A stretch of DNA of 64,000 bases. It comes from Dictyophora rubrovolvata. Its lineage: Eukaryota > Basidiomycota > Agaricomycetes > Phallales > Phallaceae. Each line of letters opens with the position of its first letter. Position 1 is the first letter of the stretch. The notes below the pieces were generated by a model. It had not been told where the DNA came from and searched no databases. It worked only from the letters and a program-made list of their open reading frames with translations. Below, one piece after another: positions 1 to 64,000 of the stretch. The position numbers were made by a program, and so were the translations under genes. The stretch is from assembly GCA_029959195.1 (NCBI GenBank), contig CP114119.1, forward strand, positions 62,001 to 126,000, written 5' to 3'.

Positions 1-706
1 TTACCCTGGTCTCATAGGAAACATAGGCATATGCTTGATGCTCAATTCAATTGTCCAAGAGGTTAGTAAATTAGTTACTATATTTCTAAACTTAATCTCA
101 TCTTACATTTACCAGCTCATATATATTAGTGATGCTATCACACTATATTATCTCCTATGCTGGAACTAATATAATCAGTCAATTGGTGCTAATGAATTTA
201 ACAGTTTTCTATTTGAAAAAAGTAAATTAAGACTTTTATTTAAGAAGATGCTAGTATAAATAATTAAAGAGTTTAGAGAGGTTAAAGAACTAAAAAAGAA
301 GACAATGCTGAAATTTGAGAGTTTGGAAATATAAACTCTATTAGTGAAGTAAGCATTATTCACCTGTGTTATCATTAAAAAAGAATAGTTGCCAAGTTTC
401 AATGACTCTGACATATAAACTGCAGTAATCCATCCAATCTAAGCACATCTCTCACTGTCCCCTTTCTTGTGCCAATGTATAAAGTGTGACTCCAAAACAA
501 GTGTGGTGTTGAAAGTAGATATGGCCATGCAAGATGCATTGGAACTTGAAGGATGAAACACAGATAAAGATTTATGTGGTTCAATGTGGGGAAGGCAGGT
601 TGCTATGACCATTGAGGTAGGCCCCAAAGAAATCAATCAGCCATTTCAGACAGATTTCAACAGGTAGACTAAGGATTTAATATAAATAAGTCTTCTACAC
701 AGCATG
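1..706. other. AT-rich region without a supportable gene
   Basis: The stretch is AT-rich. Only short open frames occur, on the minus strand (for example about 400-640, which also overlaps a second frame). These frames have no start context, splice signals or family motif that I recognise. It may be old mobile-element debris or simply the region downstream of the coatomer gene that ends at 707. Confidence 0.4.
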
Positions 707-1798
707 TTAAGCCACCGCTGAGGCAGGTACATTATACTGGCTAGCAAAGGCGTCAAATTCAGTGTCTTTTTCCAACAAAGACTTCACCAGGGGGTGTTCT
801 GGATATGTTTCTGATAGTTGACTACGCTCATAATCAGGAACCTTGGGTAACAACATGATAGTCACGCGAGAAAATCCATACCTCCACAAGGGTCCAATAT
901 CCATCTTTCGACCTGCCAGTTCTGCAGCCACAATAGCAACGGCTAGTGCATCATCAACCTTACCATACTGGAGTTTTTGAGCTTCTGAAAAGTCAGATTG
1001 TGCTTCGGGTAATTCGCCTCGTAGAAGGTGCGTTACACCGCGTGAAACGAGAAGATGACCAGAAGACATGGAGGGGGTGTGTAATTGCTCGATATAAAAG
1101 GAATGAGGGTTTGCGCATGAATCTTTGCCTGTTAATAGGCCAATCGATGCTTCGGTATGCTGTAGTAATAGGTCATCTTCCGCCCATTTTCTAGCACGAT
1201 CACATTCCTTCTTCGCTAGATCTACGCGATTTATTGAGAGATAAATCTGTACCACCAACGCTAAACTGTTATGGTTGAGATTGAGAATGAGGAAGGGAAA
1301 GGAAAGCACGAGAGTGAAAACAAAAAACGCACGCGTCAAGGTTCTCAACTGCAGTACCCGCACCTAAAACCTCCAACGCCTCTTCGATTTCTCCTTCTCT
1401 TGCCAAAGCGGTACCGGCAATGACTTTGACCAAACTCTTCTCCTTCTCATCGACGCTTTCCTCCTCGATTTCGACGCAAAGATCTCGCATTTCTTCAAGG
1501 GGCTTATCTCCGTCTTGCTTCGCTACATACTTAGCCAAAGCGGAGATAGCACGGACGGAAAGTGATGTGCTATTCGAGGGCAGAATTTTAGAAGCTTCTG
1601 TTGGCCGATTTAGTGCAACAAGAGCGCGAGCTTGGTAGAATTTTATCTGGTGGTAATCCGGCGAGGAGTCGTCTGATGTAACATCCGCTATAGATTTCCA
1701 GGCACCTAACAAACAGTAAAATGAGACAACTGCAAGATTGAGGGATGCCCTACCTAAGGTAAATTTTGTTTCACATAGTACGAATTTGAGGAATCCAT
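707..1798 (-). CDS. Coatomer subunit epsilon (epsilon-COP)
   Basis: Subunit of the COPI coat, which carries Golgi-to-ER retrograde traffic; epsilon-COP is the TPR-like solenoid that supports alpha-COP. Three exons are predicted: 1798-1754, 1705-1333 and 1265-707. The N-terminus reads MDSSNSYYVKQN, then FTLGAWKSI across intron 1, which is the family start. The C-terminus ends HPLVKSLLEKDTEFDAFASQ plus a short Ala/Pro tail, again typical. The join of exons 2 and 3 (NLDA/LALVVQIYL) is in phase. Joined length is about 325 residues, normal for the family, but only if one base is added in exon 1: the run at about 1761-1767 reads CAAAATTTACC, which shifts the frame between VKQN and FTLG. The gene is essential in yeast, so a sequencing or assembly error is more likely than a pseudogene. 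Identity is near certain; the first exon is the weak point. Confidence 0.9.
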
Positions 1799-2647
1799 TG
1801 GGACGGTGAATCGTCAATTAGCGTTTAGTTACTGAACGTGGACGCACTGTGTGACGCGTCACTGCGTCCTCCCTACCTATGCACCAATCTTTATAGCTTC
1901 GGACCTGATGAGGTACAGTGCGCGTAAGGTGATTATTTTGCTCGTGTAATGCATATCATCGGTCTACTCACGCTCACCTTCTCATTCACGGTACTCGTCC
2001 CCAATATCGTCGATCCAGAAATGGTGGCAGGAGTATATAAGCCGTACCCTTGGCAGATGAGAATGTCTCAGATACTGCGCTTCCTCTTAACTACTATTGA
2101 GGCTTCGCTTCCGTTATTGTACTGGTAAGGCTTCGGTGTAACTTTGCACAAATATGTTCATAATAAATTAGTTTCTGACGAAGGCAAACTATCATAGCCA
2201 TGAGACTATCCGTTCGTACTCTCAGCTCGACTACTATTTCCATAATAATAAGGGGCCATGTCGCTGCGTTTGAGATGTGATCGAAGACAAAGAAATCACC
2301 GAAGATTGTAAAATACTCGGTAGCGTTCTTTAACCACGTGGGCTCAAGCCTGTCATCGCATTCTAGACTTTGTTTTCAACCGAGACGTTGACCACAGATG
2401 GCACAAGGAGCGACTAAAAGTTCGCTTGAAAACAGAAGTTAAAAAGGACCACATTGTGCACCTCCAAAAACCTTTTGGGCTGAACTTGATACCAGAAACG
2501 GAAGACGTCACCGGTAAACTTCTCGCCCCAGGTTAGATCGGTGTAAAACGATGCTGTCGAAGCAGCGATGTCGACGACAGCATATTGTGACTAAGGTTAG
2601 TATCGTTGCTGCGTTTGTCACGACGTTGAACTAGACTGCCGAGTCAA
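1799..2647. other. Intergenic region between epsilon-COP and the reductase module
   Basis: It should hold the promoter of epsilon-COP on the minus side and of the reductase on the plus side. A TATA-like element (TATATAA) lies near 2034 and an E-box CACGTG at 2335-2340. No adenylation or carrier-domain reading frame could be found here, although such a domain would be expected upstream of the reductase. Confidence 0.4.
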
Positions 2648-4493
2648 ATGTATTTCGGTGGAATGGCGGGAGAAAATCAGAAGGTGCCGCCGAGTGACGT
2701 CGGATTCCATAAATTTCACTCGACCCCCCGACGCGCGCGACCGGTTCCCGGCGTAAAGCACGTTACCGCTACCACGACGTCATGGCGGGCAAATTCTTTG
2801 CCAGCACAAAGCGGACAACTGGACAGAGAGGATATGCTTCAACCAACCATGGCCAATGACCTCCATCGTCGCATGGCCGACGTGATTCAGAAATACTCGT
2901 CCGGTTTTATTCCTCATATATCTATCAGTGCCGGCGCGCGCCAGGGTCATGGCTCTTTAGCACAAAGCAATAACCGTCAGCTTGAAGAATATCATGTCGC
3001 TTTGACTGGTGCAACTGGCAATGTCGGGTGCATAATGTGTCATTTATTAATAGAAGACCCTAATGTTCGGACGGTATACTTGCTAAACCGTCGGAATGGT
3101 TCACCGGCTAAAGAACGAATCGGCGAGGCTTTTCGAGAGAAAGGATTTGATCCGAACGTATTGGATACATCCATAACTCGAATAATATACCTTGAAATAG
3201 ATTTTTCAAAGAAGAAACTGGGGTTGAACGAAACCGAATACACTAATGTCAGTAACTTCCAATACTCTCTTTCTCCCCGTTGCTACTCCTTTTTTGACAA
3301 CACTCCGTAACTCCAGCTACAGAGTACCGTAACCCATATCATACACTCAGCTTGGGAACTCCGGTTTAACGTTGGCTTGGAGTTTTTTGAACAAATGCAC
3401 ATTGCTGGTACCCGACATCTTATCGATCTTGCCCTTGGCTCACCCCGTCAGCGATGTCCTCGTCTAGTCTTTCTTTCATCCCTCGCAGCTGCCATAGAAT
3501 ACAATGGCCCGTCCGATGTACCCATCATTGGAGAAACCGGCGGACAGGTCCTTGTTCCAGAAACGCCCATTGATGACTTCTCGATGGTCATTCAAGATCA
3601 AGGATACGGCCAAAGCAAATATGTGTGCGAACGAATAATTGTAAATGCTATACCATTTGGGTTGAGAGCTACAGTCTCTCGCGTGGGCCAGTTATCCGGT
3701 ATGACGACGAATGGGCAATGGTCAAAATATGAGTATTCAACGATACTACTGCGTGCCATCCTGACCACGAGGATATGTCCAACCGACATGCCGGTAAGGT
3801 ATAGTTCTCTATGCAAAGAGGTACATTAACCAAAGTGCAATGGCGCTTTTTTCCCCCTTTCTTTCTGGATGTCAGTCTTATCGATGGCTTCCATGCAATG
3901 TAGCCGCGTCAGCGCTGTTGAAACAAACCTTCGCTGATGCAGAAGATCTCCAATACTTTTCGGTGGAATCACCATACCCGACGCCGTGGAGCAACGTTTG
4001 TGGTGCTTTACGACTGATCCCCGAACTCCAGCCTCTATATTATGCCTCGTATACTACCTTGCTCGAAATATTGAACGGAAACGGAAACGGGAACGGAAAC
4101 TCTAAGTCACCCGTTGCATCTCTTCTCAACTTCTATCAGCAGCGGATTGAGAATTTCAAAACGAGCGCAGCGCTAGGATGGAATCGATCCGTAGTTATCG
4201 CGCCTGAGCTAGCAAAAGGAGGTTGTATCACCGTCGACATGTTTAAAAATTATGTTACCTATCAAATGAGACAATTGGGCAAGTTTTCACTCACCTGTTT
4301 TCGTCTCTCATTCTCAGACTTGCGATTCAGGAACGGGGAGTGGAGCATCGACCGCAACGCCTTCAAAATTATGAGCTTACGTGAATACGAAGGAGGTTTT
4401 GTATATACTCTCTATGCTATATATAAATTATGGGATGTAACAGTGTATTTTCATTACGCAAGTTGTGGGTTTTTTCACGGACTACCCAAGTAG
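2648..4493 (+). CDS. Thioester-reductase (R) domain of an adenylate-forming reductase, lacking A and T domains
   Basis: The protein is the NAD(P)-binding reductase module (Lys2/male-sterility family) that normally sits at the C-terminus of fungal NRPS-like or aminoadipate reductases and releases a carrier-bound acyl group as aldehyde. Visible motifs are the Rossmann glycine motif LTGATGNVG (about 3005), the segment VTHIIHSAW just after intron 1, and the short-chain-dehydrogenase YxxxK as YGQSKYVCER (about 3604). Exons are 2648-3247, 3323-3793 and from 3876; both joins are phase 0. The region after about 4280 has no family match, so the true end may be earlier; a donor-like site with an AG at about 4317 would shift the frame. 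No adenylation core motif or GGDS carrier motif is seen upstream. Either this is a stand-alone reductase, or the remnant of a truncated gene. The region 4494-4850 holds no other gene. Confidence 0.65.
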
Positions 4494-4850
4494 CCACGAA
4501 CTCCATCCTTAGTATATTGGATAGTATATTGCAAATGCAGCTGCCAAGTAATTGCCCTGATTATGCTGTCATAATACCTCATAGCCCCGTTTCGAAGGTC
4601 ATGGAGAACACGCCGACTACTGAAAATCGGAGCGCAGCAATATAGGCTGTGCTTGCCGCTGTGCACGACCCAAGCTCCGCAATACGTCATTGCTAGACAC
4701 TCACGTGACACATGAGGCTGTCAGATACTTGAAAAAGGCCTCATCCTGCCTCAGCTCCGCGTCAATTGGGCGTTGCTTCTTATTCCCCTTCCTTATACCA
4801 ATATTCTCATATTTGACGAACGAACGTGATTTGTTCGACAGGATAACAAA

Positions 4851-5712
4851 ATGGCATCCCCGGCCGCCCCCGCATTGTTTCTTTGTTTTGTGGCGATGGT
4901 CCTATTGATCTTCGTATGTCGTTTTGCTGTTCGTTTCTGCTCTTAAAAAATTCAACGAACCATAGGTTTCGGTATGACTTATAAGATATACATGATGGAA
5001 TTTTTGAGGGTTTACTTCTCTACTTAGGTCTCAGTTCCAACTTGGAATGCCATATACTTCCTCAAGGTATTTGTCGAGGGAAACGAGGTTAGGTTTGGGA
5101 CCTTCGGATTTACTGGTTCAGGAAGGAGCGTAGGATACACCTTCGACCCATCTATAATTGGACTATCAAAGTACGTGTATTAAATAATCCGTATGCAATA
5201 GTAATAAATACTTATGGCTGGCGTAATAGTTCGCATCTTAGCAATGCCGTTATCAAAGGCCTTACAGCTGCTCTAATTCTGCACCCGATAGGTATGTATC
5301 GCTCACTTCTTTCACAGATTATATCGCAATTAATCCCTCGTCTAGCTGCTGCTTTAGCGGCTCTCGCGGTCTTGTTTGGTCTGTGCGGTGCTGCCTATGC
5401 TCGCGCAGGCACTATTTTTATGACATTAGTTACGACGATAGCCGCTTTAGTTACTCTCGTTGCATGGATCATTGACATGGTATGTTAAGATAATTTTAAC
5501 CAAGTTATTTACGACTTAGCTCGTCAAATCAGGTTTTATGGTCAATCGCCAGAGATCGTATTCGGGATGATGGCCCTCCAGGCACAACCGCAGCTTATGG
5601 AAACGCCATCTGGCTAACGCTTGGAGCGTTCGTTGCCTTACTTTTGGCGTTCTGTGCTGGTGCTATAGGTAGCTGTGGACGTTACAGACGACCTCGCGAT
5701 GGATATTATTGA
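4851..5712 (+). CDS. SUR7/PalI (RIM9-like) family four-helix membrane protein
   Basis: Five exons: 4851-4913, 5028-5170, 5230-5291, 5346-5479 and 5533-5712, giving 193 residues with every join in phase. The order is that of the family: a first membrane helix at the N-terminus (ALFLCFVAMVLLIF), an extracellular loop with the VSVPTWNAIYFL start and a GTFGF motif, then three more helices beginning at LILHPIAAALAALAVLFG. The C-terminus is short and basic (CGRYRRPRDGYY). Family members act at the plasma membrane, either as eisosome proteins (Sur7) or as part of ambient-pH sensing (PalI/Rim9); the short tail does not tell which. An alternative acceptor at about 5326 would keep the frame open but give a poorer match than the one chosen at 5346. 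An E-box CACGTG lies at 4702-4707, about 145 bp before the start. Confidence 0.85.
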
Positions 5713-6075
5713 TGTGATAAATGAACGATAGTAATCAGTGTAAAAGTGGATGGACTAGTGGACTCTTGATCATTCGTGACACGTTACGCTACATAAATAC
5801 ATGTATTCTTAATGACGAAATTACATTTTATGCTTCTCTCTTTCACCCCCTTTTGCAGCAAAAGCAATGAGACGACACTAGTATTGTTTTAAGCCAATGT
5901 ATGTGCATAACTAAAGCGCGGCATCAGTGAGTGTGGCCTACTTAAATAACGGGTGATGCGTCTCTATATTAAATAACAGAATGGAATGGAATGACAACGA
6001 TAAATGAAAGAACTCGACGCTGGGGTATTATTAGCTAGTTGTGATTGAAAACATAAAAAGGAAAGGAGGTTAATC
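5713..6075. other. Convergent intergenic region
   Basis: This is the 3' space between two genes that face each other. It is AT-rich and should hold both 3' UTRs. I see nothing else in it. Confidence 0.5.
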
Positions 6076-6837
6076 TCAAAAACCACCGAGGCACGATGCT
6101 TCCATCTCATCCTTTACTAATGCAAATATTCCGTTTGGTTTCCATCGTCCACGCTCATCCTCCTTCTGTTTTGAGTCTTTTCTCGATCGTTTCCTATGAG
6201 CAGAATATTGTTTATCTGAGTCTATCGAATTAAAACATGTCCCCTGTTCTCGTTCATTGGATCGTGACCTAGAACGGGATCTTGACCTTGACCCTGAACG
6301 AGAGCGAGATCGGTCACGAACTGGAGGGTGAGGTAAGAATTCCAGTAACATGCCGTCCATGACAGTCGCAATGTCACTAATGTACCCGTCCTCTTCCATT
6401 GAAGAGCCGCATAAAGCGAAACCATCGGAATCTTCAGACTCGGATGATGAAAGTATATGGTGCTCATTAAATAGGGATGGGAGGCGTGATGGCTCTAGGA
6501 CCTGAACATTTTGCATAGTATGCGACACTTGTTCGTCGTAGTATATCTTCCCACTTCTTCTCGCGGGCAAGGTACAAACATTAGGAGCTACTGGCATGGG
6601 ACGACGATTATACATCTTCTTCGAGTGCGTTAGATGGGTTGTGCAAAGAACGGCCGGCGGCGGAAAATGAACATGAACATGAGGGAATGATAGAGGTGGT
6701 GGCAACAACATTGACGTTGAATTATGGGCTGTTACACAAAGTGAATTCTTGAGACAGGATTTAGGAGTAACATGGACTGTTATTTTCGATTTCGACGGAG
6801 GAGATGACGAAGGCGAAAAAGAAAGCAACGATGACAT
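6076..6837 (-). CDS. Conserved basidiomycete protein of unknown function with an RS repeat
   Basis: Single exon, 253 residues from the ATG at 6837 (the frame is open further upstream to 7020, but that part resembles translated leader). The N-terminal third has a pattern I recall from other agaricomycete proteins: KSCLKNS, then a Pro-rich stretch PPPLSFPHVHVHFPPP, then LCTTHLTHSKKMYNRRP and VAPNVCTLP. A middle acidic/serine part (SSSESEDSDG) follows, then a run of about eight Arg-Ser dipeptides (DRSRSRSGSRSRSRSR) and a Lys/Arg-rich tail. RS runs are typical of nuclear RNA-processing factors and of SR-protein-kinase substrates, but there is no RNA-recognition domain, so a splicing role is only a guess. 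Confidence 0.7.
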   Translation of the reverse strand: MSSLLSFSPSSSPPSKSKITVHVTPKSCLKNSLCVTAHNSTSMLLPPPLSFPHVHVHFPPPAVLCTTHLTHSKKMYNRRPMPVAPNVCTLPARRSGKIYYDEQVSHTMQNVQVLEPSRLPSLFNEHHILSSSESEDSDGFALCGSSMEEDGYISDIATVMDGMLLEFLPHPPVRDRSRSRSGSRSRSRSRSRSNEREQGTCFNSIDSDKQYSAHRKRSRKDSKQKEDERGRWKPNGIFALVKDEMEASCLGGF

Positions 6838-7159
6838 CGTTGTAATTGCTTGTCGCGAAGTGTTATAGAGAGCTTGAATTAGACGGCATTGTTGTCTTGT
6901 TGATATAAAGGAGCAGGTAAGGTGGTGTGATTGTGGCTGGTAAAGAGAAAAGACGCCACACACAATTTTGATTCCGACTCGGCTGCCCCTTTTTCCGAAA
7001 ACTGCTGTCACGCGTGACATATGTCAATTTGGAGGGACGCTGTAAAACGAATCGACGATAGACTGGTATTGCTTGCAACTGAAGGGGAATTACACAGTGG
7101 CATCTAATCAACAACCCCAACATCTAAATGGAGGACGTACGTAAATATACCGTATTTTG

Positions 7160-8519
7160 TTAGATATTATATACTATTTTGGCATTTTGTTTTCCTATAT
7201 CCAAAACTTTTTCCGCGTTCCAAATTTCACAGGTAGTCTCATTAACTTCTTGCGCAGCTTTAGCGACCCATTCTGCTGTCCAAGGAATCATGGCTGTGTG
7301 AGATAATGGAAACTTGGCAGAGGCACCGGTTGTCGGTCTAGGTATATCGCGATATACATTTGATGGAATCATAAAAGGTGCATCCGTTTCTAGCAGAATA
7401 CGTAAGGGCTTTGAAGAAGCGATGAAATCGCGAACTACGTTTGTAGTATTCGGGTTGGTCGCATACGTAATAACCCCTAAAAATAAGTTCGAGTTTAAGC
7501 ATAAGCTCTCAGCTGTTTAATTTCTTCGTACCAGTGATGCCAATGTACAAACGTGGGAAGTGATCTAATAACCTACGGGCAAACTCTGGACTGTCCGTGA
7601 AGCAATGAATATGTATCTTTAGGTAAAACATTCATGCACCCTTCGAGGAGACACGGCAAGTCAAGCTCACAGGGTGATCCCGCGGAACCTCTGCTTTTAG
7701 AATAGCTTCTGTATCGGCTTCAGCCTCGCGGGTGTGAATGGTAAGGGGCTTCTTTAATTCAACAGCATGGCGGAGTTGTCGAGTGAAAACTTGTCTTTGA
7801 ACCTCACGAGGGCTATTATCGTAATGATAGTCTAGACCCATCTCGCCCCATCCTACGCAACGGGGGTGTTGCATGGCACGTAAACTGTAACCTAAATGAT
7901 TATGGAAAAGAAAAGAGAATGTGATGCGTACATTTCATTTTCTACTTCATCGTTGTAATTTTTAGCGTTATGCCTATTGATCAGGTGAATGCCACGGTTT
8001 GAGACATCAAGTTTTTCTTACGGATGTACTCCTTAAGATAGGTTTTAGAAATTGTTTTAGCTTGTATTAATATTAAAAAAACTCACCCATGACAAACCAA
8101 TACTCAATACCACCCCACTTTTCTTTTCTGTCGTGGATATCCACCGCAGAGTCGGCAAACTCTTTCCAAAGTGGGATGACAGGCGCATCACACCACACGT
8201 CAACTATAGCTTCAACTTTGGGGTTCGAGGTCGAAGGATTATATACCCATTTCACAAAAGAAAAGACATTGTCCATCGCAGATTGAGGATAAGATTGTTT
8301 GAACTTTTCAAACGTGGAGAGGAGATGAGTGTGAGTATCGATGATTGGGGTTGACGAATCAGAAGAGCGAGTGTATATAATTGGAATGCGTAACTCATCA
8401 ACAAAGGTTTGTTGTTTTCTTTTCGGCATTCTTGTGCGATTGACAAAGTGGATTCGTCTGCGGAACTGGCTTGCTTGTGGCAGAAGCTTGGTGGACATAT
8501 CGTGACCTTTTCCGGTCAC
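7160..8519 (-). CDS. TatD-family metal-dependent deoxyribonuclease
   Basis: TIM-barrel DNase of the TatD/amidohydrolase group. Metal-binding motifs appear in the family order: IIDTHTHLL, then GVHPHNAKNYNDEVENE, GWGEMGLDYHYDNSPRE, LTIHTREAE, HIHCFTDSPEFA and LLETDAPFMIP. Six exons are needed: 8519-8087, 8031-8022 (only 10 nt), 7973-7932, 7884-7671, 7616-7532 and 7476-7160. All phases agree, giving 366 residues, a usual length for the eukaryotic branch. Starts at 8498 and 8429 are in frame too; I gave the longest. The gene shares a 301 bp divergent promoter with the RING gene. TatD proteins have 3'-5' exonuclease activity and have been tied to DNA repair and to nuclear DNA breakdown in dying yeast cells. 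Confidence 0.9.
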
Positions 8520-8820
8520 GCCTTAATGACTATCATACTAACTTTTCCTAGCCCACGGCTATAAGTCAAAGATTTGTGGATTTGATGTTCAAAATAATCG
8601 AATATCTATTTTAGTGAATTTTCTTCGTTTAAGACTGCTGAACGCTCTGCTGAGTTGACTAAACGTCTAACGTGGAGAGGTCAAAATTGTCACGTGATCT
8701 TTCCAAGCTTGTGACGTAACACCTTTGCTTTTCCCTGATTATTAATTTTGGTCTTTCCCTTCATCTACCCGTGGCGTCGTTGTAAATTTGACGTTTTCTT
8801 TTGTGCTTAAACACTTAAAC
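8520..8820. promoter_or_regulatory. Divergent promoter between TatD and RING genes
   Basis: These 301 bp separate two start codons that point away from each other. A palindromic E-box CACGTG sits at 8691-8696 and a CRE/ATF-type TGACGTAA at 8712-8719, with 15 bases between them. In fungi such sites bind bHLH and bZIP factors, so both genes may respond to the same signal. That is inference from motif and position only. Confidence 0.5.
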
Positions 8821-10303
8821 ATGTCATCAAGAGAACCAATGTGGTATTGTCATGAAGTAAATGCCATATATCATTCGGTCCGTTTTCGTATTCATTAATT
8901 CAAATAACTAGTGTCATGCAGAAATGAGGCCCCTAATGGTAGTCTTCTCTGACTCGTCTCATTCGACTACCCCATGTTTATCCATCTTCTAGACACCCGA
9001 TCCTCATTGCGCTTCATGTAACGGCACATTTGTTGAGATGGTACCTGGCTTAATTAGTCCCACCACCACAACGTAATTGACACACAGACAGGTCGACAAC
9101 GAAGCAGACGATCCCCGTCGAAATGCCATACCCTTTGCCGTCCGATCGCAAACTCAAGATGATGGCGATGGTCCGAGAGTGGGGGGAGTTCCATCACTAA
9201 TGGACCTTCTAAACTCGGTCCTTCGACCTCCAGCCAACAATACGGACGCTGACGATGATGGTACTTTCCGAACATATAGCGTTACACTTAATGGCCCTGG
9301 TGGATCAAGGACAGTACGGTTTGGTGGGACCAATACCCTTTCAGGTGATGCTGAAGAGCCACATCGAGCTGGGCTGCCGCGGCTATCCGAGTGTGTTATA
9401 TCTGAGATTCAAGCATTGAGCCCACTGGGTTAACTCGGACAATAGATTCATGGCAGCATCCAATCAAACAGGTGAAGGTGGTCAAACAGGAACACGAGTA
9501 CCCGTTCCAATGTTAGCGACATATCTGCTTTCAAGTCTCCTGGGTGCAGGCAATCCTGGTTTGCGAGAGTTCGGGAGGTTTGGAGATTACGCAATGAACG
9601 AAGAAGGTTTGTCAATCTAAAACACTGTCATACCGCCGAAATGTAAATTGTGTATAGCACTTCAAGCCATTCTCAATGAATTAATGGCCGCTGGCGGTCA
9701 TCCTCCGACGGACCCGCCAGCCTCTGAAGAAGTCATTGAGCAACTACCTAGAGTTGTATTTGAAACCGGCAGTAAGCCCCTGCTTTGAATCACCACTTGG
9801 GCTGTTCCGACAATTGGCTTCAATGTAGATCCTTTGTTTGACGAGTCGTGTTCGATTTGCCATGAGCCATTTAATCCAGCTTTAGCCGCTTCTTTAGATG
9901 ATGGCGCTGAAAATCTTCCAGCGTCGAGTGCTACCACTAGTACATCATCAAAAAAAGACGCACCTTCTTTTACAGCGGCCGCCGAGGACTCGCCGGCAAA
10001 TCTTGTCGGCATATCACTTCCGTGCAAACATACTTTTCATGAAAACTGCATAATTCCTTGGTTGAAGCTAAAAAGTTCTTGCCCCGTTTGTCGGTGAGTG
10101 TTGAAATCTTCGGAAAGTTTGGCTTTTATAAAGGGGGCAATCCTTCGTTTTTGGTTTCTAGGACATCTGTCTTACCAGAGAATTATGAACAGGATCATGA
10201 TGATGATTCACAGGCTCATTCGGATGACGATCATTCAGATGAGTCTAATGAAGAAACAACCCAAAATCCACACATTCCAGGAAGTTGGGACGAGCTCGAT
10301 TGA
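8821..10303 (+). CDS. RING-H2 E3 ubiquitin ligase, RNF115/RNF126-like
   Basis: Eight exons (8821-8856, 8912-8938, 8993-9040, 9092-9390, 9446-9606, 9658-9771, 9829-10093, 10162-10303) give 363 residues with all joins in phase. The N-terminus is a small zinc finger, [15 protein letters not shown] then [12 protein letters not shown], as in RNF126 and its relatives, where it binds ubiquitinated or BAG6-held clients. A low-complexity middle is followed by a C-terminal RING-H2: CSICHEPF, a long spacer, then [16 protein letters not shown] and CPVCR. The spacer between the second and third zinc ligands is about 50 residues, longer than usual, and rich in Ser/Thr/Ala. The tail is acidic ([20 protein letters not shown]). 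It probably acts in cytosolic quality control; the substrate cannot be told. Confidence 0.88.
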
Positions 10304-10806
10304 TTCATTACTCTATTGCACATATGCCATATCATTGTTCTGTTGGATGATTGCTTTCAATGCTTTTCGCTCCTTTTTCGAAATTGATAACCAATCAAGT
10401 TTATTGTACAGTATACCTTAAATATCTGTAGATTTTATATTCATGGAGGAGGTATTACAAGAAATACAAAGGAGTGTTACAGAGACAAGCAATTGGCCGA
10501 TTGTAAGGAAGTGAAAACAAAATGAAAGTACGGGTGAGACTGGTTCAGACAACTAGGAATACGAAAACAAAGAAAGACGTCAAGATATTTGGGTAAAGGA
10601 GCAAGTGGAGTAAGGAACGCGAGAATACAATGTACACTAGCACCAATGTACAAAGTGGTATAAATAGAAGGATAGGAGGTGGACGTTGTTACAATCATGC
10701 AAAAAAATAGTTATGAAATAGAAGAACAAAAGTTGTTTTTTTCTAGAACAAACTGCCCCAGAGATAACCAATATGAACAGGTTAGATCGGATGAAATAGG
10801 CGGGGC
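10304..10806. other. Convergent intergenic region
   Basis: It lies between the 3' ends of the RING gene and the downstream minus-strand gene. It is AT-rich with short chance frames on both strands. No motif was recognised. Confidence 0.45.
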
Positions 10807-12469
10807 TCAAGAGCCGCAAACACGTTGAGAATTACCCCGGCTCGGGGCGTCACGCGAACGGAAATAAACAACGGTGTCGGGATAATTTGAAGAAGGCTTA
10901 GAGGTTTGACAAGAATGAGAGGAGGGTCTGTAGAACATTAAATGAGGTGAGGATTCAGAAGTTTTAAGAGGACGACGTGTATTGGAGTGGCTGTCATGAA
11001 AACGTGGAAGCTCATACTTTGAAGGAGATCTTGGCTTCTGACGAGGGCTGTTCATTACTAAAGGTGCATTCGTAGCTCGGGTTCCGATATCGATTTTGTG
11101 AGAAGGAGCTTTTTGTATTGCGTCAAGCTCGGATTTTAAGGAAGCTAAAATACGAAAAAGACGTGAACAAGTCAATAAGCTAAGAAATAACCGAAAGCGT
11201 ACCCATCCCTAGGTTGTGCATTGTAGCACGAGCTGAATCAATGCCTTGCTCAGGCTTTGAATTAGTTGCGTTCGGTTGCGTAGCCTCCCAGGCGTCCTTT
11301 GTTCCACCGAGGTCTACTTGAACTTGCCCAGAACGAGATTCAATCCTTTCACTGGTGGTCCGATAATCGGCTTGAGGGGAGCAAGGTATGCAGTCTAAAT
11401 ATTCTGAAGTATCCGACTCAATATCCGACTCTGAGCTCAAGCTCAAGTCGTGAGTGTCATTGTCAGCGTCGTCGTCCGAATCACACTCTCGTGAGACATC
11501 CTCACGGGACGTTTCATCGTCATTTCCCGCAACGCTCGACCTTGCTGTATTCATAACTGTTTTGTGCGGTTGATTGCTCGCGAGAAGCTGAAAACTGTCG
11601 TATAAGGAGTTGTGTGGGATATTAAGAGGAGCTGGGCGGTGCTTGGGTGAAACACGACCAGAACGTGAAGGGGGTTTCTCGACCCCGGGAATAGTGTAAG
11701 CCTCCGAAAGGAAGACGCCACTATCATGCACAGGGGAGTGCCTCAAGATAGGGCTGCCGGCTAGAACACTTGATTGGGAGCCAGGGGAGTTTCCGAAAAC
11801 ATTCGCCACTAGGGCATCAGGCGGAGCAAGTTTCTGTGAACGATCATTAGAGTATGACGAACTTTTCGCCGAGTAAACAGAGGAGGCAGTAGATGAGATG
11901 TGAGCATGCTCTTGCATTGGGACAGACTGTCGAGATTCTAGTGAATCATGGCTTTCCGGTCCATTAATAAAACTAGGCGACGGGGGGGTCTGTAGGGCTG
12001 TAGAATGATTTTTCAAGGAAGCTGGCTCTGAATTGTACTCGGGGGAGTGAGAGAATGGAAATGAGTACTGAGAGGATTTCTCGAAAGAAGACGCGGTAGG
12101 TGTTGCAGCGAATGGATCGGATTCGTAGAAAAGGTTATCTGGCTGCGGCTCCTGAAAGCATTTTATGGGGGCGGCATGAATGAATGATGGAGGTCTAGGT
12201 ATGCCGTCCGGAGGCAACTGCCCATAAATTCGAACAGGGTAATCGGTATAACCTGAAGTTTGACCTTTTGCGCACTCTTTGCTTTTATGGCGTCGTTGAC
12301 GGGAGCGCGATTCACGTTTGAGCTTCTCCGCGTTCTTGGGGCGCGATCGCTCGGCGAAAAATGTTTTGAGCGTGCCCCAAGAAGGCGTTTCTTCACAAAG
12401 GTGTTGCGTAGTAAGGGGTTGTGATGATTTCTTGCGTATGTGCATATGTGAAAGGAATAAAGTGGACAT
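10807..12469 (-). CDS. Hypothetical Ser/Pro-rich protein
   Basis: Two exons, 12469-11203 and 11144-10807, joined in phase (LGM/ASLKSELDAIQ), 534 residues. I do not recognise a folded domain. The N-terminus is basic (a KxxSRSRQRRHKSKE patch at about residues 50-65, a possible nuclear localisation signal). A long disordered Ser/Pro/Thr middle contains several S-P sites, and an acidic block (SRECDSDDDADNDTHDLS) precedes the intron. A short predicted helix spans the splice junction, and the C-terminus is again basic and Ser-rich. The composition fits a nuclear or cytoskeletal regulatory protein controlled by phosphorylation, but nothing shows the function. An E-box CACGTG at 12481-12486 lies only 12 bp before the start codon. 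Confidence 0.65.
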
Positions 12470-13242
12470 GGTTGAAGAAACACGTGTGGAAATGGTTCTT
12501 TTAAATATAAAAATATTTTACCAAGTGTCCATAAGTTGTAGTTTTAGTTTTGGGTCGATTGCGATGTCCATGTGTATATTCTGGGCAGTGTGAAAGCGGA
12601 AGCGTGAAGCCCGTCAGTCCATCCGTCCCCATAGCGTTCATACATGGACAGGATAATTAGAATTGGGCAAGGATGTTGTCATAATGTATAATAAACCGAG
12701 TGAATGAAGACCATTGTCATAGAGTATGTATGCCGCCAATGGTGGTCACCACATGCTATATTCCAGCTGAGCTTGTTAATAATGTCAGGATTATTAATAG
12801 GACTTTCGGCAGGACATACGTCTTCGTACGTTCGCTCAATTGACAGCGCATTTGTTGTTCAATGGGAGCAGGTCTCTTTTGTTAATCGTCATGGAAGTAC
12901 CCTGCTTCGTGATCTGGAATTAGTTAACACCTGACTTGCCAGACGTTCCGATGTTGCAAAGCGCTTGCAGACCCACCATGCCGAGGGAGAGCCAAGCCGG
13001 GAAGACCAAGAAGATCACCAAACAAGATCTGTATACAACATTAACACTGTAGGAAATCTTAGTTTACTTGCGTCTAGTTTTATATTTACTGCCAAGATTT
13101 TAATTGATGCTTGAAAACGTCGACAAGATCACTGGCAGGACCACATATGTCCATTGGGAAAATTGTTTTGTTTGCTAATCACTATCAAACGTTTTCAAAC
13201 TCCGACAGGAAGGCCACACGATCACCAAACCTACAGCGAACG
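12470..13242. other. Divergent intergenic region
   Basis: This is the space between the starts of the Ser/Pro-rich gene and the MUB1-like gene, so it should hold both promoters. Apart from the E-box at 12481 I see no clear motif; short open frames at 12704 and 13111 look like chance (the latter overlaps the MUB1 first exon). Confidence 0.4.
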
Positions 13243-16174
13243 ATGAGAGAGTCAAACTTTGCATTTCCTGCGCAAAACAGGGCATGTGTCTGCATCTCAT
13301 CCCAGTTATATGACAGACGAGGTTTCTATTTTTTTTTCCTATTCCTCGATCGGCGTTTTTCTTAGCCATTAATTCACAGCATTGGATACCTCGTCGCCTC
13401 TGCCACTCTTCAACTCTTTAAGCCATCTGACGACTTTGAGTTCTACTTCACCTCGTATTAGGGAAATTTTAGTCATGGATGGTGGTCTGGAACGCCTTAT
13501 ACGCATCTTACGAGATTTCTGTTCCAATCCACCTCTTCCCGAACCACCGACCCAATTTTACGGACTCCTCACGCCCTCCTCCTCCAATACGTTGCATTCT
13601 AACTCAAACGCACCCACTGGGCCCCCTATTCATGATCCTCGACGACCATTCGATCGCGCTGCAGCGTATCGATTCAGCCTTGCCCTACAGTGTATCGTCA
13701 ATATTGGCGTTAGGGGTTCAGAACCTATTCGAGCCCGAGTCGTGCAGGCTGGCGCCCTAGATGTTATTGGCTGCATCCTTGAAGCCTGGTTAACTAGTCG
13801 TGGCTTCGCAATTCTTCCCAGCTCAAGTGCGAGTGGTCTTCCCAGGGAGAGTCGAGAAGTCAGACACGCTAGGCGGATGGCTCTAGTAGCCCAAGAAGAG
13901 GCTAGACATGCAATACCTGTCTCTTTGTCATTACCACCTTTACCTCGTGGGAGCACCTGGTTAGACGACGAAGTTCCTAACACTGCTCGACCACTTCCGA
14001 TTTTCCCGCAACGAACGATTTCAGCGAGACCTCCTGATACCAGAGTACCTAATGAACCGAATCCAGCAGGCAATACGCGTTCTCGTAGCAATGATTCAAG
14101 TCCTCTCCGCAATAGTAGATCTTCGTCTGTCGCGAATGATAATGCCACCTCTTCTGCCGATGAACAAACCCGTGCTGGACGCTCTACCTCGAATGGCCGC
14201 ACAGATACTGAAGCAGAGAGTGACGCCGATGTTGAAATGGAAGATGCAGACCGTAATGATGCTTCGCAGTCTGCTTCCATTATACAACCTCCGCCGCAAG
14301 TGGATGTTGGCATGGCTATTCTAGAGCCTGGGCTTGGGCTGAATATGGACCTCCTAATGGGTGTCGGGGTCGGTGTCGGGGTCGGTGTCGGTGTAAATGT
14401 CGATCCTGAAGGAATTGCCGTAGACATTAATGGTAGAGAGCTGGGAATTGGTGCTAGGGAATTGGTATTACAACAGCAACAGCAGCAGCAGCAGCAGCAA
14501 CAGTTAGAACAACAGCAAGTCAGGGAACGTGATCGTGAACACGAACGACCATCAGAACGATCTGAAGATCTTACACCTCGAGCACCGTTGGCAGCTTTGC
14601 CTGATGCTGGTCCTCATCTCATACCCCCGAGACAACCAACCGTCGCCAACCTCCACCAACGTACCCACATCAATCCTACTCCGAGACCATTCATTCCTCC
14701 GCCACATCCACGAACACACATGAATATGATTCCAGGTATACCCTCGTCACACACGTCGTCATCGATGGCCCGACATGATGCAGGGCCTTATAAAGAAGAA
14801 GATGTCTTATTATCATTGCAGCTATTAGCCTATCTAAGCAAATACCCTCATGTTAGGCAGGCGTTTTATAAACCGCGAGAGGTCTTCAACCCTGTACTCA
14901 AAGTGCGTGTTTTTTATTCTACCTGGACCACACTTTAACTGTCTAATTAGACCATGCAACCCAATGCTAGTGCCGCTCCACCACATACCAAAGGATCCGA
15001 GTCGGTAGCATCCATGCCCAATGCAAGTTTCTTCAAAGCCTTCACCGGGAGAAAAGACAAAAGGCCTGCCAGTGCAAGTACACCCACGGGACAATTGGAT
15101 TCACTTGCTACGGACTATCCAAATCCTCCTCAAATATTCAATCCACCTTCAAGATCCACTCCGTCTCTTTTACAGTCAACTAACATTTTTTCTCTGGTTG
15201 AGCGCTTCACCTTTCGACCCTCTGCCTCTGAATCGCATCTACCCAATCCACCCCCTGTTCTTCCTGACGAAATTCAGTATTGGGCCGGTGTTGTCATGCG
15301 AAACGCGTGTCGGAAAGACGATTCTCGGGGTGGTATCCGGCAGTGCGCCAATGTCCAGTGTGGAAAATGGGAGAAATTTCCACGTGAATTTGCAAAATGT
15401 CGACGATGTAGGAAAGCCAAGTATTGTGGAAAAGAGTGTCAAAGTCGGGCGTGGAGTGAAGGTCATAGGTTTTGGTGCTGTGTCAAAGAAGAGGAACCGG
15501 ATGGAATTAACACTTCAGTTATTGGTATACCTGTTCTGTCCGTCGGCACGGGTCAACGAGAACGAGAAAGAGAACGAGAGCGAGATGAAACACGGAATAT
15601 CATTGATCCCGCGGCAACTACTAATCTTACCCTTCTCGGTCAGATGCGACGCGGTGGCTTAGGGGGTACAGTATTGGATATGTTGCCATCCCATACTGCA
15701 GAGTCGGGTGCTAACGTCGAAAATCAAGCCCTTAATACTCCCACCCAAAGCCGCCCCAGCGGTGCCGATGTGGCAATGCAATCAGAACGGGCGTACCCAG
15801 TCATAACGACATCGCCGCCATCCACTAGCAGCCGAGTAACCTCTCAGTCAGAAGCTTCGACCTCTTCTCAGAATAGATGGTCTGACAGCACCTCGCTGCA
15901 GCTACAGCAGTCGGACCCGATAGCATCCAACGCACAAGCTGGGAATGCTACAGCTGAGGCAATTGATACCATGTCGGTATTTCATGCGCCGTACTTAAAT
16001 CTACGTGCTCGGACTGGCGATTTCAATACTTTAACCGGTGACGACACTTCAATAACTGAGATCGTCGGCCGTTCGCTTTCCACTACGGATTTACCTAGCA
16101 TTGTGCGGGGTTTCGCTGTTTCAGGGCCTGATAGTAGGACAGTCACTGAATTGCTGGATGAGGTGATAGAATGA
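13243..16174 (+). CDS. MYND-finger protein MUB1/samB
   Basis: Three exons (13243-13321, 13380-14902, 14951-16174), 941 residues, all in phase. The start MRESNFAFPAQNRACVCISS followed by LYDRR/ALDTSSPLPLFNSLSHL and MDGGLERLIRIL is the MUB1/samB N-terminus. In exon 3, IQYWAGVVMRNACRKD leads into the MYND zinc finger with its Cys/His ligands (QCANVQCGKW, CRRCRKAKYCGKECQ, HRFWCC). In yeast Mub1 partners Ubr2 and Rad6 to ubiquitinate the proteasome-gene activator Rpn4; in Aspergillus samB affects growth polarity and septation. The region between residues about 190 and 480 is an expansion not needed for the family: acidic, with a Val-Gly repeat and a glutamine run. Annotating from the TTG at 13382 would miss exon 1. 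Confidence 0.93.
14361..14394 (+). repeat. Short GGTGTC/GGGGTC tandem repeat coding Val-Gly
   Basis: A six-base unit (GTGTCG with GGGTCG variants) is repeated about six times inside MUB1 exon 2, coding alternating valine and glycine. It is likely to vary in length between strains. Confidence 0.8.
14471..14503 (+). repeat. CAG/CAA run coding polyglutamine
   Basis: A mixed CAA/CAG run inside MUB1 exon 2 codes about eleven glutamines, followed by LEQQQ. Mixed codons make it more stable than a pure CAG run. Confidence 0.85.
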
Positions 16175-16911
16175 TGTGAGTATTCTATTCGTGCATGACT
16201 TAGTTCGCTGTCGGTCTTACACTTCACTTGGTGTCTAGCTGGCGCATTTGGTCATCTGGCTCGGGAGTACTCTCACTTGCGAGCGGTCCCGTGACTGTTT
16301 TGGCTTTGCATGATTTTAATTTTACTATAGCACCGTACTCTTCTCTTATATCTGTTTGTTATCACTTTGCATTGCTCTCATATGAATAGATTTGTAGTAT
16401 TACTCAAGGGACGCAACCCTTAGTAGTCATCTATGATTTAGCTAGAGCGAGGAACACGGTCATCTCGGCGCGAAAACAGTGCTTCATTTGTGTATATCAA
16501 AAAAAAAAACAATTATGTACATACCGACTATGTTTGATAAAAAGTCCAATATTTTTGCACTTTTCATGTCCTTGGCTGCTTTTCGTTATTGTATGATTGG
16601 TGGGCATGCCCATAGTAAACGTTGCCTAATAGGAGTGTGTTAGGATTCTCAGGGATGTCTAGAAAAGCTAAGCGCGCTAATGCCGCCAGGCTCAAGCACG
16701 TCTTGGGTATACATAACTATCGCCTGGATACGAATAAGTAGTTACCTAGAAGTTGCCAGTGTACAACAAGGTCTGCCAGCACGGCGAAAGAGCAGCGGAG
16801 CTTCAATTGTCATCAAATTTTCAGAGTATTTTGCACACCATCACCTTGACTACAGATTCGTTCTTTGTCGAGGACATTGCTAACCATAGGTTTAAACTAT
16901 TTAATAAATGT
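16175..16911. other. 3' region of MUB1 gene and spacer
   Basis: Mostly non-coding and AT-rich. A 28-codon frame from the ATG at 16655 is very basic but ends at once and has no partner exon. Part of 16700-16900 may be the lost 5' end of the transporter relic that follows. Confidence 0.35.
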
Positions 16912-18045
16912 AAAGTGGGCTTCGCCTGTGATATAAGGTAACTACCATGAATGAGCAGCTAATCGAATAATTTACAACTGTATTCACAGATTATTTGGGT
17001 TCATTTTCGTCATTCTACTTGTCATCTCTAATGCAATAATGTGGTCACTCCATACTGTAACAAAGAACGAGCCTGAGGAATCAAAGGGTGCTAGCATGTC
17101 TTCCAGAGAGAAATTATCGACCTAGTCACGGACGTTCCTTTTGTAGTCGGAATTTTTGGGTATGCAAAGCCAGTGAATTTTTCCATCTAGTTATTGACTT
17201 TGCCAGTTTATGTTTTTCATTATGGGGTGTTTACTTCCCTTGTGCGTTATGACACGTTTTTGACCAAGGTTTCTCTTAACGACAAAGTTGTTTACACCCG
17301 GGTCTTCGCCATACTGCATGACATATCTCCGGGTTAAGCATTTTACTCGGTATGTCCCCTCAATCCGTGTGAAAGAAACCGCATCATTGTTCATTAAATA
17401 TCGATCCTCAACTTATCAGGTGGTGTGGGGCGAATTGTACCCGGTTATTTCGCTGATACGTATGGTACCGGTCCAGTTAACGGTATTCCCTGTTACCTTG
17501 ACTCTTTTACGCATAACTATTTAGTCGTTATCCCACTTATCCTTCTCTGTGAAGGTTTGATTTTTAGCATGATCCTCGCAAAGTCTGTGATTGATTACAT
17601 TCACCATATTATACGGTTTTTTCCATGGGGCTTGTAAGAGTTTCTGCCTTATCAGTCAAGTAATCACCCTTATTATTTTTATTTGTGTGTCAGTTTCTTC
17701 TGTCGCCTTAGCTGCCTCATCATCCTATATTGACCGCGATTCTGCTGACTGCGGGTTTAGTCATTCACTGCCTAATGTATTTTTCTTAGTCTCCGAATTG
17801 GGTTCACTTTAAGCGTGGAAAGCTTTTTCCTTCTAGTCGCCAACCCAGTAGCGGGTGTAGTATTACATTCCCCACGCTATGACTGGGGGAAAGCCATATT
17901 CGTTTCAGGGGTAAGCGTTCTAATAAGTCTTTCAATCATGTCCTAACACACAGGTTGGTTTTTTAGGCGTTCATCTTGTCAGGCGCTCTTAGTTATTGTT
18001 TCTCGACAGCTCCTAGTTCGAGGGGGGAACACCTGGCAAGTTTAA
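16912..18045 (+). pseudogene. Decayed MFS transporter, monocarboxylate-permease (MCH) type
   Basis: Fragments occur in the order of a fungal monocarboxylate-type MFS carrier but in different frames. They are VGFACDI + LFGFIFVILLVISN (about 16912-17035, helix 6 area), GGVGRIVPGYFADTYG (about 17420-17470, the loop after helix 8), NPVAGVVLHSPRYDWGKAIFV (about 17845-17905) and the C-terminal SRQLLVRGGNTWQV ending at 18045. A stop codon falls just before the GRIVPG block in its own frame, and a frame change separates AFILSGALS from SRQLLV near 17990. The N-terminal half is not recognisable. I call it a pseudogene; with several undetected introns a live gene is possible but unlikely. Confidence 0.65.
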
Positions 18046-18294
18046 AACACATTAAAAACAACTAAAATCTTTGTGTTGTTTACACGCTTAATTGCAAAAT
18101 CCCTATAATACGGTCTTTACAATAAATCTCTCTCTCGAGCTGAACTGAATCTCCACGACGATGTGACGTCCCACTAGATCTCACTAGAGACCCTTGCTTA
18201 CGGAACGTAGCAAACTAATTAAGGAATTCAATTCCGAAGGTAGCTAGATCATAGTAGTCGCATAAACCACATGAGGAAGAAGCGATAAAAAATA

Positions 18295-19878
18295 TCATTC
18301 CTCATCAGCCTCGTCCATATAACGATCAAGCCCTAATACGGGAACATCAGGTCTTGCCCGGCGGAATCGCTTTATACGACCAAGTAGACCTCCAACCACA
18401 GTCCATGCTCCAGGATCCCTCACGTGAACTTCAACTCTCTCTAGAAATTGAACGGGAAATGTGGTAGTACGGTACCGCAAATCTTCGGGGGCGCTCCTTC
18501 GCTCAACTAATTCCAAGAAATCCATACTGGCAGCCGAATCGTAGATAAACTTCAAGCGTTGCAGCTTTGGGCAGAGCCACTCCTCTGGCTGGGAACCCCG
18601 ATCTGGGATGAGGGCTCTCAAAATAACCTTGGAAGATAATTTCATCCTTGAAACGTTTTCGCAAAGTTTAAGTATTTGGATGGCTTCATCTATCGAGAAA
18701 TCGACGGATTTCATGGTTAGACGTTGAAGAGAATGGTGACAATTAGAAATGACATTGTAAATGGCATTGAAGACTGAGAAGCCATCCACCCATCGATAAC
18801 CATCTATTTGGAGATATTCCAATTTTGGAGAAAATAAGGTGAGAAGAAAATCAAGATCCTTCCGGTGACATTTTTGTGGTAGATAAACCTTGAGTCGACG
18901 GAGATGCGACCATGTGATCGTGTCAAAATCTCCTGTTCGGTCTTGCTCGTCGGCGGTATCCGAGTAGCTGAGATATACCATATGAATGTGGACTAACTCG
19001 AGTGAAGTACATGTGGTGAAAAATTTCCGCCATATTCGGTAGGGGATTACGTCATGAGGGATGGTGGTGGCTGTCATACGAAAGTCTCGCAATTGTGGTA
19101 ACGGAAAGCGAATGGCGGATATAATGAATGGCGAATTTAAAAGCTCGAGCGTCTTAAGACAGGGGAGCTCCCAGATGTTCTCCTGCGTTTTTAGACCGTC
19201 AAATGGCCGATTGGTGCACTTGAGAACCAGCGTTTGCAGGGACGACCACCTTGACGGCTTCGAAATAGGCAGTCTGGACACGAGGTAACCCCCACGATAG
19301 TCCACAATGCATAGCCTTTTACATTCGACCAAGCGGTCGCCAATTTGAGATTCTGGTTGCGGCTCCTCATCTCCAAGAATTATTGGTCTCCCCGTGGCAC
19401 GAATCGACAAGTCCAACGGGAGATGGCCGGACCGTTCCAGCCACGTAGCAAGTGGGACATTTTCACTGCTGTCTGCATGGTGCGGAATGGTGATTTGTGT
19501 CCAGAGCCTCGGACAGGTCTTGGCCAAGTCGCTCCAATGGCGACAGATGTGAGTCAAGAGCAGAGGGGTACGTTCGCCGGAAAACGAGGGGGCGTCCTCG
19601 AGGCAATATTCAAATATTTCAGCGAGTACTTCGGGGACGCGAACTAACTTGCGAACTGGCGCGACCAAGGCTCGTCGAAGGAACAGTTCTCTCTCAATAC
19701 GCCTCTCTTCCTCTTTAAGAACTTGCATTTGGGCTTGTAAATCGGTTAATTTGGAGTTAATATCATTCATGCTGATTTCGAATGTCGAGATAGAATTCCT
19801 AATTTTTGAATATTCGGTATTATCTGGGACGTAGTCACTTCGAAGAGTTGATAGCGTCTCGTCATCTGCTGTGAGCAT
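18295..19878 (-). CDS. F-box-like domain protein
   Basis: Single exon, 527 residues from the ATG at 19878 (the frame opens upstream only with a TTG). Residues about 30-68 form a coiled coil (heptads in NDINSKLTDLQAQMQVLKEE). The F-box-like segment follows at about 78-130: LVRVPEVLAEIFEYC, then LTHICRHWSDLAKTCPRLWT, the pattern of the very large agaricomycete F-box family. The rest has the leucine-spaced character of irregular leucine-rich repeats. Such proteins are expected to present substrates to an SCF ubiquitin ligase; this family is greatly expanded in mushrooms and individual substrates are unknown. Confidence 0.85.
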   Translation of the reverse strand: MLTADDETLSTLRSDYVPDNTEYSKIRNSISTFEISMNDINSKLTDLQAQMQVLKEEERRIERELFLRRALVAPVRKLVRVPEVLAEIFEYCLEDAPSFSGERTPLLLTHICRHWSDLAKTCPRLWTQITIPHHADSSENVPLATWLERSGHLPLDLSIRATGRPIILGDEEPQPESQIGDRLVECKRLCIVDYRGGYLVSRLPISKPSRWSSLQTLVLKCTNRPFDGLKTQENIWELPCLKTLELLNSPFIISAIRFPLPQLRDFRMTATTIPHDVIPYRIWRKFFTTCTSLELVHIHMVYLSYSDTADEQDRTGDFDTITWSHLRRLKVYLPQKCHRKDLDFLLTLFSPKLEYLQIDGYRWVDGFSVFNAIYNVISNCHHSLQRLTMKSVDFSIDEAIQILKLCENVSRMKLSSKVILRALIPDRGSQPEEWLCPKLQRLKFIYDSAASMDFLELVERRSAPEDLRYRTTTFPVQFLERVEVHVRDPGAWTVVGGLLGRIKRFRRARPDVPVLGLDRYMDEADEE

Positions 19879-20583
19879 CCTATCAAAAACGCAGGGAAAC
19901 AACTAATTCAGAACGAAGCAAGTGCGTTAAGGTGAGACTGACTAGTACTGACTTTAAATTGGAGTGCTCAATGATGTTGGTTGATGTCAATTGCGAAGTT
20001 GGATGATAAAAACACGCCACGGACGCGTGCCTGCGTTGTGAGCTTTATGATCATACCCGCCTCGTGGGGCTGACGAAACGGCCAAAGATCTTACGTATAT
20101 TAATAAATAAGGATAAACCTCCGGGTGTCGATCTCGAGATCTGTCTTAGCCGCGGGCTCTCATAAACGGAAATACTAAGCTTTAGTGATGACAGAAAGGA
20201 TATTGATCGACTACCAGAGTTCCAGTAAATTGCCTTGAAGATAACCTTGTAGTTTCTTGTAACAGCTTAAACTTGATCTATCCCACGGGCTTGTACTAAA
20301 AAGAATGCATAATGATATTATGGAAACATGTATATTTACATACACATGTCACTTGAAAGACGTTTCTTTTTTAGGCATTAATCGCAGCTGAGTTACTACG
20401 TATTACGACTTGTAGTTACTTAGGTCAGGGAATCAAATTAAATAGCGTAAAATGGCAACCCTAAGACCAAGAATTCATCGGCCATTGATAAATACTCATA
20501 TTTGGCATAATTATGTAAAGTCTCTTCAAAATGAATTTTTTGAGTACAAATGATCATAATATAATAGCAAACAGCTCCGAAAT
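19879..20583. other. Intergenic region
   Basis: It covers the upstream region of the F-box gene and the 3' flank of the dynamin-like gene. It is AT-rich, especially 20280-20560. No gene or recognisable element. Confidence 0.45.
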
Positions 20584-23500
20584 TTAAGTCAGCATGAAAG
20601 ACGACAATTCCGATCGAGCAGCTTCAAGCCGTTGTTTCGTCGCGAGCAACTCCTTTCGTCGAGAAGCAATATCAGGCGAATCCTGGAGCCACATAACACA
20701 TCTTTCGGGAGACCGAATGTCGAGGCCGGTGATCAAGGCACTGCGAATTGACCTCTCGAGGCCACGGACAAATTCGACATCCACTTCTAGAGCAACGAGG
20801 TCGATAAACCGACGAAATGCAACTGAAAAGTTTTTTTTTTTAAAAAAAAAAATTCATCAAAAAAACACAATGGAAAAACGAGACAGACCTTGGAAGTACG
20901 CTCTGACAGACGCCATGATGTCTAATGCTGGTTCACACTCGTCTTCCGGCAGTAGACGATGGAGATCCGCGGGTGTACATGGTAGCCCGAGTTTTTGCAG
21001 CGTCTCAACAAGTGTGGTGAGATCCTTGCTGTGGCCTTCATGGGCCCCTTGTTGCGTTGTGCCGTCCAGCTCGGGTTCTGGTGACCCTGTCCCCGCGAGC
21101 CGTCGGACAACTAGATCCTGTCCCCGCGACCTTCTTCGTATCTCTTTATAGTGCTGAAGAAACTTATCCTTGTACTCTTTCAAATATGTATGGTTCAAAG
21201 TAAACGGAAGTCCTTCCACGTTGAAAAGGTTATACAGACGCTGAATGGTTCGGTTTCGTAGTGTACGGAGTTCATCCCGTATAATGGATCTGTTTCGCAA
21301 TAAAAACAAGTCAGATAAGAACAATACATTAAACACATGGCTTACAAGACACGTGTATGAAGCCCAGTATGCGCATGGGCGGCGAAACATTCGTCTACAA
21401 TTACCTTTACATGTTCACTCAGTAAGTAATGAACTGTGTCGAAATATTCCGCCATAGGTTTCCGCCATGCTCTGAGCGCAACTCTAATGAGCTCCTCCTT
21501 TATAATGTACGTCGGATAATCGCCTGGCAATTCTCGGGTGACAGACCTACACATAAAATGAGAGCAAGTGCCCAAGTTCAACGAAACAAAACTTAAATTA
21601 AAGAAGAAAACACAGACTGTTCTATAATTTCCATAATTTCGTCAAGATACATCACCCTCCCAACGCGATCATCAAAAGGGTGTTGTTCATCGTTCACTAA
21701 GAACATGGGCTCCGCTACCCATGTCATCGGAACACCAATAGCTGAGAATCCAGAGATAGAAGCCACACCAGTTCTTAAAGACGTGCTGGGTGAAGTAGGT
21801 GGTGTGTCTCTTTTGGACCAAGGACAGAACTTCGGGGCGGTTCGAACCACTGACGATCGAAGCTTTATCTGCGCCATTCGGATATTTTGCATAAGCGTAC
21901 GGGATGCGCTGCCGTCAAATCTGAGACTCGGTGCGCCACGAATGTCTCGAGATAAGACTTTCGAAAATTCAAATACTAAATCCACAAGCTCTGCACAAGG
22001 ATCCTCGTATCTTGCCATTGGCAGGTTACCCAGTCTACGATTGATGTCTTCAAGCGTTTTGTCCAACTCTTTTTCGAATTCTGGCAGCCTAGAAAATATT
22101 TCTCGTAAAAGAATTCCCGTTGACAATGGAAAATGCTTACCTTAGCGCAATAAACCTGGACAATAGTCTACTTAAGAATCTAATCAAGTTTAACGACCCA
22201 AGTCGCACACGGAACTGCTCATCCAGAGATCTCCACGGTTCATTATTGGAAAAGAAAACCTCCTCTCGTGCACGGGCCTCTTCCCAGGAAATTTTTTCTT
22301 GTCTCAGCTCAATCGGATCGGGTTGTTTAACACAAAACCACCCATTTGCCAGACGGTTTTCCTCGTTCCGTAGCACAGCTGCCCACTTGTCGCCTGTGGT
22401 GTTTTCGATTCGATCAGGTTTAGTTAGTACGCCTAGGAATGTCAAAAAAGAGTCAATTTTCAAACACATTTCAAGTTGTCAGCTCTTACCAATAATTCGT
22501 TGCCCCGTTGGATCAGCTTCAAGGGCCAGACGACCAGCGCCTTGATTTTCGAAATCGGCTACGAATTGCAAAAGTGATTATTGGTCGCAGTCAAACGGGG
22601 CTGAAGTAGACGCTCACTCTCGCAAGAAACGACAAGCAAAATGAGACAGCTTGGCCTAGAGATGTAACCCTTTACCAGTTCGCGTACAAGTTCGATATCT
22701 TTAACGTTTCCACCCTCACGGATATTAGCAATGACACCTGTTAGCAGTTTAAAATAAGGGTTTTCCAAGATTGGTAAGAAAGTTGCACATACCAGGCAAA
22801 TCATAAAAATACAAATCGGGAACATCGGGTCCTGTGATGTGCATGCATACACAATTACTCGTGAATGACAGTGCGGGGGGATCAGAGATATTGAGATCCT
22901 GGTCATTCAAGAAGAGTTTGTAGTCTAAAGTAGGGCGTAGTAGTGCTCTTTGAGCCCGACGAAGCACACCCTCAACTTCTGATGAGTTAGTAATGATAGG
23001 TCCAAATTGACGTTCCATGACTATATCAAGTGGTGCTCCAGTCACGGCATCTCGTTCGAGACGGAGGAAGATTCGGCAAGACCAGGTTTTTGCAGAGTAC
23101 TCCAAGCGGCATTCTAGTGGGCACCTGTGAAAAGTTAGTGATATTCATAAAACGAGGATGCCACAGACCTTGTGCAGGCACCCGCGTCTCGAGGAAGGGT
23201 TATCTAAAATACGGCATAAATAAGCTCTGCATTGTAATATCGCGATTTATATAATTACATACACCAGACATGGACTCGATAAGGGATGACTTGCCCACGC
23301 TCTGGGAGCCGATTACGACGATTTGAGGGAGATCTAAATCATTTTGAACACTATAATATAATTTATCCATCGATAAGTAAATGAAGAGGTGAGGAAAATG
23401 ATAACTAACCCGGTGCTATGCAACCTGCTCAATATATCTAGCAAGTTTCTCCGTTGACGAGCGTAAGACGATTCAGAAGAGAAAGTCTTTTCATTAACAA

Positions 23501-24608
23501 CGGAATTATTCGAAAACTGTCTCAGTCTCCCAATTTGACCATTCATATACGCGGGAAAATGAGACGGGTTACTAGTACTGGATTCCATTGTGGAAGGAAC
23601 TAACAATGACTCAAGATTAATAATCGAATCTAAGAGAAACCCGCAAAAGAAGAGCAAGATGGAATAGTAAGAACAGGACATACAGTCGCCTTGTGATGAA
23701 GAAAACCGATTATGTGTCTCACGTAGGATGAAATCCTTGAGTCCGTCAACAGCCACGGGTAATGGCGGGAGAGCAGTTGTCGTAGTATGTGGTGTTGATA
23801 GCTCAGAAGCATCAGCTAAAGACGGAACTGCCCCGATTGTCCCGACTTCACTGAAAACTTCCGTCGGAGATCTCGAGCCGTCACCGTCTGGAGTTGAAAA
23901 TGAAGCCGCAGGCGGAGAAGGAGTATGCGAGTACTGACGTGGGCGAATGAAATTTTGGAGTTGAGCTGGACCCAGACCAGTTGTTGAGAACGAGCTAGAC
24001 GATGATGATACTAATCCAGACCCCAAGGGACCAGTTGTCGTTGGTGGTGGTGTATTTTTGGCAAGAAGAGGAGGTGTACGCGTGCTGAAACTGGAATTCC
24101 GAGAAGGGAGGGGAATAGGCCGTCCGGGAAGCGTGTTTATATCGGTTTGTGGAGATGGAAGATATGAAGGCACGCTAGACAATGCTGTAACATCATCCAG
24201 ACCACCTGGTGTCATAGATATAAACGTTCCATGTGGAGACGGCGTTTCGACAAGCCTGTGTTGGATATTATTCCCGTTTGAAGTAGACGCGATATTAAAT
24301 AAGAGACCATCAATTGTACGAGACGTTGGAGATATAACTGACTCGTCTCCTTTTTGGTTCGGAGACGTCGGAGGTGCAGAGCTGTTGTTGTTGTTGTTGT
24401 TGTTATTTTCGCTATGTTTCCTACTGCGTTTGAAAGGCGGCGAGCGCAAACTTTCTGGTTCGCCGTTTGGAACTGTAACTGCCGGACCAAAGCGCATAGG
24501 CACGACTGTCTGTTGAGAGCGAGGAGAAGTAATCGAAGCTGCAGAGGGCGAGATAGGACGTTGAGGATCAAGGGTATCCTCACTGGCTTTAGGGCGTAGT
24601 TTAGACAT
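20584..24608 (-). CDS. Dynamin-family GTPase with long disordered N-terminal extension
   Basis: Twelve exons: 24608-23684, 23629-23410, 23350-23263, 23203-23169, 23124-22793, 22737-22618, 22558-22490, 22432-22141, 22088-21618, 21546-21346, 21289-20889 and 20822-20584. They sum to 1130 residues with all phases consistent. The first ~340 residues are Ser/Pro-rich and include an eight-residue Asn run. The GTPase domain starts near residue 390: P-loop IGSQSVGKSS, switch region ITLPRDAGACTRCPLE, DLPG (G3) and LTKPD (G4). A helical stalk region follows, and the C-terminus (AFRRFIDLVALEVDVEFVRG to about 60 residues later) resembles a GTPase effector domain. There is no pleckstrin domain or membrane span, so it is closer to Mx/Vps1-type fungal dynamin-like proteins than to classical dynamin. 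It presumably remodels or severs membranes, but which membrane is unclear. Confidence 0.9.
20831..20852. repeat. T-run/A-run inverted tract in an intron
   Basis: Eleven T followed by eleven A form a perfect self-complementary tract inside the last intron of the dynamin-like gene, between the donor at 20888 and the acceptor at 20823. On the transcribed strand the T-rich half precedes the AG as a polypyrimidine tract. Confidence 0.7.
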
Positions 24609-25608
24609 GACAGTGATATAAAAGCTGGAACTTAATGGGTGGTGATATTTGTATGGAAACGCGCGTTCCCTCTCGTGTAGTGCTATTGTTGCGTCCAGTC
24701 GAGGCCAAGAGGGTGTGGGAGGAAGAGGTGGTGATTATTGGAAACTGTTGTAAGACGTGCATGTGCGAGCAACTTATAATGAATTTCTCGTTGAGGACAA
24801 CGAGGATCGTGCAGGCTTTTCATGTCCGAAAGCGTTAGGTATGGTTGTTCGAAATCAGTTATCCTTTGCGGGCCTCGTGTCAGCCTGCAGACATACAGCA
24901 CTGTGAGACTTGAAAAAAAAAGAGAGAGATGACATCGATTTCATGCCCACATTACAGCTGCACATCCGCTTGGTCTCGAAGGAAAAGGAGAAGATTAGAA
25001 GCTCGAGAAGTGTTGAAGTGTTGAAGATCAGAAGATGTCAGAACTTGACCGAAATCAACTGGAAAGCCATAACCCACGTGCATCATTTGATTTTCATTTA
25101 CAAGATTGTGAAAAGTGGCAGGTCGGCGTCGTTTTCGAATTCAAATATTCAAGTATTCATGCAATATTCTTCCGGATTTCATTCCGCGCGCTCGGTAATT
25201 GTGGCAGTAGTGGTCGACGTGAAGACCATTAGGGTACATCTAGAACGGACAAGAGCTAAACAACAAAAAAAGTATGGATCCACTTTGCTAAGCCATTGAC
25301 ACCGCCTTAAACCTTGATAGTTTTTTTAAAACGCGGCAGTGGCGACTCACGAATGTCGGAAATTAGCCGTGGGACTCGGAGAAGCACGGAGCTCCTCGGT
25401 GCTTGCCGAGTTGGGTGCGATGCGATGACGACGACGATGACATTATTGAATATTGAGTACTGTATTGAGTGTCTCCAATGGCGTGTTATGGTACAAAAAG
25501 AACTCGGAGAGAGCTCGCCACTAGTACTCTTCCCTCTCACAACTAGTATCCGACCGACAAGAAGATCCTCCAAACGTTGACTCCTATACCCCATCAAGCA
25601 TAATCTCG
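24609..25608. other. Divergent intergenic region
   Basis: About 1 kb between the starts of the dynamin-like and DUF4112 genes, hence two promoters. An E-box CACGTG is at 25075-25080. Short frames on both strands (for example 24910-25299 and 25307-25597) lack family matches and splice support. Confidence 0.4.
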
Positions 25609-26575
25609 ATGTCTTCGGCTTTTGCTCAGAAGGTAATACATACCGCCCAGCATGAGCAGAACTGGCGCGGCTAACCTGGCTCTTTGGTTCTGTTTATATA
25701 TCATCATTAGGTTGGCTTAAAATTATTCAAACAACATATCAGAAACTACGAGCCAGCTGATCCCCTGTATGAAACGTACGTTGATAAGAAGGGAAGAACC
25801 AAAAGGCGAAGGGTATGGATTTACTTGGTAGTCACTATTATCGCATCGGACGGACTAACTCCCAGGCTCCTCTAGAGGGAAATACCATCGGGATTATCGA
25901 AAAGAGACGCTAAGATTTTGAAGAAAATACAAGGTAGAGCGCATTACCTCGACAAAGGATTTAATATATGTGGCATGCGATTCGGTTGGACTTTTCTAAT
26001 TGGTTTGTTATCTATTTGAGAAATGCGATTTTTTTACTTACTTAGCGATAGGAATTGTTCCGTTTGCTGGTGACGTTGTGGATGCGTTGCTCAATTATCA
26101 TCTCGTTATCAAAAAGGCCCGTCAAGCTGAGTAAGTTTCGTTGATAGGCTCACAAAGCCACTGTTGATCTAACATAGAATACCTGATTGGCTACTTCAAC
26201 GAATGTTATTAAACAGTGCTATCGCTATTTGTGTCGGGTACGCTTTTTTTATATCTTTTCCATCATATCCTTACCCATATCGCCTGTAGACTGGTTCCCA
26301 TTGTTGGAGATATAGGGATGGCCAGTTTCAAGCCTAACTCCAGAAACGCCGCACTGCTGGAAGAATTTTTAAGGATTCGAGGCGAAGAATTTCTCAAAGT
26401 AAGAAGCTGTAATACCGTTTTTTTTTTTCATATTCTCAATCTCGATTTCGAGAAGACAGTTGCAGAACGATCTCAAAACCAGGCAGTGGTGAAACCGGGG
26501 GCGGGAATGACACCCGCAGAGCAGCGACAGCCGGGTCCAGATTCTCAAACAGTCTATCGAACAATACAAAGCTGA
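25609..26575 (+). CDS. DUF4112 family membrane protein
   Basis: Seven exons (25609-25632, 25711-25812, 25876-26002, 26052-26130, 26178-26237, 26290-26398, 26456-26575), about 206 residues, phases consistent. The family pattern is clear: an N-terminal helix, the motif YEPADPLYETYVDKKGRTKR, then KRDAKILKKIQGRAHYLDKG, a hydrophobic segment RFGWTFLIGIVPFAGDVVDA, LNYHLVIKKARQAEIPDWLL, and a second hydrophobic segment SAIAICVGLVPIVGDIG followed by SRNAALLEEFLRIRGEE. The two VP(x)2GD motifs at the membrane segments define the family. The C-terminal 40 residues are Gln/Pro-rich and look disordered. The last intron can be read through in frame, so the final splice is less certain. Function is unknown in any fungus that I know of. 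Confidence 0.85.
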
Positions 26576-27166
26576 AAGGGATGAACAAGAACACAATTGC
26601 ACACAGCCCGGCCGCGGTACGCAGTTCAGCTGCGGACTGTACATATGTACATACACACCTAAATTAATTAATTGTTTGTTCCTAAGAAGGTACCGGTCTC
26701 GGGCAAGAAGATTGAGCTGAGTAATACTATGGCCAACAACAACCAGAACAACGTCGAGCGATATGATAGTCAATTATAATGCATAACTAAGTAATACTAT
26801 TAATATTATATTGACCTGTCCCGTATGCCCCATATGTTAGCTTTGACCACAAAGCAGTACAAAAGACATCAAAAAACACACACAAGCTTGGCGGGCGCCT
26901 TTTTCCCCAAACGAGGCGATGCGGGTCAGCTATTGGGCCTCCATTCATTCCATCGACGACAACAGCGGACGACGAAATATTTCCCTCCCTCCACATTGTC
27001 CTTCCCACTCGTAACAGGCTCTGTCCGTCCATTAATTCAATTCAATTTCTCTTTCTGTCTTCTTTTTTTTTTTTTGCTTGTCCAAATTTGCTTGGTACTT
27101 TTGGCCGGTCCAACAACGTTTATTCACGACTCGCGGCGTACACACCCCTCTTCGCTGCCCTCAAAC
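26576..27166. other. Intergenic promoter region of the Tvp38-like gene
   Basis: AT-rich spacer with a 14-bp perfect palindrome TGTACATATGTACA at 26638-26651 and a pyrimidine-rich stretch at 27040-27080 shortly before the start codon, which is common in fungal promoters. No gene. Confidence 0.45.
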
Positions 27167-29523
27167 ATGGCTCATGCTAGTCCTACTGCGTATCCCACAC
27201 CGGATGCAATGAATAATCTTGCGTCTGATCCTGTCGACAGATATGGCATAACCAGAACGCCTTCGCCCACTCCCTCAGAGGTCAGAGCTTTAACGACTCA
27301 TATTATCGACTACAAGAAGTATGGGCATTGGAGGTTTTGGGCGAAAAAAGAGTGGATCAGTAAGTATCCATCTTAAATCATATTCACCCATTAATCGCTG
27401 CAAACTTTCAGAGTATTATATCATTGGAGGTATAATTCTGGTTATCACTATCCTGATATCTGTATATGACAAGCAAATTGTCAAATGGCTTACACCTGCC
27501 GGCAATTGGATGCGACGGTAAAACAATCTTCTTTTGAAATATAATACCACCCCCTTTTCTTAATTCTGATTTCTCTCTTTCAATAGCATACCATTCGGAT
27601 GGCTGATTCCTGTTGCCATTCTCTTTGTCATCTCATTCCCTCCAGTATGTCTTATCGCCACGTTCATCAAAGCAATCTTGTCTAACATGCCAACTATTAG
27701 TTGTTTGGTCACGAGGTCGTAGCATTGTTAGTAGGTGTAATATGGGGTCTTGGTATAGGCTTTGCCATCGTATGTGCTGGAACATTTCTTGGTGAACTGG
27801 GCAATTTCTTGTAAGCCCGCCTTTAATTCTGTCTCCCCTGTTCCATCACAAAAACCTGATTTCTCAACAAGTGCCTTCAAATACCTTTGTCGAGCTCGCG
27901 CCGAGAAAGCAGAAAAGTCAAGTATATTCTACGGCTGCTTGGCGCAAATCGTAAGGGATGGTGGATTCAAGGTACCCCATCTTTTTTTCACATCTTCCCG
28001 ACCTATCAATTCTTACTTTTTTTTTAATAACCAGATGGCTCTTCTGATTCGATTGTCTGTAATACCAGGGCACTGTATGTTGTTCTCTTGATCGTAATGA
28101 TTGCAATAATCTCCTTAAAACAACACTTCAACAGTTAGTACTGCTGTATTCTCTACATGTGGTATGAGCGTTTGGGTATTCTCCCTTGCTGCCTTCCTCT
28201 CCCTCCCCAAACAATTTATCAACGTCTACATCGGTGTCATTCTTGAAGAAAGTGGAACGGGTACCGAAACACCCAGAGACAAGATCATCTCCGACTCGGT
28301 TCTGGGTGTAACGATACTCATCACAGCAGCGGCTATGTGGTACATTGTCAAAGAGTTGGAGAGAGCCAAGCCTATCGTTGTATATAATAGGCGTAAACTC
28401 AGGTCTGCTTCTGAAGTCGTGCCTCCGCTTTCCTAGCCCGCATACTTATTCATCATCTAGGCAAGCGAAATTCTCACAAGATCTCTCTGTGCCTCTTGGT
28501 GCGAGTAGGCCGATATCACCATCAGCATCCGAATCAGACGTTGCAGCGCCTCTTCCAAAGCGTCTCTCACAACTAGGCAATATTCTCAACCCAAACAGCC
28601 AGCAGCAACAATTGCGCCGTGGAAGCGGAGCGAACATGGGGTACGGCGGCTATACGCCGACGTTTATTAGCCAACAGTATGGTGAACCTGACACGGAGCA
28701 TGATCATCTTTATGAACAGTTTGGAGTGCGGAAGAGTATGGACGATGTTGAGTGGGAGATGAAACTTCCGAAGACTGTCGCTGTGAATCTCGGTGGGAAG
28801 GATTTGAAGGATGAGTATCAGAATGGCGGTTTGCATGCTAGTTCAAGTCAAACGTCACTATTACCTCACTCTCGAGCGCGAGGACAGGATTCTCCTCCGC
28901 GAACTTGGACACCTGAGCGGTATACTACCAGCCCGGATGTACATGGACAGCAGCAACCATTACCGCCACCGCCACCTCAAGCTCAAGCTCAAGCTAAAGC
29001 ACATCCGTACCCGCCTGGGCTCAACACTGGTTCACCTGCGACCCTATCGGCAAATACGACACTTTACCCCCCACCTCCACAGCCGCCACCTACATACCCC
29101 ACTTCTTATCAACAAACTCCTCACTTGCCTACTGATGAACGACGTGTATTCCAGCCGGCAGATGCACCTGTTTCGTATCCTCCCCAACAACAACCGCCGT
29201 CCAATACACCTGGTCTTCCGGACGGCTCCATGTTGCCTCCAGATGGCGCGCGTTATTCTCGACCTTCTGAACCCCCTCTAGATCGACCTTATAATAATCC
29301 TTACAGCCCTGCGTATCAGTATCCGCTCTACTCACCGTCGCAAAGCGGGTACTCATATCCTACATCAACCAACGCAGACCAAACTGGACACGGCGTCCAA
29401 CTGCCTACATCAACGTCAACGTTTTCGAATACATCTTCCGATCATAGTTATTCAGAGCACACAGCTTTGACCAACCCCCATTCCCCGGATTTCGATCCGT
29501 CGCAACGAAACCAACGAAATTGA
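27167..29523 (+). CDS. Tvp38/TMEM64-type (VTT domain) Golgi membrane protein
   Basis: Eight exons (27167-27359, 27412-27517, 27587-27644, 27701-27810, 27872-27971, 28035-28074, 28135-28402, 28461-29523), 645 residues, all in phase. The first half is a SNARE-associated/VTT (DedA-like) domain: helix YYIIGGIILVITILISVY, then IPFGWLIPVAILFVISFPP, the signature GVIWGLGIGFAIVCAG followed by GELGNF, the basic loop YLCRARAEKAEKSS, and LLIRLSVIPGH. The family includes yeast Tvp38 of the late Golgi and the lipid scramblases TMEM41B/VMP1. The second half (about 350 residues) is a Pro/Gln/Ser-rich cytosolic tail, much longer than in yeast, with poly-Pro stretches. Lipid scrambling or Golgi trafficking is the likely role. 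Confidence 0.88.
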
Positions 29524-30274
29524 GTTAAACACTGTCGATTCTATATGCATTTGCAAAATGTGGTCTATTGCATTATGTTACGTTTCGTTTGTTGTTCGTT
29601 ATATAGTCCTTTCTCTTCCTTTTCTCGATTAATAGTACAGTAGATGGACGTGTTTTTCTTTACGCTTTCTCCCCTCTACCCCTCTACTACCATACACACC
29701 ACCCTTCCTGTCTCTATGGCCCAATTATCTTCAGTCGGTCATTTTTCTCTGCCATCTCCTTTTCCCTCTCAATGTCACTCTGATCTCAGTGCCATATGTT
29801 TATCGCAGCTCTAACCTGGACCCCATACTACACTGTTTATATTAAACCTTCTACTTGACTTATTTTTCTTCCTTCTACCTTATTTATTTCATAACTTGCA
29901 TTACACATGCAAAATAAATCGGAAACCCATTAATCTGGATCGAAACTCCCATGTTTGCATGTAGTTTTGCCCCCCAAGCCGATTAGTAACTACATAGCTA
30001 GTAGCGGCCGATCAAATGTTCCTTCCTTCGCTGTCAGTTGTGAATGAACTTGTTTCTCGTGCTTGTGTTGATCATCAAAGAATCTTTATGAATAGGGTTA
30101 TGTTGGTCGACTATAATTCGAGGGGATGAGCATGAGCTTTGCCGGCGATCGGTCAGAAAAATCGCGGCCTGAATAACGTTTTACGAAATGGCATTTCCCA
30201 CTTTTATCTTCTTTCATACATACATGTACGTAGATAAACATTTAGTCCGGATGTAACAGTCCGCGATAAACAAT
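29524..30274. other. Convergent intergenic region with pyrimidine-rich stretch
   Basis: The two flanking genes end here. Between about 29600 and 29880 the plus strand is strongly C/T-rich. No coding frame or RNA gene was recognised. Confidence 0.45.
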
Positions 30275-32303
30275 TCACAACTTAGATTGTTTCCTAGCAG
30301 CCAGTTTCGCTTGGAGACGTTTCTAAAAAAAGATGTAACCTCAGCATTCTTAACCCAACTCATAAAGAGCAACATCACGAACGTTGACAGCATCCATATA
30401 CTCGTTAGTCGTGACCCAATGCTCCCGTTTCATGTCTTTTCCATGAATAGCCAAAGCGAGGTCTTTGGTCATAACACCGTCACTATCGATGATTTCGACG
30501 CATGCTGCTTCAAGGTCTTGACAAAAGTCAGCTAAAAGTGGATTGTTGTCTAGTTTGGCACGGAAAGCCAATCCGCGAGTCCAGGCGAATATGGAGGCGA
30601 CCGGGTTAGTGGATGTTTCTTTGCCCTTTTGATGCTCTCTGTAGTGTCGGGTTACAGTACCTTGTAAACAACAAAGTTGAGAATTCCCCTAAAAGGTGTG
30701 GAGTATGATGAACACAAACCGTGCGCAGCCTCAGCTTCAATCGTCTTTCCATCTGGAGTAACAAGTTCTGACGTCATCATGCCCAAACTTCCAAAGCCCT
30801 GGGCGAGAATATCACTCTGTACATCACCGTCGTAGTTCTTGCACGCCCATACAAACCCACCCTGGGATTTGATAGCTTGTGCCACCATATCGTCAATCAA
30901 TCGGTGTTCGTACCATATACCCGCCGCCTCGAATTGGGATTTATATTCCCTGGGAAGGAAGTTTGTTTGTGATTGGGTCACTTTTTGTTTCTTTTTTGTT
31001 TTGGACTTACTGGTCATATATTTCCTGGAAGATGTCTTTGAAACGGCCATCGTATTTCTTAAGAATGGTATTTTTTGTAGACATGTACTTTTATCGGTGT
31101 AAGTTTGATGCAAGATAACGTGCGCTTATCGGAGCATACCAAAGGTAACTTCTTTTGTAAGGCCATCTTGAATGATGAATGGGCGAAACCACGAATAGAC
31201 TACACAAAGAGACGTGTTTAATAACGTAACGATCAACATATCAGAACCATACGCACCTCATCGTGATTGTACATGGCAAGTGCGACACCCTTGCCTTTGA
31301 AATCATACACGTCCATTACTGTTGGTTCACCTCCACCTTCCGGAGTAAACACCAGCTGTAGTTTGCCCGGCCCCGGAGCAACATAATCAGTTGCACGATA
31401 CTGGGACGTGTGTTAAGAACGTTGTCAAACGCACTTCGAGAAATGAACGTAATCATGGACATACTTGATCGCCGAATGCATGACGACCTATGACAATAGG
31501 CTGTGTCCAACCCGGGACAGGTCGAGGGATGCTGCTGAGCACGATGGGTTCGCGGAACACTGTCCCTCCTAAAATATTACGAATCTGAAGCAAAAGGACG
31601 TCTTAATCACGGGTGCGCACGGATAGACAAAGCTTACAGTTCCATTTGGTGATTTCCACATTTGCTTGAGCTTGAACTCTTCAACACGAGCCTCGTCAGG
31701 TGTGATTGTAGCACACTTTAAGAAGGGTATGTTAGACTGCAATTTTAATTGATGCATAACAGTAACGCTAACCTTGATCCCAACACTGTACTTGAGGATG
31801 GCTTCTGCTGATTCGATAGTGACTTTGTCGTCCGTCTGTAACGCAAAAAGCAATGAGCGGTTAGATACAATCAACAGAGGATTTGCCATTACAGCATCAC
31901 GGTATTCAATACCGAGGTCGTAGTACTTGATATCTAGTTTCAGATATGGCAGGATAAGCTGGACGTTTGGATAACGGATTCAGGACGGTTACGATGATGC
32001 AGCGCACTCCTCACCTCTTCTCTGATCTTTTTCCAAATGATCCGTGTCATTTCATCCCCGTCTAGTTCAACAACTGGGTTGGTAACGACAATTCTGTTAT
32101 CCTCAGAAGCTACGAATACTGTTTTAGGAGAAAAAAGAGAAAGATGAAACAAGCAGCAAAAACAGACCCATGGTATTTGAGAAGCGGCGGTGCGAGTATG
32201 AGATATGTCGAGCGTGAAGGAACTGTCTGAAGAGCGGATTGTTGTAGCGAAAACTCGAAACCGGCGATAATGGAGGCTGAGAAATAAGCCTGCGAGAAAA
32301 CAT
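30275..32303 (-). CDS. NADP-dependent isocitrate dehydrogenase, mitochondrial/peroxisomal
   Basis: Converts isocitrate and NADP+ to 2-oxoglutarate, CO2 and NADPH. About eleven exons; the first are 32303-32168 and 32118-32015, and the last is 30322-30275. The order of family motifs is complete: [117 protein letters not shown] and [12 protein letters not shown]. The start at 32303 gives an Arg-rich presequence ([10 protein letters not shown]...). The last three residues are SKL, a peroxisomal type-1 signal. The in-frame ATG at 32171 ends exon 1 in an ACCATGG context and would give a form without presequence. A second possible first exon lies at 32500-32617. Confidence 0.93.
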
Positions 32304-32499
32304 TTCTTTATTTAAGAAAACAGAAATGTGGGATTGGTCCGAGTTTTGTGGAGTTCCCGAGTCAGTCACGAGATGGCTCGTGATTCAGGAAGATGGCAGA
32401 ATTGGATCCCTGGATTTGTAAGCTGGTTTGTATGGATCACGTCTTCGTGTTTTGTTTTTCTCTGGAATGAAATCGACGTGTGCGATAGAATGAACTAAC

Positions 32500-32617
32500 G
32501 CTGCGTTGAGACTGTATACGTTCTTCGAAGGAACTTGGCTGCTGGTCGTAGACGCGCAACTGCGGCGAGCCTATCGGATGATCGGAGCATCTTTGGTAGC
32601 AAATGCAGCGTAGCCAT
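32500..32617 (-). other. Candidate alternative first exon of isocitrate dehydrogenase
   Basis: From the ATG at 32617 (or 32590) the frame codes a second classic presequence, with LRSSDRLAAVARLRPAAKFL and RRTYTVSTQ, ending at a GTTAGT donor after 32500. It ends in phase 1, exactly as exon 1 at 32168 does, so it can splice to the same exon 2 at 32118 and would skip the MFSRRL exon. It may be an alternative promoter exon. A chance frame is possible, but the composition (many Arg, no acidic residue except one Asp) argues against it. Confidence 0.5.
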
Positions 32618-33290
32618 GTAACTAAACAAATGCTGATGAGAAAAAAAGGTGAGAAGTCGGGCTGACGGGCTGGCGTTGGCATATGCACATTGGCACCAGA
32701 TTGCGGCATTGACATGATGCTGCTCCTTCTTCGATATCAGTATGATCATAATAATACAAATTACATATATTTTAAAAATTATACCCACAGTTTTTTGTCG
32801 TGGCAGATGTGATTCAGTCAAGAGGCCATCATGCTACTAATACGCGTACGGGTATCAGCTGCCAGTGAGAAAGATAATCAAATCATCAGGAAAGGGGGGT
32901 ACCTACATATTATACCGTATGTATTATGGATATTATGTATACAGTACGCATAATAATAATACATTTCACAACTTGCTGGGCCGCACTGTGGGTCCGATAT
33001 ATTCTGACCTACATTATTTGTACACATGCATGCGCATAAAGAAGTGATGGTACAAACGAAGAGTCAGAAAATTTCAATCATGACTGAGGAAAAATGCAAC
33101 TCGGTATACTGATGAATGGATGGTTGTACGTACGTGAAAGTGAGAATGAGAATGAGAGAAAATGACAGAACAAAAAATGATGATGGTTAATTAAATGATT
33201 AAAAAAAGAAAAATGCCATTTGACGCGGTTCGATCGCAACTACAAGCTGTTGAATACTGCGCATGCGTTGTTTTTTTTTCCTCCCTGCTT
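32618..33290. other. Intergenic region
   Basis: Upstream of the isocitrate dehydrogenase gene and downstream of the acidic unknown gene. AT-rich with several short GTAC and ATAATA repeats around 32900-32960. No gene seen. Confidence 0.45.
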
Positions 33291-35297
33291 TTACACACAC
33301 CCATAATACTTCTCCCAATTGGGTCCCAAAGGCGAAGGTGGAAACCCCGGGTGTCTCATCCCACGGGTCGATAGCGCGCGATGGTATTGTGCAACAGCAA
33401 GCTTCCATTGAGACTTTTCTGATAGTGCGTACGATGAATATATTGGTTTGTGTTTGTGTTTTTTGAACATGGGCGATGACGATCGCAATGGTGGTCGGGA
33501 TAAGCCAGGCGGGAATAGTACTGAGTTTGTTGGCGACGATAATGACGTGAACGGAGGTGTGGATAAAGAGAGGGACGTTAAAGTGGATGGTGAGGTAGAC
33601 GGAGATCTCGACGTAGATGTGCCTCCAGATGTAGACGAAGAAAGAGATGGTTCAGGTTGTAAAGGTATCATGTTATTCCGACCGCGACCATTCCGTCGGG
33701 AATCCGAATGTAAGTCAAACGGATCATATAGATATATAACATCGGGATCGTACTCGTACTCTTTTCCAGAGTTCAGATCTTCTGCTTCCTCTACTTCTTC
33801 GCCATCGTCAACATTGCCAGAAAGAATTTCAAGACGCGGTGCTTCGGATAGCTCATCTTCGTTAGCCGAAACGTGACATATACCGTTGGTATTGTCGCTA
33901 CCGCCGTCGTCCTGAGGAGGAGACAACAGCGGAAAGGATGTCTCATATGGTCGTAGTCCATGCGCCGTACGCGGTCTAGATGTGAAATCAACGCCGTTGT
34001 TATCCTGAGAATCCGACCCTAGGGCACAGGGTAACGCTTCATCATCGGGTGGCGTTGATGTCGAGTGCTTATATGACCCAGTTGATGAATTGTCGTATTG
34101 TATGTGTGGAATCTGGTGTGACTGTTGTTGTTGTTGTTGAACATATTGGTTCATTCCCCAATTCGAACAGACCGGCGCAGAACCGTAACCAAGAAGAGGA
34201 AGAGGTATCGTATGGTGTGAAGAGGCTTCCGACGATGAAGGAAAAGAGTCTGAGGAAGAAGCTGATACTGATGCTGATGCTTGTACTGGTACTCGTATTG
34301 ATGGCGTCGGATCCGAACAGTCAGCGTTTGTGTCAAAGTCGACATCGGCATCATTATCAACCTCAGCCTCCGTGACCACCTCCATACCAGTATCCCCATC
34401 CGTACTACCAGTGCCAGTGCTCATGTCGGTATCCAAAAGCTCGATAAACCGTGGTCGCGGAGTTGGAGGTGGAAGGAACAGGAGTTCATCTTCGCTGTCG
34501 GAAGCGGAGGTCGATGGTTGAGGAGAAGACGGGATTATCATGTCAGTGAAAGCTTGTTCTACACTAGGTGAATGGGGGATTGCATGGTTCTGAGTTGCGG
34601 TTGGATTTGGGTCATTTGGATCCGGACGGGGCCACATTGTTATTGACGTTGTTCGTGCAGTTGTTAGAGCATCGTTAAAACACATTGCACCTTGGGTCAG
34701 GCTCGTATGCGTGAAATCGTCACCGACATCGACAGCGTTCGCTGCATTCGTATTCAAATCCAAGGCGTATGGTCGTTCCAATTGCAGAGAGTCCATTGTA
34801 TGATCCGCATCCTCTCGGTCGCTGATTGTTGAATAAGCCTCAGAGTCCCAGTCAACCAACGCCTCGTCAGCATCTGCACTGTCATCTTCATCGACTCCGT
34901 CATCATGGAGCTCAAAAGCACCGTCGTCATCGAAAGCCGACATTCCAATTCCTCCAGGACCAACACCGTCTCCCCCTTGTTTTCCGTTAGAACCAGAAGC
35001 ATCAACCCAACCATCATCATCAAGATTAAGATCCGACCTGTTTTCAATATGATCACTGAATAATAAGCTTTTGGACAGATTGTAGACCTCCAGAGCTCCG
35101 CCGCCTCCGTCTTTGATTCTGGCTTTGGCATTGCCCTGTCCCGATTCAGTAGTAGGAAGGCATGGTAAATCACGACCACTGTGTTCACAAAGGCAATGAA
35201 AGTGCGAATTCAAAGAATAAAGCCTTTGGATGAGCTGCGAAAGCAGTGGCGACAGCGGTGTTTTCTTATCGGGATTGTACCTGCGACGACTTGTCAT
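33291..35297 (-). CDS. Large acidic, Ser/Asp-rich protein of unknown function
   Basis: Single long frame, 668 residues from the ATG at 35297. The frame continues upstream to an ATG at 35615, but that part is His/Thr/Gln-rich and looks like a translated CA-rich leader. I therefore prefer MTSRRRYNPDKKTPLSPLLS as the start, followed by a short helix (LIQRLYSLNSHFHCLCEH). The middle is disordered, with many Asp/Ser blocks and a five-Gln run. The C-terminus is the most protein-like part: PIYSSYALSEKSQWKLAVAQ, YHRALSTRG and PPSPLGPNWEKYYG. That end looks conserved to me, but I cannot name the family. No enzyme motif or membrane span is present. Lack of introns over 2 kb is unusual for this window. 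Confidence 0.6.
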   Translation of the reverse strand: MTSRRRYNPDKKTPLSPLLSQLIQRLYSLNSHFHCLCEHSGRDLPCLPTTESGQGNAKARIKDGGGGALEVYNLSKSLLFSDHIENRSDLNLDDDGWVDASGSNGKQGGDGVGPGGIGMSAFDDDGAFELHDDGVDEDDSADADEALVDWDSEAYSTISDREDADHTMDSLQLERPYALDLNTNAANAVDVGDDFTHTSLTQGAMCFNDALTTARTTSITMWPRPDPNDPNPTATQNHAIPHSPSVEQAFTDMIIPSSPQPSTSASDSEDELLFLPPPTPRPRFIELLDTDMSTGTGSTDGDTGMEVVTEAEVDNDADVDFDTNADCSDPTPSIRVPVQASASVSASSSDSFPSSSEASSHHTIPLPLLGYGSAPVCSNWGMNQYVQQQQQQSHQIPHIQYDNSSTGSYKHSTSTPPDDEALPCALGSDSQDNNGVDFTSRPRTAHGLRPYETSFPLLSPPQDDGGSDNTNGICHVSANEDELSEAPRLEILSGNVDDGEEVEEAEDLNSGKEYEYDPDVIYLYDPFDLHSDSRRNGRGRNNMIPLQPEPSLSSSTSGGTSTSRSPSTSPSTLTSLSLSTPPFTSLSSPTNSVLFPPGLSRPPLRSSSPMFKKHKHKPIYSSYALSEKSQWKLAVAQYHRALSTRGMRHPGFPPSPLGPNWEKYYGCV

Positions 35298-36835
35298 CCA
35301 GGGTGCGCGTAGAGTGGTAGTAGTGGTGTACTGGGAGTGTGTAAGGTTCTGAGGAGTGTGTTGATTTGGGTGAGTGTGGGTGTGTTGTTGGGTGGGCAGC
35401 AATAATTGAGCGTTTTCCGGCTTGATTAGTAACTTTTGAGCAAATGGAAACCTTGATCGTAATCCCGTGCCCAACAACACCTTTTTTTGTTCACCAGGCT
35501 CGTCAGTAGCAGAATGGTGTTCCTGCAACTCCTGCAGTCCATGCACCTGCTCTTGTCCTCGACACCACGTCGCCGGACTGTGAATCGTCTCCGTCGTGGG
35601 ACTACATAAGAGCATCTGATCAAGAGATCAAACGATGAAGACACCGCTGTTGTGCTCGATAAAGCTTGTAGTTGAGTGTCTGTTGAACACACTTGGTGGC
35701 TGGTGATTGTCGATGGGCGATGGGCGATGGGTGATGAACACGGGTATGAGACGGAATGATGAAGGGTATAACTATGGCGTTCGTTCGGAGACGGAGAACG
35801 GGCCAATGTGACGAAAGATCTGAAATAAATATACGGCGAGAGGACGTTACGACGCTAAATACTAGTTAGCTCGCGTAAAGTCTAATATAATTCATAAAAA
35901 GAAACCCAACCTGGTAATACGCGGCGCCCCTTTGGAAGGAAAATCGGATGCGCGATGGGGCGGTACGATGTTTAGTTGTGCGTGTTATAGCCAGCAGCCA
36001 AGGCGAGAAGAGAGCCTGGGCCTGAGATAGAGAGAGAGAGACGTGGACGGGAAGTAGAGGAAGTCGAAGAAAGCTACTAAATAAACAGATGTGGCATTGT
36101 CCACTTTTTCTTCTACGGCAAGGGCCTTTACTTCCGAACGAGTCTTTGTGATTTCACCACACACAAGTGTTCAGTGGCATTTTTTTGGCGAAACAAACAA
36201 AAAATATAAAAACAGGCAGATTATGTAAGGTTTGATTGAGGCTACATTTTTGAGCTTTAAGGCTAGTTCCATGGCCCTCCAAAGTAAGAAAGCAAGTAAA
36301 TTTTTATTTCATTTTTCTGTATGATATGCCAAGTCATTTGCTAATAATGTCACTTGAATAAAAAGAACCAGAAAGAACCTTGAAGTAGGGCTGGATAATG
36401 GATCTATAACCGAACAAAAAAACGTTTATTCCTAATTGGCCATCTTTTCCACCCGGTCGCACAGCCTCTGGAAGAACAAAAGAAAAGGATATAACCATTC
36501 ATATAGCACACAGCCTGTTTGCCCTGCCGACAATCCCCAGGGGCTATTACGACAGCACTTTGATTTTGAAGAATGACAGCCCTGCGCGCGCGGTGTTGTG
36601 TCGTTTCCTATTACGTTACAGTCTCATTTGGATTCGAGCCTGGTTTATATCTAAATAGGAAGCGATCAACTTCAACAGGATAGCGATGAATCAATGACGT
36701 TTTTATACAATTCTGGTGTCTTGAGCGAATTCGAATGGCACGGGCGCGAGCGTATAAGTTACGCCCATTCAATTTTTGTTCGTTTGATAGATGATGCGAA
36801 TCTTTTTCATGATGACACTGAAAAAGGAGCTCAAA

Positions 36836-36865
36836 GCAAGGCAAGGCAAGGCAAGGCAAGGCAAG
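36836..36865 (+). repeat. (GCAAG)6 microsatellite
   Basis: Six perfect copies of GCAAG in tandem. It lies in the gene-poor region and codes nothing that I can support. Confidence 0.9.
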
Positions 36866-37319
36866 CCCAACAGAATGTTGGCGCGAGTCTGCGATAACTC
36901 AAGTGCGGAAATACTGTGAGAAAACAGCCCGTGTCGGATCCGGGGTATAATTTATATATGAGTTGGGAGATATATCCGACGTGCGAAGGTAGGTTTGTTC
37001 GCATGAGAAAGATCTAGTTTCACCAGATTGCCTGAGAACTCACGAAACCAAAGACAGTAACAAAAGGACACGTTTTAACTTAGAATTCAAACAGGACAAG
37101 ATTAGCGATCTTTTTACTAAGTGCCATCTCCCGCGCTGCGCTGTTATCGCGACGAAAGCTGTCAAATCTGTTTTCTCGAGGACAGGGTGGTCTCTGAATT
37201 TTGCGGTCCGTCTGTCGGTTGCTCTTTCTTTTCTAGGAAAACTACCAACTCAGAGCCAGCTCTAAAAATACAGGTCCACCCGCTCTTACTGGTACCTGGC
37301 CCTGAACGTACCAATCCGA

Positions 37320-37374
37320 GAGTCTTTAAAAGACTCAGTCCTATCCACAAGGACTGTTCAACATCCCGGATGTT
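37320..37374 (+). other. Three consecutive perfect stem-loops
   Basis: Within 55 bases the sequence folds into GAGTCTTT/AAAGACTC (37320-37336), CAGTCC...GGACTG with a nine-base loop (37336-37356), and AACATCC/GGATGTT (37360-37374). Three stems of six to seven pairs in a row are unlikely by chance in 3.7 kb of otherwise plain sequence. It could be part of a structured RNA or a protein-binding element. Confidence 0.45.
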
Positions 37375-39006
37375 TGGACTCTTACCTACTTAAAGATTAT
37401 TCGTTGGCGTCGCATTGATGCAGCCTCTGGCCCTCTGCTAGTACTCTGCTCACCTTCGTGGCAGTGACGTTGAACGTGGTTTTGGGCAGCTCCATTCCAC
37501 ACGAAAGTGAGTGTCATTCAAAATTTCTCTCATTACTTATGCATTGATGAAAGCAGTTTCGAGTTGACTATTACCCTCCAAACGAATCTAGTTTCATTTG
37601 GTTACCAATGCTGAATAATGGGCTGTAAACGCGAGAGTGAAACTGGTGGAAATAACAATATTGTAATGATTTTGTACTGTGTAAATACATGCTTTGCTTG
37701 TTGCAGTACAGTCGTCGTGGCAGTTTCGTTTGAGGGAAAGAAAAGTCGCTACGATATGAATTACCGTTTTATTTAGAGTGGTCTTTCGAAAAAAAAAACT
37801 GCAGATTGATTTGAGTGTATAATATCAACACATCAATCGCCCCACCTACCATGCTATCTTCGGCATTGGGGGTGCCTCTGAGGGAAAAATACTCTCCTCT
37901 GCGCCTTCGCCGAGTTGTTGCCAAGTTGCCGCTGCTCCTATTCCTCATCCTGAAATTATTTGTTTGACCTTTCGATTTTGCTGCCCCTATCTAGACTATA
38001 AGTATACCTGCCTCATATTCTATACTGCATACTGAGAGAGCACGAAGCTGCTGCAGTCAAGCCTAAGAGTATTAGTATTGGAGGAGGCAGCTAGAATTGC
38101 GACAGGGCATTACCAAGTTAATTGGATATTTGTAATGCCATTGACATCAGATTGCGCTTCTCGTTGAGCAACTCAGCGATAACTCCAAATTCCTTCAGAT
38201 GTGTCTAATAATTGCGATTCAGCTCTTGGACTCACGGAACACAGTTTTAGAGGCCTTAAAATGTCATGAAGCGAAATATCTGGTTGGATGAATTTCCTGA
38301 AAAATTGAAGACACACTACATGTATTGCTTTGAATGCTCTCAGATTTTTTCAGTCACACATTACTGATAATATATCTCATCCTACAAGCACACTCTCTCG
38401 ATGAGGACATGTTCAATTGCCATGCAAACCCACACAAATGTGGCGGCAGAAAGAAGGATTGTTCACACCCCCACATAGATGTCACGCGATAAGCTTTAGT
38501 TTCTTCTTACCATTAGTAAAAGACATGATTCAACGTCAAACGGGAGTTATCAAGATGATTTGAGAGTATAGCAACAGAGGTTCCGAGTACTAAAGTCCTT
38601 GTTTAGACGAAAATCAATGATGCGCGACGCTTGTAGTCTAGGCGGGATGACTCTGAATCCTCCACTTGACAAGTTTCGACGGAACCGTCGTGCTGAAGTC
38701 ATCACTGACTCGAAGTCCTGGAAATAAGAGCAGCAACTGAATCATTTTCTGGCTAGTCTGAGTATGGTTATAACCTCCCAAATGCCAGTTAGCTTCAGAT
38801 CATTTTAGTAGGATTATTAACCAAACCTGCTTTATTTAATCGAAGCGAAACTCACAGAGAAAATTTGATCGGATGGTCAAGACGATTTTATTTTTGGGAA
38901 GAGACAAGAAGCCACAGGAAGGAAAAACACGAACGAACAGAGGATCGGAGTAAAAGTCTGGACGCACAGGGCGCGCGGCCATTAGACTTACATATTTACA
39001 TGATTC

Positions 39007-39021
39007 CACACACACACACAC
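39007..39021 (+). repeat. (CA)7 microsatellite
   Basis: A perfect dinucleotide run just past the stop codon of the carboxylesterase, so in its 3' UTR. Confidence 0.9.
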
Positions 39022-39034
39022 TTCAATAGCAAAA

Positions 39035-41188
39035 TCATCGAGGTAAAGTATCAATCAGTCCACATGCTCGATCAACAATGGAAGCATTGACAAGTTGCAC
39101 GACATTATTGAATTCAACGTCAATCCCAAACCCGAGGTTGGCAATTTGGGGATTGGAAGGCGTATAAGTAACCCAATTTGGAGCAGGTGGCTGATTAGGT
39201 TCCTTCGCGAAGTTTGCCTGATAGTGAAATTGTTGTTCAGATATTTGTTAGAACAATTGTAAACGGGCTTACCCAAACCGTTTGTAAAGTTTTTGAAAGG
39301 GTTAATTCTGTGGCGTTCGTCGTATTGAAAACATTTCCAAACACCAGTGGGACTAAAAGACGAGTTATTTCGGATTAACTTGGGTGAAGACATACTTACG
39401 TTCCGCGCCTTCAGGAGCTCCCGCGTTGGGAAAGAATTGGAATTGAGGGAAAATGCCTCCATATACAAAACGATACACAGCGGAAAGGTTTTTTCCCGAA
39501 TATATGTTTGAGAACATGGCATCGGGACTGAAAAAGTGTTTCAGCATGGGGAAAAGATTACTCGGAACGCATGCGTTTACCATCTGTATTGAAAATCTGT
39601 AGCCAAAGCTATAATCGCTTCAGCGTCATTCGGGAAAAGCTCTGGAACGGCGTATAGTTCCCGCAATTCATCAATTGGAAATGCATTGAAAGGAGGTTGA
39701 GCCACAAAATCTGTGAAGTTGTCTAATCCGATTGTTAAAAAAGATGCGCCTTGGGCATTATCGCCTATCATGACGGGAACATGGGCGACCTTGCCACTTT
39801 CAAGGAGTTCTGTTGGGTGATCTGGAAACGTTACTCTACGACAGCAGAGATTTAAGGTTAATTATGTGTAATAACACTTTGACACGTACCCTCCATCAGA
39901 TTGTGGTTGGAAGCTCAGTGAATTATCCAACACAAAACTACAGTTATTAGACGTTTAGCGAAGCGAAATCAAGAATTTCCCGGAGCCAACTTCACTTTTC
40001 AATCGTTTCCGCAGGAAGCTTTCTCAAGCATTCCAACTGTTGAATGCCTTCGACACTGGAACAATCTAGACCTTCTGCAAGCATATTCCACATGGCAAGA
40101 CTTGCGTTAACATCGGAGGACTGCGAGCTATCCAAAGCATCGTTTACACCTGATTGCAGAATAATGGAATGGAATGGAGTATGCTGGGAAAATTTCTCGA
40201 GAAGAAGCGCAACGCTGGCAGAACCAGCAGATAGACCGAATAGCGTGATCTGACATAAATTTTAGAACAGTTTGAAAACGTCAATAAGTCAATTTTTTTT
40301 TTACTTTGTTTGAATCTCCACCAAACTTCGCAATATTACTAAATCATCGGTTAGCAGCAACGCAAAATTGGCATTGACAAAGACGCACTCGATTGTCCAT
40401 CTCAAGGCCAATTGTTGGTCAAGTAATCCAAGATTTTTTTGTTGAGGAGGTAAATCGGGAGAACTGTTTAAACTTATTTGAGAACAAGACGGAGACGTCG
40501 ACATTTAAGAAACAGAAAACCTACTTGGGAAACCCGAATACGTTTGTACGCTGACCAGGGAATTAATTAGTCAGATGTTTTCTCTCAGTTTATCAACAAC
40601 CACGTACGTAATTAAAAGAGACCAAAACAACGTCCTGATTGTGTGCGAAAGACGTTCCATCGTAAAAGAACGTCCCCGAACCACCGAATTGAAACCCTCC
40701 TCCTGTTTTTGGAATCGGATTAGGAAAGAAAAGGAGGCTGTCGAGGATTGAGTAACCATACCAAATATCCAAAATAGAACGGCTTTAGGAGCTTGATTTA
40801 GTTTAACAACCGGAGCCCATACATTGATCGTAAGACAATCTTCACTTTCGGGAAGCGGCGGAGTATTATAAAAAACCTGACTGGGGTCTGTTGCAGCCTC
40901 AGACTTGTTCAGAAGTTGGATACAGGCTGAGCCCAGACTACTAGCATCAAAAACATGAGACCATTTGTTTAAAGTCGGAGGGGTCCAACGTAAAGGGCCC
41001 GTTGGTGGGACTGCGAACGGGATGCCTTTCCAAGCCAGGACATCCGAGGATACTTGCGTTCCTGAAACTGGCCCTGTAGTTGTATATACAACAGGATTGG
41101 ATATTGTAGGAAAGGCAACAATAGGAGGAAAGTTGAGAAGACGCAGAAGAAAAGCTGAAGTGGAAAGAATAGGGAGTAAACGGAGCAT
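39035..41188 (-). CDS. Secreted type-B carboxylesterase/lipase-like protein with altered catalytic triad
   Basis: Alpha/beta-hydrolase of the carboxylesterase type-B family, in about ten exons from 41188 to the stop at 39035-39037. The N-terminus is a signal peptide (MLRLLPILSTSAFLLRLL). Family blocks follow in order: GPVSGTQVSSDVLAWKGIPF, PPLPESEDCLTINVW (containing the usual EDCL), the oxyanion loop FGGGFQFGGSGTF, SFNYRTNVFGFP, NIAKFGGDSNKITLFGLSAG with the nucleophile Ser at codon 40229-40231, and LPLVFGN near the end. The residues that should complete the triad differ: the position of the usual Glu is Gln (39751-39753, IGDNAQGASF) and the usual His is Glu (39410-39412, APEGAELP). It may therefore be a non-catalytic or otherwise changed member. 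No frameshift is visible and splice phases agree, so it looks expressed rather than dead. Confidence 0.85.
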
Positions 41189-41252
41189 ACTTTATCAGAT
41201 AATTTGCTACGTAGAAGCTGGAGGATTTTATACAAGTGAAATGTATTGATGA

Positions 41253-41350
41253 TGCTTGGGAAAAGTATGCGGACTGCGCCTTCAAGGACGTCGGTGCTTG
41301 GGAAAGGTATGCAGACTGCGCCTTCAGCTTCAAGCTTCAAGGACGTCTGT
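41253..41350. repeat. Tandem duplication upstream of the carboxylesterase
   Basis: A unit beginning TGCTTGGGAAA and ending AAGGACGTC is present twice (about 41253-41294 and 41295-41347), with a few substitutions and a short insertion in the second copy. It starts 64 bp before the start codon, so in the proximal promoter or 5' UTR. Confidence 0.8.
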
Positions 41351-44300
41351 AGCAGGACCGCAGTTTCTTAGATGTCATATCATTATCATCAAGGCTGTCT
41401 GACAGTATGCCCGCAGATCCATTAGGCAATATCTGGAGACATTAATCATTGGCTTAATGAGATATCATTCGTGAGATAAGTGCTCACGAGTGTCTAGGAA
41501 GCTGTCCTACGTCTCCCCCAGCAAAGTTTAGGCGCTCGATACTAAATCGAGTAACCAAATTTCCGCGCATGTCGTCAACCAATGAGACGTATCCGAGGCT
41601 CTTCTCGCTCTACGATCACCCTCTAATTATACGTTATATGGACGGTAGATCAGATGAACGGTGTGGTCTGATAAATCAGTGGGATATGTGAAATTATCTC
41701 TTCAAGACTGTCTTAAATTCGATCCCCCGTGCGCTCATGTTTTTTTCCCGTCGCAAGAAGGTGAATAAGTTATTCAGTTAAAGCTTCTCTTGGGAAATTT
41801 AGACCACTTGAGTCAAAATCTCTCATCTTCATGATTTTAGTGTTTGAAGTCCTTGATCTCTAGCCGGAGGAGGTTCCCTGTAAGTACAGGGTCTTGTGCC
41901 AGCTTGTACTTGGTGTCAAGAGCTCCAAAAATAGGCGGTCTGAAATTTAAACGCTTCACTTGTGGTTGCTTCAAAACTTCCTTCCCTTCTTTGTTATATT
42001 CCCATAAAATACTTCCTCATTATTTACATTGAACTTTGCATGCACTTTTTCTTAAAAAAAGTTTAATCTTGCTGTTCGCGAACTATGGCCCTTGGGGGAG
42101 ACGTTGATACGTAAGTCTGAATCATGATGCAGATGTTTCGTGGCTTGCTCATTTGTTCTTGTACTAGTTCGTCTTTCCATAAAGATCTATTTTGCAAAAG
42201 TAGCTCCATAACTCGAGCTGCAGATATATCAGAGAGGAAAAATTCCAAAAAAATTGAGAGACCGACAAGAAGCCGGACGGCGAACTCCCATGCAAGTCCG
42301 TGCACGCAGCCACCGCTCTTGGCCCCTCGGCATATTCAACAAAGTAGAGACGGTAATCATATAAATATTCTCAATCAACCAATCACTCACTTCTGGGTAT
42401 GCATATGTAAGAGCGTAATACTAAGCCTTGTATTATAAACCTTGTCTCCTTTTGCCTCCTTATTGAATTTAATCCGCCCCATCAAGCTGTCCATAATCTA
42501 ACAGCATACCTCGTGTAGTAAGTCATTTTATATACAGACTATGGCTAAATGGGAATAACAGATTGATATAGAACGTCTTTAGGGCCCTAGAAAGGTTAAT
42601 CGGAACCATCCGCCTTTTGCATTTATGTAAATTGCCCGAGAATACTGCGAGCGATAATGAAACGCCCTCTTCTCATTTTTCCTATTGAAAAAGAATACCC
42701 TTATTGTCCCCCATTGACAACAACACTTTGTCTTCTTTATCTCATCGTCCTAAATTGGGAGAGAACGTCAAAGAACCGGATCAAATACAGATGTTTTCGA
42801 AGGTAACTCTTAATTTCTGTTATGATATTTTCAATGGAAAAGAAAAAGGCTAATAATAACACCAGCTAGTCTTCTGTTGATCAAAAAAAAAATTCCCGAG
42901 ATCTTCAATCTTCTGAGCCTATTGGAGAGCGGCGATTGGTTCAAGAACACGACAATGACCCTCAAACTTGACAACCGACAGACTTTCAATTTACATTGAT
43001 GTGCTGTCGGAAGTGAAGATCTAGAACGACTTTAAACGGGAATTCGAAGGCATTGTCGTGTTATTAGGATCAGCATGGAAGAATTCTGCGACGCGTCATC
43101 TCTAATAACATGCGCGGTCTCGAGCTTAATTCGCCGACTTAGAAGAGTGGCGTTTTTAGGGAACATCAATAGTATATGTATAAACGAGGAACACCACATC
43201 CATATTCTGTTGCTCAACGTCGTTTTCCTTGTTGCGTGCAGTAAAAACACCGCTCAACAGATCGGTGTATAACTTGTTGAGCGTCTGCTTCCCAAGTCTT
43301 GCGAAAAAAAAGGGTCGATATCAATTCTTTCGGAACGAATATAAAGTATTGTGGTAATAACTACCTGGATACAACCTGGATCTTTACAATTTTCACCTGC
43401 TTCGTCTTTGTGGATATGACGGTCGCTGTAAATGCAGTTTGGACGCAAGCAGTCAATGTTACCGACTGTTGTTGTCTTCTGGAAGTGCTTGAAAGTGAAT
43501 CTTTCAGAGGGAGAGAGAAAGAAAAAATTGTGGGGGGAAATACATTACAACCCAGGAAATGAGTTCCTCGTCTATAATACCGTAAGGTATGTCAACCGAT
43601 GAAAGCGAAGTCAGTCAACTTGAGGAAAGGGACATACACTATGGGACGGCACATTGCAATAAAACTCCCGAAGGACGTAATGGTAGTAAAACTTGAATTC
43701 TCCAATATTTATACAGGAGTCTTAGGTAGCACATTGGAAAGAAGATCTGGCTTTGAAACATTACTCCGATCCTTCTGGATGAAGCAATGAGTCAGATACC
43801 TGGACCCTTTCGGTGGCCGTCTGCGCGTCTGCCTCACTTAGCTGGCAGTGCTAGAGGAAAAAAGTACAGATTTCTCAAACTTAGACAAGAATAGTCTAAT
43901 CTTTATTGTGGTGGACCATCGGCTTGCCGACGCACCTGCGCGATTCATCGGCTTTTTTTTGATTATCTAGTGAGAAAAAAGAGTGGCTCGGCCACGGAGT
44001 TGTAGAATAACCGGAGGTAGGGAACTGGAAATTCACCGCCTTTTGCAACCAAAACCTTGTACCATCATCGTGTGGAGATGTCGAATTGTGTCGTTATAAG
44101 CGCAATCGCCAAGATTTGAAGCAATTGAGCTCCCGTCACCCCCTTTCGAATTATACAAGAAGAGTGGTCCATTGATTGATATTTGTTACCAGCCATAGAA
44201 TTTGTAAGACCTTTGTGTCCTCAAGTGAGTAGCGGACGGGGCCTAAAATTCGGTGTTATGTCCGTTATCTCTGACCATGCTGCAATCACAAGTCACGCGG

Positions 44301-45079
44301 TGCCCTTGCATGAGACAGTGACCGTATATGTTAGTCCAATCTCCCGAGTAAAAATGGAAAGTAAAGTTGGGTGGGTTCCTGAACCTCTTACAATTCAAAG
44401 AGTCGCACAAACTTAATACTTATTAATTTTGGCTCCATCTCGTGCTCAGCGGTTGTGGTAGGTGGTACTAGGCTTGATAAAATGAGATGGGGTTGCCTGA
44501 ATCTCCTCGTGTCATTTGATTTTTGATTGGAATGCATCCGCGAATGCTTAGAAATCCGCGGTCGCGATTGTAATACATTCAAGAATTAGGGGTGTGTTGA
44601 ATTTTAGGGGGATTTTGCTCATTCGTCGCTCGCCAGCCAGTGATTGAACCATACTGGGAATGTTGAAATAAAGCCAGGTTGAAGAGATGTCAATCTGAGA
44701 AAAGGGGAGGGCTTTTTATTGATTCAATCATTTTCAATAGGAACACAAGGTACTGACTACTAGGAACAACTCAAAGTGAAGATCGGTTTTACCATGGACC
44801 TATACCAAATATCACGAGACCAGATTTCTGTGAATACATAAAGGGAAAAGCGTCCCTCAAAGGATGCCGCCTCCCCACATCTCACGCTTACATGAAATTT
44901 AGATTAACCTTTGATTGATGTTCAAGAGTATATGATATACACATAGTAGGCACGGTGGGTCTATCGTACACCCAATAATATATGATATGGAATAGAAGCT
45001 GACAATTCAATGAAAGGAATTCATAATGATGAGGAACGTACAAGGGACGGATGAATTCCACCCTCATCTTTCAGATCGC
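41351..45079. other. Gene-poor region of about 3.7 kb
   Basis: Upstream of the carboxylesterase and downstream of the SFT2 gene. Short frames on both strands (for example 42124-42438 and 43299-43562) have no start context, introns or family motif that I could support. I see no transposon ends. Nothing is annotated. Confidence 0.4.
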
Positions 45080-45987
45080 CTAAAACGGCAAAAGACTGCC
45101 AGCACCACGTAGTGCCATTTGAGTGCCAAAACGCAGCGTTGCGGTCCCACCTGGGAAATACGCTAATGAAGCATATATCAGAAAAGAGACATGCGACATA
45201 AAACAATGCTTAAAATTTTACCCAGAACATACGCGACTAAAGTTACTAACTGGACAATACCGGCCAACAACGAACCGAAGAATGACCCTGTCTAATGAAC
45301 GGAAATGGCGATGACAGTGACATATATGTTAGTAAGTTCCAAGGCGTCTTTTAATGAAAGGAGAAGACGAACTACGGAGAAGTATATGGTCAAACCTAAA
45401 CTAGCGAGGTATGCCGCTGTGAAAGGAAGCCGCTCTTTTGAGAACAGGTGTTTCAAGTGTGTGATGGGTCCTATTAATATGGAGAATCTAGGTAATATAC
45501 GATATCAGACATTGAAGATAGTCACGTTGAATCGTTTCACATACCCAAACATCACTAATAATGATCCCAGGCTACGTCACAGAATTACATATGCAGTTGA
45601 TACCAGTGAGATGGGATAAAAAACATACCCAAAAGCCAACGCAGACTTATGCGGTCTAAATGATAAGCTTAAAAAAGCCACAAAAAAGCACGCCACAGCG
45701 CCGAGGAGACAAGCCCCGAATCCTAACAGCCTTTTTAAGGGTATTGTCAATTTGCATGACTCAACCGCGAATGTAAAGCATTACCTCTCCCATCTTGACA
45801 AAGCAAAATATGCTTCTTCCTCGTTTGTTCGCTCATCGCTCCGAAGCGGAATGTAAGATCCAGTAAATGATGTCCAACGCGACCAGACCGACGGTGGGGA
45901 TGTCGCTGCTCCATTCGCGGTCGAGTCATCTGTTACTCCACTAGCCCAGCGAAAGTTCCTCAATGCTGCTTGTTGAGCTTCCGTCAT
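45080..45987 (-). CDS. SFT2-family Golgi vesicle transport protein
   Basis: Tetra-spanning membrane protein that helps endosome-derived vesicles fuse with the Golgi. Six exons: 45987-45785, 45730-45629, 45571-45545 (27 nt), 45487-45376, 45291-45222 and 45162-45080; 198 residues, all phases consistent. The cytosolic N-terminus begins MTEAQQAALRNFRWASG. It is followed by LSRWERLLGFGACLLGAVAC, FRPHKSALAFGLGSLLVMFG, the signature GPITHLKHLFSKERLPFTAA with YLASLGLTIYFS, then GIVQLVTLVAYVLAYFPGG and a short tail. Length and order match the fungal SFT2 family. Earlier in-frame ATG at 46095 would add 36 residues that do not look like the family. Confidence 0.9.
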
Positions 45988-46732
45988 CACTGAAACTAAT
46001 AGCGGAGGGTGTTCAGAGAGAAAGGCGGGACTGCTTTTTGCACTTGCGCGTACCTCCGCTGGTACGAGCGTGACAGTCGTTGTCACTTTGTTCAACGTTG
46101 CTCACCATTGGCTGCAGCGTCGGCCACTCAAACGCGGTGAGAATGGACTTAAGCCCGCATGTTTTAACTATCAATACTTCAGTGCCCGTATCTCATTCTT
46201 AACTCATTCTTTTTACGTTTCACAGTGACAAATCTCAAGCGTTCTTTCTCTTGCCATTGATCCACCACATCTGCTAGGGCTAACAGACTTCCTCAAGCCT
46301 CAAACTACGTAAGGCGATGTGCGATGCTATTTAATATTAGGTAAACTCCGAGGAACGGCCGAACCAAAAAAAACCACATTGTTCAGTAGCCTCCGGTTAC
46401 CCCGCGTTAATGAACCGTCCGAGTCGCCTCTCGTTAGAAAGGTATCTTTATTTACAGATTTAAAGAGGCTATCTTCTACCTAACTTTAAACCCTCTTAGA
46501 TATTATGTAGTATTAGGCGAACGCACCAAGTATGTCCATTTCGACGACGCGGTAGTACGGCATGCCGTCACAATGAAGACGTTCATGTGATCCTCTGCGG
46601 CTGGTTCTTATCTATTTATTTATTGAGTGCGTCTTCAAACTCAATCGGTCTTTTTCTTCCATTTTCACACAACGCACAAGCAGCACATACATATAACCAC
46701 CATATCGATAACGCTACAACGCTAAGGCAAAT
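45988..46732. other. Divergent intergenic region
   Basis: Between the starts of the SFT2 and DUF1479 genes, so both promoters lie here. The last 120 bases before 46733 are pyrimidine-rich, as usual for fungal transcription start areas. No further element. Confidence 0.45.
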
Positions 46733-48625
46733 ATGACCCTAGTTGCCACTAGAGAATTTCCTGAACGATTCGCTGAACTCAAAAAGCAACTTGTCCGCGA
46801 AATTTCTCCGAACGGCAGCGAACGACTGATTACAGCTTGGAAAGAGATCCTCGGCGAATTGGAGAAAACCACACAAGCAATTCAAGAGAGAGGAAGTGAT
46901 GTGAGTTTCACGAGATCCGAAATTACCTCTTTTTCACTTCTCTTTATTATCAATGCGTTAACATTTTTACCATGTACCCTAGTACATTCCTCAAGTAGAT
47001 TTCTCAGAGTTGAACACCTTGAGTCCTGAGAAAATTGCGGAAATCAAGAAATGCGGCTGCTTGGTCATCCGAAACGTTGTGGACGATCAGGAAGTTATTC
47101 AATGGAAGGAGGCTGTTAAGGAATACGTCTCTGCCAACCCTTCTATCCCAGGTTAGAAAATATGGACATCACCGCATCGCCAACATCTAATGTCACTGAC
47201 TCGCTCGTTCAGGGTTCCCTGAAGAAAACAAACAATTCTTTCACATGTAGTATGTATTTCATTAAGATTGCTCACCTCGTTGGGATGATGTAAACGGAAA
47301 AATAGCTGGTCGAAGTCACAAGTTAAAGCTCGCTCTCACACAAACGTGGTCGCCTCGCAAATCTTCCTTAACTCTCTTTATCACGGAGGACCAGACGCCG
47401 CCCTTACATCTTCCTTGGCGTACGCTGATAGGCTGCGAATCAGGCAGGCAGGTCCCGAAAAATGGGAAGCTCACCCCCCGCATATTGACGGTGCGTGTGC
47501 ACAACCGCTTTGTCAAACGTTCAATAGCCACTAACGGTAAAACCATAGGCGGCGCAATTGAGCGCTGGGAAGATGTCGGGTTTAGGAAGGTTTATGAAGA
47601 AATTTTGAAGGGAGACTGGAAAGCACATGATCCGTATGATGTAGGCCGACGTCTTGCGGTTAATTCCAACTTGTACAAGCGTCCGGGGCAAGTATGTGTA
47701 CTTATATGTGTTGTTTTGTGTTGGTGTTTATTATGATCTCTGCCTAAATTTGTCCCTAGTCCACAGTATTTAGATCTTTCCAAGGCTGGTTGGCCATGAG
47801 GTATGATTTATTTATTTTTTCTCATCATACAAAGTCCTTACAGGTCCCCGCCGAAAGTGATACTAAACCTAACGAAGGAACGCTTCAGTGTAAAGATTTA
47901 CTTTCAAATATCTTTTGTGAAATTCATGTGGTTTTAGTATTTCCCGATATCAAATTATCGAACTCGTATCTCATTCTCCGTCCTTTCTTCCGTCCTCTCG
48001 AATCACCTGTTTCCTCCAACCCTTTGGATCCTCAAAACTGGGAATTTGGTATAAACACTCTAGTTAGAACGGCAACAGTGTAAACTTATAGACGCAAAAT
48101 TAGACATATCATCACCCGATTTTCCGGGTATTTACCCCGTTGGAGAATACTATTTAGGTCCAAGACCTAACACCAAGACGCATCCCCACTTACGCCTTGA
48201 TGAAACCATGATTAGTGTTCCCTATGTCAAACCTGGAGATATGGTTTTTTGGCACTGCGTAAGTATCCGTACCCTGTAACCGCATCATATCTGAACAAAA
48301 CTGAAGGACCTTATCCACGCCGTGGAATCCGAACATCATGGTCAAAATGATTCAAGCGGTATGTTTACTCCCCCCCATCTATCACATAGCATCCTTGCTT
48401 AGGTATCTGTAATATGCACCAGTCATGTATATTCCCGCGGTTCCAGTGACACCCCAAAACAAGGAGTATATTCTTAGACAGAAACAGCACTTTTTGATTG
48501 GAAAACCACCCCCGGACTTTGCACAGGACAACGGGGAAATTGGTTTCACGAATCTTGCGAATGAAAAGGATTTTCTCAGTGATATTGGAAGAACTGCGAT
48601 GGGCTTAGGCGAAGTTAGTGCTTAG
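46733..48625 (+). CDS. DUF1479 family protein, putative Fe(II)/2-oxoglutarate dioxygenase
   Basis: First exon is 46733-46900; about ten exons follow to the stop at 48625. Family blocks run in order: REFPERFAELKKQLV, YIPQVDFSELN, IKKCGCLVIRNVVDDQEVIQ, HMYWSKSQVKARSH, GPEKWEAHPPHIDGGAIERW, YDVGRRLAVNSNLY, STVFRSFQGWLAMS, YLILRPFF, PDFPGIYPVGEYYLGPRPNT and KPGDMVFWHCDLIHAVESEH. HxD in PHIDGG and the His of DLIHAVE are the likely iron ligands, an arrangement typical of 2-oxoglutarate oxygenases. The join after GWLAMS uses an acceptor at about 47873 (giving SDTKPNEGTL), which fits the family better than the nearer AG at 47833. Substrate is unknown for the fungal family. Confidence 0.85.
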
Positions 48626-50570
48626 TAAAACGGTACGATGCGTTTGTAAACGTTTTTCATTGAAATTTATTATGCGTGTGATATGTACTAGTACTCAAAT
48701 AGTTCCTGGTTCTTGTGCGTGTGTGCAAATCCAATAAGTCTCTGAGGGCTGGGCCCTATGTATCGAGACTTTTCCTATGTCCTTTTTCTCCTCGTTACCT
48801 GGTCTCCAGTCTTCCTCGTCTCGATAGTCCTGGTTTTTGACGTTTGAAGATCCCGTATTAGACTGTCGGTGATACCGTCCGAGAAGTTCACCAGACGTGG
48901 CCATTCCGGAGGGGCTTGTCAGATATGTATTCAAACAACGATTTGATAATTGTCTCTTTGAAAGGTTAGATGCAGAATTCATCATGCTCCGAATTAAATG
49001 TAGCAAAAAACTGACATCACATTATGAAATTTATCAATATCCGAGCCTTGGTGACAGGTTCAGCAGTAATCTCTACGCAGTGAAAATCATTTAATATGTC
49101 ACTTGCCAAAGAAACAAGTAACCATCATAACTCTAATTACAATACGGTGGTCTTGCTACGGTATTCAACTTCAGTGACTAGTGTCCCCAACATAATATGC
49201 ACTCGTTTCTGTGAGCGTTCCGTCTTATATCAAAAAGAAACCAGAGTGGTTTTCGAATTCGAGAGGTCATACTTTTTCGTAGTCAAACCATAGTCCGAAC
49301 TATGAACATGATGTGGAGCATATTCAGAGGTGGTTCCGAAGGCCGAAATTTCCACCCGTCAGGTCTTCTATCTCCCACTAGGTCGTCCAACCCGCATTTT
49401 GTGCACGTCATCATGGATAAAACAAGATCTTGCTATTTGTGATTGTGGATCTTCAAGCTTCAGCGACGTCTTACGTCTCTTCAGAGCAGGTAGATTTCCG
49501 AGCGTAACCTGCGAGTGTCAGGGGTTGGGTGAGCTTAGTGATGTAAAGAGGTGTATTACCATGGCGTTTAGTAGGTAGTCCCTATTAAGCACGCCATCCG
49601 AGATTTTCTAGATTTTGCTCAGACTTAGCCGCCGTCGCTACCAGTAGATATTACATCATTTGATTGACACAGCTCATAAAAATTTAGCATACGGTATAAT
49701 ATGTTGTGAGAAATAAACGATAATCGGAAGTGAGCCCAGAACACAAAACACACATCAATCTTTAAGTTGATTGCGGAAATGACAATGTCATTTGCGTTGT
49801 TGTCAACGATTGTATTAGTATCTGGTGTGGACGAGAGGATATAGATTCGATGGAGTTCCTGCAAGAGGTCAAAGTCGTATGTTAAGGAGCGCGAGGAGGA
49901 ACTAGTAGAAAAAAGAGGGAGTTGACGCAAGAGGGATGAAATAAGGTCAGAGAACTAGTAAAGAAAAATGTTGTTTTGAGATGATGGGGAGAGAAAAGCG
50001 TGCGCTTCCGCTGCTCAACCGGCACTTTCTCGTTTGTCGCGCTGACAGTTTCTCCTCTTAGCGAGTTCGTGTGCTCTTAAAGAGAAATTTTAGACGGAGC
50101 TCCGTCTACCGTGTGACTTTTACGTCCGGCCGGTACCGAATGACCTACGGCCGCGACTCCTTTCGAACTGACTTGGCTCAGTCTTCCGTCATCAATCCTA
50201 TCCTGTGCAAAAGTTCACCGGTTTTTTTTTCCAAAAGATTTCATCGCTTAACCAGTTCAGTCACTCGGTGATACTTCGTGTCAGAGTTTGTGCATCGCAT
50301 TACGAAGAATTTTGGAATACCGTGAGATCAATTCAAAAGTCATCAATAGTTGACCAGCGCTGAATGTACCCCACCAGTCATGAGCTGTTCAGGCGTATGA
50401 TTCCCTTGGAACTGTATAAAAATAAGGGTATCAACTAAGATTTCGTTTGAGCGACAACTCTATACTCGACACCCCCTCCCTTCTCTGAGTACGTAGTCTC
50501 AGTTCTCATCCGTTAGGCTATGTGTCTGACTATTTGCTAGAAAACATCTCACGTTTGCAACAAGTTATCC
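48626..50570. other. Intergenic region of about 1.9 kb
   Basis: 3' flank of the DUF1479 gene and promoter of the methyltransferase. A TATA-like TATAAAAATA lies near 50415. Short frames at 48695-49006, 49330-49578 and 49625-49930 show no family pattern or intron support. Confidence 0.4.
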
Positions 50571-51436
50571 ATGTCGTCAGATCTCTTCAAATATGACAAC
50601 GCCACCTCTGGTGCTATCAGCGTCGTTGAAGCTAATAAAGAGTTCTTCGACAAAGCTAACGCTGGTGAAGAATCATTTATCGACAGGTTATTGAGGATAC
50701 CAGAGGTTCGAGAAATCTACGATGATTTGACGAATGAAATTATCAAATCCTATCAATTCGATGCCAACAAGACCCGTTTGTTAGATTTTGCCTCTGGAAA
50801 TGGCAAGTAATCCTTTCTTTGACAAATCCAATGAAACACAAGAAACTTATGTATATAGGTGAAATGTCTCTTCGTCTATCCTCTCATTGCAAGTTTATCA
50901 CAGGCGTGGACATTAGTCAAAGAATGATCGACTGTTTCAGGGAGAAAATGGAAGTCAACAACATCCTCAATGCCGAAGCGGTCTGCGACGAGCTAAAACC
51001 CGACTCGCTCAACGGTGCGAAATTCGATATCATCATTGTTAGTCAAAATCAAATTAAGATACTGCTGCCTACTAATCCCCTTTAACACAAGTGTTTGCAA
51101 GCTTACCATCACCTGGAAGACTGCCTTCAAATTACCAAGCTTCTCAAATCGTTCCTAATTCCAGGGGGCACTCTTTTGGTTGTGGACCTTTTGAAAGGAA
51201 CGCAGCACATGCCAGACGTCATCGTTGAATTATTACCTATCATGCAAGAAATGATGAAAAATGCGCCTCATTCTCACCATTTGTTACCTCACGCGGATGG
51301 ATTTTCCAAAGAAGAGTTTCATGAAATCTTTACAGGTGCAGGATTGATTAACTTCGAGTTTGTGGAGGCTATTACGAGGAAGAGAGAAGACAAAGTCTAC
51401 ACTTTGTTTTTGGCTAAAGGAGTGAATCCGATTTAA
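50571..51436 (+). CDS. Class I SAM-dependent methyltransferase
   Basis: Three exons: 50571-50802, 50859-51037 and 51092-51436, 251 residues. The SAM-binding motif I reads TRLLDFASGNGEMSLRL across intron 1, motif II is FITGVDISQRMIDCF, and FDIIICLQAYHHLED is the post-motif segment seen in UbiE/Methyltransf_11-like enzymes. GGTLLVVDLL follows. Motif I is only completed if intron 1 uses a GC donor (G/GCAAGT at 50803); a GT donor two codons on would bring in a stop. The N-terminal helix bundle (FKYDNATSGAISVVEANKEF) and the C-terminal VYTLFLAKG are as in a fungal group of small-molecule methyltransferases. The substrate cannot be inferred, and no biosynthetic neighbours lie beside it. Confidence 0.87.
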
Positions 51437-51962
51437 GTTCAGAGTCATGCATACATGCATCATTAGAGAGGAGAAAGACTGTTTAAGGCCGAGTGCGCCT
51501 GATTATCGTGTATCATGACGTCTGGTGTTTTTTGTTTATTACTGAATAAAAAGCCTGCTTTTATTCATTCTGGCTGGATCAATGACATTTGGAATCTCTG
51601 GGAGCATCGATTAATAGAGCGACATCCGTGTCAAACTTTTATGCGGCGTACGGCTTTCATCAACATGATCATTATATCATAATACGAGTCATATTGAAGC
51701 TAAAGAGTTCGTAAACGTACAGTGTATACGTACAGAAGTGTGGATTATACACTATTTCGAGCCTTCTGGCATTATACAAAGAAAATAAACAAGATAAACG
51801 ACATAATCTCAAAAACAACTACATCGAAAAATATTCTAAACAACGAACCATCACCTACGATATTAAGCTAATAAAGATAGCCCATACGTAGAAGAAGAAA
51901 GGTAAACAAAGAGATCGATCGAGAGCAAAAGAACAAAGAATGGCAAACAAACTCCTCTGTTT
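51437..51962. other. Convergent intergenic region
   Basis: 3' flanks of the methyltransferase and of the SAP-domain gene. AT-rich; nothing else seen. Confidence 0.5.
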
Positions 51963-53027
51963 TCATGTATCCAGTTCTTCAACGAAGGCGGTATTTCTGA
52001 TACCAATGGCCTCAGCGAAAGCAAAAGCTACATGTACGGAGGCATTTAATCGGCGCCAGAGAGGACTCAAAGCAGTGGGGTGAATGGACCAGTTACTGGC
52101 GAACGCACATGCTACTCTGACAATCGCGACGGTAACTGGATCAAAGTCCTGCTGAGGTGTGTTAAACGATATGAACATGCCGCAAAGGAGAGGAAGAACG
52201 AGGGTTGGTATTGACCAGTAACCCAATAGGGGGCCATGCAACCTGAATAAAGCGACAAGCTGCAGGAGGAACGTCATCCAGATGTTGTTGTCATGTGATT
52301 TAATACGCGTCGGCCAGGATGCGTAAATGAGTGGAACAAGTTCAGCGAGGACCGTGAAAGCATAGATGTTGACCCAGTGCGACAAAATCTTTTTGTTCGT
52401 CGAGGTCAGGGGCACCTTAGGATGGCAAAAGGTGGAACACTCGCCTTTTTTTGCTTAATTAGTCGCTTGCGACCTTCCATGAGCATTGTTTGTTCTTGTT
52501 CTCTTGCCTTCTTGAGCAAGGACGTCGCGTCCTGCTTCACCGCCGAGGCTGCTTTCATGACTACAGACGCCGCGGGCGTTAGTGGCAACGGGACGTCTGC
52601 AGGTTCTATCTCAGCAATTACACGGGCCAGTGAGTCATTGTTGGGCGGCGGGCTAGCGTACAGCGCGACGCCACGCGTTCGAGTTGGGGATGATGACTTC
52701 AGTTGGAAATTCTCTTCAGAAGTCACGGACCGGACGTCTTCTTTGATTCTGAATGATAAGATGAGGAGGTAGATAGCTAAGATAAAACCGAGCATCATAC
52801 GTAGTTAACATCTGGGGCTGAACGCTACGTTTACGCCCACGACTGGATAACAGGCCAGCAAATCGGGGATCTTCAGACAACTCGGCCTCATTCTGGCTTA
52901 GATGCTGCTTGATACGGTTCTGGAGGTCTTCGCGCGTCCCAGAATCAGCAATGTCCAATGCTATCGCAATGTCTTGCAGCTCTGACTTTTTCTTTGCTTG
53001 TAATGAGCCGCTGAACGTCGTCGGCAT
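51963..53027 (-). CDS. SAP-domain protein with C-terminal membrane segments
   Basis: Three exons, 53027-52801, 52748-52508 and 52415-51963, 306 residues. Residues about 8-45 form a SAP motif (LQAKKKSELQDIAIALDIAD, then GTREDLQNRIKQHL), a DNA-binding helix-turn-helix. A linker with Ser/Pro and a coiled-coil-like Lys/Glu part follows. The last 150 residues contain three or four hydrophobic segments (IYAFTVLAELVPLIYASW, FLLQLVALFRLHGPLLGY and so on). Joining exon 2 to exon 3 in frame needs a GC donor (AAG/GCAAGA at 52507); without it exon 2 runs into a stop. SAP plus membrane spans recalls inner-nuclear-membrane proteins that tether chromatin, but that is inference. Confidence 0.7.
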
Positions 53028-53706
53028 TTTAGGATGAACGGTGTGTGTGCGTGGTTGTAGTTCAAAGGGGAAAAAGGTTACCGAAGGACCAAACATCAAC
53101 AAATAACGCGCGAAATGGTTTCTTGCCGATTATGTAACTACCTAACGGCATGTTTTTAGCGCTCATCGCGGCTTGACTTCTCATACGAACAACGTTAAAT
53201 TCACTGAAAGTACTGAACAGTAACTATGTATCCTAAAAAGATGCTGTTTCTCGTGCATTTGCATACATAACAAACAGGGAAAGGTAAGCTCAAAATTCTC
53301 CAGTCTGAAGGGTTCAATTTAAAGAAAAATTCCATTACTTCGGATCTCAAGCGACATCTTCGCTACTAGGTGATTGTATTGCACATTAGGCGCGTAGCCA
53401 AGCACACGAAATGTGGAACTCCGGACAACGTTGGTCGTCTCATCCAATGAGAAAGAAATCATTCACAGACAGATTTTGTGGCACAAACAGAAAATATGGC
53501 ATAATGATTGCAAGTAAGAGGTAGAGCGGATGATCGTTATCTGTCTCAGAAAACGTTGGCCATGTATGGGTCGTTGATTCTCACAGTGGCAGCTATACCT
53601 TGTTCGGAAGGATGCCGGGCGGTATGTATTCAATGGGAGCACAAGGGTCGCCATTGCCCGGCCAGGACGCCACTTTGTAGTGTCCCTTTTCCTCGTTGTA
53701 CCCCAC
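53028..53706. other. Divergent intergenic region
   Basis: Between the SAP-domain gene and the first P450 gene; holds both promoters. No gene or distinct motif seen. Confidence 0.45.
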
Positions 53707-55838
53707 ATGCCGCTTTATACGCCTTTTTCCATCGGACTAGCAGGAGTCGCCCTTTACTTCTTGTTTCAGTGGTGGAAATCCAGGTCTTCACGAGGTAGAT
53801 TGTCCAGCTTATAGCTGTTAAAGTTTGATTATTAATGATGTGCAGGCCTTAGAGTCCCTCCTGGTCCCCCTGGTCGCTTTCTGATAGGCAATTTATTGGA
53901 TTTACCGACAACTAAAGAATGGTTAACCTTCAATCAATGGGCCAAAGACTATGGTTTGCTCTTAATTATTCATTCGCAACTCAGTTCTAGATCTGAAAAT
54001 ATTATGTCTGATACAGGTGACCTAGTCTATGTGAAGATCTTTGGGATCTCAATACTTTTCGTAAATTCGTATGAGCTTGCGAGAGAACTATTTGACAAGC
54101 GAGGTCATATTTATTCCGATCGGGCTCATTCGGTCGTTTTGAATGACCTGTACGTACACTCCTTCCTGATGACCGTTAGATTTCATTCTTCAGCAGAGTT
54201 GGGATGGATTGGACCCTATTTCTGATGCCATATGGCGAGACGTGGAGACAGCTTAGAACCTATTTCCATAAATTTTTGAATCAGACCGTTGTTCAAGACT
54301 ATCGGGACGTTCAAATGAAATATACCAAGTAAGGATTCAGACGTAATATGAAGATAAACAATTGTAATATTGATTTCTTGAACGCATCTAGGGTCCTATT
54401 AAAGTTACTCTATCAATCACCTGAAGGTTTTCGGTCACACATTCGCTTCATTGTGGGAGCAACTATCCTGGAAGTACGTACCGAGATCGGTCAAGGGCTA
54501 AGGCGTGGATTGTAAGGCTACTAACATACCATAAATAGGTTACATATGGAATTCAAACTTCTTCTGAGAAGGATCCTTATATTGTTTTTTCTGAAGACAC
54601 TGTTACAGAGCTTACCCGAGTTGGCGTGCCAGGAACTTACTTAGTAGATGTTTTACCACTATGTGAGCAACCCTTGACATGATACAAGTGTGAAGATTAA
54701 TAGGTAAACTAGTGAAGCATGTACCTACTTGGTTCCCTGGAGCCAAATTTCGGCGCGACCTAAATAGGTTGAGAGGGCAGGTTGGAGAAATGGTCGATAG
54801 ACCAGTCGAATATGTCAAACATGCTTTAGTACGCTTTTACCCAGACATCTTTTGCTACGATGTGTGCAAATCATTGTGTAACACTTCCATAGCGAGATGG
54901 CAAAGCTATTCATTGCATCGCTACTTCACTTTTCGAGCAATTCGAGAACAACCCGGACAGTCCCGCTGACTACGAAGAGATCATCAAAAAGATTACTGGT
55001 ACTATGTATCTGACGGGAATTGATACCGTGTGTCCGGTTACTAAAATCTGTATACATCGTTAATATTTTAGCAGACAGATGGCTACCTTTTACACTTTGT
55101 TAAGGCCATGTTATTACATCCTCATGTTCAAAAACGAGCGCAAGAAGAACTCGACGAGGTCGTAGGCTCTGGCGCTCTACCGTCTTTCGATAATTTTGCA
55201 AAGCTGAAATACATCCGGGCAATAATATATGAAGTGTTGAGATGGAACACGACTGTTCCTGTTGCCCTTCCTCATATGCTTAAAGCGGACGACGTCGTTA
55301 ATGGATATTTCATTCCAAAGGGAACATTAGTCTTTGGAACCTCTTGGTAATAAGAACTACTCGAATCATCCGATTGCGTATTTGTTTTGACATGATATAG
55401 GACAATGCTCAGAAGTGAATCTGTATATGGAACGGATGCAAGTCAATTCAATCCAGAACGGTTTCTGGATGAAAATGTTGCATTTCCTGACTTTGGTTTT
55501 GGTTATGGACGACGGTGCGTGTTGCCTCGATTGACCTTTGTTTATACGCCTCAATCTCGATTGAAGAGCGTGTCCTGGTCGTTATTTCGCTGAAAGTTCA
55601 GCGTTTATCGTTACTACTTGTATTTTGCACCTGTTTCATATTCTGCCGACACATGGTGATAATGGCCAGGAACTACCAGGAGAAGAAGACTGCGATTCGG
55701 GGGTTATTTTGTATGTCTACTACGGAATTCTTGCTGTTCACCAATAACAACATTTACAGACGGCCAAAGGATTTCAAATGTCGCTTCATTCCAAGATCTT
55801 CCACTGCTGTTCGCATGCTTGAAGGTCTGGATCTTTGA
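53707..55838 (+). CDS. Cytochrome P450 monooxygenase, paralogue 1
   Basis: E-class group I fungal P450 resembling the O-methylsterigmatocystin-oxidoreductase (CYP64-like) group, about 500 residues. First exons: 53707-53794, 53846-53953, 54017-54149 and 54197-54328. It starts with one ER-anchoring helix (FSIGLAGVALYFLFQWW), then the Pro-rich hinge RVPPGPPGRFLIGNLLD. Later motifs are I-helix TGIDTT, K-helix ExxR as YEVLRW, NPERFLD, and the heme loop FGFGYGRRACPGRYF, where the Cys comes after a splice. Acceptor choice there (AG before GCGTGTCC at about 55565) is what restores the Cys. The C-terminus is FKCRFIPRSS...LEGLDL. The gene appears intact. Two similar genes and two relics follow within 9 kb; the substrate is unknown. 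Confidence 0.9.
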
Positions 55839-56414
55839 ACCTTGGAAATTTCTGTTTATGCCTCGAGGATTAATGATTTGTACCCGTGATGTGATATGTT
55901 TCTTTCTTGTGAATCAATCGTCTTTCTCAAAGTTTGGTGCATGATAAGCGCGATTTTTTTGTCGTAAGGATAGTGGTCACTTCAAGTTTTGCGTTATTCC
56001 TCAAGTCGCACTGCAAGCACGGTATTCACATCAAATAGCCTTCGTGTAACGGAGAGCCTGGTCAAAATACTTGGAAATTATTTCTGAAGAAAGGTAAATA
56101 TGATATCTATCAAACTGTCAGCATTCCATTCTATTCGCTGGGCATTCAAGCTACTTTTCCCGACGTCTCGATTCTCTGATCACGTACCGTACGTTCACAT
56201 TGTGATAAAATCCGAAGAACGTTGAGAAACACGCGTGCATACTACATAGTCGTTGCCCCCTATAGATTCTCACAGGTCTATTCGAAATGGTGCCGAGTTT
56301 GAAAGCGAGCCACAAAGGGACATCGATGTCTTATCGGCCGGTTAATTGCCAGTTAAAGCTTAAGGCTCAGGCTTATCCTCCCATTGAATGTCCTTTCTTC
56401 TCGTTGCACTCCAC
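55839..56414. other. Spacer between P450 paralogue 1 and a P450 relic
   Basis: No gene recognised. It probably includes the 3' UTR of paralogue 1 and the decayed promoter of the relic. Confidence 0.45.
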
Positions 56415-56638
56415 ATGCGGTTACATGTGCCCTTTTGGGCTTACATCGGATTAATAGTGGTCGTCCTTTACATCCTGTGAGGTAAATGGGCCAGATTATG
56501 TCTGTTGAACCCTAACCTTTGAATGTGCAGGTCTAAAACATCCTCTTGGTCCCCCTGGCCGCTTTCTGATAGGCAATTTACTGGATTTCCCGACAAACAA
56601 AGAATGGTTGACCTTTGATCAATGGGCCAAAGTCTATG
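56415..56638 (+). pseudogene. Truncated cytochrome P450 relic (first two exons)
   Basis: The ATG at 56415 opens a membrane anchor like those of the neighbours (VPFWAYIGLIVVVLYIL) but a TGA follows at once. After an intron-like gap a second piece reads GPPGRFLIGNLLDFPTNKEW and DQWAKVYG, closely matching exon 2 of paralogue 1, up to a donor at 56639. No exon 3 or later part follows. It is a 5' remnant of another tandem copy. Confidence 0.8.
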
Positions 56639-56871
56639 GTTAGCCTTTATTGTTCATGAATTATGTTTTTGTCAACAAAAAAAAATACACCTACGCAGGG
56701 ATATTCACTCTATAAAAGCGTCACTTGCCGGTTTAGATCAAGGATTGCTATGTAAAACAATGCCTTTGATGAAAATCTACTGTTGACATCCCGACTCGGC
56801 ACTTCAGTTTTTTTTCCAATCACCATTCTTATTAGGTGCACCTTCTATGCCAACAAGGAAGATATGACCAA

Positions 56872-57332
56872 TAGGGGGTTTCACGTTGGAGAATTCGCTC
56901 TGAATTCGGCGGATAGCTCCTCCTTGAACACCTTGTGAATTTATCATCGAGTTATCAAACGAGTTCAGATGGAGTTCAGATGGAGTTTGTCCAACGTGAA
57001 ACCCCCCCCTTCCGCAATTCTACTTGAATTCCTGCTCACATTTTCGCTTATATTTCAAGGGGGCCGATGAATAATGTAATATTTGATAAATAATTAATTC
57101 GTACCTTATACGGGCATACATAAATAATTTAATCCGATCAAAAAATTAGGCGAGAATTCAAAACGAATTAGCGGGTGGAGTTTTTGATCAAACTGCGAAA
57201 GCAGCTCTGAGCTGCTTTCGCGCTGAACTCCAATCTGAACTCCAAAACTGGTTTCCGGAGAATTTCGAGAACGAATTCAGGAACGAATTCAGCCCGAATT
57301 CACGTTGGAATTCACCAACGTGAAACCCCCTA
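56872..57332. mobile_element. MITE-like element with Tc1/mariner-type ends
   Basis: The element runs from GGGGGTTTCACGTTGG at 56874 to its inverted copy CCAACGTGAAACCCCC ending at 57330, about 457 bp, and is flanked on both sides by TA (56872-56873 and 57331-57332), the target of Tc1/mariner transposases. The terminal match extends to about 22 bases with one difference. A third inverted copy of the end lies inside at 56991-57007, so the left 130 bp could be a nested or former shorter element. No transposase is encoded. It sits 235 bp beyond the truncated P450 relic. The 300 bp from its right end to the next P450 hold no gene. Confidence 0.85.
57195..57221. repeat. Near-perfect hairpin inside the MITE
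   Basis: GCGAAAGCAGCTC and its complement GAGCTGCTTTCGC face each other around a single base, giving a stem of about 13 pairs. Confidence 0.85.
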
Positions 57333-57632
57333 ATGTCACGACTCATCAAGTAAAAACTGCCGGTGCAAGGGCGCGATTAATCAGGCATTGCAGTGTGAAG
57401 CATCTATTGCCCACTATACCTACCATAGTCTATTCTCCTGGAAAGTAGTGATGGATTTAGGTGCTACTAATAAGGCTAGTACAATGGTCCTCATGACTGA
57501 CAACTTCTAATGATCCTTATATTTCCGTGGCCTCCGCAGACCAATGACGAGCATTTTGAGCTAATTTTACATTGGCTCTGAAATACAAATTGTTCAAGCT
57601 GTTATATATCTTTTATCGTTCATACCACCCAC

Positions 57633-59769
57633 ATGCCCATTTTAACTGTAATTTACAGCGGACTCGCCGGCGCTGCTTTGTATTTTGTAATTTACTGGCT
57701 GAACAGTCGCAAGTTAAAAGGTATTTCGTGAACTTGTATCTTTTAAACACTAATATTAAAATGGTTCAGGCTTGCGGTTACCCCCTGGGCCGCCTCGACA
57801 CTTTTTAATTGGCAATTTACTCGATTTACCGAGGAGCAAAGAATGGCAAACTTTTAATCAATGGGCAAAAGAATACGGTATTTACAAGGCTCCTCAAAAT
57901 ATTGAACTGTAAACATTCGCTTCATTAAACCTAGAATTTTATCTTAAACAGGTGATTTGGTCTACCTCAATATTCTCGGCACTCCCATGTTGTTCATCAA
58001 TTCGACGGAGCTAGCGAAAGAACTGTTCGACAAAAGAGGAAGTATCTACTCTAATAGATTTCATTCAGTTGTCCTGAATGATTTGTTCGTTGACGCTTTT
58101 CCTAATGATTATGACGTACGCTCACTTCTGCTTAGAATAAAGTTGGATTGGACCATGATAATGATGCAATATGGTCAGACTTGGAAACGAACAAGAGCCT
58201 ATTTTCACCAATACTTTAGTCAAACGGCTGTAGAAAACTACCGCGGAGTTCAGGTGAAATATGCCAAGTATGTTACTTACACTGGAGAGTCTTCTGAAAA
58301 CTATAGCCCGCCGACTTTTGTATACTAGAACACTTCTGAGACGCCTTTATCACTCACCCGAAGACTATCGTACGCATCTTCGATACATTTTAGGTGCAAT
58401 GATCTTAGAGGTGCGTTAAAGTTAACGTTCCACCTAGCTCCCAGATATGTTGTATGTCATACAAAGACTCTCATATTGATACAGGTCACATACGGTATCC
58501 AAGCCTCTTCAGAGAAAGACCCATATATTGTCCTGTCGGAAACGACCAATGTGGAAATCTCTAAAGCAGGTGTACCCGGAACCTATTTGGCAGACCTCTT
58601 CCCAATTAGTAGACAACTTTTATATTCTTTTTTTTATGCCATTAAAGCCGAGCTAGTGAAACACATACCCGCTTGGTTTCCCGGAGCCAAATTTAAACGG
58701 GAACTCAGTGTGTTGTCAAAGAGGGCTAGAGAAATGGTTGATGGTCCAATTCGAATTGTCAGAGATTCATTGGTACGTAAGCGTTGCTGATTATTGCTCA
58801 TATAAGAAGACTCCAATATCCTTAGAAAAACGGCAATGCTATCCCCTGTATAAGTACCTCTCTTATGGAACAATTCGAGAACAATCCTGATAGTCCCACG
58901 GATTATGAAGACATGATCAAGAATGTTGCTGGTGTAGCGTATTTTGCCGCCATTGATACCGTATTCATTTCTTTGTCTTTCTCTATATTTTCTCACAAGT
59001 AGCTGCTCATTTTACAGACAGACGGATATGTTTCGCAATTCTTCTTTTCCATGCTGTTACATCCTCACGTTCAAAAACGAGCGCAAGCGGAACTGGACGA
59101 AATAGTCGGACCTGATGGTTTGCCTTCCTTCGATGATTATGAAAAATTGAAATATGTCAGAGCCGTGCTACATGAATTATTGAGATGGAACACGGTCCTT
59201 CCTGCTGGTATACCCCACACACTCATTGCGGATGACGTTGTTAATGGGTATTTCATACCCAAAGGAACATTAGTCTTTGGGAACTCCTGGTAAGGCTAAT
59301 CAAATTGAGATAGATCTCACTTTGATTTTTTTCAGGACATTACTTAGGAATGAATCTATATATGGTGCCGATGCAAATGACTTCAGACCAGAACGATTCC
59401 TTGACGGGCGGGCACCTCTTCCTGACTTTGCCTTTGGATATGGACGGCGGTTTGCTCAATCACTTGGTTTTATCTACACTTACATATAAGCAATTGTTTA
59501 GGGCATGTCCCGGCCGCCATTTTAGTGAAACCTCCTCATTTATCGTTATTGCTTGCATACTGCATTTATATCACATTCTTCCTGTGGAAGCCGAGAATGG
59601 GCCTGAGCTACCCAAAGAAGATGATCTAGATTCTGGGGTTATTCTGTACGTCACTTGTAGCACCTTAATTCTCACTGCTGACTATGAAAATTGCAGACGA
59701 CCCAAACCTTTTAAATGTAGAATCATTCCCAGATCTCCCGCTGCAATGAGATTACTGGAGGAACTTTAA
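57633..59769 (+). CDS. Cytochrome P450 monooxygenase, paralogue 2
   Basis: Same family and intron layout as paralogue 1. It starts at 57633 with an anchor helix (GLAGAALYFVIYWL), then RLPPGPPRHFLIGNLLD, and DLVYLNILGTPMLFINSTEL after intron 2. The I-helix reads AAIDTTDGY, the K-helix motif HELLRW, then RPERFLDG, and the heme loop FAFGYGRRACPGRHF after an intron whose donor splits the Arg codon. The C-terminus RRPKPFKCRIIPRSPAAMR ends at 59769. All key residues are present and no in-frame stop was found, so it appears functional. It follows the MITE by 300 bp. Expected to sit in the ER membrane and to need a cytochrome P450 reductase; the substrate is unknown. Confidence 0.9.
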
Positions 59770-59915
59770 ACCGATATAATACTTCCATGCATATGAGTCA
59801 CGAGTCAGTGACTATTAGTGCTAATGACCGATAGTATTCTCCTGTTGCTTCATAGGCTCAGGAAAAAATATTGATCAACGGGAAATACGAGTCCGAGACT
59901 TCTCTTCTTGTGCAG

Positions 59916-60165
59916 GTGAACTATTTTATCCGGATTGTCTAGAAGTCTTCGGTATCTCTATAGCTTGTGTGAACTTGCATGGGCCCATGAAAGAATTTCG
60001 ACAGACTGATTCGGACAGGATTCTTCACTCAGTGATTCTACATGACTCGGGTAGGCATTTGCCTTAATGCCTTTCGCACCTCGGCTGTTCCTGTAAGAAC
60101 GATCGGCAACCAAATCCTTTCAAGTGCAATGGGTTTACCTCCAGTTTATCCAATTAGATAAACAT
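59916..60165 (+). pseudogene. Second P450 relic (exon 3 and last exon fragments)
   Basis: From the AG at 59915 the frame reads a diverged exon 3, with FGISIACVNLHGPMKEF and ILHSVILHD, which aligns with FGISILFVNSYELARELF and AHSVVLND of paralogue 1. About 55 bases on, RQPNPFKCNGF resembles the last-exon start RRPKPFKCRII of paralogue 2. Everything between is missing, so it is an internally deleted copy. Confidence 0.65.
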
Positions 60166-60374
60166 CTTACTGACGTCGCGCTCGTAAGAAAATGGGCAAT
60201 AGTGCCTTGCATGTCAAGTATCTTTTACACTGATTGTGGCCGTTTGCGTTAGAATACATTGATGCGGGTTCCATTTGCCTTTGGTTACTAATATTCTTTT
60301 ACAAAAATGTACTTTACAGACATCCGCTGGCTTTGGGTTAAAGGAATGTGATGTTAAAAAATCGAAGCTATGTA

Positions 60375-62487
60375 TCATAAATCCAGTTCTTCCAGTATTC
60401 TGACAGTATCAGATGATCGAGGGATAATTCGACACTTGAAAGGTTTAGGACTTCTGTTGTCTTCATTAGCAAGCGAAACGGCCGAGTAAAACCTACTCAC
60501 AGAACAAGCCCCGAATTGTAGTCGTCTTCTCCTGGTAATTGTGGTCCATTCTCATCATGTGATGGGAGAATGTGAAATAAATGGAGTATACACGCTGCAG
60601 CAATAGACACAGTGTTTTCACCGACATACCGTCCTGGACAAACACTTTATCATGTATAAGTGAACATTATTTTTGACGGTCGGAGTCACACATACCGTCG
60701 TCCAAACCCAAAACCAAACTCAGGACGAGGTGTATTTTCTTGAAGAAATCGTTCCGGGCAGAATTTGTCTGCATCAGATCCATATACCATTTCGTCACGG
60801 AGTAACGTCCTATAAATGCGGACTGAACTGTGATGTCCACTGCCCGAATAAAACCTTACCAAGAATTTCCAAAAACTAAGGTCCCCTTGGGTATGAAATA
60901 ACCGTTAATTACATCGTCTACAGCGGCTACATGTGGAAGGGCACTAGGGACCATTGTGTTCCATCTCAAAATTTCATATATTACTGCCTTGACGTATTTT
61001 AATCTTTCAAGGTCATCGAACGAGGGTAGAGCATTAGAGCCGACGATTTGATCAAGTTCTTGTTGCGCCCGTTGTTGAACATGAGGATGTAAGAGCATAG
61101 TAAAAATGAATTGTGAAATAAATGCATCAGTCTGGCGTGAAAAAGAATCATTGAGAAAATTCATGAAGAATCCTCAAAATAGGCCTTACAACATCAACAC
61201 CTGCAACGTAGGCGACGCCAGTCACATGCTTGACGAGGTCTTTATAAATAACAGGGCGGTCTGAATCACTTTCAAATTGCTCCATTAGTGATGTCGCGAT
61301 ACAAGAGACAGCCGTGCCGCTTTTCTGCACACAGCATCCAAAATAAATTCCATCGTAGTCTAAGGTGGAAAGGTAACAACGTACTAAAGCATCCTCCACA
61401 AATGCAATGGGTCGTTCTGCCATTTCTTCGATCTGATATTTCAGTCTGTTCAGGTCGCGCCGGAAGGCAGCTCCAGGGAACCAAGTCGGTATGTACTTTA
61501 CTAGCAGAAAGCTGTTCAATACAATTACTGGATAATGTCTATGAAATAACAATAACTCACGAGGAGGGAAAAAATCCACCAAGTAAGTTCCTGGCAGACC
61601 TGCTCGAATAAGTTCCAGGGTCGTCTCCTCGGACAGAGTTATAAATGGGTCACTTTCGGAGGATGCTTGAATACCATATGTGATCTTGGTTATATTTATG
61701 AAAAGCCGAACATATACTCTTGGATTGCCTCATACCTCCAGCACTGTTGCGCCAACAATGTAGCGAATGTGTGAGCGAAAATTCGCCGGTGATTTGTAGA
61801 GACGCCCCAGTAGAACCCTGGATAAAAAGGAAGCGCGAAATAAGAAGTTTCCGGGGAAAGTACACACTTTGTATACTTCATTTGTATTTCGCGATAGTTT
61901 TGTGCGGCAGTCTGGTTGAAGTACTGAACAAAGTAGGTTCTGGTCTGTTTCCACAGCTCGCAGTATGGCATTATTTGCATAGTCCAGCCTGCCCCGATTC
62001 TAAATTAGGAGACGTGAGAATTGAGGTTGTCGAGAAATAAAGATGAGCACACAAATCGTGTAATACAGTCGAATGAGGTCTTCCAGAGTAGATGCTGCCC
62101 CTTTTCTCGAATAATTCTTTTGCAAGCTCATGCGAACTCACAAAAAGCATGGACGTGCCAAAAATGTTTATATGGACCAAATCGCCTACATAGCAAGCTA
62201 AATATTATTTGAATAACATAGAAAAGAGACGGCGAACCATAATCTTTGGCCCATTCTTTGAGTGTTAGCCATTCTTTGCTTCTAGGAAAATCCAGTAAAT
62301 TGCCAATGAGGCAGCGACCAGGCGGACCTGGCGGGAGTCTTAGGCCTGGTGATATGGTCAGTTTATTTAAATGACTGATCATGAACATACCCCGAGGAAT
62401 GTAAGAGGTTTTCCAGTAATATATGAAGTAGAGAACAATTCCTGTCAGTCCGGTGTAAGCTAGCGTTGGAGTCGACAACGCAATCAT
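60375..62487 (-). CDS. Cytochrome P450 monooxygenase, paralogue 3 (inverted)
   Basis: Lies opposite to paralogues 1 and 2. It starts at 62487 (MIALSTPTLAYTGLTG...) although the frame is open further upstream to 62778. RLPPGPPGRCLIGNLLDFPR and DLVHINIFGTSMLFVSSHEL follow, the C-helix WKQTRTYFVQYF is present, then TYGIQASSESDPFITLSEET, K-helix YEILRW, CPERFLQ, and the heme loop FGFGFGRRVCPGRYV across an intron. The last exon ends RIIPRSSDTVRILEELDL at 60375. All exons can be joined in phase. The I-helix is unusual: AGVDVTDAF, where paralogues 1 and 2 have xGIDTTD or xAIDTTD, so the threonine next to the acid is Val (codon 61190-61192). Confidence 0.87.
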
Positions 62488-62837
62488 GTGGTGCCGCGTG
62501 ATGCGTGAAAAGTATAGAGGAAGGAGTGCGAATAAGACTGATGGGTTATATATTGTGTTCCAATTCAATACAGTCACGAAGAAGGAGAAGGTCACGACTT
62601 GGCGACCCATCGTGGTTTGAGTTCGAATTGGCCGCAGCTCGTAATCCCCAAGCATGAAATCATTAATCTCTACTTCTGTTTTTCCCCAGGAGGTAGTTTT
62701 CTTCCCCTCTCCATTTAAAGAAGCTGCAAGGCTGCGAAAGGGTCCCAAGACAACCTGTTTCGCTTCTTGTATCGGCATCGGAAGTACTCGGAACCCATAT
62801 TTAGTCTATGAAATACCAAGTGATTCGACCTTTGAGA

Positions 62838-62917
62838 CCGGTTCAAACCAGTTCCCACCAGTTCGATTATCTAGACGATCTCAGTTCCAATTCAGTTCCC
62901 GAACTAGTTTGAACCGG
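62838..62917. repeat. Inverted repeat CCGGTTCAAACCAGTTC / GAACTAGTTTGAACCGG
   Basis: Two 17-base arms with one mismatch are separated by 46 bases that contain further AGTTC pieces. It may be a very short MITE remnant or a factor-binding palindrome. Confidence 0.75.
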
Positions 62918-62970
62918 ATACCGAAATGGATCCATCACTGTATGTTGCCTTTTAATTACGAACCAGACAT

Positions 62971-63010
62971 GAAGGGGAATTCGAAGGGGAATTCGAAGGG
63001 GAATTCGAAG
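62971..63010 (+). repeat. (GAAGGGGAATTC)3 tandem repeat
   Basis: Three perfect 12-bp copies followed by a partial fourth (GAAG), each holding an EcoRI-type palindrome. Non-coding as far as I can tell. Confidence 0.9.
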
Positions 63011-63421
63011 GACGTCGCGCCTTTAGTTTGCCTCCTGCTATTGGCCGACGAGTTCGATTATTCCCAGCATCGTAAGTAAATATAATGTTTACTTACCTAG
63101 CCGATATCTTTGTTTAAATCTTTTTCTCTCTCACACCGCAGGATGGTGTCGGGGTAGGTTGACACCTGGCAGGTCAAGTTGTACGTCCAAAAAATAACGC
63201 AAGGATAATTTTGAGTTGTATTGGTGAATCTCTGTGATGAAGGAAGAGGATATTTGAAGGGACTTATTTAAAATGGGCGCCTAATATTTACATACGGCAT
63301 ATTCCGATACTACTCTATTTACGATGCGGCGCCCTATCGGCACAAACGGCTACTGAATTCTATACAGTAGACAAACTCCTCACATAAATGTACATTTTAT
63401 TCTTTAAATTCTCAGAAGATT

Positions 63422-64000
63422 TCAATACACATTATACAACCTTGTGAGAGCGACTTGTTCTGCCGGTTCAACGGTTACGACTTTTTCCTCTTTTCCTTGT
63501 CCAACTTTTACGATATAACTCTCGGGATCAACCGTGATTTGTGGTGTATAGGAATTCCATTTCATGTCACGTTTCTTGATTTTACGGCAGCCCTCGACTG
63601 CAATCGCCTTTTTCCTCAGCCCATATGAGTCAATAATCTTTAACTCCATCGAAATTGCGGATACGAAATGAACTGAATTGAGAGTTGCGGCAGAGGGGTG
63701 AGCGCCCCACATAGGTCGAGGAAGTACTGGTTGAACAGTGGGAATAGAGGCATTTGCGTCTCCCATCTAGAAAAGGATGAGACAATAATAAAGAAACACG
63801 GGAGTTTACTAGCCTGAGCACATATAATTACCCCGCCTTTTATGACTAGTTCGGGTTTTGACCCAAAGTTCTCGAACTTCCATAATACGAGGTCCGCCAG
63901 TGCGCCGGTTTGAACTTGACCAACTACATGACTGATCCCATGTGTCAAAGCCCTGAAAAGATTATTTGTGTTCGTATCTTGCTTGCGTGAGAAAACAAAA
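63422..64000 (-). CDS. Urease, C-terminal part (gene continues beyond the window)
   Basis: Nickel enzyme that splits urea to ammonia and carbamate. The visible exons are 63952-63814 and 63766-63422, about 161 codons; 63953-64000 is intron and the rest of the gene lies past 64000. The sequence reads [40 protein letters not shown], then [20 protein letters not shown] and the C-terminal [20 protein letters not shown] to a final LYNVY, all as in the C-terminal end of plant and fungal ureases. The intron between CAQ and MGDANAS needs a GC donor (CAG/GCTAGT at 63813). The active-site ligands lie in the missing part, so activity cannot be judged. Confidence 0.93.

Follow-up and report, generated by a model that had tools for sequence, protein, structure and literature searches.

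The idpA gene of Aspergillus nidulans is reportedly the subject of a study by Szewczyk et al. from 2001. In the accessible text of PMC3798809, idpA is presented as one gene with three forms arising from alternative transcription starts, the longer transcript carrying a mitochondrial presequence together with a PTS1 and the shorter one lacking the presequence and giving a product common to cytosol and peroxisome; the preliminary description of the present DNA likewise states that A. nidulans makes several isoforms from idpA. A review, as excerpted, argues for idpA that the N-terminal signal prevails over SKL in the long forms. The single-gene result is credited to Neurospora crassa in the available part of PMC9549241, and the title in that article's own reference says Aspergillus nidulans. 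In Cryptococcus neoformans, IDP1 (CNAG_03920), described as a putative mitochondrial isocitrate dehydrogenase, has two isoforms produced by alternative start sites, a long one that is mitochondrial and a short one that is cytosolic, and the start-site switch depends on growth phase and needs Tur1 (PMC11302930, accessible passages). Two general schemes are described in the excerpts at hand: alternative first exons joined to the same second-exon acceptor with a changed targeting signal (PMC4585086), and Cryptococcus dual-AUG mitochondrial/cytosolic proteins in which an upstream AUG is followed by a presequence and an in-frame AUG in strong context (PMC7049704). One gene for three compartments is already known (idpA; IDP1 for two). 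Fungi with a single NADP-isocitrate dehydrogenase gene must split NADPH production among mitochondria, cytosol and peroxisomes, and in the known cases the split is tuned through the choice of start site, with a single presequence involved.

A minus-strand NADP-isocitrate dehydrogenase (NADP-IDH) gene was located in the window (the whole 64,000-nt stretch of DNA analysed), extending from 32303 to 30275 in 12 exons when entered through the first exon termed 1b. Exact spliced alignment by dynamic programming returned a single solution, consisting of exon 1b and 11 further exons with the stop codon ending at 30275, and the 11 introns of this route measured 49-64 nt. The product was aligned over residues 9-415 of 423 with solved NADP-isocitrate dehydrogenases (best E 3.4e-193), matched 50 distinct PDB sequences (E up to 0.001), and was classed as eukaryote-type on this full-length homology. 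When the 28.2-Mb genome that holds the gene (11 contigs) was searched with the protein, 8 matches were obtained, all inside the same gene, and no second NADP-IDH locus was found by this protein search. The PF00180 family was detected at 10 places in the genome, 2 in the gene itself and 8 on contig C10; the latter were absent from the matches of the protein search and are presumably NAD-type isocitrate and isopropylmalate dehydrogenases. All four signals listed in the preliminary description (two presequence exons, an internal ATG and SKL) were recovered where it had placed them, and their coordinates are collected in Table 1.

Table 1. Positions of the features of the NADP-isocitrate dehydrogenase gene in the window.
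Feature	Positions	Strand	Basis
Candidate alternative first exon 1a, MATLHLLPKMLRSSDRLAAVARLRPAAKFLRRTYTVSTQ, starting in phase 0 and ending in phase 1, with donor GTTAGT at 32499	32500..32617	-	
ATG-free stretch between 1a and 1b, 196 nt	32304..32499	-	ATG count
Candidate intron, exon 1a to exon 2, 381 nt, contains exon 1b	32119..32499	-	Phase and open frame
Exon 1b, acid-free presequence, 136 nt, 45 residues + G	32168..32303	-	Spliced alignment and presequence rule
Internal ATG (ACCATGG), start of 423-aa form without presequence	32169..32171	-	Sequence context and translation
Intron 1, 49 nt long with a weak GTCTGT donor	32119..32167	-	Spliced alignment and splice matrix
Exons 2-11, NADP-isocitrate dehydrogenase core	30383..32118	-	Homology and spliced alignment
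Last intron, 60 nt, GTTCGT...TAG	30323..30382	-	Removal gives SKL tail
Last exon, then stop	30275..30322	-	Homology and spliced alignment; core end confirmed against bacterial relatives

Upstream of the gene on the same strand lies a low-complexity 774-aa ORF (33291-35615) with a high content of Ser and Asp, for which no Pfam match was found at E up to 0.001. Other ORFs in the window carried a MYND finger (14951-16171) or matched the carboxylesterase (40574-41191), Gig2-like (47266-47733), coatomer epsilon (710-1363) and male sterility NAD-binding (2630-3307) families.

Presequences were called from composition, hydrophobic moment and motif, and by these measures an N-terminal presequence of the idpA type was found. 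The exon 1b peptide (45 residues) has a hydrophobic moment of 0.61 and an R-3 type motif, and it contains 7 Arg but no acidic residue; spliced alignment and this acid-free composition bear out the Arg-rich presequence exon proposed earlier. Translation from ATG 32303, which has a purine at -3, gives the full 1b-route protein of 467 aa. The ATG at 32171 sits in tcaaataccATGggt (aataccATGG), the best context among the starts, and yields a product of 423 aa after removal of intron 1, so that the internal start said to drop the presequence was also confirmed. The final four bases of exon 1b are ATGG; the internal start is therefore part of 1b and is missing from a transcript that joins 1a to exon 2, where the next in-frame ATG is 32050, within the catalytic core. 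That the internal ATG is found in exon 1b alone is a point missing from the preliminary description, and because of it the choice of first exon would decide whether a cytosolic/peroxisomal form can be made.

Donors were scored with a small matrix for which 10 introns served as the training set; these introns themselves scored 4.8-9.4. The 1b donor scored -0.5, the weakest of the gene, and the sole branch-like CTAA of intron 1 lies 5 nt from the AG, leaving no good branch site; for these reasons splicing of intron 1 may be inefficient or regulated. Its removal is required for any ATG start from 1b.

Removal of the last intron gave a C-terminus ending in SKL, with gapless homology to solved homologues across the junction, and the spliced end continued the homology with the yeast enzyme (EEFLDAVEKRLQKEI) and a cytosolic enzyme in the PDB. 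A C-terminal PTS1 of the idpA type is thus found, and the claim that this intron restores SKL was upheld, since the spliced end follows the homologues across the junction. When the last intron is retained, an in-frame TAA within it ends the protein at ...VALYELG, without SKL; such retention is a possible route to a non-peroxisomal form. No PTS2 signal was found in either N-terminus.

Relatives were compared from a contig scan, using the best 80 of 577 loci, all of which were bacterial, with no fungal relative among these 80; a scan of viral contigs gave no relative. Complete ORFs were present in 77/80. The bacterial proteins have 8-9 residues before a core motif in 57/77 and 10-40 in 8/77 (12/77 were unmatched to the motif pattern). 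The corresponding distance here is 15 residues when counted from the internal Met and 59 when counted from the Met of 1b. A PTS1-like ending ([SAC][KRH][LM]) was seen in 0/77 complete proteins, and the 12 bacterial proteins that were aligned end around KLQAKLA, short of the ARKQSKL tail. These relatives (77 complete, from the best 80 of 577 loci) thus consist of the enzyme core and lack both presequence and tail; since none has a PTS1-like end and the 12 aligned ones stop before ARKQSKL, SKL is an addition outside that core.

Exon 1a (118 nt) begins with ATG, closes in phase 1 as 1b does, and is followed by GTTAGT. Its 39-residue peptide has a hydrophobic moment of 0.64 and an R-3 type motif, and it contains 6 Arg, 2 Lys and 1 acidic residue. 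When 1a was joined to exon 2 the frame stayed open and a protein of 461 aa resulted, so both 1a and 1b have the phase and frame expected of alternative first exons with a common acceptor; the second presequence-like exon claimed in the preliminary description, with the same phase and joinable to exon 2, is to that extent sustained. The GC content of exon 1a is 0.542, compared with 0.386 in the upstream and 0.423 in the downstream flank. The context of its start (agttacATGG) is poor, position -3 being a T, whereas a further ATG in the same frame, at 32590, carries an A there. Upstream of 1a, 19 ATGs occur in 673 nt (10.44 expected); should transcription begin far upstream, its start would be preceded by ATGs out of frame at 32715, 32709, 32690 and 32682 and in frame at 32749. 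A 92-codon ATG ORF in a different frame overlaps exon 1a (32437-32715), while the frame of 1a stays open over 112 codons. Between 1a and 1b there are 0 ATGs (2.36 expected from composition); judged by composition, this leader-like stretch is possibly the start region of 1b transcripts.

Chance occurrence of such an exon was estimated by a strict rule (ATG, 25-60 codons, phase-1 donor GTNNG[TC], net charge at least 7, at most 1 acidic residue, at least 6 Arg and an R-3 motif) together with middle and lenient rules. The rules were applied to the interval 33290-32304 after dinucleotide shuffling (10,000 shuffles) and to real sequence, taken as 400 strand windows of 1 kb each from 200 kb of this genome. 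For the 1a region the strict rule was satisfied in 16/10,000 shuffles and 1/400 real windows, the middle rule in 84/10,000 and 2/400, and the lenient rule in 559/10,000 and 12/400, figures that flatter 1a because the thresholds were chosen after both exons had been seen. Shuffles of the 1b region (32499-32119) gave 3, 14 and 81 per 10,000 for the strict, middle and lenient rules. An earlier, smaller shuffle run had given 7/1,500 for the strict rule and 1/1,500 and 28/1,500 for two others. Over the whole window, on both strands, the strict rule matched 1a and 1b only; relaxing net charge to 6 added one match, a presequence-like phase-1 exon candidate at 53489 on the minus strand. A second presequence-like exon is unlikely to have arisen by chance, although the thresholds are post hoc. 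Codon usage gave no support for 1a (19% of 715 null ORFs scored as high), another frame of 1a scored slightly above the 1a frame, and exon 1b failed the same test (54%); codon usage was set aside as uninformative for exon 1a, both exons lying within the null. The claim of competing presequence exons is carried by a low chance rate when the rules are tightened, by the agreement in phase and by the raised GC content; codon usage adds nothing to it.

The 1a donor scored 3.4, below the training range; 10/63 GT sites in 33290-32015 scored higher, and 15.5% of GT sites in the window scored as high. The exon 2 acceptor scored 6.7 (training acceptors, 5.7-11.7). The 1a donor was combined with 15 acceptors, and in 3 of these combinations, the one with the exon 2 acceptor included, the frame stayed open into exon 2. 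The possibility that 1a starts a separate gene through this donor was rejected, the other 12 acceptors running into a stop codon either ahead of exon 2 or within it, as was the possibility that it was copied from another gene, exon 1a being single-copy in its genome by DNA and protein search. No repeats linking 1a and 1b were found. A bacterial sigma-70 scan of the 5' region was set aside as meaningless for a fungus; intron size and gene content suggest a fungal source, probably a basidiomycete.

Exon 1a could instead be noncoding for NADP-IDH, as a promoter or unspliced leader contributing at most a uORF that lowers translation of 1b, with 1b alone serving the compartments as in idpA. The stop (TAG) of the 1a ORF inside its own donor agrees with this, as do the middling donor, a candidate intron of 381 nt where the other 11 measure 49-64 nt, a lenient chance rate of 3-6% and the uninformative codon usage. 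A uORF, however, would have no reason to encode an Arg-rich, nearly acid-free peptide that includes a cleavage motif, or to stop at a donor that is both usable and of the correct phase. We judge this explanation rather unlikely and give it substantial weight.

Were 1a the main mitochondrial exon, 1b would be chiefly the leader of a cytosolic/peroxisomal transcript and its first ATG little used, which fits the weaker donor of 1b (-0.5 vs 3.4 for 1a) and the best ATG context at 32171. The cleaner presequence of 1b, with no acidic residue and an R-3 motif, its lower chance rate (3/10,000) and the purine at -3 of ATG 32303 argue the other way and make this improbable. Splicing of 1a into 1b at 32306/32305, which would create one long tandem presequence, leaves the frame open through 1b into exon 2; it would use an acceptor (AAATAAAG) scoring 0.7 vs 5.7-11.7 for the training acceptors, however, and is very improbable.

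The reading to which we incline, at slightly better than an even chance, is that a single-copy eukaryote-type NADP-IDH gene with two alternative first exons serves mitochondria, cytosol and peroxisomes. The length of the 1a intron, the low scores of the 1a and 1b donors, the ATGs upstream of 1a and the lenient chance rate count against it. Gene structure, SKL tail, presequence character of 1a and 1b, common phase and the restriction of the internal ATG to 1b are established as features of the DNA. The combination of presequence, internal start and SKL tail in one gene is well supported as anatomy, in agreement with idpA and IDP1 as described, and the second presequence exon as the variant part stands at about even odds. 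The preliminary description, which had proposed one gene coding for three compartments with competing presequence exons, was thus supported in its anatomy, while the competition between exons rests on statistics.

Under this preferred reading, transcripts starting upstream of 1a would have 1a spliced to exon 2, with 1b and the internal ATG skipped, which would leave a mitochondria-only enzyme. Transcripts starting between 1a and 1b, or within 1b, would have 1b spliced to exon 2 and could give both the presequence form from ATG 32303 and the 423-aa form, the latter being initiated at ATG 32171 through leaky scanning or because transcription starts late. This shorter form would be divided between cytosol and peroxisome through SKL; the long forms would follow their N-terminal signal, which would override SKL. 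The R-3 type cleavage motif is a mitochondrial processing motif, and motifs of this type occur as RTY/T in 1a and RRF/S in 1b. Since they lie 5 and 4 residues, respectively, before the common junction, the mature matrix enzymes would be almost identical, and their N-termini would be expected close to TVSTQLFVASED or SNTMVFVASED. Exon 1b has the cytosolic/peroxisomal AUG as its last codon, and use of 1a therefore removes this AUG; we tentatively suggest, at rather less than even confidence, that first-exon choice acts as a commitment switch, 1a leading to mitochondria only and 1b to three compartments. If so, two independent presequences would be kept for different exclusivity, with the same destination.

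The locus resembles idpA in having a single gene, a presequence form with a short form, and a PTS1; it differs in that idpA uses alternative starts of one first region, and the accessible text of PMC3798809 mentions no second presequence exon. IDP1 is likewise a fungal NADP-isocitrate dehydrogenase gene with long and short isoforms, but neither a competing presequence exon nor a peroxisomal form is mentioned in the available passages of PMC11302930. The open-licence literature searched, as far as its accessible text goes, gave no fungal isocitrate dehydrogenase gene with a second presequence exon. The competing first exons, 1a for mitochondria only and 1b for both forms, would be new if true: by deleting the cytosolic start, a second presequence exon would allow mitochondrial supply to be raised with the other pools unchanged, and the arrangement could be sought in other dual-localised genes. 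The scheme excerpted from PMC4585086 pairs different compartments, whereas both exons here address the same organelle and differ in the cytosolic start. The Cryptococcus dual-AUG proteins, as described in the available part of PMC7049704, have the same order of AUG, presequence and AUG, but the second AUG here is removable with its exon.
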